Of a DNA stretch of 45,080 nucleotides, positions 1 through 45,080 are shown piece after piece. Within the stretch, counting starts at the first letter, position 1. Each line of letters begins with the position of its first letter. The notes under the pieces were generated by a model that had not been told where the DNA came from, did not search any database, and saw only the letters and a program-made list of their open reading frames with translations. The stretch is from positions 1 through 45,080 of IMG/VR virus record IMGVR_UViG_3300047548_000225; one strand, written 5' to 3'. The translations under genes and the position numbers were made by a program. Source of the stretch: a virus.

Positions 1-6
1 GTTTAT

Positions 7-94
7 GGAAGTTTGGGTGAGTGGCTTAAACCAGCTGTCTAGAAAGCAGCCGATCTGAAAGGATCCGTGAGTTCGAATCTCACAGCTTCCGCCA
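7..94 (+). tRNA. tRNA-Ser(AGA)
   Basis: Seven-base acceptor stem GGAAGTT/AGCTTCC, T arm GTGAG-TTCGAAT-CTCAC, long class II variable arm and encoded GCCA tail. The anticodon loop CTAGAAA gives AGA, reading UCU. A34 is unusual for a bacterial-type tRNA. First gene of a 19-tRNA cluster. Confidence 0.93.
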
Positions 95-117
95 CTATTT
101 TATGAAAGGAGTGAGTT

Positions 118-681
118 ATGCCAAGTGTGTTTTTGACAAGCGACACGCACTTCGGACACGTTGGTGTGACGAAGTTCTTGCGTGAAGATGGTACGAAGTT
201 ACGTCCATGGGACTCTGTTGAGGAAATGGATGAAGAAATGGTCAAGAGGTGGAACGAAACAGTGAAGCCAACTGACAAAGTTTACCACTTAGGTGACGTA
301 GTGATCAACAGAAAGGCTCTGCAGATCATGCGTCGTTTGAATGGTGATAAGGTTTTAATTAAGGGAAACCACGATATCTTTAAGATGGAAGATTACCTTC
401 CGCACTTTAGAGAAATTCGTGCGTACCACGTGATGAACGGAATGATTCTTTCTCACATTCCACTTCACCCAGATAGTCTTGGTCGTTTTGGTACAAACAT
501 CCATGGTCACTTACACTCGAATGTAGTTAAGACCGAAATCAATGGTGTTACTGTTCCAGATTTAAGATACATCTGTGTGTGCGTGGAACAGACAGACTTC
601 CGACCAATTCTCTTTGAAGATGTTATCCAAAGAGTAAAGGATCAAGGTGGTGCAGTTGGTTTCCGTAACGGTAACAAATAA
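118..681 (+). CDS. Calcineurin-like metallophosphoesterase
   Basis: 187-aa phosphoesterase with the full metallophosphatase motif set: D9-x-H11, GD at 59-60, GNHD at 83-86, H113 and the GHLH motif around 130-133. Family members use two metal ions to hydrolyse phosphomonoesters or phosphodiesters (nucleotides, RNA ends). The substrate cannot be read from sequence. A good AAAGGAG ribosome site precedes the ATG. It sits between two serine tRNA genes, and its stop codon abuts the next tRNA at 682, so it is probably co-transcribed with the cluster. A role in tRNA or RNA end chemistry is possible but only inference. Confidence 0.85.
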   Translation: MPSVFLTSDTHFGHVGVTKFLREDGTKLRPWDSVEEMDEEMVKRWNETVKPTDKVYHLGDVVINRKALQIMRRLNGDKVLIKGNHDIFKMEDYLPHFREIRAYHVMNGMILSHIPLHPDSLGRFGTNIHGHLHSNVVKTEINGVTVPDLRYICVCVEQTDFRPILFEDVIQRVKDQGGAVGFRNGNK

Positions 682-768
682 GGAAGATGTGTTGCAAGGT
701 GCGACAGGGGTTTGCTAAACCCTCGTCCAGAAATGGGCTGATAGGTTCGATTCCTATATCTTCCGCCA
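682..768 (+). tRNA. tRNA-Ser(GCT)
   Basis: Acceptor GGAAGAT/ATCTTCC, anticodon loop TTGCTAA (GCT, reads AGC/AGU), long variable arm, T arm ATAGG-TTCGATT-CCTAT, encoded GCCA. Begins one base after the phosphoesterase stop. Confidence 0.93.
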
Positions 769-777
769 GTTGAAAGT

Positions 778-872
778 GCTCCCATAGTTTAATGGTAAAA
801 CTCCAGATTTATACTCTGGCTATGCCTCTAGATGAGGGGATGATCTAGGTTCGAATCCTAGTGGGAGTACCA
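778..872 (+). tRNA. tRNA with UAU anticodon and long variable arm
   Basis: Acceptor GCTCCCA/TGGGAGT, discriminator A, encoded CCA, D arm GTTT/AAAC, anticodon stem CCAGA/TCTGG with loop TTTATAC, T arm CTAGG-TTCGAAT-CCTAG. Positions 34-36 are TAT, which would read the isoleucine codon AUA. About 25 nt separate the anticodon and T stems and hold a hairpin CCTC/GAGG, a class II-like variable arm not expected for isoleucine. tRNA-Tyr(GTA) is encoded separately at 1929. Amino-acid identity is uncertain. Confidence 0.75.
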
Positions 873-875
873 AAT

Positions 876-958
876 GCCCCTGTGGACAAATTGGTAAAGT
901 CAGCACTCTCAAAAGGTGTGCCGCAGGTTTCTCGGTTCGAGTCCGAGCAGGGGTACCA
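876..958 (+). tRNA. tRNA-Leu(CAA)
   Basis: Acceptor GCCCCTG/CAGGGGT, anticodon loop CTCAAAA (CAA, reads UUG), T arm CTCGG-TTCGAGT-CCGAG, encoded ACCA. Confidence 0.9.
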
Positions 959-966
959 AATAATTG

Positions 967-995
967 TTGTCTTGCAATGAAAGATGATGTATAAT
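967..995 (+). promoter_or_regulatory. Sigma70-like promoter before tRNA-Leu(TAA)
   Basis: TTGTCT at 967-972, 17-nt spacer starting TGCAA, TATAAT at 990-995. Start expected near 1002, just before the tRNA at 1007. Member of the TTGNCT family seen throughout the window. Confidence 0.75.
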
Positions 996-1006
996 AATGT
1001 TTCGTT

Positions 1007-1083
1007 GGGGATGTGATGGAATTGGTATACGTATCGGACTTAAAATCCGAGTTTTGCGGGTTCGAGTCCCGCCATCCCTACCA
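1007..1083 (+). tRNA. tRNA-Leu(TAA)
   Basis: Acceptor GGGGATG/CATCCCT, anticodon stem TCGGA/TCCGA with loop CTTAAAA (TAA, reads UUA), T arm GCGGG-TTCGAGT-CCCGC, encoded ACCA. The variable region is short for leucine. Confidence 0.93.
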
Positions 1084-1090
1084 GATTACT

Positions 1091-1166
1091 GTCGCTGTGG
1101 TCTAATGGAGAAGGCAACGCTCTTCTAAAGCGTAAGATGTGGGTTCGATTCCTGCCAGCGACGCCA
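1091..1166 (+). tRNA. tRNA-Arg(TCT)
   Basis: Acceptor GTCGCTG/CAGCGAC, anticodon loop CTTCTAA (TCT, reads AGA/AGG), canonical T loop, encoded GCCA. A typical phage tRNA for codons rare in many hosts. Confidence 0.94.
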
Positions 1167-1181
1167 GTTATAGGAGTCGTT

Positions 1182-1373
1182 ATGTTGATTAATGTCGGTT
1201 CTACTTGGCGTGGCTCTGATTATTCAGAGTTTGTCGTAGAAGCAGTAAAAGTTCTTGCTGGTGACACTTGGGTGCACTATGCCAGAGCAGATAAGTTTGG
1301 GAGTGCAACTGATCAAAAATTCTCTTGTCTTGCAGGAGCATTTGTGGTAAGATTCTCTCCTTGTGTTAGTTAA
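1182..1373 (+). CDS. Small protein of unknown function
   Basis: 63 aa from the ATG at 1182, which has TAGGAG seven bases upstream. An earlier in-frame ATG at 1137 lies inside tRNA-Arg and is rejected. It starts MLINVGSTWRG and is mildly acidic with no membrane segment. Sits between tRNA-Arg and tRNA-Cys, one base before the latter. Family not recognised. Confidence 0.55.
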   Translation: MLINVGSTWRGSDYSEFVVEAVKVLAGDTWVHYARADKFGSATDQKFSCLAGAFVVRFSPCVS

Positions 1374-1374
1374 T

Positions 1375-1448
1375 GTAGGTGGAGCCAGTTGGACAGGCAC
1401 TGGATTGCAAACCCATGGAAGCAGGTTCGATTCCTGTCACCTACTCCA
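1375..1448 (+). tRNA. tRNA-Cys(GCA)
   Basis: Acceptor GTAGGTG/CACCTAC, loop TTGCAAA (GCA), T arm GCAGG-TTCGATT-CCTGT, and discriminator U73, the known cysteine identity base. Encoded CCA. The anticodon stem has mismatches at its ends. Confidence 0.88.
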
Positions 1449-1456
1449 AAAAGTTG

Positions 1457-1485
1457 TTGACTTTTTCTTCATCTTGATGTAGAAT
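1457..1485 (+). promoter_or_regulatory. Sigma70-like promoter upstream of tRNA-Glu
   Basis: TTGACT at 1457-1462, 17-nt spacer, TAGAAT at 1480-1485. Transcription would enter the non-coding leader at 1490-1654 and tRNA-Glu. Confidence 0.65.
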
Positions 1486-1489
1486 TATG

Positions 1490-1654
1490 TCTTAGTTAGT
1501 TGATGTTCTTTTAAAAATTTAGAAACTATCGCAAGTCCTCTATAAGTCGTGGGTCGAATACTACGCAATGAGGCATGAAGTAAGGGAGTTCGCTGGAAGA
1601 GCGAACTTGCTAGAGTTGCGTTGGGTTTTATTTTGGGGCAGACTCTAGCACTAT
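1490..1654 (+). ncRNA. Structured non-coding segment before tRNA-Glu
   Basis: No gene. Contains hairpin GTTCGCT/AGCGAAC near 1589-1608 and stem CTAGAGT/ACTCTAG enclosing about 25 nt (roughly 1610-1650), plus a T-arm-like piece around 1547-1565. Probably a processed leader or a stable RNA. Function unknown. Confidence 0.4.
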
Positions 1655-1730
1655 GCACCGTTGGACTTCTGGTGAGGTCACCACCCTTTCAAGGTGGCTA
1701 GGTTGGGTTCGAATCCCACACGGTGTACCA
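1655..1730 (+). tRNA. tRNA-Glu(TTC)
   Basis: Acceptor GCACCGT/ACGGTGT, anticodon arm CCACC-CTTTCAA-GGTGG (TTC), T arm TGGG-TTCGAAT-CCCA, encoded ACCA. Confidence 0.94.
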
Positions 1731-1917
1731 TTAGTTGTGTTGTTATGGAAAATTTGGTGTATCCGATAATGCACTCTCACTTACGGCTCTGTGTGCACGC
1801 ACCCGTAACGAGTTGGACTACGACGAGATAGGATTGATCATCCCATACAGTAAGCGTAGGACGTTAAAAGCAAACGAATGAGGTTGGGCTCATTCCATAA
1901 CATGACAACACAACTAA
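1731..1917 (+). ncRNA. Long-stem structured RNA 1
   Basis: 187-nt non-coding element closed by a 19-bp helix: 1731-1743 pairs with 1905-1917 (13 bp) and 1744-1749 with 1894-1899 (6 bp) across a 5-nt bulge. Inside are helices TTACGG/CCGTAA, CTACG/CGTAG enclosing GGAT/ATCC, and a hairpin GAATGAG/CTCATTC. It fills the gap between tRNA-Glu and tRNA-Tyr. No family recognised by eye. Confidence 0.6.
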
Positions 1918-1928
1918 TGGTAGTTTAT

Positions 1929-2021
1929 GGAGCAATTGATGCTATGGCGTGTGCATCCCGAGACTGTAAATCTCGTCCCTCTGGGTAAACATTGTTGGTT
2001 CGACTCCAACTTGCTCCACCA
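1929..2021 (+). tRNA. tRNA-Tyr(GTA)
   Basis: Acceptor GGAGCAA/TTGCTCC, anticodon arm CGAGA-CTGTAAA-TCTCG (GTA), long variable arm as expected for bacterial tyrosine tRNA, encoded ACCA. Confidence 0.94.
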
Positions 2022-2025
2022 GAAT

Positions 2026-2146
2026 TTAGTGAGTGCTGTTCACAGCAACCGTGTTACAAGTCAGAGGTTGAGGCTTCTGTATCGCAAGATAGTATGTTTA
2101 CATACACCGTGTTACAAGTGAAGGGTTGAGGCTCTTCCTTACTAAT
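2026..2146 (+). ncRNA. Structured RNA 2 with duplicated UUGAGG-loop hairpins
   Basis: Closed by TTAGTGAG/CTTACTAA (one wobble). Interior hairpins: TGCTGT/ACAGCA, TATC-GCAA-GATA (GNRA tetraloop) and GTATG/CATAC. The sequence ACCGTGTTACAAGT occurs twice, each time followed by a 6-bp hairpin with the identical loop TTGAGG (stems CAGAGG/CTTCTG and GAAGGG/CTCTTC). Loop identity with stem covariation argues for a conserved RNA element. No coding frame looks real here. Confidence 0.55.
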
Positions 2147-2152
2147 CTATTT

Positions 2153-2227
2153 GGCTCGTTCATATAGTGGCTATTATGTCGGTCTGTCTAACCGAACATA
2201 GGAGTTCGATTCTCCTACGAGTCGCCA
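2153..2227 (+). tRNA. tRNA-Asp(GTC)
   Basis: Acceptor GGCTCGT/ACGAGTC, anticodon arm TCGGT-CTGTCTA-ACCGA (GTC), T arm GGAG-TTCGATT-CTCC, discriminator G, encoded CCA. Confidence 0.94.
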
Positions 2228-2507
2228 AGAATTGCTGCTGGTAACAGCAATGGGTTGATGTGCTCCAGCCCTTATAACGAAGAGCCTCTCGGCGACGGAG
2301 AGTAAGTGGGTCGTGAGTTTGCTGCATACTGATAACATAATAGTTATCGATGTCATCCGCAAGATGGCTTTACCTCTAAAATGCAGATAGTTTAGACTGT
2401 GACTGATAGACAGTTGGTTCATGATAAGGTCGCCAGAAGTACCTGTCCGTTCTCGCTTAAGAGCGCATCTCCGCAAGAGATAAGGTTTACCAGACCATAG
2501 CAACAGT
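2228..2507 (+). ncRNA. Structured non-coding segment 3
   Basis: 280 nt without a credible gene, rich in perfect hairpins: ATTGCTG/CAGCAAT, CTCTC/GAGAG, a stem CTGCAT/ATGCAG enclosing GATAAC/GTTATC and CATC/GATG, then CGCT/AGCG and ATCTC/GAGAT. Two of the hairpins carry GCAA tetraloops (C-GCAA-G). Spans tRNA-Asp to tRNA-Met. Probably one or more stable RNAs of unknown role. Confidence 0.5.
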
Positions 2508-2580
2508 TGCGGGTTCACACGGCGTGACGCTGGTCTCATAAGCCAGTTGGGAGTAGGTTCGAGTCCTGCGCCCGCAACCA
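2508..2580 (+). tRNA. tRNA-Met(CAT), short D loop
   Basis: Acceptor TGCGGGT/GCCCGCA with encoded ACCA, anticodon arm CTGGT-CTCATAA-GCCAG (CAT), T arm GTAGG-TTCGAGT-CCTGC. The D arm is reduced (TCAC/GTGA, 5-nt loop, no GG). The 3' end resembles initiator tRNA, but position 1 forms U-A rather than a mismatch and the three G-C pairs of an initiator anticodon stem are absent. Elongator, initiator or lysidine-type Ile cannot be separated by eye. Confidence 0.8.
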
Positions 2581-2582
2581 CT

Positions 2583-2656
2583 GCCCTATTAGTTAAATGG
2601 TAGAACATCGGTTTTGTAATCCGAGGACGGGAGTTCGATTCTCTCATGGGGCACCA
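2583..2656 (+). tRNA. tRNA-Thr(TGT)
   Basis: Acceptor GCCCTAT/ATGGGGC, loop TTTGTAA (TGT), T arm GGGAG-TTCGATT-CTCTC, encoded ACCA. The CCA (2654-2656) is also the first part of the long inverted repeat 2654-2765. Confidence 0.92.
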
Positions 2657-2765
2657 TATAAAAGTAGATTGACGAGAACATCTTACCACTGCAATGGATT
2701 CATGTTCAAGTCGGTTTGCAGACTGAGCGGATCTATAAATCACCGTTCAATCTACTTTTATATGG
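2654..2765 (+). ncRNA. Long-stem structured RNA 4
   Basis: A perfect 19-bp inverted repeat (2654-2672 with 2747-2765) encloses 74 nt that contain CTGCAA/TTGCAG or, alternatively, GAACAT/ATGTTC. The 5' arm starts on the CCA of tRNA-Thr, so the helix would mask that 3' end until processed. Non-coding, function unknown. Confidence 0.6.
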
Positions 2766-2768
2766 TAT

Positions 2769-2846
2769 CATAGTGAAGATTATTATAGATGGAGGACGAC
2801 CCGTCACTGGATAATCGACAGGAAGTCTGTAGTAATCTTCACTATG
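2769..2846 (+). ncRNA. Long-stem structured RNA 5
   Basis: A perfect 14-bp inverted repeat (2769-2782 with 2833-2846) encloses 50 nt. Its arms carry ATAGTGAAG, a sequence shared with the arms of the next element at 2937-3028. Non-coding. Confidence 0.55.
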
Positions 2847-2936
2847 GTCGCAAGCATCGTGATATGTACCCAACCTTGCGGAAGGGGAGGATCGGGATTC
2901 GATGGTCTGTTAATGACTTAGGTTGAACAGCAGACA
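2847..2936 (+). other. Non-coding spacer with CGCAAG/CTTGCG helix
   Basis: Contains CGCAAG (2850-2855) facing CTTGCG about 20 nt downstream and an outer CCAACC/GGTTG pairing. No gene seen. It links structured RNAs 5 and 6 and may belong to one larger transcript. Confidence 0.3.
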
Positions 2937-3028
2937 CCATATTGAAGTGTATTGATAGTCGCAAGTAGAGTCCTTATTAGAGTGGATGTCCAGTTGACAA
3001 ATTCTAATTTCAGTACACTTCACTATGG
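2937..3028 (+). ncRNA. Long-stem structured RNA 6
   Basis: A 15-nt inverted repeat with one mismatch (2937-2951 with 3014-3028) encloses about 62 nt. Its arm sequence TGAAGTGTA resembles the arms of RNA 5. It lies just upstream of tRNA-Pro. Confidence 0.55.
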
Positions 3029-3036
3029 TCTTTTAT

Positions 3037-3112
3037 CTCCGTATGGCGTAATCAGGTAGCGTGGTGCGTTTGGGGCGCAGCGGTCTAGGTTCAAATCCTA
3101 GTACGGAGACCA
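3037..3112 (+). tRNA. tRNA-Pro(TGG)
   Basis: Acceptor CTCCGTA/TACGGAG, anticodon loop TTTGGGG (TGG) on a TGCG/CGCA stem with one mismatch below, T arm CTAGG-TTCAAAT-CCTAG, encoded ACCA. Confidence 0.9.
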
Positions 3113-3136
3113 GTTATAAGTAGTAGACAGTTTAAT

Positions 3137-3213
3137 GCGGATGTGATGGAATTGGTATACGTGTCGGTCTTAGAAGCCGAATTTTGTGAGTTCGAGTCTC
3201 ACCATCCGCACCA
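3137..3213 (+). tRNA. tRNA-Leu(TAG)
   Basis: Acceptor GCGGATG/CATCCGC, anticodon arm TCGGT-CTTAGAA-GCCGA (TAG, reads CUA), T arm GTGAG-TTCGAGT-CTCAC, encoded ACCA. Body closely similar to tRNA-Leu(TAA) at 1007, so probably a duplicate with a changed anticodon. Confidence 0.93.
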
Positions 3214-3228
3214 ATTTATGAGGACAAT

Positions 3229-3468
3229 ATGCGTAGACAAAAACGAGAAAAGCATTTTGGTCTAACAGTTGTGGTTGAAGACGGTAAATTTGAGAAGGCA
3301 CTTCGCACATTCAAGAAGAAAGTAGAAGAGTCTGGTTTGCTCAAAGAGGTGAAAGATCGTCAGCAATATGTTAAGCCATCTATCAAGAGAAAACTAGCAA
3401 AGAGTGCAGCAAAGAAACGCTGGCAAAAGAAGTTATCTCAAGATAGTTTGCCAAAGAAAGAGTATTAA
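3229..3468 (+). CDS. rpsU: Ribosomal protein bS21 homologue
   Basis: 79-aa, very basic protein that aligns along its length with bacterial bS21: an N-terminal beta strand, the conserved helix containing FEKALRTFKKKVEESG, the EVKDRQQYVKPSIKRK stretch and a lysine-rich tail. bS21 sits on the 30S platform near the anti-Shine-Dalgarno sequence and helps mRNA selection, so a phage copy could replace the host protein and bias initiation. The start follows AGGAC. It lies between tRNA-Leu and tRNA-Asn, fitting a translation-takeover module. Phage bS21 genes are known from aquatic phages. Confidence 0.9.
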   Translation: MRRQKREKHFGLTVVVEDGKFEKALRTFKKKVEESGLLKEVKDRQQYVKPSIKRKLAKSAAKKRWQKKLSQDSLPKKEY

Positions 3469-3475
3469 GTTTTAT

Positions 3476-3551
3476 TCCCCATGAGCAATCTAGGTGAGGG
3501 CAGCTGACTGTTAATCAGTGAAGCGTGGTTCGAATCCACGATGGGGAGCCA
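3476..3551 (+). tRNA. tRNA-Asn(GTT)
   Basis: Acceptor TCCCCAT/ATGGGGA, loop CTGTTAA (GTT), T arm CGTGG-TTCGAAT-CCACG, discriminator G, encoded CCA. Starts eight bases after the bS21 stop. Confidence 0.94.
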
Positions 3552-3556
3552 GTTAT

Positions 3557-3628
3557 GGGCTGTTGGTATAATTGGGAACACACCTGCCTTGCACGCAGGA
3601 GTACGGGGTTCGACTCCCCGACGGTCCA
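3557..3628 (+). tRNA. tRNA-Ala(TGC), CCA not encoded
   Basis: Acceptor GGGCTGT/ACGGTCC, anticodon arm CCTGC-CTTGCAC-GCAGG (TGC), T arm CGGGG-TTCGACT-CCCCG, discriminator A. The next bases are CACA, so CCA must be added after transcription. Confidence 0.9.
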
Positions 3629-3645
3629 CACATAGTAGAAATTAT

Positions 3646-3653
3646 TATAAATA
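3646..3653 (+). promoter_or_regulatory. T4-type late promoter (TATAAATA)
   Basis: Exact TATAAATA, the T4 late promoter element read by gp55/gp33-modified RNA polymerase, 13 nt before the GIY-YIG gene start at 3659. Confidence 0.7.
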
Positions 3654-3658
3654 GAGTT

Positions 3659-4291
3659 ATGTACTACTATCTCTATCAAATCACCAATCTGGTGAATAAT
3701 AAAATCTACGTTGGAGTTCATTCAACATCAGATATGACTGATGGGTATATGGGCTCTGGAAAAGTAATCAGGAGTGCTATTGCTAAGCACGGGATCCTGA
3801 ACTTTAGAAAAGACATACTTGAGTATTTCGAGAATGCGGAATCTATGTATGCCAGGGAACGCGAGGTTGTTACCGAAAGTTTCCTGTTACGTGAAGATGT
3901 ATATAACCTTTGCTGTGGTGGTGCTGGTGGTTTTGATTATATCAACAACAATCTGGATCTAGTTGAAAGAAACACCAAAGCGTCTAGGAATGGTAAAGAT
4001 AAGAAATCTAAAACACTAAAGAATCTTTGGGAATCTGGTGTGTATGCGAACCGAGTGACGAATGATAATTTTAGAGAAGCATCTAAGAAAGCGTTCTTAA
4101 ACAGGACTCATACAGAAGACACAAAAGACAAGATTAGACAATCAGTTGTCGGTAAACAGACTGGTGTGAATAATTCGCAGTACGGAACTATGTGGATAAC
4201 AAATGGTTCTGTGAATAAAAAGATAAGAAATAATGATGCAATTCCTGAAGGATGGACTCGTGGTCGTGTTAAGATTTGCTCTGTTAGTTAA
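3659..4291 (+). CDS. GIY-YIG homing endonuclease
   Basis: 210 aa from the ATG at 3659; the longer frame runs back into tRNA-Ala. The N-terminal motif YLYQITN...NNKIYVGVH is the GIY-YIG signature, followed by a GSGK-containing nuclease core. The middle carries NUMOD-like DNA-binding repeats (TEDTKDKIRQSVVGK) and the C-terminus ends with TMWITNG and IPEGW motifs. Such free-standing enzymes cut intergenic sites and promote their own spread, here within a tRNA cluster. A TATAAATA element suggests late expression. The last 14 bases overlap tRNA-Thr(AGT). Paralogue at 4695. Confidence 0.88.
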   Translation: MYYYLYQITNLVNNKIYVGVHSTSDMTDGYMGSGKVIRSAIAKHGILNFRKDILEYFENAESMYAREREVVTESFLLREDVYNLCCGGAGGFDYINNNLDLVERNTKASRNGKDKKSKTLKNLWESGVYANRVTNDNFREASKKAFLNRTHTEDTKDKIRQSVVGKQTGVNNSQYGTMWITNGSVNKKIRNNDAIPEGWTRGRVKICSVS

Positions 4292-4351
4292 ATGGTATAA
4301 CAGTTGATTAGTAATCATCAATTGGGAGTTCGATTCTCTCACGGAGCACCA
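4278..4351 (+). tRNA. tRNA-Thr(AGT)
   Basis: Acceptor GCTCTGT/ACGGAGC, D stem GTTA/TAAC, anticodon stem GTTGA/TCATC with one T-T mismatch, loop TTAGTAA (AGT, reads ACU), T arm GGGAG-TTCGATT-CTCTC, encoded ACCA. The body is similar to tRNA-Thr(TGT) at 2583. The 5' end overlaps the end of the GIY-YIG gene. A34 is unusual. Confidence 0.87.
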
Positions 4352-4367
4352 ATTAAGGAGAGTTATC

Positions 4368-4550
4368 TTGGTAGCAAAGAATGATATCACTGGTGATTCA
4401 ATCATCTCTAGACATTCAAAAGCATACGAAGAAAACATCGAGAAGATCTTTGGAGATAAATCTGAAGAGAAGGCTCGAAAGGCTAAAGAAAAGGAAGAAT
4501 ACTTCGCCAAACTTGCAGCCGAAACAAAAGCAAGAATGGAATCTCAATAA
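4368..4550 (+). CDS. Small charged helical protein, TTG start
   Basis: 60 aa, starting at TTG 4368 because AAGGAG at 4355-4360 sits at the right distance; the first ATG (4380) is out of frame and too far from it. The sequence is Lys/Glu/Ala-rich, ending in a predicted helix (KARKAKEKEEYFAKLAAETKA). Sits between tRNA-Thr and tRNA-Trp. No family recognised. Confidence 0.6.
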   Translation: MVAKNDITGDSIISRHSKAYEENIEKIFGDKSEEKARKAKEKEEYFAKLAAETKARMESQ

Positions 4551-4553
4551 TAT

Positions 4554-4626
4554 TACCGTGTAGCACAATTGGCGGTGCAGAGGTCTCCAAAACCTAAGGT
4601 TGGCGGTTCAAGTCCGTCCACGGTAG
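4554..4626 (+). tRNA. tRNA-Trp(CCA), 3' CCA not encoded
   Basis: Acceptor TACCGTG/CACGGTA, loop CTCCAAA (CCA), T arm GGCGG-TTCAAGT-CCGTC, discriminator G73 as expected for tryptophan. The following bases are CCC, not CCA. Confidence 0.92.
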
Positions 4627-4659
4627 CCCTTCGTTTAACTCGGCAGAGAGTTGAACTAT

Positions 4660-4667
4660 TATAAATA
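4660..4667 (+). promoter_or_regulatory. T4-type late promoter (TATAAATA)
   Basis: Exact TATAAATA 28 nt upstream of the second GIY-YIG gene. The flanks (ATTATAAATAGA) match those of the copy at 3646. Confidence 0.7.
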
Positions 4668-4694
4668 GAACATAAGAATAACAGAAAGACACTT

Positions 4695-5315
4695 ATGTAC
4701 TATTTGGTCTACAAAATCACAAATACCTTAAATGGTAAAACCTATATCGGATGTCATAAAACCAAAGACAAAAACGATGGTTATATGGGTTCTGGTAAAC
4801 ACATCAAACGAGCAATAAACAAATATGGTGTTGATAACTTCACGAAAGAAATCATCGCTGAATGTTCTTGCTCTGAAGAGATGTTTGCAAAAGAAAAAGA
4901 ACTTGTCGTTCTTGATGAAATGAGTTATAATATGAAGGTTGGTGGCGAAGGTGGTTTCGACTATCTTAATAACACTGGTCTTAATACTTCTTGGAAAGAT
5001 AAACAAGAGAGAAACTCTAAGATATCAAAAGCGATAAAGGATAAGTGGGAGTCAGATCCAACTTATGCCAAAGCGTTACGAGAAAGACTGGGGGTCAGAA
5101 CCGATAATTTTATTGAGTCTGCCAAAGTTTCTTTCTTGGGTAAAGAGCATACTGATGAAACTAAAGAAAAGATTAGAAAATCAGTAGCAGGTAAACATGT
5201 TGGTGTACTAAATTCTCAACACGGAACTATGTGGATAACGAATGGAGTTTCCAACAAAAAGATAGACAAAACTGATTTAATACCAGAAGGGTGGAGAAGA
5301 GGTAGAGTTTTATAA
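4695..5315 (+). CDS. GIY-YIG homing endonuclease, second copy
   Basis: 206 aa, paralogous to the protein at 3659 along its length: N-terminal YLVYKITN...GKTYIGCH, core DGYMGSGK, central LGKEHTDETKEKIRKSVAGK repeat, and C-terminal GTMWITNG and IPEGWRRGR. The GIY-YIG domain supplies the catalytic Tyr/Arg/Glu set and the C-terminal repeats the target binding. It lies between tRNA-Trp and tRNA-Gly, three bases before the latter, so copies appear to insert at tRNA boundaries. A late promoter precedes it. Confidence 0.9.
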   Translation: MYYLVYKITNTLNGKTYIGCHKTKDKNDGYMGSGKHIKRAINKYGVDNFTKEIIAECSCSEEMFAKEKELVVLDEMSYNMKVGGEGGFDYLNNTGLNTSWKDKQERNSKISKAIKDKWESDPTYAKALRERLGVRTDNFIESAKVSFLGKEHTDETKEKIRKSVAGKHVGVLNSQHGTMWITNGVSNKKIDKTDLIPEGWRRGRVL

Positions 5316-5317
5316 AT

Positions 5318-5391
5318 GCGGGTAAGCACGAGGTGTGTCGCCAGCCTTCCAAGCTGCGCAGGGTCGAGTTCGATTCTCGCTATCCGCTCCA
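5318..5391 (+). tRNA. tRNA-Gly(TCC)
   Basis: Acceptor GCGGGTA/TATCCGC, loop CTTCCAA (TCC, reads GGA), T arm CGAG-TTCGATT-CTCG, discriminator U73 as in bacterial glycine tRNAs, encoded CCA. Last tRNA of the cluster. Confidence 0.93.
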
Positions 5392-5422
5392 AATTTAAGA
5401 AGAGGTAAGAATTGAGGTAATC

Positions 5423-5905
5423 ATGAAAAAACTAGACATTGACGAAGTTAAAGCGTTCATTGAAGCACAAAGTCCCGCTACAAAAATCTACATTGGTGGT
5501 GACTCAGAACGATTCCCTATCGGAAATGACTGGTACGCTGATTACACTCTTGCCATTGTAGTACATATTGACGGTAAACATGGATGTAAGATTTTCGGTG
5601 AAGTTCAAAGAGAACGTGACTGGGATCAAAAGAAGAATCGTCCACGTATGCGTCTAATGAATGAAACAATGAAGGTTGCCGAATTGTATCTAAAGTTACA
5701 CGATGTCTTAGAAGACAGAGATGTAGAAATCCATCTAGACATCAATCCAGATGAAAGATATGGTTCTAGTTGTGTTATCAACGAAGCAGTTGGTTATATC
5801 AAAGGGATGTGTAATGTTATTCCTATGGTTAAACCACGTGCTTGGGCAGCATCATATTGTGCCGACCGACTAAAACACATCCTTTCTACACAGAAAGCAG
5901 CCTGA
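5423..5905 (+). CDS. RNase H-like protein (YkuK/DUF458 type)
   Basis: 160 aa. The pattern IYIGGDSER near residues 22-30, an internal strand LAIVVHIDGKHGCKIFGEV, LDINPDE near 105-111 and a C-terminal KPRAWAASYCADR fits the RNase H-like YkuK family, with acidic residues on strands 1 and 4 as candidate metal ligands. Members are predicted nucleases of unknown substrate. Starts at an ATG about 15 nt after GAGGTAAG. Follows the tRNA cluster and precedes an HNH endonuclease. Confidence 0.7.
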   Translation: MKKLDIDEVKAFIEAQSPATKIYIGGDSERFPIGNDWYADYTLAIVVHIDGKHGCKIFGEVQRERDWDQKKNRPRMRLMNETMKVAELYLKLHDVLEDRDVEIHLDINPDERYGSSCVINEAVGYIKGMCNVIPMVKPRAWAASYCADRLKHILSTQKAA

Positions 5906-5921
5906 CTGAAATCAGCGACTT

Positions 5922-5929
5922 TATAAATA
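5922..5929 (+). promoter_or_regulatory. T4-type late promoter (TATAAATA)
   Basis: TATAAATA 30 nt upstream of the HNH homing endonuclease at 5959: the third homing gene preceded by this element. Confidence 0.7.
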
Positions 5930-5958
5930 AGATTATAAGGTTGCTGACAGAGGTTAAA

Positions 5959-6549
5959 ATGAATTACGAAAGAATCTACAACCAGATTGTAGAACGAGCA
6001 AAGTGCCGAATTATTGATGGGTATATGGAACGACATCATATCGTTCCTAGATCCCTGGGTGGTTCAGACGATATTTCCAATTTAGTATCACTCACTGCAA
6101 GAGAGCATTATTTGTGTCACTGGTTATTGGCAAAACACACCAATGATAAGAGAATGTGGTTAGCGTTTTCGATGATGACTGTCTCTTCAGATAAGCATCA
6201 AAGAATAAAGAGTGGTAGATTATTTGAACGTGCACGAATTGCAAGAGCATATGGTATCTCTGGAGAGAATAATCCAATGTTCGGTAAGAAGTCTGCTTGT
6301 GTTAGTCACACAGAAGAAACTAAAGCAAAGATTCGTGCATCGAAGTTAGGTAAGAAAAGAGATCCATTCAATCGGACTCCTGCTTCACAGGAAACGAAAG
6401 ATAGAATCTCTGCTGCGAATAAAGGTAAAGTTCCTCATAATAAAGGTAAAACTGCACCGAAGTTTGAATGCCCTCATTGTAAGAAAATGGTTGATGCTAT
6501 GAATCTTGCGAAGTGGCATAACGATAAGTGTAAACAAAAGGCAGCATAA
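5959..6549 (+). CDS. HNH homing endonuclease
   Basis: 196 aa from the ATG at 5959. The HNH/beta-beta-alpha-metal core is at residues 23-60 (ERHHIVPRSLGG, N41, H50). Two NUMOD3-like DNA-binding segments follow (NPMFGKK...HTEETKAKIRASKLGKK and TKDRISAANKGK), then a C-terminal zinc-knuckle CPHCKK...HNDKC. It nicks or cuts DNA to spread. The zinc tail resembles that of the orphan minus-strand protein at 28503, suggesting shared origin. Confidence 0.88.
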   Translation: MNYERIYNQIVERAKCRIIDGYMERHHIVPRSLGGSDDISNLVSLTAREHYLCHWLLAKHTNDKRMWLAFSMMTVSSDKHQRIKSGRLFERARIARAYGISGENNPMFGKKSACVSHTEETKAKIRASKLGKKRDPFNRTPASQETKDRISAANKGKVPHNKGKTAPKFECPHCKKMVDAMNLAKWHNDKCKQKAA

Positions 6550-6552
6550 CAG

Positions 6553-6581
6553 TTGCCTTGCAAACAAAATTACTGTATAAT
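6553..6581 (+). promoter_or_regulatory. Sigma70-like promoter
   Basis: TTGCCT 6553-6558, 17-nt spacer, TATAAT 6576-6581, 29 nt before the ATG at 6610. Confidence 0.8.
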
Positions 6582-6609
6582 TGTTTTATTGAATTGAAAA
6601 GGATTGAAA

Positions 6610-7188
6610 ATGGAAATTAACCTACGTAAAGCCAACGCCATCCAAGCAGAGATCCGTCGTGCGATCAATGCAAGCGAAGGCAAGAACACCATCAGCGTCA
6701 GTGAGTTCACTGAGAATCTAGCAGCTGAAATCGAAACTGCTAAGAGTCAGTATATTACTGACGTAAAGCGTAAGGTAGCACTAACCAATGCTCTTTACAA
6801 TATCCGTAAGAGCGTAGCAGAAGCAAATGCCACTGCTGGTATCAACGCCATCCTAACCGATGTGCAGGGTATCGAAGCTGAGATGTCTATCTTCAGCACC
6901 GTGGCTAACCAGTCTGTTGGTAAATCTCTAACTGAGATTGAAGCACGTCTTGAGAAGATCAAGACTGCACCACAGGATGCTCGTAGCGCAATCTACGGTG
7001 AACGTTACAATAACGTGGAAACTAGCGTAGTTGAACAGGGAACTGTAGACAACGCTAAGGTACGTGTGAAGGAACTGAAGCGTCAGCGTCAGAACCTACA
7101 GGATAAACTGTTGGCATTGAATGTCAACACTCTCATTACCGTTGGTAGTGTAGACGAGAATGTTCTGAAGTTGGAAGGCATTCTCTAA
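6610..7188 (+). CDS. Coiled-coil protein of unknown function
   Basis: 192 aa. The ATG at 6610 is preferred over TTG 6604 because the AAGG at 6599-6602 fits it. Almost entirely helical and charged, with heptad-like stretches at about 1-60 (RKANAIQAEIRRAINASEG) and at 150-175 (VKELKRQRQNLQDKLLAL). No signal or membrane segment. Transcribed from its own promoter; the same transcript continues into the structured RNA at 7195-7448 before a terminator. Family not recognised. Confidence 0.75.
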   Translation: MEINLRKANAIQAEIRRAINASEGKNTISVSEFTENLAAEIETAKSQYITDVKRKVALTNALYNIRKSVAEANATAGINAILTDVQGIEAEMSIFSTVANQSVGKSLTEIEARLEKIKTAPQDARSAIYGERYNNVETSVVEQGTVDNAKVRVKELKRQRQNLQDKLLALNVNTLITVGSVDENVLKLEGIL

Positions 7189-7194
7189 AAGTTT

Positions 7195-7448
7195 GGGGAC
7201 ACGTGGATAGGAGAGTTAGGTAGTTCGCAAACCAATATCGACCTTGTACTCGATAATGGACAGGATTTGGTCTTGAAAACCAGCTCCCGACTAATTTGCC
7301 CATCCCTATGTTGCATGCTCCACGCATATACTGGACTGTTATAGTCGCTGCTTGTTGTTACGTGGATGAAACTTTGTGGGCTGTTTGTTGCTACTTGCTA
7401 GTTTGCAAATTGCTCTGCGACTATCGCTTGAATTGAAGCGTTGTTCCC
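7195..7448 (+). ncRNA. 254-nt multibranched structured RNA
   Basis: The terminal helix GGGGACA (7195-7201) pairs with TGTTCCC (7442-7448). It encloses arm 1 closed by CGTGGA/TCCACG (7202-7207, 7319-7324), arm 2 closed by ATAGTCGC/GCGACTAT (7341-7348, 7417-7424) and arm 3 CGCTT-GAATTG-AAGCG (7425-7440). Arms 2 and 3 abut. Arm 1 contains tRNA-like hairpins such as TGGT-CTTGAAA-ACCA. Followed by ACC and a terminator. It could be a 3' UTR element or a processed RNA; no known family recognised. Confidence 0.6.
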
Positions 7449-7465
7449 ACCTCCAAAAATAATTT

Positions 7466-7495
7466 GCCAGAACTTCGGTTCTGGCATTTTTATTT
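7466..7495 (+). terminator. Rho-independent terminator
   Basis: Perfect 8-bp stem GCCAGAAC-TTCG-GTTCTGGC followed by ATTTTTATTT. Ends the 6553 transcript. Confidence 0.93.
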
Positions 7496-7522
7496 GCTTT
7501 GCAATCTATTATGGGGTAGAAT
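7494..7522 (+). promoter_or_regulatory. Sigma70-like promoter for the 7.5-14.5 kb operon
   Basis: TTGCTT 7494-7499, 17-nt spacer, TAGAAT 7517-7522. The -35 overlaps the T tract of the upstream terminator. A CTAAATA motif (7529-7535) follows and might give late expression. Confidence 0.7.
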
Positions 7523-7564
7523 ATACTCTAAATACGATTAGAAGTATTCACATGGAGATATTAT

Positions 7565-7777
7565 ATGCAAGAAACTACTGAAGCGAAACAACCATCTTCT
7601 TTCAAGCAAGAATGGGAAGCGAAGAAACTACTAAAGAAAGCACAGAAGAAAGCACGTAAGGCATTACAGCAACGTGGGGCTAGTCATAGCGAAGCCACTC
7701 ATATGGTTAAGCAAGCAGTGCGAAAGATCGCTGCAGATAATCGTCCAGAACGTAAAGCAGCTGGACGAGGTGGCTAA
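7565..7777 (+). CDS. Small basic helical protein
   Basis: 70 aa, first gene of the operon, with GGAGA before the ATG. Rich in Lys/Arg/Ala (LKKAQKKARKALQQRG), with a net positive charge suggesting nucleic-acid contact. Stop and next start overlap as TAATG. No family recognised. Confidence 0.7.
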   Translation: MQETTEAKQPSSFKQEWEAKKLLKKAQKKARKALQQRGASHSEATHMVKQAVRKIAADNRPERKAAGRGG

Positions 7778-7974
7778 TGTCCGTGATTCTGTCATGTGGT
7801 CATCGAGAAGACGACTTCGACAAGCATTACAGCATCATGACCAAAGATTGGTCTAGGGAAAACACGAAGGCAGTCGGATATCGTACTGTTTGTGCTGTGT
7901 GTTATAAGATGTACGAAGCAGAGGGTCTGTTACTTTACACAGACGACGAAGCAATGGAATGGATAAAGGGATAG
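7777..7974 (+). CDS. Small Cys-containing protein
   Basis: 65 aa beginning MSVILSCGHREDD, with a later CAVCYKM; the CGH and CxxC groups could bind one zinc ion. Overlaps the previous stop by one base. Similar CGH-starting small proteins are common in phage operons, function unknown. Confidence 0.7.
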   Translation: MSVILSCGHREDDFDKHYSIMTKDWSRENTKAVGYRTVCAVCYKMYEAEGLLLYTDDEAMEWIKG

Positions 7975-7975
7975 C

Positions 7976-8185
7976 ATGGATATTAAAAACTATCAGAAGT
8001 TACCAGAGAAAGCACTATCATTCGAAGAGTGGAAAGGTAACATGGCTCCGCAGTGGTCTGATGAACAAGCAAAGTCTATGTCACGACTACATAATATCGA
8101 CACCAAGAAAGAATTCGAAGACATGCTCCAACGAGAGTACCAAGAATATCTTGATAACTTAAACGGAAACTGGTTACTAAAATGA
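7976..8185 (+). CDS. Small hypothetical protein
   Basis: 69 aa, mostly helical and charged, containing LSFEEWKGNMAPQWSDEQ. The ATG follows GGGATAGC one base after the previous stop. It overlaps the next gene by four bases (ATGA), so translational coupling is likely. Not recognised. Confidence 0.7.
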   Translation: MDIKNYQKLPEKALSFEEWKGNMAPQWSDEQAKSMSRLHNIDTKKEFEDMLQREYQEYLDNLNGNWLLK

Positions 8186-8373
8186 TCACTAAAGAGAAAC
8201 TAGAACACCATATCTCTCATCTTGAAGAACAACATCGTGAACTTGATAAAGAAATCACAGAGATGGATTGCCACTGGGATGAGTCACCAGAGTGTCATGA
8301 TCTAAAGAAGAAACGACTACGTATCAAGGACGAAATCGAATCATGTAAAAGAAAGATTGTAGAACTAACCTAA
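8182..8373 (+). CDS. DUF465/YdcH-like small helical protein
   Basis: 63 aa forming two charged helices: HHISHLEEQHRELDKEITEM, then LKKKRLRIKDEIE. This pattern (H..L...H..LD..I, then LKK..L.IKDEI) matches the YdcH/DUF465 family of short antiparallel hairpins of unknown function. Starts inside the previous gene's stop (ATGA). Confidence 0.65.
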   Translation: MITKEKLEHHISHLEEQHRELDKEITEMDCHWDESPECHDLKKKRLRIKDEIESCKRKIVELT

Positions 8374-8390
8374 CCTTGGATGTCTATATT

Positions 8391-8948
8391 ATGTTTAGTG
8401 AAAGTGAAAAAAACAAAATCCTTAGTGTTAAAGAGTCCATCATTCGACATGTTGTTGAGATGTCTTCACAACCATGGATGGAACAAACTACAGCGATCGA
8501 CTGGAATAATGTCTATCTAACTGGTGGTGCAATTGCATCGCTACTACAGGGAGAAGTTCCAAAAGACTGGGACTTCTACTGTCAAGATATGACTACCATG
8601 TACGCTATTCGTGATATGCTTCTACGTCACAAAGACAAAATCAAGGATGTGGACGAGAAGTATAAAGAGTTCTATGGTGAAGATGGTAAGATGATTACCA
8701 GCCAAGCAGTCACTATGGACGACAACTCATCGTTTATCACTATGGTAACGATGCCAGCCTCTCAGATGAAGATGACATTTGATTATCTTCACTGCACACC
8801 ACACTATCATCTTGTAACTAAAACTCTACACATCAGCCCAGCGCAATACAAAGCAGCTGTTGAGAAGAAGTTGGTAGTGAACAACCCAAATACAGTCAAA
8901 GAGTGGAGAACACAGAAGTTCCTGCAGCGAGGATATACACGTGAGTAA
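8391..8948 (+). CDS. Nucleotidyltransferase-like protein
   Basis: 185 aa from the ATG at 8391; a TTG at 8376 is possible but lacks a ribosome site. The signature GGAIASLLQGEVPKDWDFYC (residues 45-64) has the GG plus D59-x-D61 arrangement of polymerase-beta nucleotidyltransferases, most like the head domain of CCA-adding/poly(A) enzymes. It lacks the usual downstream neck and body domains, so the substrate is unknown. Two tRNAs in this window lack encoded CCA, which makes a tRNA role worth testing. Confidence 0.65.
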   Translation: MFSESEKNKILSVKESIIRHVVEMSSQPWMEQTTAIDWNNVYLTGGAIASLLQGEVPKDWDFYCQDMTTMYAIRDMLLRHKDKIKDVDEKYKEFYGEDGKMITSQAVTMDDNSSFITMVTMPASQMKMTFDYLHCTPHYHLVTKTLHISPAQYKAAVEKKLVVNNPNTVKEWRTQKFLQRGYTRE

Positions 8949-9375
8949 GGTTTATGTTATTGCTGGTACTGCCACTGAGGCACGTAACTGGATTGATTCG
9001 AATATTAGGAAACGACATGCTTCTGGTAACACCAGTGTTAGTCTATCTGATTATGTAACGATCACTAGTGCCATTACTCTACGAGGAATAGTAGATCCAC
9101 ATGGGGTGTTTGTTGGTTCATGGAAGGATCGACTGGATATTGAAGAGATCGTTGAAGCACTCTTTATGTGTTCTCATGCAGTCAATCGTGACTTGGAGAA
9201 GATTCGTAACGATGTCCGTGCATTGAATCGAGTAAAACCTACTCCAAAGATCCAAGGGCTACGAGCAACCAGCATAAGCATTGGCGAACTGGCAGAGCAA
9301 CTAAGCAACGAGATTGATAATCATGTAATACAAGAAATGAGGAAGAAATATGCAGGAAATCTACCTACACCGTGA
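8941..9375 (+). CDS. Conserved phage-type protein, GTG start
   Basis: 144 aa starting at GTG 8941, with GAGG at 8929-8932; overlaps the nucleotidyltransferase end by 8 bases. The N-terminus KVYVIAGTATEARNWIDSNI looks like a Rossmann-type strand-helix with an AGT turn. The C-terminal half is helical. Not recognised further. Overlaps the next gene by 26 bases. Confidence 0.7.
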   Translation: MSKVYVIAGTATEARNWIDSNIRKRHASGNTSVSLSDYVTITSAITLRGIVDPHGVFVGSWKDRLDIEEIVEALFMCSHAVNRDLEKIRNDVRALNRVKPTPKIQGLRATSISIGELAEQLSNEIDNHVIQEMRKKYAGNLPTP

Positions 9376-9571
9376 TGATATTGAAAAGATCCTGAAGTTC
9401 GTGGATAATATCAACCCAGCAGAATCTACTAGACTCCAAGCAGGTAATGTAAAGATTACCGTTGATAACTCGTCTGGTATCGGCTCTGTTATTACTGCTA
9501 CCTGTCCGCATGAAGTCGATGGTCAGTGGGGTGAGTTTACAATTACGGTATCCTCTGTGGAGAACTGGTAA
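9350..9571 (+). CDS. Small hypothetical protein
   Basis: 73 aa with an N-terminal helix and alternating beta strands (VKITVDNSSGIGSVITATC; EFTITVSSVENW). GAGG lies at 9337-9340. Its stop overlaps the next ATG (TAATG). Function unknown. Confidence 0.65.
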   Translation: MQEIYLHRDDIEKILKFVDNINPAESTRLQAGNVKITVDNSSGIGSVITATCPHEVDGQWGEFTITVSSVENW

Positions 9572-9885
9572 TGTTACACGATCCAAAGTTCGAAACCTAT
9601 GACTATGCCATCGGTGGTAAGATGGTCGTTGGAAAAGCGACCATGGATCAATCATTCATGGAACTAATGCAGAATGGTGACTTCGATGCGAAACAGAACG
9701 TAAAGAAAACTCTCATTATGCAGATGGCTGAGTATATGCTAGAGAACAATCTAGTGGAGTTTACTCAACAGAAGGGTTTGTGCGATCCACATACTTTTCA
9801 GGATACGACAGTTATTATGGTTCGAGCATATCTGGCTCCGAATGATCAAGTTAAAATCTTAAGACTAGCGAATAAAATAGTATGA
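9571..9885 (+). CDS. Hypothetical protein
   Basis: 104 aa, mixed alpha/beta, containing MVVGKATMDQSFMELMQNGD and a C-terminal VIMVRAYLAPNDQ. Coupled to its neighbours by TAATG and ATGA overlaps. Not recognised. Confidence 0.7.
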   Translation: MLHDPKFETYDYAIGGKMVVGKATMDQSFMELMQNGDFDAKQNVKKTLIMQMAEYMLENNLVEFTQQKGLCDPHTFQDTTVIMVRAYLAPNDQVKILRLANKIV

Positions 9886-10250
9886 AGTGTATAGAATGCG
9901 GTGAACCAGCGACATGGGTTCGATCAACACAATTTGCGGGAGAGCATCCCTATTGTACCAAGCATGCTCATAAGGAGAAAGACTTTGGAAAGAATGACTC
10001 CTATGAGTACTGGTATGAGTTTAAGTATTGGACGATTTGCTTTCCTGGAGAGCATGGTCAGAACGTAGTTGAAACGTGGTCTGACCAACAGATTCTCGAC
10101 TCCTACTGGGATCACTGGTGTGACCGTATGGAGAAGGCAGGTAAGGATCCAGAGGTACATACATACCAAGACTGTATTGATGATTGGTGTGTAGTCCACT
10201 GGGCAGTTAGAACAGACGCATGGGGTAATAAAATTGAAGAAAATAGTTAA
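9882..10250 (+). CDS. Zinc-finger-like hypothetical protein
   Basis: 122 aa. The N-terminal CIECGEPATW...YCTKHAH presents four Cys/His ligands typical of a zinc knuckle. The rest is Trp/Tyr-rich and acidic (WYEFKYWTICFPGEHGQ). The start overlaps the previous stop. Unknown function. Confidence 0.68.
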   Translation: MKCIECGEPATWVRSTQFAGEHPYCTKHAHKEKDFGKNDSYEYWYEFKYWTICFPGEHGQNVVETWSDQQILDSYWDHWCDRMEKAGKDPEVHTYQDCIDDWCVVHWAVRTDAWGNKIEENS

Positions 10251-10515
10251 GATTATAACATTCTACGACGATGGTACGTTCAGTGAGTCTACTCCCTACG
10301 TAGCTCCATACAATCCATCCACTCCCTATGGTCCACTCCCTAAACCATATACACCACCAACATTCCCTGATAATTTCACTCCATACTGGGAAACCAAGAA
10401 GTGCCCTAAGTGCGGTATTAAGTTAGATGGTCCAATGGGCTACGTTTGTCCTAATAATCCCTGTCCCACTGGTCTTGGTGGATCATGGTGTAGTACGACT
10501 GGAGATTGTGTATAA
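10234..10515 (+). CDS. Proline-rich zinc-ribbon protein, TTG start
   Basis: 93 aa starting at TTG 10234 within the end of the previous gene. The N-terminal strand KKIVKIITFYDDGTFSES is followed by a Pro/Tyr-rich linker (about 23-50) and a C-terminal zinc ribbon (CPKCG...C..NPC). Widespread among phages in this form, with no assigned role. Confidence 0.65.
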   Translation: MKKIVKIITFYDDGTFSESTPYVAPYNPSTPYGPLPKPYTPPTFPDNFTPYWETKKCPKCGIKLDGPMGYVCPNNPCPTGLGGSWCSTTGDCV

Positions 10516-10715
10516 TGGAAGATAAAGCACTCCCGATGAAGACCATCTATCAACCTAATGGTAATCCCTACCTTTCGATTATAGATGACGATCCAATGAT
10601 TAAGATTCAGCTACACTCCTATGATAAAGACTACGCTCGTCCGATCTTTCTAAACATCGACAAGCGATGCCTCTCTGAACTAATCCAAGCACTGGAAACA
10701 ATGGAAGAATGGTAA
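10515..10715 (+). CDS. Small hypothetical protein
   Basis: 66 aa from the ATG at 10515 (TAATG overlap). Contains NPYLSIIDDDPMIKIQLHSYD and a C-terminal helix LSELIQALETMEEW. Not recognised. Confidence 0.65.
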   Translation: MEDKALPMKTIYQPNGNPYLSIIDDDPMIKIQLHSYDKDYARPIFLNIDKRCLSELIQALETMEEW

Positions 10716-10930
10716 TGTGTCACTGCTATGAATGTAACAAGGATAGAACAGTAGATGGTCTACCCTATGCTTTAACGAGAATGATTGTGTGTCCGATCTG
10801 TGGAAACAAGAGATGTCCACATGCAACCGATCATAATAATCCCTGTACGAACTCCAATGAACCGAATCAGACTGGCTCTCGATACTCCAACGACTGGGAT
10901 AACTGGAAGGCTAATAAGGATATATTATGA
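10715..10930 (+). CDS. Small zinc-binding protein
   Basis: 71 aa from the ATG at 10715; an ATG at 10709 is also in frame. Contains CHCYECNKDR and CPICGNKRCPHATDH...C, enough Cys/His for two zinc sites. This arrangement is common in phage and bacterial small proteins without known function. Confidence 0.68.
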   Translation: MCHCYECNKDRTVDGLPYALTRMIVCPICGNKRCPHATDHNNPCTNSNEPNQTGSRYSNDWDNWKANKDIL

Positions 10931-11196
10931 ACTGGCTCGCTAAGGTTACACCCATCTCCAATGCTCGAAAGGTAGAGGATTTAACTCTCGAAGAACACCT
11001 AGAACAGATGCGTTACTACGGTAAGCCACGAGTATCCCTAATGAGCGATGGCTGGTATTCCTGTATCGAAATGAACACCAATACGACTGGTACATCCTTT
11101 GAGGTTAAGTCTGACTTCAACTGTCCGACTCCAACTCTGGCAGCAAAACAGTGCCATGAACGTATACTGAATGCACTAAAGGAACTAACAAAATGA
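10927..11196 (+). CDS. Conserved small phage protein
   Basis: 89 aa: helix (LEEHLEQMRYYGKPRVSLMS), then a beta strand region DGWYSCIEMNTNTTGTSFEVKSDF and a helix with CHERILNALKELTK. ATGA overlaps on both sides. Similar short proteins occur in many phages, role unknown. Confidence 0.68.
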   Translation: MNWLAKVTPISNARKVEDLTLEEHLEQMRYYGKPRVSLMSDGWYSCIEMNTNTTGTSFEVKSDFNCPTPTLAAKQCHERILNALKELTK

Positions 11197-11567
11197 AAGT
11201 AACTGAAGACCAATTTAGATATGAATGGTTCTCTGGTACTGGTAAAGGTGGACAACATCGAAATAAGCATCAAAACTGCTGTCGATGCATCCATGAACCC
11301 ACTGGTATTCAAGCCAATGGTACAAACTCCAGATCCAGAGAGGACAATAAAAGGATGGCGTATATCAACTGTCTATCCCGAGTCCAAGCACATTATCATA
11401 AAGATAAAGAACGATTTCTGGCTGGGAATGAGCGTATTCGTACCTATCATGAACCAGATAATCGAGTAACCGACCACGCTTCTGGTCATCAGGATACATG
11501 GACGAATATTATTGAGAAGTGTAATCTAGAAGAAATGATCGAAGCAAGAGCAAAGGTAATGAGATAA
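11193..11567 (+). CDS. GGQ release-factor-domain protein (ArfB/PrfH-like)
   Basis: 124 aa with a compact class I release-factor catalytic domain: SGTGKGGQHRNKHQNCCRC, with G19-G20-Q21 as the peptidyl-tRNA hydrolysis loop. The codon-recognition domains of RF1/RF2 are absent, as in ArfB/YaeJ and PrfH. The C-terminal half is basic and helical, as expected for a tail near the mRNA channel. The likely role is hydrolysis of peptidyl-tRNA on stalled or damaged ribosomes. Together with the phage tmRNA at 30.0 kb it gives the phage two rescue routes (inference). Translationally coupled in the operon. Confidence 0.82.
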   Translation: MKVTEDQFRYEWFSGTGKGGQHRNKHQNCCRCIHEPTGIQANGTNSRSREDNKRMAYINCLSRVQAHYHKDKERFLAGNERIRTYHEPDNRVTDHASGHQDTWTNIIEKCNLEEMIEARAKVMR

Positions 11568-11764
11568 TGAATACAAGCGAACAACTAAAGAACATCTGCA
11601 ACGATCTAGTAATCGGTCTTGCTGGTCTAGAGAATGCCGAACTCTGGTGGTCTAGTCCAAATAAGGCATTCTATGGTCGAACTCCAAATGAGCAGTGGGA
11701 GAAAGGTTCAGACCAAGTAATTAACTACCTAATGCATCACTCATTCGCTGGAGGTGGCTCATGA
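11567..11764 (+). CDS. Small protein resembling ParS/MbcA-type domain
   Basis: 65 aa. The core AELWWSSPNKAFYGRTPNEQ followed by GSDQVINYLMHHSFAGG resembles the C-terminal DUF2384 (MbcA/ParS) antitoxin domain (W..PN..L.G.TP...). No toxin partner is visible next to it, so an antitoxin function is only a possibility. TAATG and ATGA junctions. Confidence 0.5.
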   Translation: MNTSEQLKNICNDLVIGLAGLENAELWWSSPNKAFYGRTPNEQWEKGSDQVINYLMHHSFAGGGS

Positions 11765-11997
11765 GATTCCTACTATTACTACCACTCTTACTATTAACAG
11801 CGTGTGATAATCGTCCACTCGACCAACGAGAGTATCGTGTGGAACAACTGGAGAACATTCCTCAACTAAAGGGGTGCGTCTATATTAATGTGGATAGTAT
11901 CAAGGTTATTCGCTGTCCGAACTCTTCTACATCTACTCAGTGGACGACTAGCAATGGAAAGCAAACAAGAACCCATAACGCAATGGTGATCGACTAA
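11761..11997 (+). CDS. Small lipoprotein
   Basis: 78 aa. Signal MRFLLLLPLLLLTAC has a lipobox LTAC with the lipidation Cys at 15; Asp follows at position 16, which in enterobacteria signals retention at the inner membrane. The mature part is polar. Phage lipoproteins often block superinfection at the envelope, but nothing here identifies the target. Confidence 0.75.
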   Translation: MRFLLLLPLLLLTACDNRPLDQREYRVEQLENIPQLKGCVYINVDSIKVIRCPNSSTSTQWTTSNGKQTRTHNAMVID

Positions 11998-12266
11998 TGA
12001 ATGCCAAACCCTGCCCATTCTGTGGGTTACAAATAGATCCTAATGATATTGATACACTCTATCCCTCTGGTATCGGCTGGAAGGAAGATATCTGGGACGG
12101 AGAAGGCAACGTATTTCGCCACTATGTATCCATCCATAAGGAAGAACTACCAAGAGAACAGTGGTGCTATAAGATCGTCTGCAATGAACATTATGGTGGT
12201 TGCGGTGCTCAAATGTCTGGCGATTCGAAGGAAGAAACCCTACAGAAGTGGAATAAAAGAACATGA
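11997..12266 (+). CDS. Lar-type restriction alleviation protein
   Basis: 89 aa with the Lar-family layout: N-terminal KPCPFCG, a second metal site CNEHYGGCGA and the ending GDSKEETLQKWNKR. Lar of the Rac prophage weakens type I restriction by affecting modification; the family is common in phages. Assignment rests on the motif pattern only. Confidence 0.75.
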   Translation: MNAKPCPFCGLQIDPNDIDTLYPSGIGWKEDIWDGEGNVFRHYVSIHKEELPREQWCYKIVCNEHYGGCGAQMSGDSKEETLQKWNKRT

Positions 12267-12442
12267 ACACTATTAAATACGATAACGAAACATCACTACC
12301 CCACTTCATGGATCAGTACACCATCCAACGACTGGAACGAATCGTCTATTTCGAGTCTAACTGTACTCCACAGAACACTAAACTAATTGAATCCTCCAAA
12401 GTGCTAATCGAACACCTAAAGGCAGTCTGGGATATAAAATGA
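12263..12442 (+). CDS. Small hypothetical protein
   Basis: 59 aa, beginning MNTIKYDNETSLPHF and ending with a helix LIEHLKAVWDIK. Opens with an ATGA overlap and closes with another into the gene at 12439. The unbroken chain of overlaps supports it as real. Unknown function. Confidence 0.65.
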   Translation: MNTIKYDNETSLPHFMDQYTIQRLERIVYFESNCTPQNTKLIESSKVLIEHLKAVWDIK

Positions 12443-12627
12443 AGTGGCTCTACTATCGTTTTCTCTATCGTCGCCTAATGCAACTCGCTCATAGATTCGA
12501 CTGGCATCATATGGAAAGAAACCCATACATAGAGCCTGGAAAAATACACTACTGGTGCCACTGGTGTGGTCTCAGATCTACTATCGAAGTGAAGGAAAAA
12601 CATAATGACTCTATTATCTCACGCTAA
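12439..12627 (+). CDS. Small CxxCG protein
   Basis: 62 aa: basic N-terminal helix (WLYYRFLYRRLMQLAHRFDW), then HYWCHWCGLRS with one CxxC. The AHRFDWHH...WC.WCGLR pattern recurs in phages. Overlaps its downstream neighbour by 23 bases. Confidence 0.65.
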   Translation: MKWLYYRFLYRRLMQLAHRFDWHHMERNPYIEPGKIHYWCHWCGLRSTIEVKEKHNDSIISR

Positions 12628-13108
12628 AGAAGAATTCCGTGCAGCAGGTTGGACGGATGAAAATGGACAATTTAACGATGAAATGCAGGAAGCGATCTGC
12701 AATCATGTAATTAAACTACTAGAGGTGTTCTCTGATGAAGGTCACTCTGGCTCGTCTGCTCCCTATGCCATTAATCTCTTTAATCGTCTTGCAAAGTTCG
12801 AACCAATTGCTCCACTCACTGGAGAAGACTGGGAGTGGGTAGAAACGAGTCGTGGTGTTCTACAAAACAAACGTGCATCTCATGTGTTTAAGGATATTGA
12901 GACTGGTGAAGCCTATGATATTGATGGTAAGGTTTTCTGGGAGTGGGCTGGTACCAAGGAAGAACCCTACAAATCCTACTATACCTGTAGAGAATCAAGA
13001 GTACCAGTGACTTTCCCTTATAAAGTGCCTGAGAAGCCAGAATACGTTTATCGCTACTCTGATGCCGAACCACCTGCACCACCACAAACCGAAGCAGGAA
13101 TACTCTAG
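12605..13108 (+). CDS. Conserved phage protein of unknown function
   Basis: 167 aa. Contains HVIKLLEVFSDEGHSGSSAP (about 34-53) and LAKFEPIAPLTGEDWEW (64-80), then NKRASHVFK and a beta-rich C-terminus with a Pro-rich tail. These motifs mark a widely conserved phage family with no assigned biochemistry. Starts after GGAAAAACAT. Confidence 0.75.
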   Translation: MTLLSHAKEEFRAAGWTDENGQFNDEMQEAICNHVIKLLEVFSDEGHSGSSAPYAINLFNRLAKFEPIAPLTGEDWEWVETSRGVLQNKRASHVFKDIETGEAYDIDGKVFWEWAGTKEEPYKSYYTCRESRVPVTFPYKVPEKPEYVYRYSDAEPPAPPQTEAGIL

Positions 13109-13124
13109 TCTAAGGGAAATGAAA

Positions 13125-13412
13125 ATGCCGAACTATAAACATTACTGTAAAGAATGGGACTTTCTGGAGATAGACGAAGATTCTCCAGAATATGATGCCT
13201 GTCTCTGTGAAATCGACTCTGATGGTCGTGGTCCAGAATATATTGCAGGAGATCGAGTTCTTGTTAAACCCAATGGTCTATATGCCACAGTCATTAAACA
13301 AACTTTACACTATGATGGTCCAGAGTCATTTTGGGGTAATCTTCATCTTAGATATGATGATGGAATAGAAGGTACATCTAATAGCTGGCAGGTGGAGAGA
13401 TATAATGGCTAG
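13125..13412 (+). CDS. Hypothetical protein
   Basis: 95 aa. The ATG at 13125 is preferred to 13119 because TAAGGGA at 13111-13117 gives it normal spacing. Acidic, beta-rich C-terminus (AGDRVLVKPNGLYATVIKQT) that could be an SH3-like barrel. Not recognised. Confidence 0.65.
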   Translation: MPNYKHYCKEWDFLEIDEDSPEYDACLCEIDSDGRGPEYIAGDRVLVKPNGLYATVIKQTLHYDGPESFWGNLHLRYDDGIEGTSNSWQVERYNG

Positions 13413-13542
13413 ATTCTTTATAGTAAAACTAAGGATAGACGGTGAATTTTCACTACAAATCATTCGTGCAAAGAGTCGAGCAGAAGCAAAGACTAAGATA
13501 CCAGAGGGTGCTGAGATTATTAGTATAGAGGAAAGTAAATGA
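13405..13542 (+). CDS. Very small hypothetical protein
   Basis: 45 aa, starting MARFFIVKLRIDGEFS and ending EIISIEESK; a beta-alpha-beta pattern. GGAGAG precedes the ATG and its stop overlaps the next ATG (ATGA). Confidence 0.6.
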   Translation: MARFFIVKLRIDGEFSLQIIRAKSRAEAKTKIPEGAEIISIEESK

Positions 13543-13853
13543 GCCTAAAAGACCAAAATTTTACAAATAAACTCGCTCGTGATCCTAATCATAAGCAATG
13601 GACTACTGGAATAACCAATGATCAAATCATTGAATCCTACTGTGCCAGTCCGAGTGTCATGATGTCTCGATATAAACACCTATACATAGATGGAAAGTTC
13701 GCATCAATAACTCCCGACGAACTCGCTGCTGTACTATATCGTCTAAACGATGGAACCATTAACAAGTCTGGTGCCATTAAAGTCATTGACGAACTAGAAC
13801 GTCGCAACAAGGTCTTTGTTAACTTTATTGGAACATTACATGAGCAAGGGTAA
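13539..13853 (+). CDS. Hypothetical protein, paralogue of 14066
   Basis: 104 aa. Its N-terminus (FTNKLARDPNHKQWTTGIT) is nearly identical to that of the protein at 14066, while the C-terminal half is unrelated, so the pair arose by duplication with domain divergence. Coupled by ATGA. Function unknown. Confidence 0.68.
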   Translation: MSLKDQNFTNKLARDPNHKQWTTGITNDQIIESYCASPSVMMSRYKHLYIDGKFASITPDELAAVLYRLNDGTINKSGAIKVIDELERRNKVFVNFIGTLHEQG

Positions 13854-14079
13854 AGCATCAAATCAATCTCTATACAGTACAAATGATCTATCCACTCAGG
13901 TAAGAAAGAAAATTCGCTATGCCCAACCGAACACTACAGTAATGAATGACCACTGGAGAAAAGCAAAGGAAGCCGATCCTACTCTAGAGTACAGAATTAC
14001 ATTTTGCGAGTGGAAGAAAACCTATCTGAAAGAGTTCTATAAGCGTAAGGATAAAAGGAAACGTAATGAATCTAACTGA
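13840..14079 (+). CDS. Basic small protein
   Basis: 79 aa from the ATG at 13840, which overlaps the previous stop by 14 bases. Lys/Arg-rich throughout, ending KEFYKRKDKRKRNESN. Possibly nucleic-acid binding; not recognised. Confidence 0.62.
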   Translation: MSKGKASNQSLYSTNDLSTQVRKKIRYAQPNTTVMNDHWRKAKEADPTLEYRITFCEWKKTYLKEFYKRKDKRKRNESN

Positions 14080-14278
14080 TCCAAACTATGAAGCAAAACT
14101 CGCTCGATTCCCTAATCATAAGCAATGGACTACTGGGATAACGAAAGACGGTAGAGTATACATACAGGACGATAACTTCGAATATGATGCTCGTCTTTAT
14201 ATTGATGGCGACTTCTACGATCTAGAACTACAAGAGAGATACGCTAATGCCATAGCAGAGGTACTTAATAATGAGTAA
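14066..14278 (+). CDS. Hypothetical protein, paralogue of 13539
   Basis: 70 aa. Begins MNLTDPNYEAKLARFPNHKQ, then WTTGIT as in 13539; the rest (LYIDGDFYDLELQERYANAI) differs. GGAAACGT precedes it. Function unknown. Confidence 0.65.
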   Translation: MNLTDPNYEAKLARFPNHKQWTTGITKDGRVYIQDDNFEYDARLYIDGDFYDLELQERYANAIAEVLNNE

Positions 14279-14483
14279 AATTGAATCTCTAAGGCAAATC
14301 GTAAGAATCCAAGGTTATAATGGTAATTGGAACTATGATCCCTATATGCATGGTCTGTATAATGGTCTAGAAATGGCTCTGTCTATTATGGAGAAAAGGC
14401 AACCATACTTTAAAGAAGCACCAGAGGAATGGTTAGCCGATAAGAATACAGAGGATGTAGTAGTGAAAAGTGGCTCTATTTAG
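14271..14483 (+). CDS. Conserved small phage protein
   Basis: 70 aa. Contains LRQIVRIQGYNGNWNYDPYM and HGLYNGLEMALSIM, a recurrent signature in phage operons, and ends APEEWLADK. No biochemical role known. Last clearly overlapping gene of the operon. Confidence 0.7.
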   Translation: MSKIESLRQIVRIQGYNGNWNYDPYMHGLYNGLEMALSIMEKRQPYFKEAPEEWLADKNTEDVVVKSGSI

Positions 14484-14551
14484 TGTCCGTGTAGAGAATG
14501 GTGGACGAGACAACCATAAATATGTGTTTGGGATGAATACAAACCAGCAGC

Positions 14552-14845
14552 ATGGCATACAAAGAAAAAACCTGTCCTAGATGTGGAACTAAGCACACGA
14601 AGCGTGGCGAATACTGCTCTCGCTCCTGTGGGAATGTCCGTGAGTGGAACAAAGAACAGCGTCAGTCCGTTTCTGATGGATTAAGACAGTGGCATGCTAC
14701 TAGTGAGACTGCTGAGGTTGCTGCTCATAACTTTATCTCTGCTGGTCGTAATAAGACACCTGATCCCGTTGCTCCTCCTGTGCGAGTACCATTAGAGAGT
14801 AACCAGTTCATTGCCGATGGTTGTGTGTGGACTGACTGCGACTGA
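14552..14845 (+). CDS. Zinc-finger protein
   Basis: 97 aa. The N-terminal CPRCGTKHTKRGEYCSRSCG is a four-Cys zinc site; a helix (NKEQRQSVSDGLRQWHATSE) and a Pro-rich tail follow. The same architecture accompanies HNH/GIY-YIG target-recognition modules, but no nuclease domain is present. An ATAAATA element lies at about 14517-14523. The ribosome site is weak. Confidence 0.6.
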   Translation: MAYKEKTCPRCGTKHTKRGEYCSRSCGNVREWNKEQRQSVSDGLRQWHATSETAEVAAHNFISAGRNKTPDPVAPPVRVPLESNQFIADGCVWTDCD

Positions 14846-15101
14846 TCGTTACAGCAATCATTACCAGTTTTGTTACAATAAGAAGAGGTGGGTGGTTGTG
14901 CGAGTCCGTGTGTGCATTCCCTATACCCCTCCTGTGCGCTTTTCTGTGCGTGTCCAGTGCGCAATTGTGCGTTTTGAGTGCGCAATATGTGGATCTATGT
15001 CCGAAGAGTAGAGGACCAGGCAGCTAAAATCCTAATGGTCGTATGTGCGTCTCTGTGCGCAATTGTCCGTAAGTGTGCGAATTGCAAGATACAAAATAAA
15101 T
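14846..15101 (+). repeat. GTGCGCAATTG repeat region
   Basis: Non-coding. TGTGCG or GTGCG recurs about ten times between 14898 and 15084. The 15-mer GTGCGCAATTGTSCG occurs at 14957-14971 and 15055-15069, with partial copies at 14978 and 15075. The spaced copies upstream of the promoter at 15102 resemble protein-binding iterons, such as an operator or replication site. No gene seen. Confidence 0.5.
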
Positions 15102-15130
15102 TTGACATTTATTTGACTTTGGGGCATAAT
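15102..15130 (+). promoter_or_regulatory. Strong sigma70-like promoter
   Basis: TTGACA 15102-15107, 17-nt spacer, CATAAT 15125-15130. No gene follows before the terminator at 15201, so it may make a short RNA. Confidence 0.8.
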
Positions 15131-15136
15131 AACGGT

Positions 15137-15257
15137 GTCTAGGGATGATTAAGATAGATTAGTATTTCTATTCCCTACAAAAATAGTAAGAATTACAAGT
15201 AAAACCCTACTAAGAGCATGGTTATCGATAAAGACCATGACAACAGTAGGGTTTTTC
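15137..15257 (+). ncRNA. Candidate short RNA between promoter and terminator
   Basis: About 120 nt from the expected start of the 15102 promoter to the hairpin 15201-15257. The only frame is four codons. Candidate regulatory RNA. Confidence 0.4.
15201..15257 (+). terminator. Terminator-like hairpin, AGTAGGG type
   Basis: AAAACCCTACT (15201-15211) pairs with AGTAGGGTTTT (15245-15255), with an inner CATGGT/ACCATG pairing. Flanked by A and T tracts, so it could act in both directions. Confidence 0.75.
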
Positions 15258-15264
15258 GTATTCC

Positions 15265-15356
15265 CATGAGACCAGTAGGGTTATCGGTGAATAACCATGA
15301 TGCTGGTAGGGTTATTCCATCGGGATTTCTCTCGAATAACCATGACGACAGCATGG
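15265..15356 (+). repeat. Degenerate AGTAGGG / ATAACCATG hairpin repeats
   Basis: Further copies of AGTAGGGTTAT and AATAACCATGA in alternating orientation (around 15277, 15290, 15307, 15336), related to the 15201 hairpin. Non-coding. Confidence 0.5.
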
Positions 15357-15385
15357 TTGCCTTTAATTGACGTTTCGGGCATAAT
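15357..15385 (+). promoter_or_regulatory. Sigma70-like promoter
   Basis: TTGCCT 15357-15362, 17-nt spacer beginning TTAATTG, CATAAT 15380-15385. Confidence 0.8.
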
Positions 15386-15431
15386 AACGGTATGGCTGGA
15401 GAAATGACCAAAAACGAAGCGGGAGGCATTG

Positions 15432-15503
15432 ATGAAAGCAATCGTGGAGCCGAAACCGATTGAAATTTATTTTTCCAGAAAGTTGCAAAAACGCTTGCCT
15501 TAA
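15432..15503 (+). CDS. Possible 23-residue peptide
   Basis: Starts MKAIVEPKPIEIYF. A strong GGGAGG at 15421-15426 sits five bases before the ATG and the 15357 promoter would transcribe it. The -35 of the next promoter lies in its last codons. Tentative because of size. Confidence 0.4.
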   Translation: MKAIVEPKPIEIYFSRKLQKRLP

Positions 15504-15523
15504 ATGCAACTTTGAGCGATAAT
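15495..15523 (+). promoter_or_regulatory. Sigma70-like promoter
   Basis: TTGCCT 15495-15500, 17-nt spacer with ATGCAA, GATAAT 15518-15523. Its leader AGTCTCATACGATAAGG is shared with the promoter at 17417. Confidence 0.8.
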
Positions 15524-15554
15524 AGTCTCATACGATAAGGAAAAGGAACCAAAA

Positions 15555-15773
15555 ATGAAAATTACTCGCAAATTTCTCGAAAATTTAAAATTCCGTGTTA
15601 TGGATGAAAATGATAAAATGGGTTTTGCTGGCGTCGGCTCTCCCGTTCCATTAATCGCTGAATTTGAAGACCGTTATTTGGTTATTATTGACGGTAAATA
15701 TTGCGAAATTATTGATACCGTTGAATTAGATCAAATTGATTTTTGCGATGATATTATCGCTCTCGGTTATTAA
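15555..15773 (+). CDS. Small hypothetical protein
   Basis: 72 aa, acidic, beta-rich (RYLVIIDGKYCEIIDTVELD). AAGGAAAAGGAACC precedes the ATG. Codons are markedly A/T-ending compared with the 7.5-14.5 kb operon, suggesting separate origin. Not recognised. Confidence 0.7.
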   Translation: MKITRKFLENLKFRVMDENDKMGFAGVGSPVPLIAEFEDRYLVIIDGKYCEIIDTVELDQIDFCDDIIALGY

Positions 15774-15792
15774 TATTATTAAGGAAAATAAA

Positions 15793-16059
15793 ATGCGTAA
15801 ATCAGATAAAATCTCGGCTCAGTTTGACGTTATTCAAAATTATTTGGAGTTGGTTGATACTGAACTTCAAAAACTTCCAGTTGAATTCGTAAATCAAAGT
15901 TCAGTTTATGATATTCATAATAAAATCTGTAATTTACTTGAAGAAATTGAAGAATTACACTACGAAACTTGCGCACCGATGGAAGCAGCCGAGGATGAGC
16001 GGGATGAAGAAATTCGAGTTTTGGAGCGACGACTGGCTGAATTAAAGTCAAGCAAGTAA
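15793..16059 (+). CDS. Coiled-coil hypothetical protein
   Basis: 88 aa from the ATG at 15793, with AAGGAAA upstream; the longer frame starts inside the previous gene. Highly acidic helices (NLLEEIEELHYETC; DEEIRVLERRLAELKSSK). Shares the A/T-ending codon bias of its upstream neighbour. Unknown function. Confidence 0.68.
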   Translation: MRKSDKISAQFDVIQNYLELVDTELQKLPVEFVNQSSVYDIHNKICNLLEEIEELHYETCAPMEAAEDERDEEIRVLERRLAELKSSK

Positions 16060-16068
16060 GCGGGAGCG

Positions 16069-16093
16069 ATAACCCTACTGAGAATGGGGTTAT
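16069..16093 (+). terminator. ATAACCC/GGGTTAT hairpin
   Basis: A 7-bp stem around ACTGAGAATGG, related to the AGTAGGG hairpins, placed after 16059 and before the next promoter. There is no long T tract, so termination is uncertain. Confidence 0.5.
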
Positions 16094-16105
16094 TCCAGAA
16101 AGTTG

Positions 16106-16134
16106 TTGACAAAAATGCAGTTTTCTGGAATAAT
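16106..16134 (+). promoter_or_regulatory. Sigma70-like promoter for the AAA+ gene
   Basis: TTGACA 16106-16111, 17-nt spacer, AATAAT 16129-16134; the leader contains ATACGATAAG as in other promoters of this region. Confidence 0.7.
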
Positions 16135-16166
16135 TCTCTCTATACGATAAGAAACAAGGATAAATT

Positions 16167-17066
16167 ATGACTCAAGTGACTGCTGTTCAATTCGACGCCA
16201 AGACTGGTAACTATTTTGCCAAAGTTGGCTCCAAAACGATCAAATCATATTCCAAAAAGTACGTGGAAAAGCGTCTCTCTTCCATGGTTGGTGATATTGA
16301 GCAAGCGATCGTTGTTGCTACTGAAAAGCAAAACAAGTATGGTATTAATGAGCGTTTCGGTTTTGTTGAGAAACTGGTGAACATGGTTGCTTCTGGTGTT
16401 CAACCATCGGCTGTTATTACTGGTGAAGGTGGACTGGGTAAAACTTATACCGTCACCAAAACCCTTGAAGCGAATGGCTACAAGGATATTTCTGATTTGG
16501 CTGATTTTCAAGTTGGCACCATTATCAATACCCGTAAGTGCTTCACTATGGTTAAGGGTTATTCGACTGCCAAGGGTTTGTATCGTACCCTTTTCGAAAA
16601 TAATAAGTCAATCATCGTGTTTGACGATTGTGATGCCGTTTTGAAAGACCCAGTTGCACTGAATTTGCTCAAAGGTGCACTTGATTCATACGGCAAACGT
16701 ATTATTAGCTGGAATGCCGATATGCGTGACGACGATTTGCCTCGTTCGTTTAACTTTGAAGGTCGTGTGATTTTCATTAGCAATATGGATCAAGACCGAA
16801 TTGATCAAGCGATTCGTTCACGCTCAATGATGATTGACCTTTCTATGTCGGCTGATCAAAAGATTGACCGCATGGAATTTATTGCAAATTCTGCTGAGTT
16901 TATGCCTGAGTTTGAACAATCTCACAAGCAAGACGCACTTGATTTGATCCGTGAATTGGCTAATGAAGCCAAGGAAATTTCTCTCCGTACTTTGATCTCG
17001 GTTACCAAAATCCGTGCTTCAAATGAAGACTGGAAAGAGATGGCTACTTATTTGCTGACTGCTTGA
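16167..17066 (+). CDS. AAA+ ATPase
   Basis: 299 aa. Walker A GEGGLGKT at 86-93, Walker B IIVFDDCD at 149-156, sensor-1 ISN at 204-206 and candidate arginine fingers in RSRS near 217-220. The N-terminal 80 residues are a basic domain of unknown type; a helical lid follows. The single ATPase domain resembles MoxR/loader-type phage ATPases, so substrate remodelling is likely, but the partner is not evident. It has its own promoter and AAGGA ribosome site. Confidence 0.82.
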   Translation: MTQVTAVQFDAKTGNYFAKVGSKTIKSYSKKYVEKRLSSMVGDIEQAIVVATEKQNKYGINERFGFVEKLVNMVASGVQPSAVITGEGGLGKTYTVTKTLEANGYKDISDLADFQVGTIINTRKCFTMVKGYSTAKGLYRTLFENNKSIIVFDDCDAVLKDPVALNLLKGALDSYGKRIISWNADMRDDDLPRSFNFEGRVIFISNMDQDRIDQAIRSRSMMIDLSMSADQKIDRMEFIANSAEFMPEFEQSHKQDALDLIRELANEAKEISLRTLISVTKIRASNEDWKEMATYLLTA

Positions 17067-17091
17067 CTATAATTGCAAAATGAGGCATAAT
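17063..17091 (+). promoter_or_regulatory. Sigma70-like promoter
   Basis: TTGACT 17063-17068, 17-nt spacer ATAATTGCAAAATGAGG, CATAAT 17086-17091; the -35 overlaps the AAA+ stop codon. Confidence 0.8.
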
Positions 17092-17136
17092 ATGTTCTAT
17101 GATGGAAACGGATACGAAAAACTGATGGAGATTAAT

Positions 17137-17352
17137 ATGACGAAAAATACACTGTACAAAGACAAGAGCCAGCTGCGTGCTGAGACTGCTGACTCTGTAG
17201 CAAAATTCCTCAAAGCGGGAGGCACGATCCAAGTGGTGAAAGCCCGTAAAGCACCGAAGCAGAAGATGAAGGCAATTGGCACTCGCCAAGCATCGACTGG
17301 CACTGGTGGATTCGCCACTGGCTATCCCCGTCGTAGCACTGTTGGTGCCTGA
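17137..17352 (+). CDS. Small basic protein
   Basis: 71 aa from the ATG at 17137, chosen because GGAG at 17127-17130 fits it and the promoter start lies near 17098. Lys/Arg-rich (VVKARKAPKQKMKAIG) with a Gly/Thr-rich end. Ends just before a terminator. Not recognised. Confidence 0.68.
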   Translation: MTKNTLYKDKSQLRAETADSVAKFLKAGGTIQVVKARKAPKQKMKAIGTRQASTGTGGFATGYPRRSTVGA

Positions 17353-17379
17353 TTTTCCTTGTTGTTTCCTTGAGTCTTT

Positions 17380-17406
17380 GACCCTACTCCGAGTAGGGTC
17401 TTTTTT
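17380..17406 (+). terminator. Rho-independent terminator
   Basis: GACCCTACT-CCG-AGTAGGGTC then six T. The clearest member of the AGTAGGG hairpin family. Confidence 0.93.
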
Positions 17407-17416
17407 CATTTAGGTG

Positions 17417-17445
17417 TTGTCTTTAATTGCAATCTGAGGCATAAT
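17417..17445 (+). promoter_or_regulatory. Sigma70-like promoter
   Basis: TTGTCT 17417-17422, 17-nt spacer TTAATTGCAATCTGAGG, CATAAT 17440-17445; leader AGTCTCATACGATAAGG, also found at 15524. Confidence 0.85.
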
Positions 17446-17476
17446 AGTCTCATACGATAAGGAAAAGGATACAACG

Positions 17477-18187
17477 ATGAAACTGTTTACGACTGGCAAC
17501 CCGAAGTTGATGAAGGGTACAAAGAAGGGTTATCTCTCATTCGTGCTGCATCTGGCACCTGCTAACCTGTCTGGCAAAGAAGTATGCCCCAAACGTACCG
17601 CTGGCTGTACTGCTGCATGCCTGAATACTGCTGGTCGTGGTGGCATCTTCAAAGCGGGAGAATCAACAAACGTCATCCAGCAAGCACGGATTCGCAAGAC
17701 TAAGCAATTCTTCGATTCACGTGATGTCTTCATGTTTGATCTAGTACGTGATATCAAGAATGCAATCAAGCAAGCAGAAAAGAAAGACTTGATTCCTGCA
17801 TTCCGTCTCAATGGTACATCTGACCTTAGCTGGGAGAAGTACAGCTGCAAACGTGATGGTGTTCAATACAAAAACATTTTCGAAGCATTCCCTGAGGTAC
17901 AATTCTATGACTACACTAAAGTACTCGGTCGTAAAGTGGCTGACATTCCTAACTACCATCTCACATTTAGCAATGCCGATGGCAATATCAACGATGTTCT
18001 GGGTGCAAAAGCAGCTGGATTGAATATCGCTGTTGTATTCCGTAAGGGTCTTCCTGAAAAGCACCTTGGATTGAAGGTGATTGATGGTGATGAAACTGAC
18101 CTGCGATTCTTGGATGAACGTGGAGTCATCGTGGGTCTAAAGGCAAAGGGTAAAGCCAAGAAGGACACTAGCGGATTCGTGGTTTAA
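17477..18187 (+). CDS. Conserved phage protein with Cys cluster
   Basis: 236 aa. Conserved blocks GNPKLMKG, GYLSFVLHLAPANLSGKEVC, GCTAACLNTAGRGG and RLNGTSDLSWE. Three to four cysteines around 37-48 (CPKRTAGCTAAC) could bind metal. The same block order occurs in a family found in many unrelated phages, with no proven activity. It has its own promoter and AAGGAAAAGGA. A long single gene between promoters in an accessory region suggests an independent mobile unit. Confidence 0.75.
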   Translation: MKLFTTGNPKLMKGTKKGYLSFVLHLAPANLSGKEVCPKRTAGCTAACLNTAGRGGIFKAGESTNVIQQARIRKTKQFFDSRDVFMFDLVRDIKNAIKQAEKKDLIPAFRLNGTSDLSWEKYSCKRDGVQYKNIFEAFPEVQFYDYTKVLGRKVADIPNYHLTFSNADGNINDVLGAKAAGLNIAVVFRKGLPEKHLGLKVIDGDETDLRFLDERGVIVGLKAKGKAKKDTSGFVV

Positions 18188-18215
18188 TGTCAAGCACTTT
18201 ATTTTCAGAAAAGTC

Positions 18216-18245
18216 TTGCCTTTAAATGCAACTTTCATGTATAAT
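18216..18245 (+). promoter_or_regulatory. Sigma70-like promoter
   Basis: TTGCCT 18216-18221, 18-nt spacer with AAATGCAA, TATAAT 18240-18245. Confidence 0.75.
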
Positions 18246-18275
18246 ATACGTATGAAATGTGATGAAAGGATGAAA

Positions 18276-18449
18276 ATGAAAAATCGCCTCGCTGAAGTCG
18301 TATACGCTCTCGTTGAATCTGGTGCTCTGGATGAATTGAATGATGGTGAAGGTGTCGGTTATGATGAAGCCTGTGACCTGCTGAATCTGACCGCTGATGA
18401 AAAATCGGCTGTGCTGGCTCTTATTGATGAAGATCTTCGGCTGTTCTGA
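18276..18449 (+). CDS. Small acidic protein
   Basis: 57 aa from the ATG at 18276, spaced correctly from AAAGGA (18265-18270). Earlier in-frame ATGs at 18252 and 18270 are less likely; 18252 would be at the transcript 5' end. Acidic helices (LVESGALDELNDGEGVG; SAVLALIDEDLRLF). Not recognised. Confidence 0.65.
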   Translation: MKNRLAEVVYALVESGALDELNDGEGVGYDEACDLLNLTADEKSAVLALIDEDLRLF

Positions 18450-18457
18450 TGAAAAAT

Positions 18458-18482
18458 ATGACCCTACGATGAGTAGGGTCAT
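18458..18482 (+). terminator. AGTAGGG-family hairpin
   Basis: ATGACCCTAC-GATGA-GTAGGGTCAT, a perfect 10-bp stem; no T tract follows, so it may be an operator or weak terminator. Confidence 0.6.
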
Positions 18483-18495
18483 ATCCAGAAAAGTG

Positions 18496-18524
18496 TTGCC
18501 TTTAATTGCAATCTGAGGCATAAT
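18496..18524 (+). promoter_or_regulatory. Sigma70-like promoter
   Basis: TTGCCT 18496-18501, 17-nt spacer TTAATTGCAATCTGAGG (identical to the one at 17417), CATAAT 18519-18524. Confidence 0.85.
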
Positions 18525-18555
18525 ATGTCTTATGATGAATGAGAAAGGAAACAAA

Positions 18556-18744
18556 ATGACTAACTCTGAATTGCTGAATGCTCTTGTCACTAAGATGGCT
18601 GAAGAAAAGGGATATGCCTACACCACTGGCTACCTACAGTCTTTTCTGATGCAGGTTATCTCGCAAACCACTAAGAAGACACAATCAACGATCCATTCAG
18701 ACTTGGTCTGGCACCTGAACAATCTACAAGGGGATGCAAAATGA
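18556..18744 (+). CDS. Small hypothetical protein
   Basis: 62 aa from the ATG at 18556, after AAAGGA at 18544-18549. Helical, with LLNALVTKMAEEKGYAYTTG and a C-terminal IHSDLVWHLNNLQ. Stop overlaps the next start (ATGA). Not recognised. Confidence 0.68.
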   Translation: MTNSELLNALVTKMAEEKGYAYTTGYLQSFLMQVISQTTKKTQSTIHSDLVWHLNNLQGDAK

Positions 18745-19166
18745 TGCAAGCAGGTCGTTATTTCGTGGGTGACCTTTGCTATGTCATGCACCCAGAATGG
18801 GATGAAGTATGCAATCTCTTCTTCGAAGGTCGCACTGACCATGGATGTAATGAAGGTGAATTTACTCTAAAGGATGGACGTAGATTCGCAGCATATAACA
18901 CTCTCTATGGTGATGGACTCTATGGCTCGAATCGTGGTACATCCCATCCCGTAGATGCAGGTCTAATTGGCTGTATTCGTATAGAGGACATCTCCGAGGA
19001 TGTAACAGAAGCACATCTACTCGGCTATGGTGCTATAGTTACATTCGATACCGACTTCGATACAGGCACATCCCCAGATGGTACGATCCGATTCGATACG
19101 ATGGAAGTCTATACTGGCGATACAGAGGATGAGGAAATTTATCTTACATCTAACTGTTGCCTTTAA
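18741..19166 (+). CDS. Conserved hypothetical protein (YGDGLY family)
   Basis: 141 aa. N-terminal GRYFVGDLCYVMHPEWDEVC, then an acidic strand region, AAYNTLYGDGLYGSNRG (around 50-66) and HPVDAGLIGCI. These motifs recur in a phage/bacterial family without known role. The next promoter overlaps its last codons. Confidence 0.72.
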   Translation: MMQAGRYFVGDLCYVMHPEWDEVCNLFFEGRTDHGCNEGEFTLKDGRRFAAYNTLYGDGLYGSNRGTSHPVDAGLIGCIRIEDISEDVTEAHLLGYGAIVTFDTDFDTGTSPDGTIRFDTMEVYTGDTEDEEIYLTSNCCL

Positions 19167-19185
19167 TTGCAACTTAGGGCATAAT
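19157..19185 (+). promoter_or_regulatory. Sigma70-like promoter
   Basis: TTGCCT 19157-19162, 17-nt spacer TTAATTGCAACTTAGGG, CATAAT 19180-19185. Confidence 0.85.
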
Positions 19186-19210
19186 ACGTCTATTGATTAG
19201 GGAGAGTGAT

Positions 19211-19372
19211 ATGAAGGGTTCGATTCGTTTTATTGGTGGTCTGCTTCTGGTTATGGGTGCAGTTGGTGGTATCGAGTTTGCAACTGACGCTCAACTGATT
19301 CCGCTGGTTGCCGTCGCTATGGCTGGACTTCTGGTGATGAATTCTGGGACGAAAGCGATGAAGATGGCATAA
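19211..19372 (+). CDS. Small two-helix membrane protein
   Basis: 53 aa from the ATG at 19211 after AGGGAG. Two hydrophobic stretches, FIGGLLLVMGAVGGI (about 7-21) and LIPLVAVAMAGLLVM (about 28-42), so probably an inner-membrane hairpin. Driven directly by the 19157 promoter. Role unknown. Confidence 0.65.
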   Translation: MKGSIRFIGGLLLVMGAVGGIEFATDAQLIPLVAVAMAGLLVMNSGTKAMKMA

Positions 19373-19476
19373 GAGTTAGAGAATACAGACTAGGGACATA
19401 TTCCAAAATCTGTATTCAAGGGACTCCTACCCCTAACACCAAAACCGACCTTCCAGCCCGACCGAATACATCTCCC
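19373..19476 (+). other. Intergenic segment with GAATACAGA/TCTGTATTC inverted repeat
   Basis: A perfect 9-bp inverted repeat near 19380-19417 encloses 19 nt, followed by a C-rich stretch and the 19477 promoter. No gene seen. Confidence 0.4.
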
Positions 19477-19505
19477 TTGTCTTTTATTCTCTATTAGGGT
19501 ATAAT
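19477..19505 (+). promoter_or_regulatory. Sigma70-like promoter for the 19.6-23.4 kb operon
   Basis: TTGTCT 19477-19482, 17-nt spacer, TATAAT 19500-19505. Confidence 0.8.
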
Positions 19506-19593
19506 TGAATCTATAGAGGGTTACACGATTGCAAACGAAGTGTCTGCAAAAAATTTCCCGAGAAAAATTTTCACTGAAAAGGTTGCATATATT

Positions 19594-20070
19594 ATGAACG
19601 AACGAATTAACAAACCGATGGAGCCAGTGGCGTGGTACATTTTTGATAAAGACTTGGCTACAACAGATTCTGATTGGGCGGCAGAAAACGAAGATATGTG
19701 CGTTCCACTCTACGCATTGCCAGTAGATGCAAAAGCCATACGAGAGTGTCGCAACCCAAAAGCAGACGAAGTGCGTGCCTATAGAGATGAACATTCCGTG
19801 AGCATGAAACAGGCTTATGAAAAAGTTAAATTGGAATTAAATGCAAAAGCAGAAAAAGCAGGAATTAAATTTACTGGCGGGTTTGTAAGGGTGGCTGAGT
19901 TTGTAACAGAAGACGAGCTATTAGAGTTATCCAAAGCCATCCGAGCAGAGGCATTAGAAGAAGCAGCGAAGGTGTGTGACGATGAGCAAGCCCAGCTTGA
20001 AGCCATGGGCTTAGACGATGAAGCGTGGGCGACGGGGTATTGCGCCAGACAAATTAGGGGGCTAATATGA
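19594..20070 (+). CDS. Helical protein related to the MNERI family
   Basis: 158 aa from the ATG at 19594 (MNERINKPMEPVAWYIF), chosen because all related genes downstream also begin MNER/MNEQ. The GTG at 19540 lacks a ribosome site. The N-terminal 45 residues (EPVAWYIF...VPLYALP) look like the small domain often found in phage accessory proteins; the C-terminus (EALEEAAKVCDDEQAQLEAM) is a helical Cys-containing segment analogous to the KFAELIVREC region. Unknown function. Confidence 0.65.
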   Translation: MNERINKPMEPVAWYIFDKDLATTDSDWAAENEDMCVPLYALPVDAKAIRECRNPKADEVRAYRDEHSVSMKQAYEKVKLELNAKAEKAGIKFTGGFVRVAEFVTEDELLELSKAIRAEALEEAAKVCDDEQAQLEAMGLDDEAWATGYCARQIRGLI

Positions 20071-20288
20071 ACGAACGAATTGCAGAACTTTACAACCGAG
20101 CAATTGTGCTCGAAGGCAATGGCGATTATACTGCTGGTGAACTTGATCCAGTAAAGTTCGCCGAGTTAATTGTTCTCGAAATGTGTACTGTATTAGACAA
20201 GGAACAATGGAACATCGGTCGTGATTGGATTTGTGCCGACGGCACAAGAATCATCCCACATATTAAAGAACATTTCGGAGTTGAATGA
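20067..20288 (+). CDS. KFAELIV/KEHFGVE family protein 1
   Basis: 73 aa. Layout shared by the family: MNERIAEL start, variable loop, KFAELIVLEMC helix, variable segment, IKEHFGVE end. ATGA overlap with the previous gene. Other copies at 20756, 20938, 21201 and 21652. Confidence 0.7.
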   Translation: MNERIAELYNRAIVLEGNGDYTAGELDPVKFAELIVLEMCTVLDKEQWNIGRDWICADGTRIIPHIKEHFGVE

Positions 20289-20422
20289 TGTACACTGTTG
20301 TTATTAAGCAAAACGATGAATATGCACGATTGGACTGCGAGACCTACGAAGAAGCATTAGAGGTTAAGCGTAGTTTTGTTAATTATGGTAAGTGTCAAGA
20401 GATTACAATTGAGGTGAAATAA
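20288..20422 (+). CDS. Very small hypothetical protein
   Basis: 44 aa, MYTVVIKQNDEYARLDCETY..., beta-alpha-beta pattern, one-base overlaps with both neighbours. Not recognised. Confidence 0.6.
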   Translation: MYTVVIKQNDEYARLDCETYEEALEVKRSFVNYGKCQEITIEVK

Positions 20423-20589
20423 TGGAATTCAAACAAAGATGCATTGACGCACTAAAGACCTTACAAGAGTCTGGTGATACAGAGATGGCTCACTCTATTG
20501 CAGACACTGTTCTCTGTGAATTACTCGTTGAATTGGGCTATGAGGATGTAGTGGAAGAATACAATAAGATTTCTAAGTGGTACGCATAA
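20422..20589 (+). CDS. Very small helical protein
   Basis: 55 aa, helical and acidic (CIDALKTLQESGDTEMAHSI; LVELGYEDVVEEYNKI). TAATG overlaps on both sides. Confidence 0.6.
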   Translation: MEFKQRCIDALKTLQESGDTEMAHSIADTVLCELLVELGYEDVVEEYNKISKWYA

Positions 20590-20756
20590 TGAAGATTACT
20601 GTATATTATGTTGTGCGAGTCTATAAGGATGGTTCGGCTCGTATGGATTCTGGTCCACATAAGGATTACGAAGACGCTTGTTGTGCACGAGATGAACAAT
20701 GGGTTCCAGAGCATTACAATATTATGGAAAGTGTTATTGAAGGTAAGGTGTTATAA
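20589..20756 (+). CDS. Very small hypothetical protein
   Basis: 55 aa beginning MKITVYYVVRVYKDGSARMD and ending YNIMESVIEGKVL. Overlaps the neighbouring stop and start codons by one base. Not recognised. Confidence 0.6.
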   Translation: MKITVYYVVRVYKDGSARMDSGPHKDYEDACCARDEQWVPEHYNIMESVIEGKVL

Positions 20757-20941
20757 TGAACGAACAGATTTTAACAAAGTTGGTCATTCGGTCTAGCGAC
20801 AAAGACGGATGGTTAGACCGTCAAAAGTTCGCCGAGTTGATTGTGAAAGAATGTATTAAGATCTGCAATGATGTTTCTTTATACGCAACTGCTGAATACG
20901 CAGGTATTGCAATCAAAGAACATTTCGGAGTTGAAGCATGA
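20756..20941 (+). CDS. KFAELIV/KEHFGVE family protein 2
   Basis: 61 aa: MNEQILTKL, KFAELIVKECIKICND, AIKEHFGVEA. The shortest family member, lacking most of the variable loop. Confidence 0.7.
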   Translation: MNEQILTKLVIRSSDKDGWLDRQKFAELIVKECIKICNDVSLYATAEYAGIAIKEHFGVEA

Positions 20942-21204
20942 ACGAACGAATTAGAGAATTGTCTATTCTGGCTAATAACGCCACAACTAAACACTTCGCC
21001 CGTCGAAACGGGTATGGGCGAAATGAATTCATGATGATTTATAATCAAAAGTTCGCCGAGTTGATTGTTCGTGAATGTATTGCAGAGCTGGAAACAAGCA
21101 AACGCTGTGATCCTTATACAGGCGATTTGTTTACGTGCGAATACAATGATTGCCTCGATGATCAAATTGCAATGTTAAAAGAAGAATTTGGAGTTACACG
21201 ATGA
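20938..21204 (+). CDS. KFAELIV/KEHFGVE family protein 3
   Basis: 88 aa: MNERIRELSILANNATTK, KFAELIVRECIAELET, C-terminal LKEEFGVTR, a diverged ending. ATGA overlaps. Has an extra Cys-containing insert (CDPYTGDLFTCEYNDC). Confidence 0.7.
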   Translation: MNERIRELSILANNATTKHFARRNGYGRNEFMMIYNQKFAELIVRECIAELETSKRCDPYTGDLFTCEYNDCLDDQIAMLKEEFGVTR

Positions 21205-21434
21205 ACGAACGAATTAAAGAACTATCAATGCAAGCACACCGATATGCTAACTACCAACAATTAGACCCTACACAGTTTGTGTTGGATATTTTCGAGGAAA
21301 AGTTCGCCGAGTTGATTGTTCGGGACTGTGCTAGTATTTGTGATCAACAAGGTCGCGTTGGTTGGAATGACGATCGTAAAGCGCAAGCCAAACTTGATCG
21401 CGATTTGATTAAAGAACACTTCGGAGTTGAATGA
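21201..21434 (+). CDS. KFAELIV/KEHFGVE family protein 4
   Basis: 77 aa: MNERIKELSMQAHRYANYQQ, KFAELIVRDCASICDQQ, LIKEHFGVE. Family core intact. Confidence 0.7.
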   Translation: MNERIKELSMQAHRYANYQQLDPTQFVLDIFEEKFAELIVRDCASICDQQGRVGWNDDRKAQAKLDRDLIKEHFGVE

Positions 21435-21655
21435 TGAATTACGAATTAGGTAAGTGGTATCCTTGGAACGGTGGCGACTGCCCGTTCGCACCCAATACTA
21501 ACATTCGATATCTGTTGCGCGATGGATATAGAAACACAATGTTAGTCAAGGATATGAATATTGCAAGGTCTAGTTGTTGGATTTGGGCAAATGACCCCGA
21601 AAGCGATTGGGGCAACATTGTAGCATTCAAAATCGTAAAGTGGGGCAAAGAATGA
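21431..21655 (+). CDS. Small hypothetical protein
   Basis: 74 aa, Trp-rich (YELGKWYPWNGGDCPFAPNT; SSCWIWANDPESDW), inserted between two members of the KFAELIV array. The start is ATG 21431 or 21434. The sequence suggests a small carbohydrate- or ligand-binding fold, but it is not recognised. Confidence 0.62.
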   Translation: MMNYELGKWYPWNGGDCPFAPNTNIRYLLRDGYRNTMLVKDMNIARSSCWIWANDPESDWGNIVAFKIVKWGKE

Positions 21656-21885
21656 ACGAACGAATTAAAGAACTTGCCTTACAGTCTGGTGCAGTACCAC
21701 TCGTGGGTCACGGTGGGTTAATTATCAGCAATCTGAACGTAGAAAAGTTCGCCGAGTTGATTGTTCGGGAATGCGTTTCTGTTATGAAATCGACAGTAGA
21801 TGAAAGTATCGATTTTGACCGTAAGTTAGATGAAACATCTTCTTGGATTGAAAGCGATATCAAAAGACATTTCGGAGTTGAATGA
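21652..21885 (+). CDS. KFAELIV/KEHFGVE family protein 5
   Basis: 77 aa from the ATG at 21652: MNERIKELALQSGAVPLVGH, KFAELIVRECVSVMKS, IKRHFGVE. Last copy of the array. Confidence 0.7.
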   Translation: MNERIKELALQSGAVPLVGHGGLIISNLNVEKFAELIVRECVSVMKSTVDESIDFDRKLDETSSWIESDIKRHFGVE

Positions 21886-22142
21886 TGGGAATGTTTGATA
21901 CTGTAGTGACGAATTGTCCGAAGTGTGGCGAACGTAACGAGATTCAGACTAAGGCAGGTGATTGCTGTCTGGATGTTTATACGATAGATGCGGTTCCCGT
22001 AGAGATAGCAAGATCACTAAATGGACAGAAGCGATTTTGCGATAAGTGTGGACACAAGTATAAGACTGTTTGGCCACGTGCAGTTCCGACTCACGTGAAG
22101 ATGGACATTAAGGATGTAGAAGATTATGACGATGATTATTGA
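21882..22142 (+). CDS. Zinc-ribbon hypothetical protein
   Basis: 86 aa: MFDTVVTNCPKCGERNEIQT and RFCDKCGHKYKT give two CxxC knuckles of one zinc ribbon; acidic tail DIKDVEDYDDDY. Resembles small ribbon proteins next to metabolic phage genes, function unknown. Confidence 0.68.
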   Translation: MMGMFDTVVTNCPKCGERNEIQTKAGDCCLDVYTIDAVPVEIARSLNGQKRFCDKCGHKYKTVWPRAVPTHVKMDIKDVEDYDDDY

Positions 22143-22326
22143 TGTGATGTGGTTCTGTGGACGTAGTAATGTAGGTATTGTTCGTGTGAAGGATGAATAC
22201 GAAGGTATCAAATACTATATCGGATCCCCTAATGGAGGAGACGAAGAGACAGATAAGATGTGGATTGCAGCATGGGGTTCAACTTTCCCTAGAGATGCAG
22301 GGGATAAACTATTTGGAGTAGCATAA
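22126..22326 (+). CDS. Conserved small phage protein
   Basis: 66 aa (start 22126 or 22132). Contains MWFCGRSNVGIVRVKDEY and KYYIGSPNGGDEE...WGSTFP...GDKLFG, a pattern common in phage operons with no assigned activity. Confidence 0.65.
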   Translation: MTMIIDVMWFCGRSNVGIVRVKDEYEGIKYYIGSPNGGDEETDKMWIAAWGSTFPRDAGDKLFGVA

Positions 22327-22448
22327 TGAATCGTCGTAGAAAAATGATTCTCTATCGTCGTAGTCCACGATACTTACATGGTATGATGATTGCAGGAATT
22401 TTTGGTGCATTGGATAAATTTGTGAAGGATGGTTATAATGAGTCTTGA
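22326..22448 (+). CDS. Very small basic protein
   Basis: 40 aa, MNRRRKMILYRRSPRYLHGM followed by a short hydrophobic stretch MIAGIFGALDKF. TAATG overlap upstream and a 11-base overlap with 22438. Confidence 0.5.
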   Translation: MNRRRKMILYRRSPRYLHGMMIAGIFGALDKFVKDGYNES

Positions 22449-22785
22449 TGTTTATCTAACTAAGGTAATGCCCACTGAGGTTTATACTGGTAATATTACT
22501 CATAATCTCGGTAAGATGGCGAATAAGGTTGTTCTTGCTAATGGGCAGACTCTTTATCAGATTCTTTGGCGACCAGACGAGTGCACTCCACCTTACACTA
22601 AGGCATCTGAGATTGCAGATTTATTGGCTGAAGGGTTCAATATTTTACAGTCTGATCCCGAGTTCTTTGAACAGTTTAACCCAGAGAATGGTTGGGGTGA
22701 TTATGAGGGTTTGTTGAATTTCGTTTATAATTATCGTAATGCGTGTTGGGATAATCCAGACGCTGAAATTGGGATTTGCCGATAA
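22438..22785 (+). CDS. Hypothetical protein
   Basis: 115 aa from the ATG at 22438 after AAGGATGG. MSLDVYLTKVMPTEVYTGNI at the start, NGWGDYEGLLNFVYNYRNAC near the end. The MSLDVYL...YE...NITHNL...WRP layout recurs in phage and bacterial hypothetical proteins. Confidence 0.7.
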   Translation: MSLDVYLTKVMPTEVYTGNITHNLGKMANKVVLANGQTLYQILWRPDECTPPYTKASEIADLLAEGFNILQSDPEFFEQFNPENGWGDYEGLLNFVYNYRNACWDNPDAEIGICR

Positions 22786-22821
22786 ATTTTCGGGATCCCT
22801 AAGATAGAGGACAATAGAGAT

Positions 22822-22959
22822 ATGGCAAACGTGAAGAAGGGTACTATTACTCGACCACCACAGTGGTGGAAACATCTTCGTGATTGGAAACGAGTATTTT
22901 GGAAGACTGAGCGTAAGGCACAGAAGAAGGATATGAAGGAGAGACTAAATGGGGATTGA
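22822..22959 (+). CDS. Very small basic protein
   Basis: 45 aa, Lys/Arg/Trp-rich (TRPPQWWKHLRDWKRVFWKT). Overlaps the next start by 11 bases. Not recognised. Confidence 0.55.
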   Translation: MANVKKGTITRPPQWWKHLRDWKRVFWKTERKAQKKDMKERLNGD

Positions 22960-23149
22960 GATTCCGTTTGAGGTTGCAGATGGTATTACTCTTGCCACAA
23001 TGCAAGATCAGCTGAAGTATCTAAAGGAAGAAGTTCGACTGCATGAAAAAGAAGGTCAATATCTGCATCCAGAGGATTATCACAACTCCATGACCAAGTT
23101 GATTCCTGCTCTTGAGACGTTGATTCCGTATTTCGGTGGAGAGTTATAA
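22949..23149 (+). CDS. Conserved small phage protein
   Basis: 66 aa: MGIEIPFEVADGITLATMQD then YLKEEVRLHEKEGQYLHPED, a recurrent phage family with no known role. AAGGAGAG precedes the ATG. Confidence 0.68.
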   Translation: MGIEIPFEVADGITLATMQDQLKYLKEEVRLHEKEGQYLHPEDYHNSMTKLIPALETLIPYFGGEL

Positions 23150-23427
23150 TGCAATTATCAACTAAGCAGGTTTTCGTCACTCCACCTCCACCACCATTCG
23201 CTGCTCAGCCTGCAATTCCAGTTCAGTTTGTAGTTCAGTTTGTTAAGCCACTTTCTTATGAGTTTCGTGTAGCTGAAACAATGGACGCTGATGGGAAGAT
23301 CGCTAAGGTTTCTCTCCAAATGTGTATCTGGGAACATGATGAGTTTGGTACTGGTAATGTAAAACAGACTTGGCATGATGTACCACGTGTTAGATTCGAT
23401 TCTAACGGAGCGATGATGATTCCATGA
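23149..23427 (+). CDS. Proline-rich hypothetical protein
   Basis: 92 aa: a Pro run VTPPPPPFAAQPAIPV at about 10-25, then a beta-rich domain (ISYEFRVAETMDADGKIAKV-like). Function unknown. Stop overlaps the next ATG. Confidence 0.62.
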   Translation: MQLSTKQVFVTPPPPPFAAQPAIPVQFVVQFVKPLSYEFRVAETMDADGKIAKVSLQMCIWEHDEFGTGNVKQTWHDVPRVRFDSNGAMMIP

Positions 23428-23573
23428 AATACTTGACAATTATTCTTTTCTGCTGTATAATATCTGCTTGTACGACTGTCAATGTCTATCCAAGCAACGA
23501 CCCAGTTGTAATCATACAAAAGAGTAATGCAAGAAACCCAGACAATCCATATGACAGACGAAGAGATTATTAA
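23424..23573 (+). CDS. Very small lipoprotein
   Basis: 49 aa: hydrophobic start MKYLTIILFCCIISAC with lipobox ISAC (Cys 16), then a short polar chain ending RRRDY. ATGA overlap upstream. The promoter 23433-23461 is embedded in its signal sequence. Confidence 0.55.
   Translation: MKYLTIILFCCIISACTTVNVYPSNDPVVIIQKSNARNPDNPYDRRRDY
23433..23461 (+). promoter_or_regulatory. Sigma70-like promoter inside the lipoprotein gene
   Basis: TTGACA 23433-23438, 17-nt spacer, TATAAT 23456-23461: the best consensus match in the window. Would drive 23527 and the phosphoesterase at 23687. Confidence 0.8.
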
Positions 23574-23709
23574 GTTTTACGAAGAGTTGGTTGAATTCTA
23601 CGGTGATAAGTTAGCGAACTTTGAACACTATCCCAGACAGTTTGCCAATCAAGTGAAACTATATCGTTATTATAAAGGTAAACAAAATGAAAATAGCAAT
23701 TTGCAGTGA
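23527..23709 (+). CDS. Small helical protein
   Basis: 60 aa, acidic (TDEEIIKFYEELVEFYGDKL). The ATG at 23527 has AAAAGAG upstream; ATG 23551 is an alternative. Overlaps the phosphoesterase start by 23 bases. Confidence 0.6.
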   Translation: MQETQTIHMTDEEIIKFYEELVEFYGDKLANFEHYPRQFANQVKLYRYYKGKQNENSNLQ

Positions 23710-24604
23710 TGTCCATCTAGAGTTTGGACCACTTACGCTAGAAAACACAGAGGACGCTAAGGTTCTAATTCTCTCTGGGGATATCCTTGTTGAGAACGAT
23801 CTTGACATCTTTGATCGTCGTCAATATGAAAGTGGATTCATGCGCCACTCTGCAAAGAGATACCATGACTTCTTCTTTGACGTATGCTCAAAGTTTCCAT
23901 ACGTTATCTACGTCGCAGGTAATCATGAGCATTATCATGGTGACTTCAAGTACACGCTAAGTGGACTAAAGGAGAAGTTACAGGTTCATAAGAATCTCTA
24001 CATTCTCGACAAAGAGACTCTACAGATTGACGATGTTACATTCGTCGGTTCTACTCTATGGACTAACATGAACAATCGTGACCCTCTTACACTCCATGCC
24101 ATCGGCTCTATGATGAACGATTTCCGTATCGTCAAGAACAGTCATCGTGAAGTATTCCGCACTGTTCCAATCTATGAGAAAGATGCAGAGGGATTTTATG
24201 TGAAAGATGAAAATGGTAACATGATTCAGACTGGTACAAAGAAGAAAGGTGAACCATCACGTTTCTCTCCAGAAGATGCTGCCGATGAAAACGAAAAGTG
24301 TTTTGGTTACATCAAGCATGTTGTTTCTGAGCACGATAAAGTAGTTGTTGTTGGTCACCACACTCCATCTCGTCAGAGTTGTCATCCACGTTATTCGCAC
24401 GATGAACTGATGAATGGTGGTTATCACAATAACTACGAAGAGTACATCATGGATCACCCAAACATCGTTCTCTGGACTCATGGACATACTCATGAGCGTT
24501 ACGATTACATGATTGGTGAGACTCGTGTTGTTTGTAATCCACGTGGTTACATTGGTCATGAATCAATTGCCAATACGTTCCAACTAAAGGTAGTTGAAGT
24601 ATGA
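23687..24604 (+). CDS. Metallophosphoesterase (calcineurin-like)
   Basis: 305 aa with all motifs: SDVH (D8, H10), SGD (D32), AGNHEHYHG (N79, H80), VGHHTPS (H224/H225) and HGHTH (265-269). A dinuclear-metal phosphatase or phosphodiesterase resembling the predicted phosphohydrolases of large phages; the substrate is unknown. A second member of the superfamily in this window (also 118-681), but the two are not closely similar. Coupled to the following gene by ATGA. Confidence 0.88.
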   Translation: MKIAICSDVHLEFGPLTLENTEDAKVLILSGDILVENDLDIFDRRQYESGFMRHSAKRYHDFFFDVCSKFPYVIYVAGNHEHYHGDFKYTLSGLKEKLQVHKNLYILDKETLQIDDVTFVGSTLWTNMNNRDPLTLHAIGSMMNDFRIVKNSHREVFRTVPIYEKDAEGFYVKDENGNMIQTGTKKKGEPSRFSPEDAADENEKCFGYIKHVVSEHDKVVVVGHHTPSRQSCHPRYSHDELMNGGYHNNYEEYIMDHPNIVLWTHGHTHERYDYMIGETRVVCNPRGYIGHESIANTFQLKVVEV

Positions 24605-24783
24605 CCAACTGGACTGTAACACTCGAGACAGATCCAGAAACTGGTGACCTAATCATGCCGATCCCAACCGACTGTTTAAATCAGATGGGTTGGGATATCG
24701 GCGATACTTTACTTTGGGAGGATATGGGGAATGGATCATGGAGCCTCAGAAAGCAAGAAGATGGAACACATTCCGCTGAGTGA
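24601..24783 (+). CDS. AbrB/SpoVT-like small protein
   Basis: 60 aa. DLIMPIPTDCLNQMGWDIGD followed by LLWEDMGNGSWSLRK follows the swapped-hairpin AbrB pattern (P..l...gw..GD.l), typical of small DNA-binding or antitoxin proteins; no toxin is adjacent. Confidence 0.6.
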   Translation: MTNWTVTLETDPETGDLIMPIPTDCLNQMGWDIGDTLLWEDMGNGSWSLRKQEDGTHSAE

Positions 24784-24898
24784 TCAAGAAGAAGCGATTC
24801 TCGAATTGATGAAAAAAATAAATCGACTTGAGAATGAAAATGTTACTTTGAAAGAAGAAATTAAACGACTACGGTGGTCAATGACGGAGCACGATTAA
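24761..24898 (+). CDS. Very small coiled-coil protein
   Basis: 45 aa: LELMKKINRLENENVTLKEE then IKRLRW, a leucine-zipper-like helix. Overlaps the previous gene by 23 bases and ends two bases before the next ATG. Confidence 0.6.
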   Translation: MEHIPLSDQEEAILELMKKINRLENENVTLKEEIKRLRWSMTEHD

Positions 24899-24899
24899 T

Positions 24900-25112
24900 A
24901 TGCCAAAATTTACTTTAGTTTGCGATCACTCATGTGATCTGGATACACATGTTGTCACACATCAGTTTGATGCTGAGAACATTTACGAAGTGGTTGAACA
25001 GTTTGAGTTTTTCCTAAAGGGTGCTGGTTATTACCCTCCAGGAACTCTAGATTTCGCAATTGAAGAAACTGATCACTCACGCCATTATTTTGATAAGGAT
25101 CGCAATAAATGA
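24900..25112 (+). CDS. Conserved small phage protein
   Basis: 70 aa: FTLVCDHSCDLDTHVVTHQF and VVEQFEFFLKGAGYYPPGTL. This strand-helix pattern with F..FL.G.G recurs in many phages, function unknown. Four-base overlap with the next gene. Confidence 0.66.
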   Translation: MPKFTLVCDHSCDLDTHVVTHQFDAENIYEVVEQFEFFLKGAGYYPPGTLDFAIEETDHSRHYFDKDRNK

Positions 25113-25480
25113 ACGTATTTACCGATGTTGAAACTTTCTTAAATGCTGTTGGACAAAATCCGCCACCATTTAATGCCGATGAATCTCCACAATCTCGTCT
25201 CTACGCTAAACTAATTGCGGAAGAGTATGCAGAGTTTTGTGAAGCAGTGATTGATAATGATGACGCTGAAAAGGCAGATGCCTGTTTTGACATGATTTGG
25301 GTTATTATTGGTTACATGCGTTCTCGTGGTTGGGATTGCAACGAAATTTGGAATGAGGGTGCGAAATCTAATCTCTCCAAGATTGACCCAACTACAGGTC
25401 TAGTTCGTCGTCGTGAAGACGGTAAGATTCTCAAACCCGAAGGCTGGCAGGAACCTAATTTTGCACAATTTGTAAAATAA
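25109..25480 (+). CDS. MazG-like NTP pyrophosphohydrolase
   Basis: 123 aa all-alpha protein with the MazG/HisE metal motif: E38-E39-x-x-E42 (KLIAEEYAEFCEAV), followed by an acidic pair in AEKADACFDMIWV (D57, D61). Such enzymes hydrolyse (d)NTPs or (p)ppGpp-like nucleotides to monophosphates; phage versions may tune host nucleotide signals. The C-terminal REDGKILKPEGWQEP is typical of phage members. Confidence 0.78.
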   Translation: MNVFTDVETFLNAVGQNPPPFNADESPQSRLYAKLIAEEYAEFCEAVIDNDDAEKADACFDMIWVIIGYMRSRGWDCNEIWNEGAKSNLSKIDPTTGLVRRREDGKILKPEGWQEPNFAQFVK

Positions 25481-25483
25481 CGC

Positions 25484-25512
25484 TTGTCTTTAATGGGGAT
25501 TTGATGTATAAT
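25484..25512 (+). promoter_or_regulatory. Sigma70-like promoter giving a leaderless mRNA
   Basis: TTGTCT 25484-25489, 17-nt spacer, TATAAT 25507-25512. The predicted start falls on the ATG at 25519. Confidence 0.78.
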
Positions 25513-25518
25513 TACATT

Positions 25519-26022
25519 ATGAATACGATTACACTATACCTCGACATGGACGGGGTGCTTGCAGACTTTAACAAAGCGTTTCAAGCACTTCAATCACAAC
25601 TACCTGACCATCAGAAGTTTCGTGATGCTGTTATGATTCACAAGATTTTCGAAGATCTTGATTTCATGCCAGACACTCAAGAACTTCTGAATCACGTTTC
25701 TCGTCTACACGATGTTAAGATTGAAATTCTCACTTCAATGGGTACTTTCGATCCTATTCGTGGTAACGAAGCACAACGACAAAAGTTGCTCTGGTTGAAT
25801 AAACACAATATTCCTTATCCAGCCAATTTTGTTCGTACCAAAACTGAAAAAGCAAAGTATGCACATGACCATGCGATTCTAATTGATGACTCGATTGGTT
25901 GCATCTCTCCCTTTATTGAAAAGATGGGTCATGGTATCCTGCACGTGAATGCCACTGACTCGATTCGTATGCTTGATTCTACAATTCTACAAATTCGTGC
26001 ACTAGATGCATTGAGGTCATAA
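25519..26022 (+). CDS. HAD-family 5'-nucleotidase-like protein
   Basis: 167 aa from the ATG at 25519. HAD motif I is LYLDMDGVLADF (nucleophile D9, D11), motif II T/S in ILTSMG and the motif IV acidic pair in AILIDDSIG. It resembles 5'(3')-deoxyribonucleotidases (NT5C type) that dephosphorylate dNMPs. Any downstream start would remove motif I, so the ATG seven bases after the -10 must be used. Fits with MazG in nucleotide metabolism. Confidence 0.82.
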   Translation: MNTITLYLDMDGVLADFNKAFQALQSQLPDHQKFRDAVMIHKIFEDLDFMPDTQELLNHVSRLHDVKIEILTSMGTFDPIRGNEAQRQKLLWLNKHNIPYPANFVRTKTEKAKYAHDHAILIDDSIGCISPFIEKMGHGILHVNATDSIRMLDSTILQIRALDALRS

Positions 26023-26306
26023 TGCTTGATATTTTTGAACCGACATTGAGGTGGATTCGTGACGACTGGAATAGTGGTAAGTTTCGTTTTATTATCGAGT
26101 TGCTTGCTTGGGCTATTAGTATTGGCTGCTCAATCACAATGGCACTTACTGTCCCAAATCCTCCGTTACTCATTCTTTATCCTATTTGGATTGCAGGTTG
26201 TGCTATGTACGCTTGGGCTGCTTATACTCGGAAATCATTTGGCATGCTTGCTAACTACATCCTGTTGACTACTATTGACACAATTGGTTTGATTCGAATG
26301 CTATGA
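26022..26306 (+). CDS. Integral membrane protein
   Basis: 94 aa with three hydrophobic segments, about 25-43 (IIELLAWAISIGCSITMAL), 48-68 (LLILYPIWIAGCAMYAWAAY) and 74-92. TAATG overlap with the nucleotidase. Similar small membrane proteins follow nucleotide genes in other large phages; the role is unknown. Confidence 0.72.
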   Translation: MLDIFEPTLRWIRDDWNSGKFRFIIELLAWAISIGCSITMALTVPNPPLLILYPIWIAGCAMYAWAAYTRKSFGMLANYILLTTIDTIGLIRML

Positions 26307-26848
26307 ACATCTTTTATGTTCACTCTGACCCTGTTATTTGCGCTCAACAACATGTAGACAAGCATGTTGTTAAGATGATTTTAGAATATGCTCAATTGCT
26401 TTCTACTGCTCATCGTTTTCTCGATGGTGTAGAAACTATTGGCAAATCTAAGACTGGTCGTAAAGCAACTCGGTGGGTTCTTTCAGATGAACGTGAAGGT
26501 GTTCTTTACAAAGCATCACATATCAATCACCCTTCTGCCAAGTGGTGTCGTCATTCTCTCGCCAACTATCAATTCTTATTCAAACTTTGGATTGAGTTGA
26601 TGCGAGAGTATCACTATCGTTATGGTAAAGTGCATTCTTCAATGCGTCTTGCCAAACACCTTAAATTCCCACCAACTAATATTCCAGTTGGCGAGTTTTC
26701 TCCACCATGGCGTGCAATGCCAGACGACTATAAAGTAGATCGGTCTGAACCTGATTACACGATCAAGTCATATCGTGCCTACTATATGGGTGCAAAAACA
26801 TCTATGTTTAAGTGGAAAAATCGCCCTCAGCCTGACTGGATTGTATAA
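26303..26848 (+). CDS. Conserved phage protein of unknown function
   Basis: 181 aa. Starts MNIFYVHSDPVICAQQHVDK followed by HVVKMILEYAQLLSTAHR; also HPSAKWCRHSLANYQFL and a C-terminal YRAYYMGAK...WKNR. The DKHVVKMILE.AQ block marks a family conserved in T4-like and marine phages. Activity unproven. Confidence 0.76.
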   Translation: MNIFYVHSDPVICAQQHVDKHVVKMILEYAQLLSTAHRFLDGVETIGKSKTGRKATRWVLSDEREGVLYKASHINHPSAKWCRHSLANYQFLFKLWIELMREYHYRYGKVHSSMRLAKHLKFPPTNIPVGEFSPPWRAMPDDYKVDRSEPDYTIKSYRAYYMGAKTSMFKWKNRPQPDWIV

Positions 26849-26851
26849 ATA
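26844..26851 (+). promoter_or_regulatory. T4-type late promoter (TATAAATA)
   Basis: Exact TATAAATA at the end of the preceding gene, 19 nt before the ATG at 26870. Confidence 0.7.
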
Positions 26852-26869
26852 CATTGGTAAGGAGATATT

Positions 26870-27112
26870 ATGCCAACTTATGAATTTCGTAACAAACAAA
26901 CTGGCGAAGTCACAGAACAGTGGATGAAAATGTCCGAGAAAGACGCATTCCTCGCCAACAACCCCCATCTAGAACAGACAATGACTAAAGCACCTGCTTT
27001 TGCTGGGGATCATATCACCATTAAAAAAGATACAGGTTTTAAGGAGGTGTTACAGAAAATCCACGAAAGAACTCCAGGAAGTCAATTAGATAAAACATCA
27101 TCACAATTGTAA
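26870..27112 (+). CDS. Conserved small T4-like protein
   Basis: 80 aa: MPTYEFRNKQTGEVTEQWMK resembles the first strands of FmdB-type regulators, but the zinc cysteines are missing. FLANNPHLEQ follows. Found before phoH in related phages. AAGGAGA precedes the start. Confidence 0.7.
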   Translation: MPTYEFRNKQTGEVTEQWMKMSEKDAFLANNPHLEQTMTKAPAFAGDHITIKKDTGFKEVLQKIHERTPGSQLDKTSSQL

Positions 27113-27120
27113 GGAAACAA

Positions 27121-27888
27121 ATGGCTACAAAGCGTTCTGCTAAACTAACAGTAATTGATAATGAGAACAGTGAGCCAAAACAACAATCAAAGCCAAACAA
27201 TCATCTGAAACTGCGCATTGATGACTTAAAAACTTTTGAGCCATTAACAGCGAATCAGAAGACATTCTTTGATGCTTATAAAAGAGGAGATTATTTCGTA
27301 GCACTGCATGGTGTAGCAGGTACAGGTAAGACGTTCATCGCTCTGTACAAAGCAATTGAAGAAGTCCTTGACAAATCAAATCCATTCAACAAGATTATCG
27401 TAGTTCGTTCTGCGGTTCAATCTCGTGAAATTGGTCATCTTCCAGGAGATGTTAATGAGAAGATGGAAATTTATCAACAACCATATCGTCAAATCTGCGA
27501 AACTTTATTCGGTCGCAAAGACGCATGGGATAGATTAGAAGAACAACATCACATCGAGTTTATTTCTACATCGTTCATTCGTGGTATGTCCTTTGACAAT
27601 GCCATTATTATCGTGGATGAGATGCAGAATCTGACATTTGAGGAAATCGACACAGTTATGACTCGTGTTGGTCACATGTCTAAGATTATTTGGTGTGGAG
27701 ATTACCGTCAGACTGATCTAAATAAGAAAAAGAACGATATGTCTGGAATTTTGAAATTCTTTGACATCGCTATGCATATGGGTGCATTCACTAAGGTTGA
27801 ATTCACTCCTGATGATATCGTTCGTTCGTCATTGGTTAAGGACTATATCTTAGCCAAACTTAAGATAGAAGATCAGGAGACAAGATGA
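27121..27888 (+). CDS. phoH: PhoH-like ATPase
   Basis: 255 aa. Walker A GVAGTGKT at 64-71, VVRSAVQSREIGHLPGD motif at 94-110 and Walker B IIIVDEMQN at 162-170, all hallmarks of PhoH. PhoH proteins are P-loop ATPases linked to phosphate stress and possibly RNA helicase/RNase activity, and are very common in T4-like marine phages. The N-terminal 40 residues are a disordered basic extension. Confidence 0.92.
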   Translation: MATKRSAKLTVIDNENSEPKQQSKPNNHLKLRIDDLKTFEPLTANQKTFFDAYKRGDYFVALHGVAGTGKTFIALYKAIEEVLDKSNPFNKIIVVRSAVQSREIGHLPGDVNEKMEIYQQPYRQICETLFGRKDAWDRLEEQHHIEFISTSFIRGMSFDNAIIIVDEMQNLTFEEIDTVMTRVGHMSKIIWCGDYRQTDLNKKKNDMSGILKFFDIAMHMGAFTKVEFTPDDIVRSSLVKDYILAKLKIEDQETR

Positions 27889-28514
27889 GTTTAATCACAG
27901 CAGAACAGTTTCACCACTTGTTCCCTCGTGCACAAGACCCAGCAGGATGGGTTGAATCGATGAACAACGTGTTCCCAACATATGATATCAATACACCACA
28001 ACGAGTTGCAGCTTTCTTAGCGCAGTGTGGTCATGAGTCTGGTGGTTGGACAGTATTTGAAGAGAACTTGAATTATTCTGCACAAGGCTTGTGTAGTATT
28101 TTCAAGAAGTATTTCCCTACAATTGAATCAGCAACACCTTATGCACGCAAGCCAGAAATGATTGCAAATAAGGTTTATGCGAATCGTATGGGTAATGGTC
28201 CAGAGTCGTCAGGTGATGGATGGAGATACCGTGGTCGTGGACCAATCCAACTGACTGGATCTGCAAACTATAAAGCATTTGCTCAGGAGATGTTTGATGA
28301 CTGGCAAAACCTTTATGATAATCCAGACTGGGTTACTGCAGATCGCGACTTCGCATTGATGTCAGCAATTTGGTTTTGGAACAAGAATAAACTCAACGTC
28401 CAAGCAGACAGTGGTGACATCAAACTAATGACTAAGAAGATAAATGGTGGCTTCATCGGTCTCGATGACCGCATCAAGCACTACAATGAAGCCATGCACT
28501 TATTAGTTGGATAA
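27885..28514 (+). CDS. Endolysin, glycoside hydrolase family 19
   Basis: 209 aa lysozyme/chitinase-fold enzyme. QCGHESGGW (E51) and FEENLNYSA (E60) hold the catalytic acids; RYRGRGPIQLTG and WFWNKNKLN are GH19 hallmarks. It cleaves peptidoglycan glycan bonds for lysis. No signal peptide, so a holin elsewhere is expected. ATGA overlap with phoH and a 12-base tail-to-tail overlap with the minus-strand gene. Confidence 0.9.
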   Translation: MSLITAEQFHHLFPRAQDPAGWVESMNNVFPTYDINTPQRVAAFLAQCGHESGGWTVFEENLNYSAQGLCSIFKKYFPTIESATPYARKPEMIANKVYANRMGNGPESSGDGWRYRGRGPIQLTGSANYKAFAQEMFDDWQNLYDNPDWVTADRDFALMSAIWFWNKNKLNVQADSGDIKLMTKKINGGFIGLDDRIKHYNEAMHLLVG

Positions 28515-29006
28515 TTTACAGTTATCGAAATGCCATCTTTTAGCGTTTCGTTCATCTACTTCTTTACCGCAATGTGGACAAGTTAGTTTTGGACGATTCG
28601 CTAAAATTTTACCAATTCTGTTATAGTATTCTGGATCTCTTTTATCTACACTTGCTTGAATTTTAGATAAAGATTCGTTAGTGTGCTTCTTACCATAGAA
28701 GTGATTATTAGAACCATGTTTTGATATTGATTGTTTACGACGAATTTCTTCGGATTTATCACCAAAGATTTCGTCGTAAGTTTTATTAGTTCTTCGTGCC
28801 CTTTGTCTCTGTATAAATTCGTCAGAATGAGTTTTACCATAGAATGGGTTTAACTCTCCAGGAAGTGATACTGGGGTTGTATTTCTTGGGATTGTTTCGA
28901 TGATTAGATCTTCAACGAATACTTCTGCAACATCGACTCCAAATGATTCGCAGAGTCTTGCATGAATTACTTGAAAATCATCGTTTGTTAGAGTATACTT
29001 ACTCAT
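28503..29006 (-). CDS. Orphan NUMOD3/zinc-finger protein (homing endonuclease relic)
   Basis: 167 aa on the minus strand amid rightward genes. Two NUMOD3-like repeats (NPFYGKTHSDEFIQRQR and NHFYGKKHTNESLSKIQ) and a C-terminal zinc knuckle CPHCGKEVDERNAKRWHFDN match the target-binding half of HNH homing enzymes, such as 5959, but no HNH or GIY-YIG nuclease core is present. The N-terminal 45 residues are unrelated. Probably a domain-orphaned homing element or a regulator derived from one. Confidence 0.7.
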   Translation of the reverse strand: MSKYTLTNDDFQVIHARLCESFGVDVAEVFVEDLIIETIPRNTTPVSLPGELNPFYGKTHSDEFIQRQRARRTNKTYDEIFGDKSEEIRRKQSISKHGSNNHFYGKKHTNESLSKIQASVDKRDPEYYNRIGKILANRPKLTCPHCGKEVDERNAKRWHFDNCKLSN

Positions 29007-29063
29007 GGGCTGGGATCTCCTTTTCAGATTCTAGAGTAGGTGCGAACTGCGAATTCGGCGACC

Positions 29064-29073
29064 TACACCTATT
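29064..29073 (-). promoter_or_regulatory. Candidate late promoter (CCTAAATAGG)
   Basis: A palindromic CTAAATA element about 60 nt upstream of the minus-strand gene at 29006. Weak evidence. Confidence 0.35.
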
Positions 29074-29085
29074 TAGGAGAATATT

Positions 29086-29334
29086 ATGAGATTTTGTAAA
29101 AATTGTAAACACTTTTATGGGTGGGGATACTGTAGAGCACCGATTAATGGAATCTCTCTTATAGATGGTGAACCTAACTTTGTGATAGCAGTTGAAAGTA
29201 GGAAAAGTAAATCAGCACCACTACATTCAGCTACATTAAGCGATTTTGGTTGTGGACCAGATGCTACATATTTTGAATTAAAGGAACCTGAGGTTATTGC
29301 GATTAAGAAACCTTGGTATAAATTTTGGCGTTAA
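29086..29334 (+). CDS. Small Cys-rich protein
   Basis: 82 aa: MRFCKNCKHFYGWGYCRAP gives a CxxC plus Cys knuckle, with another Cys at about 62 (FGCGP). C-terminal KKPWYKFWR is basic and aromatic. The CKNCKHF start is typical of small phage zinc proteins. AGGAGA precedes the ATG. Confidence 0.65.
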   Translation: MRFCKNCKHFYGWGYCRAPINGISLIDGEPNFVIAVESRKSKSAPLHSATLSDFGCGPDATYFELKEPEVIAIKKPWYKFWR

Positions 29335-29335
29335 T

Positions 29336-29989
29336 ATGAAAAACTTTATACATCATGATTTACCCAAACTTGAGCGTGACACGAAACCCGATGGAACTCG
29401 TTTATACAAAACGCCATCGGGTTTTGCCTATCCAAGCGTCACAACAGTTACGGGATTGCACACAGCAAAGGGGATCGCAGAGTGGCGAAAGAGAGTCGGC
29501 AATGAAGAAGCCAACAGAGTCTCTGCCAAAGCATCTGCACGTGGAACAAGAATCCACCAGTACTGTGAAGACTATCTACGAGGAAACTTATTCGAAGCCG
29601 ACATGTTCGATCTCGAAATGTTCAACTCAATCAAACCACTACTCGACCAAGTCGATAACATTCACTGCTTGGAAGATCCACTCTATTCTGACTTTCTACA
29701 AGTTGCAGGAACAGTTGATTGCATCGGCGAGTTCCAAGGTAAACTTTCTGTCATAGACTTTAAGACTGCTTCTCGTCCAAAAGATCGAGATGACATTCAT
29801 AACTACTTTATGCAGACTGCAGCATATGCAGTTGCCTTTGAAGAACGTACTGGTATTCCTATTGGTCGCTTAGTTATTATCATGGCAGTTGATAATGACG
29901 ATCCTCGTTGGTTCATTGAGAAACGAGACAACTGGATTGGTGGTTTCCGCAAGTTGCGTTTAGAATATAAAAATAAATTTGGCGTGTAA
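29336..29989 (+). CDS. PD-(D/E)XK exonuclease (RecB/MGME1-like)
   Basis: 217 aa from the ATG at 29336; the longer frame overlaps the upstream gene. Core motifs: GTRIHQYCEDY (H74), VAGTVDCIGEF (D128), SVIDFKTASRP (D141-x-K143) and a C-terminal QTAAYAVAFEERTG helix (motif IV/QxxxY-like). Such enzymes trim DNA ends in repair, recombination or replication. The -35 of the tmRNA promoter lies in its last codons. Confidence 0.82.
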   Translation: MKNFIHHDLPKLERDTKPDGTRLYKTPSGFAYPSVTTVTGLHTAKGIAEWRKRVGNEEANRVSAKASARGTRIHQYCEDYLRGNLFEADMFDLEMFNSIKPLLDQVDNIHCLEDPLYSDFLQVAGTVDCIGEFQGKLSVIDFKTASRPKDRDDIHNYFMQTAAYAVAFEERTGIPIGRLVIIMAVDNDDPRWFIEKRDNWIGGFRKLRLEYKNKFGV

Positions 29990-30007
29990 GACTAAATACT
30001 GTATAAT
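29979..30007 (+). promoter_or_regulatory. Promoter of the tmRNA gene
   Basis: TTGGCG 29979-29984, exactly 17 nt, TATAAT 30002-30007. Start expected near 30014. Confidence 0.85.
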
Positions 30008-30077
30008 AGATGTATTGCTGTATGAGGCAAAGAGAAAAGTGTTGCGGACGTGGGTTCGACTCCCACCACCTCCACCA

Positions 30078-30169
30078 GGAAGCATTGGGTTCGAACCCCA
30101 CCGTATGCAAGGACACCCGAAAGGGACTAACTTACACTTGCGGACTATGTGGCTAGTATGCTTCCTAAT
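30078..30169 (+). other. Intervening spacer of the permuted tmRNA
   Basis: Removed during maturation by analogy with bacterial two-piece tmRNA. Closed by an 8-bp perfect stem GGAAGCAT (30078-30085)/ATGCTTCC (30158-30165) directly extending the acceptor helix. It contains a second T-arm-like hairpin GGGTTCGAACCC near 30087-30098. Confidence 0.8.
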
Positions 30170-30257
30170 GGGGGTGTACTTGGTTTCGACGTGGCAAAGA
30201 GTAACAGAGTGGACAGCACGACAGGCGATCGTCGTAAATGAAGCAAAAACTATAAAT

Positions 30258-30299
30258 GCAAATGACGCATTTTTCGGAGAAGTTCGCTTAGCAGCGTAA
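30258..30299 (+). other. tmRNA proteolysis-tag reading frame
   Basis: GCA AAT GAC ... GCG TAA encodes ANDAFFGEVRLAA. AND at the resume site and LAA at the end match known tags. The bases before it (AAAAACTATAAAT) resemble the A-rich stretch before the bacterial resume codon. Confidence 0.85.
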
Positions 30300-30314
30300 C
30301 CTCCGTGGGGTTTC

Positions 30315-30354
30315 GGTGGGATTCCTTATTACCAAATATCCCACCACTAATTTT
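30315..30354 (+). terminator. Terminator hairpin after the tmRNA tag
   Basis: GGTGGGAT (30315-30322) pairs with ATCCCACC (30338-30345), then ACTAATTTT. It may also form part of the mature 3' structure of the coding piece. Confidence 0.65.
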
Positions 30355-30367
30355 ACATGGAGATATA

Positions 30368-30631
30368 ATGGAAATTCGTCCAATGAATGACAGAGTGCTT
30401 GTTGCAGAAAATAAGCGTGAGAATAAAACAGAAACAGGTATCATCCTTGCAGGAACACGTGGTACTGGAGATACTTCCAAAGCAACTGTGCTTGCTATTG
30501 GACCAGAAGTTAAAGATGTCAAAGTTGGCGACATTGTTCTTCTAGACTGGGCTAAAGCAGCACCAGTTAAAGTTGGTGAAGTCCAACGAGCAATGATTAA
30601 AGAAGAGTTTATTATTGCTGTTTGTGAATGA
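30368..30631 (+). CDS. groES: GroES-like co-chaperonin
   Basis: 87 aa from the ATG at 30368 after GGAG. Starts EIRPMNDRVLVAENKRENKT, has the mobile-loop region ETGIILAGT, a roof-loop area and a final beta strand EEFIIAVCE: the complete Cpn10 fold. It would cap host GroEL to fold phage proteins, as T4 gp31 does, but here by a true GroES homologue. No GroEL is in the window. Directly downstream of the tmRNA. Confidence 0.9.
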   Translation: MEIRPMNDRVLVAENKRENKTETGIILAGTRGTGDTSKATVLAIGPEVKDVKVGDIVLLDWAKAAPVKVGEVQRAMIKEEFIIAVCE

Positions 30632-31113
30632 AGATAGCAGTTCTTGGCAACGGTGATAGCAGATCTCTTTTTACTGCAGCTGATAGGTATGATTATCTTA
30701 TTGGTTGCAATATACCTTGGAGACAGGTAGACGCAACTGTTGTCATGGACGTTAATGTTATAGAGAAGTTTGTATCTCCAGTTAGATTTTATTGTAGTCG
30801 TAACGCATGGAGACAGTTACATAAGAACGAAAGATACATTGGGCAACTAATTGAGTTATTTGACTCTACCCCAGAGTATGATTCAGCTGGTCATGCTGCA
30901 GCAAGGATTGCGATAAAACTTGGTGCAACAGAAATTGATATCTATGGATGTGATTCTTGGTTTAGTAATAACACCGAAAGTTACACTCATCAATTCGTTG
31001 ATAGTCGTTCAATAGATATGAGTAAGAACGTGAGTGTTTGGCGAGCAAGGTGGTACGAGATGGTTGCAAAGCATCCACAGATTAAATTTAATTTTATAGG
31101 AGAACCTAAATGA
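30628..31113 (+). CDS. Rossmann-like hypothetical protein
   Basis: 161 aa. MKIAVLGNGDSRSLF is a nucleotide-binding-type strand-loop; later strands ATVVMDVNVI and GATEIDIYGCDSW fit an alpha/beta sandwich related to DUF115/glycosyltransferase-like phage proteins. Conserved among T4-like phages. Activity unknown. ATGA overlaps on both sides. Confidence 0.68.
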   Translation: MKIAVLGNGDSRSLFTAADRYDYLIGCNIPWRQVDATVVMDVNVIEKFVSPVRFYCSRNAWRQLHKNERYIGQLIELFDSTPEYDSAGHAAARIAIKLGATEIDIYGCDSWFSNNTESYTHQFVDSRSIDMSKNVSVWRARWYEMVAKHPQIKFNFIGEPK

Positions 31114-31316
31114 AACTATTAGTTGCAGCAGTAGCAATGGTATTTGCAACTGCGTGTATGGCGCAAGATAAAGGTAAGGGTGAGCCATTCTCTGCTAAGA
31201 CCACACCAAATGCCGTACAGAATGATAACTGCGTAAAGAATGACAAGAATGGTAAGTGCCCTCCACTACCAAATTCTCCAAAACCAACCCCAAAGAAAAA
31301 GGTTGAGAAGTCCTAA
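31110..31316 (+). CDS. Small secreted protein or lipoprotein
   Basis: 68 aa. The N-terminal MKLLVAAVAMVFATACMAQD is a signal peptide with either an ATAC lipobox (Cys 16) or an AMA-like cleavage site. The mature part is Lys/Pro-rich (PLPNSPKPTPKKKVEKS) with two Cys. Periplasmic or envelope location likely, function unknown. Confidence 0.65.
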   Translation: MKLLVAAVAMVFATACMAQDKGKGEPFSAKTTPNAVQNDNCVKNDKNGKCPPLPNSPKPTPKKKVEKS

Positions 31317-31321
31317 ATAGA
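31314..31321 (+). promoter_or_regulatory. Candidate late promoter (CTAAATAG)
   Basis: CTAAATA variant directly after the previous stop, followed by hairpin ACTGGCT/AGCCAGT (31324-31343), upstream of 31392. Confidence 0.45.
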
Positions 31322-31391
31322 TTACTGGCTTGGTGGAGCCAGTCCAGAATCCACCAATTACACACAACTTTACACACAAAGGAGTAAGACT

Positions 31392-31667
31392 ATGTCTAAT
31401 ATGACACCGTTCGAGATTCGCCTAGAACTTTTAAAAATGGCGAAAGATATGCTGGAACAGGAGTATCACGGTAAGCGTGAGAAACTAGCAAATGAGTGGA
31501 ATGTACAAGTCGAAAATGCTCGACATGCAGGTACAGCTGCTCCAGTTTATCCAGAACTGCCAGCATTCCCAAGCGAAGCCGAGATCATTAAGAAAGCAAC
31601 TGAACTAAACGGTTTCGTCTCACAAATCCCAACTACACAAGAAAAGACTAGCAAAAAGTCCACCTGA
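31392..31667 (+). CDS. Conserved T4-like protein
   Basis: 91 aa. MSNMTPFEIRLELLKMAKDM then LEQEYHGKREKLANEW, a charged helix, followed by a Pro-rich linker and SEAEIIKKATELNGFVSQIP. This family is conserved in cyanophage-type T4 relatives, with no known role. AAGGAG precedes the start. Confidence 0.75.
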   Translation: MSNMTPFEIRLELLKMAKDMLEQEYHGKREKLANEWNVQVENARHAGTAAPVYPELPAFPSEAEIIKKATELNGFVSQIPTTQEKTSKKST

Positions 31668-31727
31668 TAGGGATCGGACAGAGGAGTCATGCACTTCTCT
31701 GTCTCTAACTGAAACAAGGAGATAATT

Positions 31728-32237
31728 ATGCGATTACGATTATATACCGTCGCTGTTTTATTTTTAATAAGTTTTGCGATTATAGTAAGTGCTGCTTTCT
31801 CTACTGAGAAGATTATTGATGTGCACTACTCACAACTAACCCCTGCTGCAAAGAAGCAAGTTGATTGTCTTGCTGAAAACATTTATTACGAAGCAGGTTA
31901 TGAACCAGATGATGGAAAGGTTGCTGTTGCTCTTGTCACTCTTAATAGAACACAAGACCCACGCTTTCCAAAAGATATTTGCTCTGTAGTCAAACAAAAG
32001 GTAAACTCTACTTGTCAGTTCTCTTGGTTCTGTGAAACTAAACGCAAAGCCAATACCTATGTATTTGAACAATCCAAGAAAGTTGCCTTGATGGTTTATG
32101 CGAACTACGAGAACATGCGTGATATTACACAAGGTGCTTTATATTATCACGCTGATTATGTAAACCCACGTTGGAAACTCGAGAAGACTACCTCAATTGG
32201 TCGTCACATTTTTTATAAAGAGAAGGATGGTATCTAA
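31728..32237 (+). CDS. SleB-type cell wall hydrolase, membrane-anchored
   Basis: 169 aa. N-terminal hydrophobic segment at 5-23 (signal or anchor), then the hydrolase_2 core: CLAENIYYEAGYEPDDGKVA (catalytic Glu in IYYEA), VALVTLNR, KQKVNSTCQFSW and GALYYHADYVNP. SleB enzymes are lytic transglycosylase-like and cut peptidoglycan. With the GH19 endolysin it gives two wall-degrading activities; this one may act from the periplasmic side. Confidence 0.85.
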   Translation: MRLRLYTVAVLFLISFAIIVSAAFSTEKIIDVHYSQLTPAAKKQVDCLAENIYYEAGYEPDDGKVAVALVTLNRTQDPRFPKDICSVVKQKVNSTCQFSWFCETKRKANTYVFEQSKKVALMVYANYENMRDITQGALYYHADYVNPRWKLEKTTSIGRHIFYKEKDGI

Positions 32238-32798
32238 ATGATGAACAAACTAAACATTCAACTAAGTGATAAGGATCAGTCAGCACATTCCTTCTACTTG
32301 TTTATGGATGAGGTGTCGTTGTCTACAACTAAACCAATGGTTGAATGGGTCTTTGATTCGAATTTCTCCGAAGAAAGACCAGACATGCTAAATCTAATCA
32401 TCTGTTCTCCAGGTGGTGATTTGAATGCAGCGTTTGCCTTAATTGACACAATGCGTGGTTCAGCAATTCCAGTTCGTACCATTGGACTTGGACAGATCGC
32501 TTCTGCTGGACTTATGATTTTCATTGCTGGCGAAAAAGGTAATCGTATCTTAACACCAAACACTTCTATTCTATCTCACCAGTATGCTTGGGGTGCTATT
32601 GGTAAGGAACACGAACTATTTGCTACAGTTAAAGAGTTCGATCTTACCACCAAGAAAATGATTGCACACTACAAGAAATGTACTGGCTTGAACGAAAAGA
32701 AGATTCGTGAAGTTTTGCTACCACCACATGATGTGTGGCTGAATGGACACGAAGCATTAGAACTAGGAATTTGCGACCATGTTAAAGAACTATCTTAA
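32238..32798 (+). CDS. clpP: ClpP-like serine protease
   Basis: 186 aa ClpP/crotonase-fold protease. ICSPGGDLNAAFALIDTM (oxyanion Gly-Gly), nucleophile S89 in GQIASAGLM, and catalytic His114 in SILSHQYAWG. The usual Asp lies in the C-terminal half. It could degrade tmRNA-tagged peptides or host proteins with a host Clp ATPase (inference) or act alone. Directly follows the SleB gene with no gap. Confidence 0.85.
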   Translation: MMNKLNIQLSDKDQSAHSFYLFMDEVSLSTTKPMVEWVFDSNFSEERPDMLNLIICSPGGDLNAAFALIDTMRGSAIPVRTIGLGQIASAGLMIFIAGEKGNRILTPNTSILSHQYAWGAIGKEHELFATVKEFDLTTKKMIAHYKKCTGLNEKKIREVLLPPHDVWLNGHEALELGICDHVKELS

Positions 32799-32934
32799 GC
32801 ATTCTGGAATCTGGATTGGTATCGTAATTAACCCATATCATTGGTCTTTTGGCGTGAAGAAGTATGACCCCGAATGCTTACACCTTGGACCATTATGGAT
32901 ACGAGTATATGTTGGAAATTCTGAAAACTATTAA
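32779..32934 (+). CDS. Very small hypothetical protein
   Basis: 51 aa. LKHSGIWIGIVINPYHWSFG and GPLWIRVYVG, a conserved short phage pattern. Overlaps the end of clpP by 20 bases. Confidence 0.6.
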   Translation: MLKNYLKHSGIWIGIVINPYHWSFGVKKYDPECLHLGPLWIRVYVGNSENY

Positions 32935-32944
32935 GGAAATTATT

Positions 32945-33151
32945 ATGACTGACCGTGTTTTTGTTATTAGTGTTTTAGTTGGAGTTGTTACCTTGATCGG
33001 CTCTGTTACTTTTTACAAGTATAATGAGTTGCAAGCAATGAAATCAAATATTGAATCTGCAATTGTAAAGGGAATTGACCCTATTGCAGTTAAATGTGCT
33101 TATGATAGTCAGACTTCGAATCTCTGTATAGCATACGCTGTGAAAAAGTGA
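32945..33151 (+). CDS. Small membrane protein
   Basis: 68 aa from the ATG at 32945 after AAGGAA. One N-terminal transmembrane segment (VFVISVLVGVVTLIGSVTFY) and a short polar C-terminus with two Cys. Role unknown. Confidence 0.65.
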   Translation: MTDRVFVISVLVGVVTLIGSVTFYKYNELQAMKSNIESAIVKGIDPIAVKCAYDSQTSNLCIAYAVKK

Positions 33152-33154
33152 TAA

Positions 33155-33179
33155 AAGCCCCTTCGGGGGCTTGTCTTTT
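33155..33179 (+). terminator. Rho-independent terminator
   Basis: AAGCCCC-TTCG-GGGGCTT then GTCTTTTA. The 3' arm overlaps the next promoter's -35. Confidence 0.9.
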
Positions 33180-33199
33180 ATTCCCATTTAGTGTATAAT
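33171..33199 (+). promoter_or_regulatory. Sigma70-like promoter
   Basis: TTGTCT 33171-33176, 17-nt spacer, TATAAT 33194-33199; drives 33229 onward. Confidence 0.82.
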
Positions 33200-33228
33200 A
33201 TACTCTATACGGTTGAGAAAGATTCGTC

Positions 33229-33582
33229 ATGCAAATTATCCATACATCCTTTAAAAAACGTAAGAACAAGAAGCCATCTGCTAAGCAACGTGAACTTGCA
33301 GCTGATTGGGAAAAACTACTAAAGAAGTACGAACCAAAGAAACCGATTAAGACCACTGGGGTCAAATCGGGTGCTGGTTTGCCTTCGCTTGGAGCACCTG
33401 CTCGTCGTGAGACGCCTAAGATTCCAAGTCTTCCGTTTACTGGTGGCGTATGTGCCAAGAAAGAAAATCCAGTTTACACTGGTACTGCCATTAAGGGTAT
33501 TGGCACCATGCATAAGTCCAATGCTGTACCTATCTTCTCAGACGAACAGGCTATTGAAATTGCTACAATGAGGAGAAACTAA
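33229..33582 (+). CDS. Conserved phage protein
   Basis: 117 aa. Basic N-terminus (KKRKNKKPSAKQRELAADWE), Pro-rich middle (TPKIPSLPFTGGVCAKKENP) and YTGTAIKGIGTMHKSNAVP. The last two blocks recur in many phage and plasmid proteins of unknown function. Confidence 0.72.
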   Translation: MQIIHTSFKKRKNKKPSAKQRELAADWEKLLKKYEPKKPIKTTGVKSGAGLPSLGAPARRETPKIPSLPFTGGVCAKKENPVYTGTAIKGIGTMHKSNAVPIFSDEQAIEIATMRRN

Positions 33583-33776
33583 TGGGATACGACCAAGCAC
33601 CCAAACCTTACAAGAGTATCACCTACACCACAAATGTTGCTGGTGGAAAAGTAAACATCACACAGTTTTTGAATGAGTTGCATACCATTCAACTTGACTG
33701 TATTGACGAGGCACTTGAGAAGTCGGATCTCAGAGAAGCCAATGATGTTATTGCATACATTAAGAGTAAACTATGA
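33582..33776 (+). CDS. Small hypothetical protein
   Basis: 64 aa. GYDQAPKPYKSITYTTNVAG then an acidic helix CIDEALEKSDLREANDVIAY. TAATG junction with the previous gene and ATGA with the next. Confidence 0.65.
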   Translation: MGYDQAPKPYKSITYTTNVAGGKVNITQFLNELHTIQLDCIDEALEKSDLREANDVIAYIKSKL

Positions 33777-33928
33777 GTGAATTTTGTGTTAAGTGTTGCG
33801 AAAAAGAAGCACAAATAGAACTTCTGCGAAAGCAGATCTGGGAGTTGCAACAACAAGTTGATGCACTCTCTTTTGACCTTGCCTTCTATGAGGGTAAGAT
33901 TACTAACTTGTCTTGCAATAATAAATGA
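33773..33928 (+). CDS. Very small coiled-coil protein
   Basis: 51 aa: N-terminal CVKCCEKE metal-like cluster, then a heptad helix IELLRKQIWELQQQVDALSF. Its final codons contain the -35 of the next promoter. Confidence 0.6.
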   Translation: MSEFCVKCCEKEAQIELLRKQIWELQQQVDALSFDLAFYEGKITNLSCNNK

Positions 33929-33936
33929 GGTATAAT
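33908..33936 (+). promoter_or_regulatory. Sigma70-like promoter giving a leaderless mRNA
   Basis: TTGTCT 33908-33913, 17-nt spacer, TATAAT 33931-33936; ATG at 33942 would be at the RNA 5' end. Confidence 0.78.
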
Positions 33937-33941
33937 ACATT

Positions 33942-34163
33942 ATGAATTGGTATCAAGAGCGTTCCCGACTGCAAATCGAAAAGATGAAAATGGATAAATT
34001 CTTCTCTATGTTTCTTGAGAAGTTTGAACGCAAAATGGATCCAGATAAACCCAACACACCTGTCTGGAAACTGTACAAAGACAAACTCAAAGAATATGAA
34101 AAGTTAAGCCATGGAATTAAAACCGCAGATTATTGGATCTCTAAAGATGTTCAAAACAGCTAA
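33942..34163 (+). CDS. Small charged helical protein
   Basis: 73 aa, Lys/Glu-rich (MNWYQERSRLQIEKMKMDKF). Begins at the predicted transcript 5' end; an internal ATG at 33984 is an alternative. Overlaps the gp33 gene by 17 bases, so it may couple expression. Not recognised. Confidence 0.66.
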   Translation: MNWYQERSRLQIEKMKMDKFFSMFLEKFERKMDPDKPNTPVWKLYKDKLKEYEKLSHGIKTADYWISKDVQNS

Positions 34164-34362
34164 CGAATTTTCTCTCCACATTGAATCAATCGTTCGTGAT
34201 AAAAGAATGTCCTACATGGACGCTGTTTTAGATTATTGTAAAGAAAACTATCTTGAACCAGATGATGTAGCATCTCTAATCAACAAGTCACTTAAAGATA
34301 AGATTGAGATGGATTTCCGTGAGTTAAATTATTTACCAAAACAGGCACAACTGGATGTGTAA
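34147..34362 (+). CDS. 33: Late-transcription coactivator, gp33-like
   Basis: 71 aa from the ATG at 34147. TANEFSLHIESIVRDKRMSY, DAVLDYCKENYLEPDDVASL, then NKSLKDKIEMDFRELNYLPK matches the T4 gp33 family, a small helical protein that bridges the RNA polymerase beta flap and the sliding clamp to activate late promoters. Consistent with the TATAAATA elements seen here. Located before gp59, as in T4-like genomes. Confidence 0.82.
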   Translation: MFKTANEFSLHIESIVRDKRMSYMDAVLDYCKENYLEPDDVASLINKSLKDKIEMDFRELNYLPKQAQLDV

Positions 34363-34973
34363 TGGATGGGTTTAAGGCATACCGTTATTACCTAGCAATT
34401 AAACTTCACTTCACCACTGATAAATTCAACGTGTTTGAAAATCGTGGCAATGTTCGTGGTACTCGTGAAGCATTTAATGCTCGTAATGACAGATACATTT
34501 TTGAAAAATTAGCATCGAAGCGACCAGACGATAAAGAGATTATTCAATTCTTTGTCTCCAACTTCGCTTACGGTAAGGATACTGCCATTTATGCTGGTCA
34601 GGAAGCAGAAGACAATTACCAGATTTGGCAGAAACGCAAGCAGTCAATCACTAAGGTTTTTATTGACGACTTGGCAACTCTCCTACATACTATTGAAGTA
34701 AACAAACTGAAACATTCTGCATTATTTGAATTTACCGAAAATGAATATCCCGTTGCATTGAAGATGTTCCTTGGTGGTAAAATTACAATCGAAACATTGC
34801 GAATTATTGATGACTTTACTGGAATTATTGAGAAATGGAAGAACCACCCGACTGTGAGATACATATGGGATGATGAAATAAGACGAGTAATAAAGTTGAC
34901 AGGATTCGTGAAATACGATAAAATCAAACTATCTGAAATTTTTGAGAAATTCAAAGAAGAACTTGCAGATTAA
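34362..34973 (+). CDS. 59: DNA helicase loader gp59
   Basis: 203 aa, mostly helical. AYRYYLAIKLHFTTDKFNVF near the start and NDRYIFEKLASKRPDDKEII are the conserved N-terminal blocks of T4 gp59, which loads gp41 helicase on gp32-coated forks. Length is close to T4 gp59 (217 aa). Neighbours gp33 and gp32 keep the T4 order 33-59-32. TAATG junction. Confidence 0.88.
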   Translation: MDGFKAYRYYLAIKLHFTTDKFNVFENRGNVRGTREAFNARNDRYIFEKLASKRPDDKEIIQFFVSNFAYGKDTAIYAGQEAEDNYQIWQKRKQSITKVFIDDLATLLHTIEVNKLKHSALFEFTENEYPVALKMFLGGKITIETLRIIDDFTGIIEKWKNHPTVRYIWDDEIRRVIKLTGFVKYDKIKLSEIFEKFKEELAD

Positions 34974-34976
34974 ATC

Positions 34977-35201
34977 ATGGGTAAGACATTTAAGAAACAA
35001 AGTCATCGTTATGATGACGAAGCAACCTCTGGGCGTTCGGGGAAGCATTCAAAACATTCCAATGGTCGAAAAACTGGCGGGATGAGGACGCTAAATAACT
35101 ATGTTGAAGAAGATTATGACTTCGAAGATGGTGAAAACCCTTTCGAGGATAACATTGAAATTGAAGATGAAATTTTCATACAACATATTAAATCAAACTA
35201 A
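34977..35201 (+). CDS. Small protein with basic and acidic halves
   Basis: 74 aa: the first half is basic and Ser/Gly-rich (GKTFKKQSHRYDDEATSGRS), the second strongly acidic (EDYDFEDGENPFEDNIEIED). Lies between gp59 and gp32, where T4 relatives also carry a small protein. Function unknown. Confidence 0.66.
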   Translation: MGKTFKKQSHRYDDEATSGRSGKHSKHSNGRKTGGMRTLNNYVEEDYDFEDGENPFEDNIEIEDEIFIQHIKSN

Positions 35202-35224
35202 TACTTTATACAAAGGATAATACG

Positions 35225-36130
35225 ATGGACATTCAAACACTTCGCAAAATGCGCAACAGCGACTTCGGTGCAATCTCTAATGCTTTCGAGAAAGTCGCAA
35301 ATCCCCAAACCGAAACCAAGTCATATGCTGACGATCGCTTCTGGCGTCTAGAAGGCGATAAGGCAGGTAATGGTACAGCCACAATCCGTTTCCTACCACG
35401 TGTTGAAGGTGATGAACTCCCATGGGTTCGTATCTTCTCTCATGGCTTCCAAGGACCAACTGGTAAGTGGTACATCGAGAACTCTCTCACTACTCTTGGT
35501 GAGAACGATCCTGTTGGTGAACTAAACACTCAACTTTGGAACTCTGGTTCTGAAGCCAACAAGGAAATTGCTCGTAAGCAAAAACGTAAGTTGTCTTTCA
35601 TTGCCAACATTCTAGTGGTTAGCGATCCAAAGCACCCAGAGAATGAAGGTAAGGTATTCTTGTTCAAATTCGGTAAGAAAATCTTTGACAAGATTATGGA
35701 CAAGGCTCGTCCTACTTTCGAGGACGAAAAGCCAGTCAACGTGTTTGACTTCTGGGAAGGTGCGAACTTCAAACTTCGCATGCGTAAGAAGGACGGCTAT
35801 GCCAACTACGACGAATCAGTATTCACTGAGCCATGTCCTGTTGGTGACGACGAATTCATTGTCAACGTAGCACAAAGTCAGTACAAACTATCTGAATTCA
35901 CTGATCGTAAGAACTTCAAGTCTTATGATGAACTGAAGAAGAAGTTGAATGAGGTTCTTTCTGGTGATTCTTTTGCTAGCAAGTCTGCTGCAGAGATCGC
36001 TGAAGAAGAAGATCGACCAGTTGCTGCTGCACCTAAGATTGCTTCTAAACCAGCACCTAAGATTGCAGAAGTTAGTGATGATGATGACGATGTAATGTCA
36101 TACTTTGAGAGGATTGCGCAAGAAGACTAA
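35225..36130 (+). CDS. 32: ssDNA-binding protein gp32
   Basis: 301 aa. Core blocks TIRFLPRVEGDELPWVRIFS, HGFQGPTGKWYIENSLTT and KRKLSFIANILVVSDPKHPE match T4 gp32, with a basic N-terminal cooperativity region and an acidic C-terminal tail (SDDDDDVMSYFERI) for partner binding. His 73 of the T4 zinc site is kept, but the three Cys are replaced (ENSLTT, DPVGEL), so it should be zinc-free, as in cyanophage gp32. Binds single-stranded DNA in replication and recombination. Confidence 0.93.
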   Translation: MDIQTLRKMRNSDFGAISNAFEKVANPQTETKSYADDRFWRLEGDKAGNGTATIRFLPRVEGDELPWVRIFSHGFQGPTGKWYIENSLTTLGENDPVGELNTQLWNSGSEANKEIARKQKRKLSFIANILVVSDPKHPENEGKVFLFKFGKKIFDKIMDKARPTFEDEKPVNVFDFWEGANFKLRMRKKDGYANYDESVFTEPCPVGDDEFIVNVAQSQYKLSEFTDRKNFKSYDELKKKLNEVLSGDSFASKSAAEIAEEEDRPVAAAPKIASKPAPKIAEVSDDDDDVMSYFERIAQED

Positions 36131-36154
36131 TCAGTCTACACTGCGTTAATTAAG

Positions 36155-36179
36155 AAAGGGGATCTTCGGATCCCCTTTT
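36155..36179 (+). terminator. Bidirectional Rho-independent terminator
   Basis: AAAGGGGATC-TTCG-GATCCCCTTTT between convergent gp32 (+) and the PAAR gene (-); A and T flanks suit both strands. Confidence 0.93.
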
Positions 36180-36184
36180 GTCAT

Positions 36185-36484
36185 TTAGTATCCGTCGCCA
36201 GATGCTGTTATTATCTGACCAGAGAAATCACCTTTGAATTGGTCACCTAACCTAGCATGTGGTCTACCTTCGAAATAAGCAGTTGGTGAACCTGTGATAA
36301 TGATACCTTCATGACCACAATCGGAGCGAACTTTGTCTCCGATTCTTGCTACTGCTCTACCGTTCACGAATGATTTTTCGCAGCCAGAAATAATAACACC
36401 CTCTACTTCTTGAGGGGTGATATGAGCAGTACAAATACCCTTACATCTATCTCCAATTCTTGCTATTCCACGTGGTGCAGCCAT
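36185..36484 (-). CDS. PAAR-domain tail spike tip protein
   Basis: 99 aa. PAAR repeats: ARIGDRCKGICTAH, GCEKSFVNGRAVARIGDKVR, CGHEGIIITGSPTAYFEGRP, HARLGDQF. PAAR proteins form the sharp metal-binding cone at the tip of contractile-tail spikes. Last gene of the leftward virion operon; starts one base into the end of the upstream gene. Confidence 0.92.
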   Translation of the reverse strand: MAAPRGIARIGDRCKGICTAHITPQEVEGVIISGCEKSFVNGRAVARIGDKVRSDCGHEGIIITGSPTAYFEGRPHARLGDQFKGDFSGQIITASGDGY

Positions 36485-37254
36485 TATGCACTCATAATTG
36501 TATCAAGTTGAGCCACGTTAGAGTTTAGAGTAGTTACGCTAGAAGTAGCAGAAGCAACACCAGACTGAGTTCCAGTTAGAGAAGATGCGACACCATTTAA
36601 CTTATCACCAACATTTGCTAGAGCAGCTGTCATTGAAGCACCAACTCCACTTGCTGCAGCAGAAACAGTATTTACGATAGAATCAATACCAGCACCAGTT
36701 CCAATAGAAGAAACTGCACCGCTAACTTTATTACAGTCAGTTGTTAGCATCTTTTTAACAGACTCAAACATCTCTGAAGCAATTTCTCCAATCTTACCAA
36801 CAACAGCAGAAACAGCATCAGCGATAGCAGTATATACAGCATTCAAACCATCAAAGATTGCTTGGAGTGCTGCTTTGGCTTGTTCAAAAACTCCGCTACT
36901 TGCAGTTGATAACCAAGCACAGAACTCTTGGATCTTAGTAAACGCTGCATCAGCTACTGCTTTGATAGATTTTGTTAGTTCCCCGACTGCCTTCATGATG
37001 TCAGTAAATAATTCTTCGACTGCTTCAGTTGTTGCCTTATATGCTGCTTTAATAGCATCAGCTGCATCAGAGAGAAGACCATTGATAGAACCGAACATAT
37101 CGCAGTTCTCAGCAGTCTTTTCTACCATACTTTTCATACCACTATCAGCAGTAGAATTGGAAGTTTCAATCTGACCACCAACATTAGCAGAAGTAACAAC
37201 AGTCGCTAATTCTGATGGAGTAGTCGCTGAACCCATATTTACTGTAATCGTCAT
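36484..37254 (-). CDS. Helical virion protein of unknown role
   Basis: 256 aa, Ala/Ser/Val-rich and almost wholly helical (ADAIKAAYKATTEAVEELFT), with a low-complexity C-terminus (GVASSLTGTQSGVASATSSV). No enzyme motif. Position between the tape measure and the PAAR tip suggests a baseplate or tail-interior protein. Not recognised as a T4 family. Confidence 0.7.
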   Translation of the reverse strand: MTITVNMGSATTPSELATVVTSANVGGQIETSNSTADSGMKSMVEKTAENCDMFGSINGLLSDAADAIKAAYKATTEAVEELFTDIMKAVGELTKSIKAVADAAFTKIQEFCAWLSTASSGVFEQAKAALQAIFDGLNAVYTAIADAVSAVVGKIGEIASEMFESVKKMLTTDCNKVSGAVSSIGTGAGIDSIVNTVSAAASGVGASMTAALANVGDKLNGVASSLTGTQSGVASATSSVTTLNSNVAQLDTIMSA

Positions 37255-37262
37255 TTTATTCC

Positions 37263-39245
37263 TTACCAGTTATTATTAATAGCGTATGGAGATTGTGGTT
37301 TTCTACCATGCCATGGGTCATAGTTACGGATGGCTGGACGCATCTGTTGAACTTGAGTGTTGTTTACATTTGTTACTGGGGCAACCACAGTATTGGTAGT
37401 ACCACCACCAGCAGATTTTTGAGATGCTTCATCAGCATTTGCTTTAGATTGATTATAAACCTTTGCACCATCAGCAGACATCGCACCACCAGCTGCAACG
37501 AACTTAGTGGCTTCTTCCCATGGAAATTGTTTCAGTGCTTTAAGCGAATCAGCCTTAATATCACCGAATGCTTTCATACCTGCTGCAAGACGTTGCATAC
37601 CAGAGCCAGCCTTGTTGATTCCTTCGCCAGCATTACCAATTTCAACTAATTGTTCAACTGGGGTCTTCTGACCAGTTACAGCAGAGAGGAAACCAGTGAC
37701 TAGGTTAGAAATACCTGCAGCAGCATTACCAGCTGCAAATGCCACCATTGCACCACCAAGTAATGTCATACCACCAGCAACACCAGCCAAGCCTTCAAAT
37801 CCAATATTGGATAGTCGTTCAATACCATCAACGAATAGATTGAAAGCGTCTCCCATTTCTTGGAAACCCTTACCAACTACCCAAACTGCAGCACCTAATG
37901 CACCAAGAGCAGCTGCACCTAATAGTGCTGGAGCAGCGAATGAACCAAGAACAACACCAACTGCACCCAGACCAATAATTGTTAAGAAACCCTTACCAAT
38001 TGTTTCCCAGTCTAAGTCTGCGAATTCTTTAAATGCAGCAGAAGCACCCCATGTTACGAGAGCAAGAGCACCTAAACCAACAGACGCTTTCAGTAGCGAA
38101 CCAGTTGCATTACCTAGAACTCTAGCAACGACTGCTAAACCACCTAGAACAACCAGACCCTTACCAATGTCTTCCCATGCTACTTCAGCAAATGATTTGA
38201 ATGCTTTAGAAGCAACCCAAAGAGCACCAGCAACAAGAACGATACCAACACCGAAATCTTTTAGACCAGCGAGTGCCTTACCCATTCCTCCACCAAGAAG
38301 TTTACCAAGTAGACCACCACCCTTACCTTCTTCTGGTTTGGCTTTTTGGTCTGGAGAAGCACCACGTGTATTCTCTTCAATCTTAGTTAATAGAGTGGTT
38401 TGCTCACCCATCAACTTTTGATCTTCAATCGCTTGCTCTTCTGCTTTACCATCTTCTGCAAATTGTTCAGTAGGTGTTTTGACTAATGGAGATCCAAGAG
38501 CAGGTTTCTTAATTGGTTTAACTTCTTCTGTTTGACGAACCAGTTTTGCACGCTCGTCAAATTTTGCGAACTGTTCTGCTTGCGCTTTACGCTTATCTAA
38601 TAGTTCACGACCACCTTTGGTCTTAGCCATTTCAGATTCAGATAGACCAGTCATTTTCTGGAATGACTTAATCTTTTCTTCGTTCTTATCAATTTCCTTA
38701 CGTGTAGCCTGTGCACCTTTAAAATCTGCTTTCAGTTCTTCACGAGTTTTTTCAGAACCAAGCATCTTTTGAGTTTTGATAAACTTTTCTCGTTCGATAG
38801 ATTTGTTAAAGATACCACCGATGTTAAATGACTTTAACAATGCCCCACGAATACCACCACCCTCTGTGAACGAAGTCGTCAATTTATTAATACCCATTCT
38901 AAATTTTTCTAATGGGCTGTGAAATACCTTCATCCCTTTGGCGATGTTTTTAATCGCTTCGGCTTCTTCGTCTTGTAGTTTTAAACGATGCTTTAGGTTA
39001 TCTACTTCTTCTTTTTGAAGCCCAATGAGTTTCTTCTTGAGTTTGATGTTTTCTTCTTCAAGTTTTTTGACTTCTGGGTTTACTTCAGGTGCAGCTGGCT
39101 TCGCTCCAATAACTTTCATATCTTGGAGTCCTTCCATGATTTCTTTCATGGACTTTAGCGTACCTAGCGTTGCTGTTTGTGTAGTCAGCAGTTCTTTAAA
39201 TGTGCTAGACTGAACATGCACAACGTAGTCTTTATTCTTTGCCAT
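37263..39245 (-). CDS. Tail tape measure-like protein
   Basis: 660 aa: charged coiled coil at 1-330 (LEEENIKLKKKLIGLQKEEV), then hydrophobic Gly/Ala segments at about 330-570 with internal repeats (FAEVAWEDIGKGLVVLGGL and FADLDWETIGKGFLTIIGL), and a polar C-terminus. Coiled coil plus several membrane-like segments is the hallmark of tape measures, which set tail length and help DNA entry. Location just after the frameshifted chaperone gene supports this. T4 gp29 is the functional analogue. Confidence 0.78.
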   Translation of the reverse strand: MAKNKDYVVHVQSSTFKELLTTQTATLGTLKSMKEIMEGLQDMKVIGAKPAAPEVNPEVKKLEEENIKLKKKLIGLQKEEVDNLKHRLKLQDEEAEAIKNIAKGMKVFHSPLEKFRMGINKLTTSFTEGGGIRGALLKSFNIGGIFNKSIEREKFIKTQKMLGSEKTREELKADFKGAQATRKEIDKNEEKIKSFQKMTGLSESEMAKTKGGRELLDKRKAQAEQFAKFDERAKLVRQTEEVKPIKKPALGSPLVKTPTEQFAEDGKAEEQAIEDQKLMGEQTTLLTKIEENTRGASPDQKAKPEEGKGGGLLGKLLGGGMGKALAGLKDFGVGIVLVAGALWVASKAFKSFAEVAWEDIGKGLVVLGGLAVVARVLGNATGSLLKASVGLGALALVTWGASAAFKEFADLDWETIGKGFLTIIGLGAVGVVLGSFAAPALLGAAALGALGAAVWVVGKGFQEMGDAFNLFVDGIERLSNIGFEGLAGVAGGMTLLGGAMVAFAAGNAAAGISNLVTGFLSAVTGQKTPVEQLVEIGNAGEGINKAGSGMQRLAAGMKAFGDIKADSLKALKQFPWEEATKFVAAGGAMSADGAKVYNQSKANADEASQKSAGGGTTNTVVAPVTNVNNTQVQQMRPAIRNYDPWHGRKPQSPYAINNNW

Positions 39246-39257
39246 CAGAAGTTACCT

Positions 39258-39446
39258 TTATTTGAATTTTTGAGATTCTATTCTTTTCTTTTCTTCTTCA
39301 AGATACTGAATGAGCATAAACACATAAATTTCTCTTTCGAAGGGTATCATTTCTTCTAACTCAGCCAACGAGTATTTGTGGTACTGCATTAACGCAAAAT
39401 TCATTTTATAGTAATTCTCAAGCGTTTCATGACTGAGTAATACTAA
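39258..39446 (-). CDS. -1 frameshift extension of the gp26-type chaperone
   Basis: An open -1 frame running from the T8 slip site to a stop at 39258: 14 codons, then MNFALMQYHKYSLAELEEMI and PFEREIYVFMLIQYLEEEKK. The 48-residue part could also start alone at the ATG 39402-39404. Slippage would give a fusion of about 300 aa. The organisation matches lambda G/G-T tail assembly chaperones, lying immediately upstream of the tape measure. Confidence 0.75.
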   Translation of the reverse strand, partial: LVLLSHETLENYYKMNFALMQYHKYSLAELEEMIPFEREIYVFMLIQYLEEEKKRIESQKFK

Positions 39447-40165
39447 AAAAAACTTTGGATACCCTCCAAGATCTTATTGTGGTGCTTACCGCAAACTGGG
39501 CAATCATATTCAATTTCTTTTCTTAACTTTGGCATTGATTCAAAGAAATGCTGCATCTTCACAAACTGCTGGGAGTTAATGTTATTAATGAACTGTAGCA
39601 ATTCTTCGTGCTTCTGTTCTTTGGCATAATATAGTTGGTCGCCATCATAAATGTAATCAATCGAGTATGCCATAATATCAAATACTTTGTCTAGATCGTT
39701 TTCATCTAGACCTTCTAATTTCTTTAGTACGCTGATGGTTGGGTATTTCATAACTACACCAACATCGCCATACAATTCAATCTTGTTACTGTGATCCGCT
39801 GACTTCTCAACTTTAATTTCGTTAATATCAATAATAACAGTGGCTCTAGCCTTTTCGTTTTGCTCTCCATGGTCGATGTCACATGGAAAAACTAAATCAA
39901 TAGTTTCACCAACAGACTTACCACGAATTTGCATGAACATATATTCAAGATCAAAAGTCGCTAATTTATCAACATCAAGTTTATCTTGAACGCAACTCTT
40001 AATAACATCTTTAAGAGTGTCAATCATTACTACTGGGTCTTCTGACTGCTGAGCAATCAGAAGTGCCTTTTCCTCTTTGACGAGGAATGGACGAAACTTT
40101 ACAGTCGCTTCAGTTGAAGGCACAACCAATGTGTAGGTTGGCGTAGTCATCATAGGTAAAGCCAT
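39443..40165 (-). CDS. 26: gp26-like baseplate hub / tail assembly chaperone
   Basis: 240 aa of the T4 baseplate gp26 family: N-terminal VPSTEATVKFRPFLVKEEKA, central DLVFPCDIDHGEQNEKARAT and a C-terminal zinc site C222-x2-C225...H228-H229 followed by KILEGIQSFF. It ends on TTTTTTTTAG, a slippery run permitting -1 frameshifting into 39258-39446. The combination sugg ests it works as the tape-measure chaperone. Follows the small terminase gene by one base. Confidence 0.82.
   Translation of the reverse strand: MALPMMTTPTYTLVVPSTEATVKFRPFLVKEEKALLIAQQSEDPVVMIDTLKDVIKSCVQDKLDVDKLATFDLEYMFMQIRGKSVGETIDLVFPCDIDHGEQNEKARATVIIDINEIKVEKSADHSNKIELYGDVGVVMKYPTISVLKKLEGLDENDLDKVFDIMAYSIDYIYDGDQLYYAKEQKHEELLQFINNINSQQFVKMQHFFESMPKLRKEIEYDCPVCGKHHNKILEGIQSFF
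39445..39452 (-). promoter_or_regulatory. Programmed -1 frameshift slippery site
   Basis: Eight T on the minus strand (AGT TTT TTT TAG in the zero frame). T TTT TTT is a classic -1 heptamer and the stop codon follows at once. Confidence 0.75.
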
Positions 40166-40581
40166 TATGCATCTCCTTTAGTCATATTCTTTAGCATCTT
40201 ATTCAAATCAGCTGTGCTACCAACGAAGATAGCATTGTTGTTTGTAACTTCTTTCTTTGCACCTTCTTTTGGAGCATCGAGTTTCTGTTTCTGTTGGTGA
40301 AGATCTAGAAGTTGCTGGTTGATATCAGCAAGTTGTTTCATTAGATTACCAACTACTTCAATTGCTCTTGGGTGTTCGCTTTGTTGAGCGACAGCAAGAG
40401 CAGTCTGTAATGCTGCTTGTCCATCAAGCAGAAGTAAGCGTAGATTGTTTCTAGCGTGGTCATAGTCATCTTCGATCTTATTAGTTGATGCGTTGATAAC
40501 CTGCCCATCAGCAGTAATCACTTCAGCTGGCTTCATCGGTTCGATGCCGAACTCCGCCGATAATGTTTCATCAATCTTCAT
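40165..40581 (-). CDS. 16: Small terminase subunit gp16
   Basis: 138 aa. DDYDHARNNLRLLLLDGQAA then EHPRAIEVVGNLMKQLADIN and LLDLHQQK, ending with a NNNAIFVGSTADL motif. This block order is that of T4 gp16 and far-T4 homologues: a coiled-coil ring that recognises DNA and regulates the large terminase. A CATAAATA late element sits just upstream. Confidence 0.82.
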   Translation of the reverse strand: MKIDETLSAEFGIEPMKPAEVITADGQVINASTNKIEDDYDHARNNLRLLLLDGQAALQTALAVAQQSEHPRAIEVVGNLMKQLADINQQLLDLHQQKQKLDAPKEGAKKEVTNNNAIFVGSTADLNKMLKNMTKGDA

Positions 40582-40590
40582 AGTAAACCT

Positions 40591-40598
40591 TATTTATG
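40591..40598 (-). promoter_or_regulatory. Late promoter variant (CATAAATA)
   Basis: Minus-strand CATAAATAAGG ending 10 nt before the gp16 start codon. Confidence 0.6.
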
Positions 40599-40599
40599 A

Positions 40600-41340
40600 T
40601 TAAAATTTCAAAAGTGTAGGTAGTTTAGAGACTGCCCATGCACCAGCAGCACCTGTTACGAAATTACCAGCAGTGGTTCCAAGAGTCTTGTTTAACGTCT
40701 GTTGAAAGCCAGAGAAATTACTCATTAGTTTATCATACCAAGTAGTAGGAATTTGTTCTCCATTAGCCAAAGGAGCGATCGGTGAAGCAACCCAAAACTT
40801 GTACTGGAATCCGATTGTAACTTTCATAACATCTTTGGAATTCATATCCATCTGAATAGAGTTAACAGTTTTTGGATAACATTCAACTAGACGAACTACA
40901 TAACGAGTCTTATCATTGAGATCTTGAACTTCAATGGTCATGTCAGTGGTATAATCTTTATAGTAACCATATGTTCTAGTCACTGGATTGGCGATTAGAT
41001 TTTGCCAATCATCGAACAACGCTTTAACCTTCATTTCAGTATCTACATAGAATGATAGGTTGATTTGGTCATAAAGTTTTTCATAAGGAACTTCACGGAA
41101 CTCACCGAATGTTCTGTTTTGAACAGTTGAGAAGTTGGCACCTGGAAGTTGAATTTGGTCGCAGAATAAAAGAACTTTCTGCATATCTGATGTCGCAATT
41201 TTTGATGGTGGAGCGAACATAACAGCATATCTGTTAGTTCTCGCAAGACCACCAGACTTAACCCTTGCTACGAATTCCTGAATAGGTTTTCTTGGTCCAG
41301 TCTGAACATCTTTAGTTAGAAACGGTAAATTTAGAGCCAT
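40600..41340 (-). CDS. gp19-fold tail tube / baseplate initiator protein (gp54-like)
   Basis: 246 aa. ARTNRYAVMFAPPSKIA, LPGANFSTVQNRTFGEFREV, LFDDWQNLIANPVTRTYGYY and a C-terminal VTIGFQYKFW fit the gp19/gp54 tube-domain family of contractile tails. The extra C-terminal 50 residues suggest the tube initiator gp54 rather than the bulk tube protein, but this is inference. Overlaps the next gene by one base. Confidence 0.75.
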   Translation of the reverse strand: MALNLPFLTKDVQTGPRKPIQEFVARVKSGGLARTNRYAVMFAPPSKIATSDMQKVLLFCDQIQLPGANFSTVQNRTFGEFREVPYEKLYDQINLSFYVDTEMKVKALFDDWQNLIANPVTRTYGYYKDYTTDMTIEVQDLNDKTRYVVRLVECYPKTVNSIQMDMNSKDVMKVTIGFQYKFWVASPIAPLANGEQIPTTWYDKLMSNFSGFQQTLNKTLGTTAGNFVTGAAGAWAVSKLPTLLKF

Positions 41341-41942
41341 TATGCTTTCCTAATTATCTTTCTGGATTCTGCCCAGACTTCTTGTTTGCTTGCCCCAACG
41401 AAACGCTCAACTGGAAGCAACATAGCAGTGACCCAATCTCCAGAATCTACTTTACGGAATTGAGTTCTAACATGACCACTAAGGTATTGTTTGATACAAG
41501 GTTGTGCAGCCTTATAACGAGAGATGCCATCAATAAGTGCCCATGAATACTTTAATCTAGTCATTTCATCCATACGATTATTTGATCTAAAGACCAAAAG
41601 AGCGTCTAGCAACTGAATGCGGAGACCATATGGGAGATAGTGCATATTAAGACCCATAAAACCATCTGGAGTCTTAGCATATGGAAAGACTAGAGGGAAT
41701 CGGTCATAATATGGAAGTTCTTTCTTTAACTTAGGGTCATACATGAACATATAAAGGTGTCCAGGCTGAACCTTATTGACAAATTTGTCTGGTGCCCCAG
41801 CGAGCAATTTGTTTGGTGTAATCGCTTGTCTTGTTAGTTGAGTAACTTCCCTTTCAAACCATGAGTTTGACTTCTTGACTGCAGTAGCCAAGTCATACTT
41901 GTTGCGCTCGAAAGCGTCTTTGATAGGTGTTTTACTAGCCAT
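41340..41942 (-). CDS. Virion-module protein, possibly gp2-like
   Basis: 200 aa. PGHLYMFMYDPKLKKELPYY, FPLVFPYAKTPDGFMGLNMH, YLPYGLRIQLLDALLVFRSN. It sits next to gp4, the place of T4 DNA end-protector gp2, but I cannot confirm the family from motifs. Basic overall. A CTAAATA late element lies just upstream. Confidence 0.5.
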   Translation of the reverse strand: MASKTPIKDAFERNKYDLATAVKKSNSWFEREVTQLTRQAITPNKLLAGAPDKFVNKVQPGHLYMFMYDPKLKKELPYYDRFPLVFPYAKTPDGFMGLNMHYLPYGLRIQLLDALLVFRSNNRMDEMTRLKYSWALIDGISRYKAAQPCIKQYLSGHVRTQFRKVDSGDWVTAMLLPVERFVGASKQEVWAESRKIIRKA

Positions 41943-41947
41943 AATGA

Positions 41948-41955
41948 TTATTTAG
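41948..41955 (-). promoter_or_regulatory. Late promoter variant (CTAAATAA)
   Basis: Minus-strand CTAAATAA six nt before the ATG at 41942, close enough that the transcript would be almost leaderless. Confidence 0.55.
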
Positions 41956-42380
41956 GTTCGCAGTCCCAATTCCTTCTCAGTGATAATCTTAAATCCCCAG
42001 CCACGATCTTTACAATATTCGGTTGCAGCCTTCCATTTGGCTTGATTCTTGATAAAGGTTAAGGATTCGGCTAGATAACGCTGAGTTCGTTTTCCAGGAA
42101 ATACGGGAGGCTCGCACTGTTTGGCTGGTTTCACCTCAATTAAGTAGGTTCTACCGTCTTTAAAAGTAACCTTAAAATCTACGAAATAACGATGAATACG
42201 ATCGTCTGTTGGGCAACGATAGGGGATTACCGTTTCCTCGGAACTCCATTTAATAATGGTTGGGTTCTTGTCACACCAGTTAGCGAACATAGTTTCCCAC
42301 GACGATCTCATTATGATGTTTGTGGGATCGCCTGCATATTTTTCAGGGAATACTGGTGCAAACTTTCTCTTATGGAACAT
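41952..42380 (-). CDS. 4: Head completion protein gp4 (TnsA-like nuclease fold)
   Basis: 142 aa. SSWETMFANWCDKNPTIIKW, VIPYRCPTDDRIHRYFVDFK, TYLIEVKPAKQCEPP: a PD-(D/E)XK pattern (E...D...E-x-K) as in T4 gp4, a head-completion factor needed for neck attachment. Starts from divergent late elements shared with gp48. Confidence 0.87.
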   Translation of the reverse strand: MFHKRKFAPVFPEKYAGDPTNIIMRSSWETMFANWCDKNPTIIKWSSEETVIPYRCPTDDRIHRYFVDFKVTFKDGRTYLIEVKPAKQCEPPVFPGKRTQRYLAESLTFIKNQAKWKAATEYCKDRGWGFKIITEKELGLRT

Positions 42381-42385
42381 AAATA
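42378..42385 (+). promoter_or_regulatory. Late promoter variant (CATAAATA)
   Basis: CATAAATA 47 nt before the gp48 start, divergent from the minus-strand element at 42410. It overlaps the gp4 start codon. Confidence 0.55.
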
Positions 42386-42409
42386 ACTAATTAGGATAGA
42401 TACATCACT

Positions 42410-42417
42410 CTATTTAG
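42410..42417 (-). promoter_or_regulatory. Late promoter variant (CTAAATAG)
   Basis: Minus-strand CTAAATAG 29 nt upstream of the gp4 start. Confidence 0.55.
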
Positions 42418-42432
42418 GGTAAAAGGACTAAA

Positions 42433-43602
42433 ATGGGACTATTAGGAGACATCGCCAGCGGAGCAGTAGATGCTGCTAAGGCTGCACCTGGAGCAGTTAG
42501 AAAATATGCTGAGAACATGGGTGCGCCCACTGGAAACCTAAACACCGCATTGGGCGAAGCAAGCAAATACGATAATAGCACATACAACGTAAACAGCCAT
42601 TCATACCCATCAGACTTAATGTCTAATTCTGGGGTGTATGGTGGTAACTATGTTATTTTCTACATTAATGTGCAAGAATCTTCTAAGTTGGTCCCAAAGG
42701 GTAGTGGTGCTGATTACAGCAAGTTTGTAGATTCTGGTAAGTATAGCAGAATCACTAGCGATATGGTCGCTAATAAACAAAACATGGAACAGTTAATGAC
42801 TGGTCAGGGACTGATTACTGGTGGTAAAATTGCTCTGGGAGGAGCCATCGGTGGTACTGCTGGCGCAGTGGCAACTGGTGCAGAAGTTCTAGGTATTGGA
42901 GCGATTGCTTCTTTGGCTACTACTGCTTCTCGTCAAACTCGTCGTCTAAAAACAGCCATCGCTCTACACGTTCCAAACCAATTGTCTATTCGTTACGGTA
43001 TGCAATACGACGAATCAGATACTGCTATGCTTCAAGCAGCCACAACAGCATCAGCTGACTTGGCGCAAGCACTATCAAAGGGTGTTCCAAAATCAGGTGC
43101 TGAAGCCAAAGAAAATTTCGGAGGATTAGGTTCTATCGCTAAGGGGTTTTTGGGTAGCGAAGCACTTCAGAAGAATGCTGGTTTATCTGCAGCAACTGGT
43201 CTAGCAGGAAACCCAAAGAAAGAACAAGTGTTCAAGGGTGTTGATTTCCGCAAGTTCTCATTTGATTATCAGTTCTTCCCACGTGACGAGAAAGAAGCAG
43301 AAAACGTCTTAAGAATTATTGAAGAATTCAAATTCCACATGCACCCAGAGTTTCTAGATAATACTAGCAACTTTGTTTATGTTTACCCATCAGAGTTTGA
43401 TGTTCTATATTACAAAGACGGTGTCGAAAACAGAACACTCCACCGCCATACTGCTTGCGTTCTAGAAGAAATGAATGTCAACTATACTCCAAACGGAGCA
43501 TTTACTACTTTCGCAAATGGTATGCCAACACAAATCAACGTAACAATGCAGTTTAGAGAACTTGCTCTTCTTACCAAAGATCGAGTTAAGGATGGTATGT
43601 AA
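42433..43602 (+). CDS. 48: Baseplate tail tube cap gp48
   Basis: 389 aa. The N-terminus is Gly/Ala-rich with a membrane-like stretch at about 130-165 (GLITGGKIALGGAIGGTAGA); the C-terminal gp48 blocks are FRKFSFDYQFFPRDEKEAEN, FKFHMHPEF, VYVYPSEFDVLYYKDGVENR and HRHTACVLEEMNVNYTPNG. In T4, gp48 caps the hub and starts tube polymerisation with gp54. First gene of the rightward baseplate operon. Confidence 0.88.
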   Translation: MGLLGDIASGAVDAAKAAPGAVRKYAENMGAPTGNLNTALGEASKYDNSTYNVNSHSYPSDLMSNSGVYGGNYVIFYINVQESSKLVPKGSGADYSKFVDSGKYSRITSDMVANKQNMEQLMTGQGLITGGKIALGGAIGGTAGAVATGAEVLGIGAIASLATTASRQTRRLKTAIALHVPNQLSIRYGMQYDESDTAMLQAATTASADLAQALSKGVPKSGAEAKENFGGLGSIAKGFLGSEALQKNAGLSAATGLAGNPKKEQVFKGVDFRKFSFDYQFFPRDEKEAENVLRIIEEFKFHMHPEFLDNTSNFVYVYPSEFDVLYYKDGVENRTLHRHTACVLEEMNVNYTPNGAFTTFANGMPTQINVTMQFRELALLTKDRVKDGM

Positions 43603-44384
43603 TGTACTTCAAAGACTTTCCAGAATTTTTATACGACTTCAAATATGGAAACACAGCCGACACTAAGATGTCGGTTGTTACTGATATTACTCGTAACATT
43701 CGTTTCCGTAAAGAAGTCCTAGAGAACTACAGTCTTTATGATGAGTATGATATTAAAGATGGTGAAACTCCAGAAATCATTGCCGAAAAAGTTTACGGTC
43801 ATGCGCATTACCATTGGATTATCATGTTAACTAATCAGCGTTATGATTACATCTCTGATTTCCCACTAGACTATACTGCTCTTATGGCAGAGACTGCTGC
43901 TAAGTATAATCCACCTTTATATTCAGAACAAGGTAATTGGTACTTTGAAGGTACAGGTGCTGATAGAAAATTATATTACACAATAACCAAACCAAAGACT
44001 CATTTTGAGAACCAACAGTTAGTTACAGCAGTTAAAATAACGATTAGTGGACAAACAACAACTGCTCCGTTTTCTTTCACGTTCACATATAGCCCTTCTA
44101 TTCAAGGATTTGATTATTTGACTCAACAATTCTGGGTTAAAACGACAGCTGGATTAACTGGCACTCCAACGGGAACATTAACTATCACTACAACTGGTCG
44201 TGAGAATGAACCATTATATTGGGTTGATGACCGTGGGTTTAGAGTCACTTCAGACACTGTTGGTGCTTTACCTGTCACTGGTGTTCAAGAAGAAGAAAGA
44301 CTGAACGAAAGTAAGCGTCGTATTAAACTAATTTCTCCAGGTGTCATTGGACAGATTCTGAAACAATATAAAGACTTGATGTAA
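43602..44384 (+). CDS. 53: Baseplate wedge protein gp53
   Basis: 260 aa. YDEYDIKDGETPEIIAEKVY then HAHYHWIIMLTNQRYDYISD is the gp53 LysM-like block (T4: ...EELANAIYGNPQLYWVLL). The insert at 125-200 is beta-rich. In T4, gp53 joins wedges around the hub. TAATG junctions to gp48 and the hub gene. Confidence 0.88.
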   Translation: MYFKDFPEFLYDFKYGNTADTKMSVVTDITRNIRFRKEVLENYSLYDEYDIKDGETPEIIAEKVYGHAHYHWIIMLTNQRYDYISDFPLDYTALMAETAAKYNPPLYSEQGNWYFEGTGADRKLYYTITKPKTHFENQQLVTAVKITISGQTTTAPFSFTFTYSPSIQGFDYLTQQFWVKTTAGLTGTPTGTLTITTTGRENEPLYWVDDRGFRVTSDTVGALPVTGVQEEERLNESKRRIKLISPGVIGQILKQYKDLM

Positions 44385-45080
44385 TGCAATCAGCACAACA
44401 GTTGAGATTTGCAGGTGATTATAACCTGAACAAAGTACAGATAGTTACCCAGAAGGGTTTCTATCAGGACATTAGCAATCAAGTGATTGCTATTCAGTAT
44501 TTCGAAGATTTATTTTCTCCGTTCATCACAGGAAGCATTGTTATCAAAGAATCTTTAGACTTGATTAACTTGTTTCCATTTATCGGCGAAGAATATCTTG
44601 AGTTAGATATTAGTACACCAACCTTTGATGAGAAATTTAACATCAAGGGTAACTATTACATTTACAAACTGACCGACAGAGAATTACTTGGTGACAGAGC
44701 AGTTGCTTATCAGTTACATTTTATCTCTGTTGAGGCAATTGTGGACAGAAACAAAAAGGTTAGTAGAACATTCGGCGATAAAGTATCTGCTCTAGTTGAA
44801 CAATTCTGTACCAATGAAACATTTGGTTTACAAACAAAAAAGAAAGTGTTTGTTGAGGAAACTATCAACAAGTTAAAGTATACTTCTAATTATTGGTCAC
44901 CAACTAGAAACTTAAAGCATTTAACTGAAAATGCTGCTAACATGAACAAAACTCCAAATTATGCTTTCTTTGAAAATAGAGATGGGTTCTATTTTGTGAG
45001 TTTGGAATCATTATACGAAAACAAACATATCCAACAAGAGTTTGTTTATGACAAGTATATGAGAGATAAAGTTCCAAATG
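44384..45080 (+). CDS. Baseplate hub protein, gp27-like (partial)
   Basis: The open frame from the ATG at 44384 (TAATG) runs off the window; about 232 residues are visible. MQSAQQLRFAGDYNLNKVQI, then FEDLFSPFITGSIVIKESLD, DRELLGDRAVAYQLHFISVE and KLKYTSNYWSPTRNLKHLTE. This arrangement of tube-like beta domains is that of hub proteins of the gp27/VgrG N-terminal kind. Assignment rests on pattern and position after gp53. Confidence 0.72.
   Translation, partial: MQSAQQLRFAGDYNLNKVQIVTQKGFYQDISNQVIAIQYFEDLFSPFITGSIVIKESLDLINLFPFIGEEYLELDISTPTFDEKFNIKGNYYIYKLTDRELLGDRAVAYQLHFISVEAIVDRNKKVSRTFGDKVSALVEQFCTNETFGLQTKKKVFVEETINKLKYTSNYWSPTRNLKHLTENAANMNKTPNYAFFENRDGFYFVSLESLYENKHIQQEFVYDKYMRDKVPN

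Follow-up and report, generated by a model that had tools for sequence, protein, structure and literature searches.

The window, by which we mean the entire 45,080-nucleotide stretch analyzed here (positions 1 to 45,080 of IMG/VR virus record IMGVR_UViG_3300047548_000225), belongs to a freshwater-type virus of bacteria. At 30014 to approximately 30354 on its plus strand it carries a circularly permuted tmRNA gene of the beta type, an identification confirmed by sequence analysis. The gene is set inside a T4-like gene order and, as a preliminary description had placed it, lies between a PD-(D/E)XK exonuclease gene (29336-29989, +; PF12705, 32.3 bits) and a directly downstream GroES (Cpn10) gene (30368-30631, +; PF00166, 54.1 bits). 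The same description had recognized a permuted two-piece tmRNA and proposed a search with covariance models, in which two Rfam models scored above their cut-offs: RF04321 (tmRNA_permuted) with 132.7 bits (E 6e-26, cut-off 47) over 30016-30299, and RF01850 (beta_tmRNA) with 99.5 bits (cut-off 84). ARAGORN reported a permuted tmRNA (tmRNA*) at 29985-30390 with the tag ANDAFFGEVRLAA. Together with covariation in 67 relatives, these results uphold the two-piece assignment. A nucleotide search of the window tmRNA gene against GenBank phages returned no match.

Along the DNA, the order is acceptor piece, spacer, coding piece. The acceptor piece, the tRNA-like 3' portion (30014-30077, +), is delimited by both Rfam models, ARAGORN and covariation, with its 5' end inferred from the promoter, and comprises a helix-2 strand, the T arm (30050-30066, +), the acceptor strand CACCTCC (30067-30073, +) and an encoded ACCA that ends at 30077. 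The intervening spacer of 92 nt (30078-30169, +), which has a conserved closing stem, is missing from the mature tmRNA. The coding, mRNA-like piece (30170-30354, +; sequence, ARAGORN and Rfam) begins with GGGGGTG and has the motif TTTCGAC; its start was assigned to G30170 because of the pairing with CACCTCC, including G3-U70. The piece boundaries given in the preliminary description agree with the sequence at all these points. The 3' end of the coding piece likely follows a hairpin, GGTGGGA...TCCCACC (30315-30345, +), seen in the sequence and in the RF01850 alignment, whose loop, TTCCTTATTACCAAATA, resembles the beta-type motif CCTTGTTACCAA. The tag reading frame (30258-30299, +; ARAGORN) runs from GCA to TAA and encodes the 13-aa tag ANDAFFGEVRLAA, with a resume codon, a hydrophobic end and a stop.

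Related loci were gathered via GroES, the exonuclease, PhoH and a downstream ORF, their tmRNAs were called and the genes segmented, and pairing was counted in an alignment of 67 distinct tmRNA genes of related phages. All seven pairs of the acceptor stem, CACCTCC (30067-30073) with GGGGGTG (30170-30176), are formed in 67/67 relatives, and at three positions one pair is exchanged for another (for instance T-A or G-C in place of C-G). The third acceptor pair, G3-U70 (U-G as encoded), the known alanine identity signal, is invariant in all 67. The T stem has G-C, A-T, T-A and C-G variants with pairing maintained, and the spacer stem, GGAAGCAT (30078-30085) with ATGCTTCC (30158-30165), is paired in 96.5% of cells, all eight of its pairs varying and many of the changes being compensatory. 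In helix 2, the 5' strand TGCTGT (30016-30021, +) pairs with ACAGCA (30213-30218) in every relative, and C-G/U-A swaps are found in 22 of the 67. Overall, 96.5-100% pairing is seen for the acceptor, T, spacer and first helix-2 stems. Sliding one strand by 1-3 columns reduced pairing to 22-65% in the acceptor, spacer and helix-2 stems; the T stem dropped less, to 59-88%. The acceptor helix, the spacer stem and this first helix-2 pairing had all been proposed in the preliminary description, and each holds. Its second helix-2 pairing, TGTTGC/GTAACA, was ruled out, some of its pairs being present in no more than 2/67 and 22/67 relatives; the pairing conserved instead is the neighboring GTTG (30041-30044) with TGGC (30192-30195), formed in 53-67 of the 67 relatives per pair and roughly as in Rfam's drawing.

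A putative sigma70-type promoter (29979-30007, +), recognized from sequence and conservation, consists of TTGGCG (29979-29984), a 17-nt spacer and TATAAT (30002-30007), its -35 box overlapping the end of the exonuclease gene. In 51 of 69 distinct relatives we found a perfect TATAAT no more than 45 nt from helix 2, compared with 8.5 expected from a mononucleotide shuffle, and in 47 relatives a box with at least five of the six TATAAT letters lies 8-9 nt before helix 2. The consensus promoter that had been noted is present in the right place, and its TATAAT is conserved in most relatives. These data bear on whether the locus could be a defunct piece of host ssrA, either a captured fragment or what is left of an attachment site, as in some prophages. 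Phages do integrate at ssrA, and ssrA fragments are found in prophage genomes (PMC9004378); however, the gene here is complete, its promoter is conserved, compensatory mutation extends over 67 distinct relatives and the tmRNA is located in T4-like gene order, and we consider a remnant highly improbable. A decoy that blocks host trans-translation, similar to the tag-less tmRNA-like RNA of mycobacteriophage DS6A, which is reported to inhibit host tmRNA (PMC11915505), is also very unlikely, given the intact tag frame with its ...LAA end and the unvarying alanine identity pair in the window and its relatives. The window tmRNA gene is real, complete and well conserved, and judged by its sequence it is very probably functional.

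With high likelihood, the locus would be a functional phage ssrA gene, permuted and betaproteobacterial in type, that performs trans-translation with host factors. SmpB was found neither in the window nor in 13 related contigs of 68-167 kb, several of them perhaps incomplete, and because none was present in the phage contigs searched, the phage presumably brings the RNA and relies on host SmpB and AlaRS. For transcription, cleavage, charging, tagging and benefit, we infer the following course. Host RNA polymerase would transcribe the precursor from the sigma70-type promoter, starting at about 30014, and folding of the precursor would bring the two acceptor strands together. Host RNase P would cut at G30170 and host tRNA-processing enzymes would trim the 3' end to the CCA at 30077, removing the 92-nt spacer and leaving two paired RNA pieces. 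The tmRNA could then be charged by host AlaRS through G3-U70 and placed by host SmpB on stalled ribosomes, where addition of ANDAFFGEVRLAA would free the ribosomes and mark truncated proteins for Clp-type proteolysis, in which the phage's own ClpP-like subunit may take part. The benefit would likely be ribosome recycling while nucleolytic degradation yields many non-stop mRNAs. It is plausible that the phage controls ribosome rescue and peptide tagging via its own tmRNA.

The ClpP-like peptidase gene lies 1.8 kb downstream of the tmRNA (32238-32798, +; PF00574, 97.4 bits against a cut-off of 20.2). Its product matches PDB ClpP chains with E 3e-16, and alignment to PDB 6hwm places Ser (GQIASAG), His (SHQ) and Asp (HDVWL) opposite the ClpP triad; the catalytic triad is apparently intact. 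In 115 of 124 tmRNA loci, a set in which loci overlap and some share a contig, a ClpP relative follows 0.9-3.4 kb downstream. The link between the two genes may reflect only a shared core gene order, because ClpP relatives are also found at loci without a called tmRNA (of the 126 ClpP loci, 115 have both genes); ClpP next to the tmRNA is a neighborhood, not proof of partnership. The presence of the tmRNA beside a phage ClpP-like peptidase makes phage-directed tagging and degradation testable. The main use of the gene might instead be redirected tagging, in which an altered tag changes the protease or adaptor and spares or targets particular proteins. This would be in keeping with the nearby ClpP-like protein and with the occurrence of two tag classes, 13-aa ...GEVRLAA and 10-aa ...ALAA, within one phage group, but both classes retain the LAA end, which is recognized by ClpX in known systems, and we regard redirected tagging as unlikely to be the main use. 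Nearly all tags of the relatives end in ...LAA, the usual one being ANDAQFALAA and similar, and the window tag departs from the usual host-like ANDxxxALAA form.

The preliminary description had called a phage copy of a permuted tmRNA highly unusual, a view that neither the related phages nor the literature supports. Counted by distinct exonuclease sequence, the fetched loci number 85; in at least 63 of these the exonuclease is followed downstream by a permuted tmRNA, and among the other 22, several lie on contigs that run out within a few hundred bases. In relatives, the gap between exonuclease and tmRNA is often less than 20 nt, the tmRNA often has these same two neighbors, exonuclease and GroES, and a pattern scan of viral contigs detected dozens of two-piece tmRNAs. 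A two-piece ssrA has been described in the Methylophilales phage Melnitz, with 53 two-piece phage tmRNAs counted (PMC9004378), and a curated tmRNA database holds 79 bacteriophage sequences, all forms together (PMC11915505). The presence of the gene is no surprise, because of these published phage cases and because most relatives carry one. The two-piece tmRNA of phages is an established but little-studied trait, and this ribosome-rescue RNA is carried as a regular feature by a large T4-like phage group and is not a mere curiosity. Melnitz and related marine phages resemble the phage of the window in being T4-like and in having a permuted tmRNA driven by a promoter (PMC9004378). The Melnitz ssrA is reported to be of alphaproteobacterial type and to have a transcription coactivator and a glutamine riboswitch as neighbors (PMC9004378), whereas the window tmRNA is beta-type, is flanked by exonuclease and GroES genes and lies near ClpP. 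One-piece phage tmRNAs (e.g., those of cluster C1 mycobacteriophages) likewise let the phage provide trans-translation RNA, but have the standard gene form, while that of the window is permuted.

With bacterial permuted tmRNAs (RF04321/RF01850), the window gene shares gene order, the tRNA-like domain, G3-U70 and an ...LAA tag; it differs from them in being phage-borne, in its 13-aa tag, in a weaker match in the beta 3' region and in its spacer, which measures 92 nt compared with 24-42 nt in the sampled beta-/alpha-type bacterial genes. In a tree of the mature core, the window tmRNA falls within phage sequences, and the nearest sampled bacterial tmRNAs are permuted and come from one family, in the order of G635, with genomes of 1.6-3.1 Mb; the node uniting them has a support of 0.85. 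Spacers in that family are short (30-35 nt) but resemble those of the phages in their closing stem and in their frequent TGAT end. A small-genome freshwater betaproteobacterium would fit here. Scanning genome contigs with the acceptor sequence returned mainly Woeseiaceae, and those put through ARAGORN had one-piece tmRNAs.

The real surprise is not the window tmRNA itself, but the protein genes in the spacers of its relatives. Spacer length ranges from 3 to 229 nt among 107 distinct spacers. Of the 53 distinct spacers that reach 75 nt or more, ten hold a small ORF whose ATG lies within the first 19 nt and whose stop codon is right at the spacer's end, compared with 0.46 expected when the interior was shuffled, a figure that is descriptive, as the criterion was framed after seeing examples. 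L218 was excluded as a nested-ORF case, its spacer having no in-frame stop. Independent support came from a search for a 41-aa membrane-protein-like family, which found 27 loci, in 12 of which the gene is within the tmRNA spacer (L423-L430, L432, L433, L436 and L438), including three whose tmRNA ARAGORN misses; for one of these, L427, the tmRNA scored 93.8 bits with Rfam. The nested gene, at 2501-2626 in each of L423, L436 and L427, starts just past the processing stem and stops at the stem end. The gene lies directly upstream of the tmRNA in L439 and L442-L445, and elsewhere in L434 and L441. Among the nested copies, dS far exceeds dN (e.g., 0.2/0.03, 1.51/0.14, 1.12/0.16), which points to purifying selection, as for such a protein.

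A second ORF, of 62 aa, fills the spacer at four loci (L419 2501-2689, L420, L421 and L422), all of its copies being within spacers and only a few substitutions apart. L419 and L420 encode an identical 62-aa protein surrounded by differing acceptor stems, suggesting that the spacer moves as a cassette between tmRNA backgrounds. In a different phage group, a 72-aa ORF occupies the spacer of L097 (3389-3604) and L028, and its stop overlaps the coding-piece start (GGGGGTGTAA). L331 has a tRNA-Arg (ccg) predicted by ARAGORN in its tmRNA spacer, within 2514-2922. Often the processing stem also accommodates the nested gene's translation signals, with a ribosome-binding site on the 5' strand and the stop codon at the 3' strand. 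Searches of GenBank phages and PHROGs yielded no credible homologues of the nested proteins. One permuted tmRNA with a tRNA-Ala in its intervening sequence has been published (PMC11915505) and, like L331, shares the feature of an extra gene in the excised spacer, whereas the relatives carry mostly small protein genes and the window spacer carries neither. We consider it likely that the excised spacer is a cargo site for small protein genes (and one predicted tRNA), the window representing its empty form. If so, one transcript could yield both a tmRNA and a small mRNA, and the nested genes, if real, would be protein genes within the portion of a structured RNA gene that is thrown away, an arrangement of which we found no report in the mainly open-access papers searched.

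The window spacer itself contains no ORF with an ATG in its first 19 nt and a stop at its end. It folds with an MFE of -27.8 kcal/mol (z -2.1), and 6 of 200 shuffles were equally good. Inside it, at 30086-30103, is a T-arm-like hairpin, TGGGTTCGAACCCCA, possibly a decayed tRNA; among the fetched loci, the window's own copy was the only one found (GGGTTCGAACCCCA).

The rare 13-aa tag ANDAFFGEVRLAA recurs in L203 and L339, phages whose spacers differ from each other and from that of the window, and L190, L196, L201 and L231 have a common spacer with different tags. Because of these two patterns, parts of the tmRNA seem to recombine among phages. Elsewhere in the window, 17 tRNA genes form a cluster at 7-4629, with GIY-YIG-like ORFs near or between the cluster genes (3572-4291 and 4695-5315). 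NUMOD3-bearing ORFs are located at 5842-6549, where an HNH domain is also present, and at 28503-29006 (-), and both are likely homing endonucleases.
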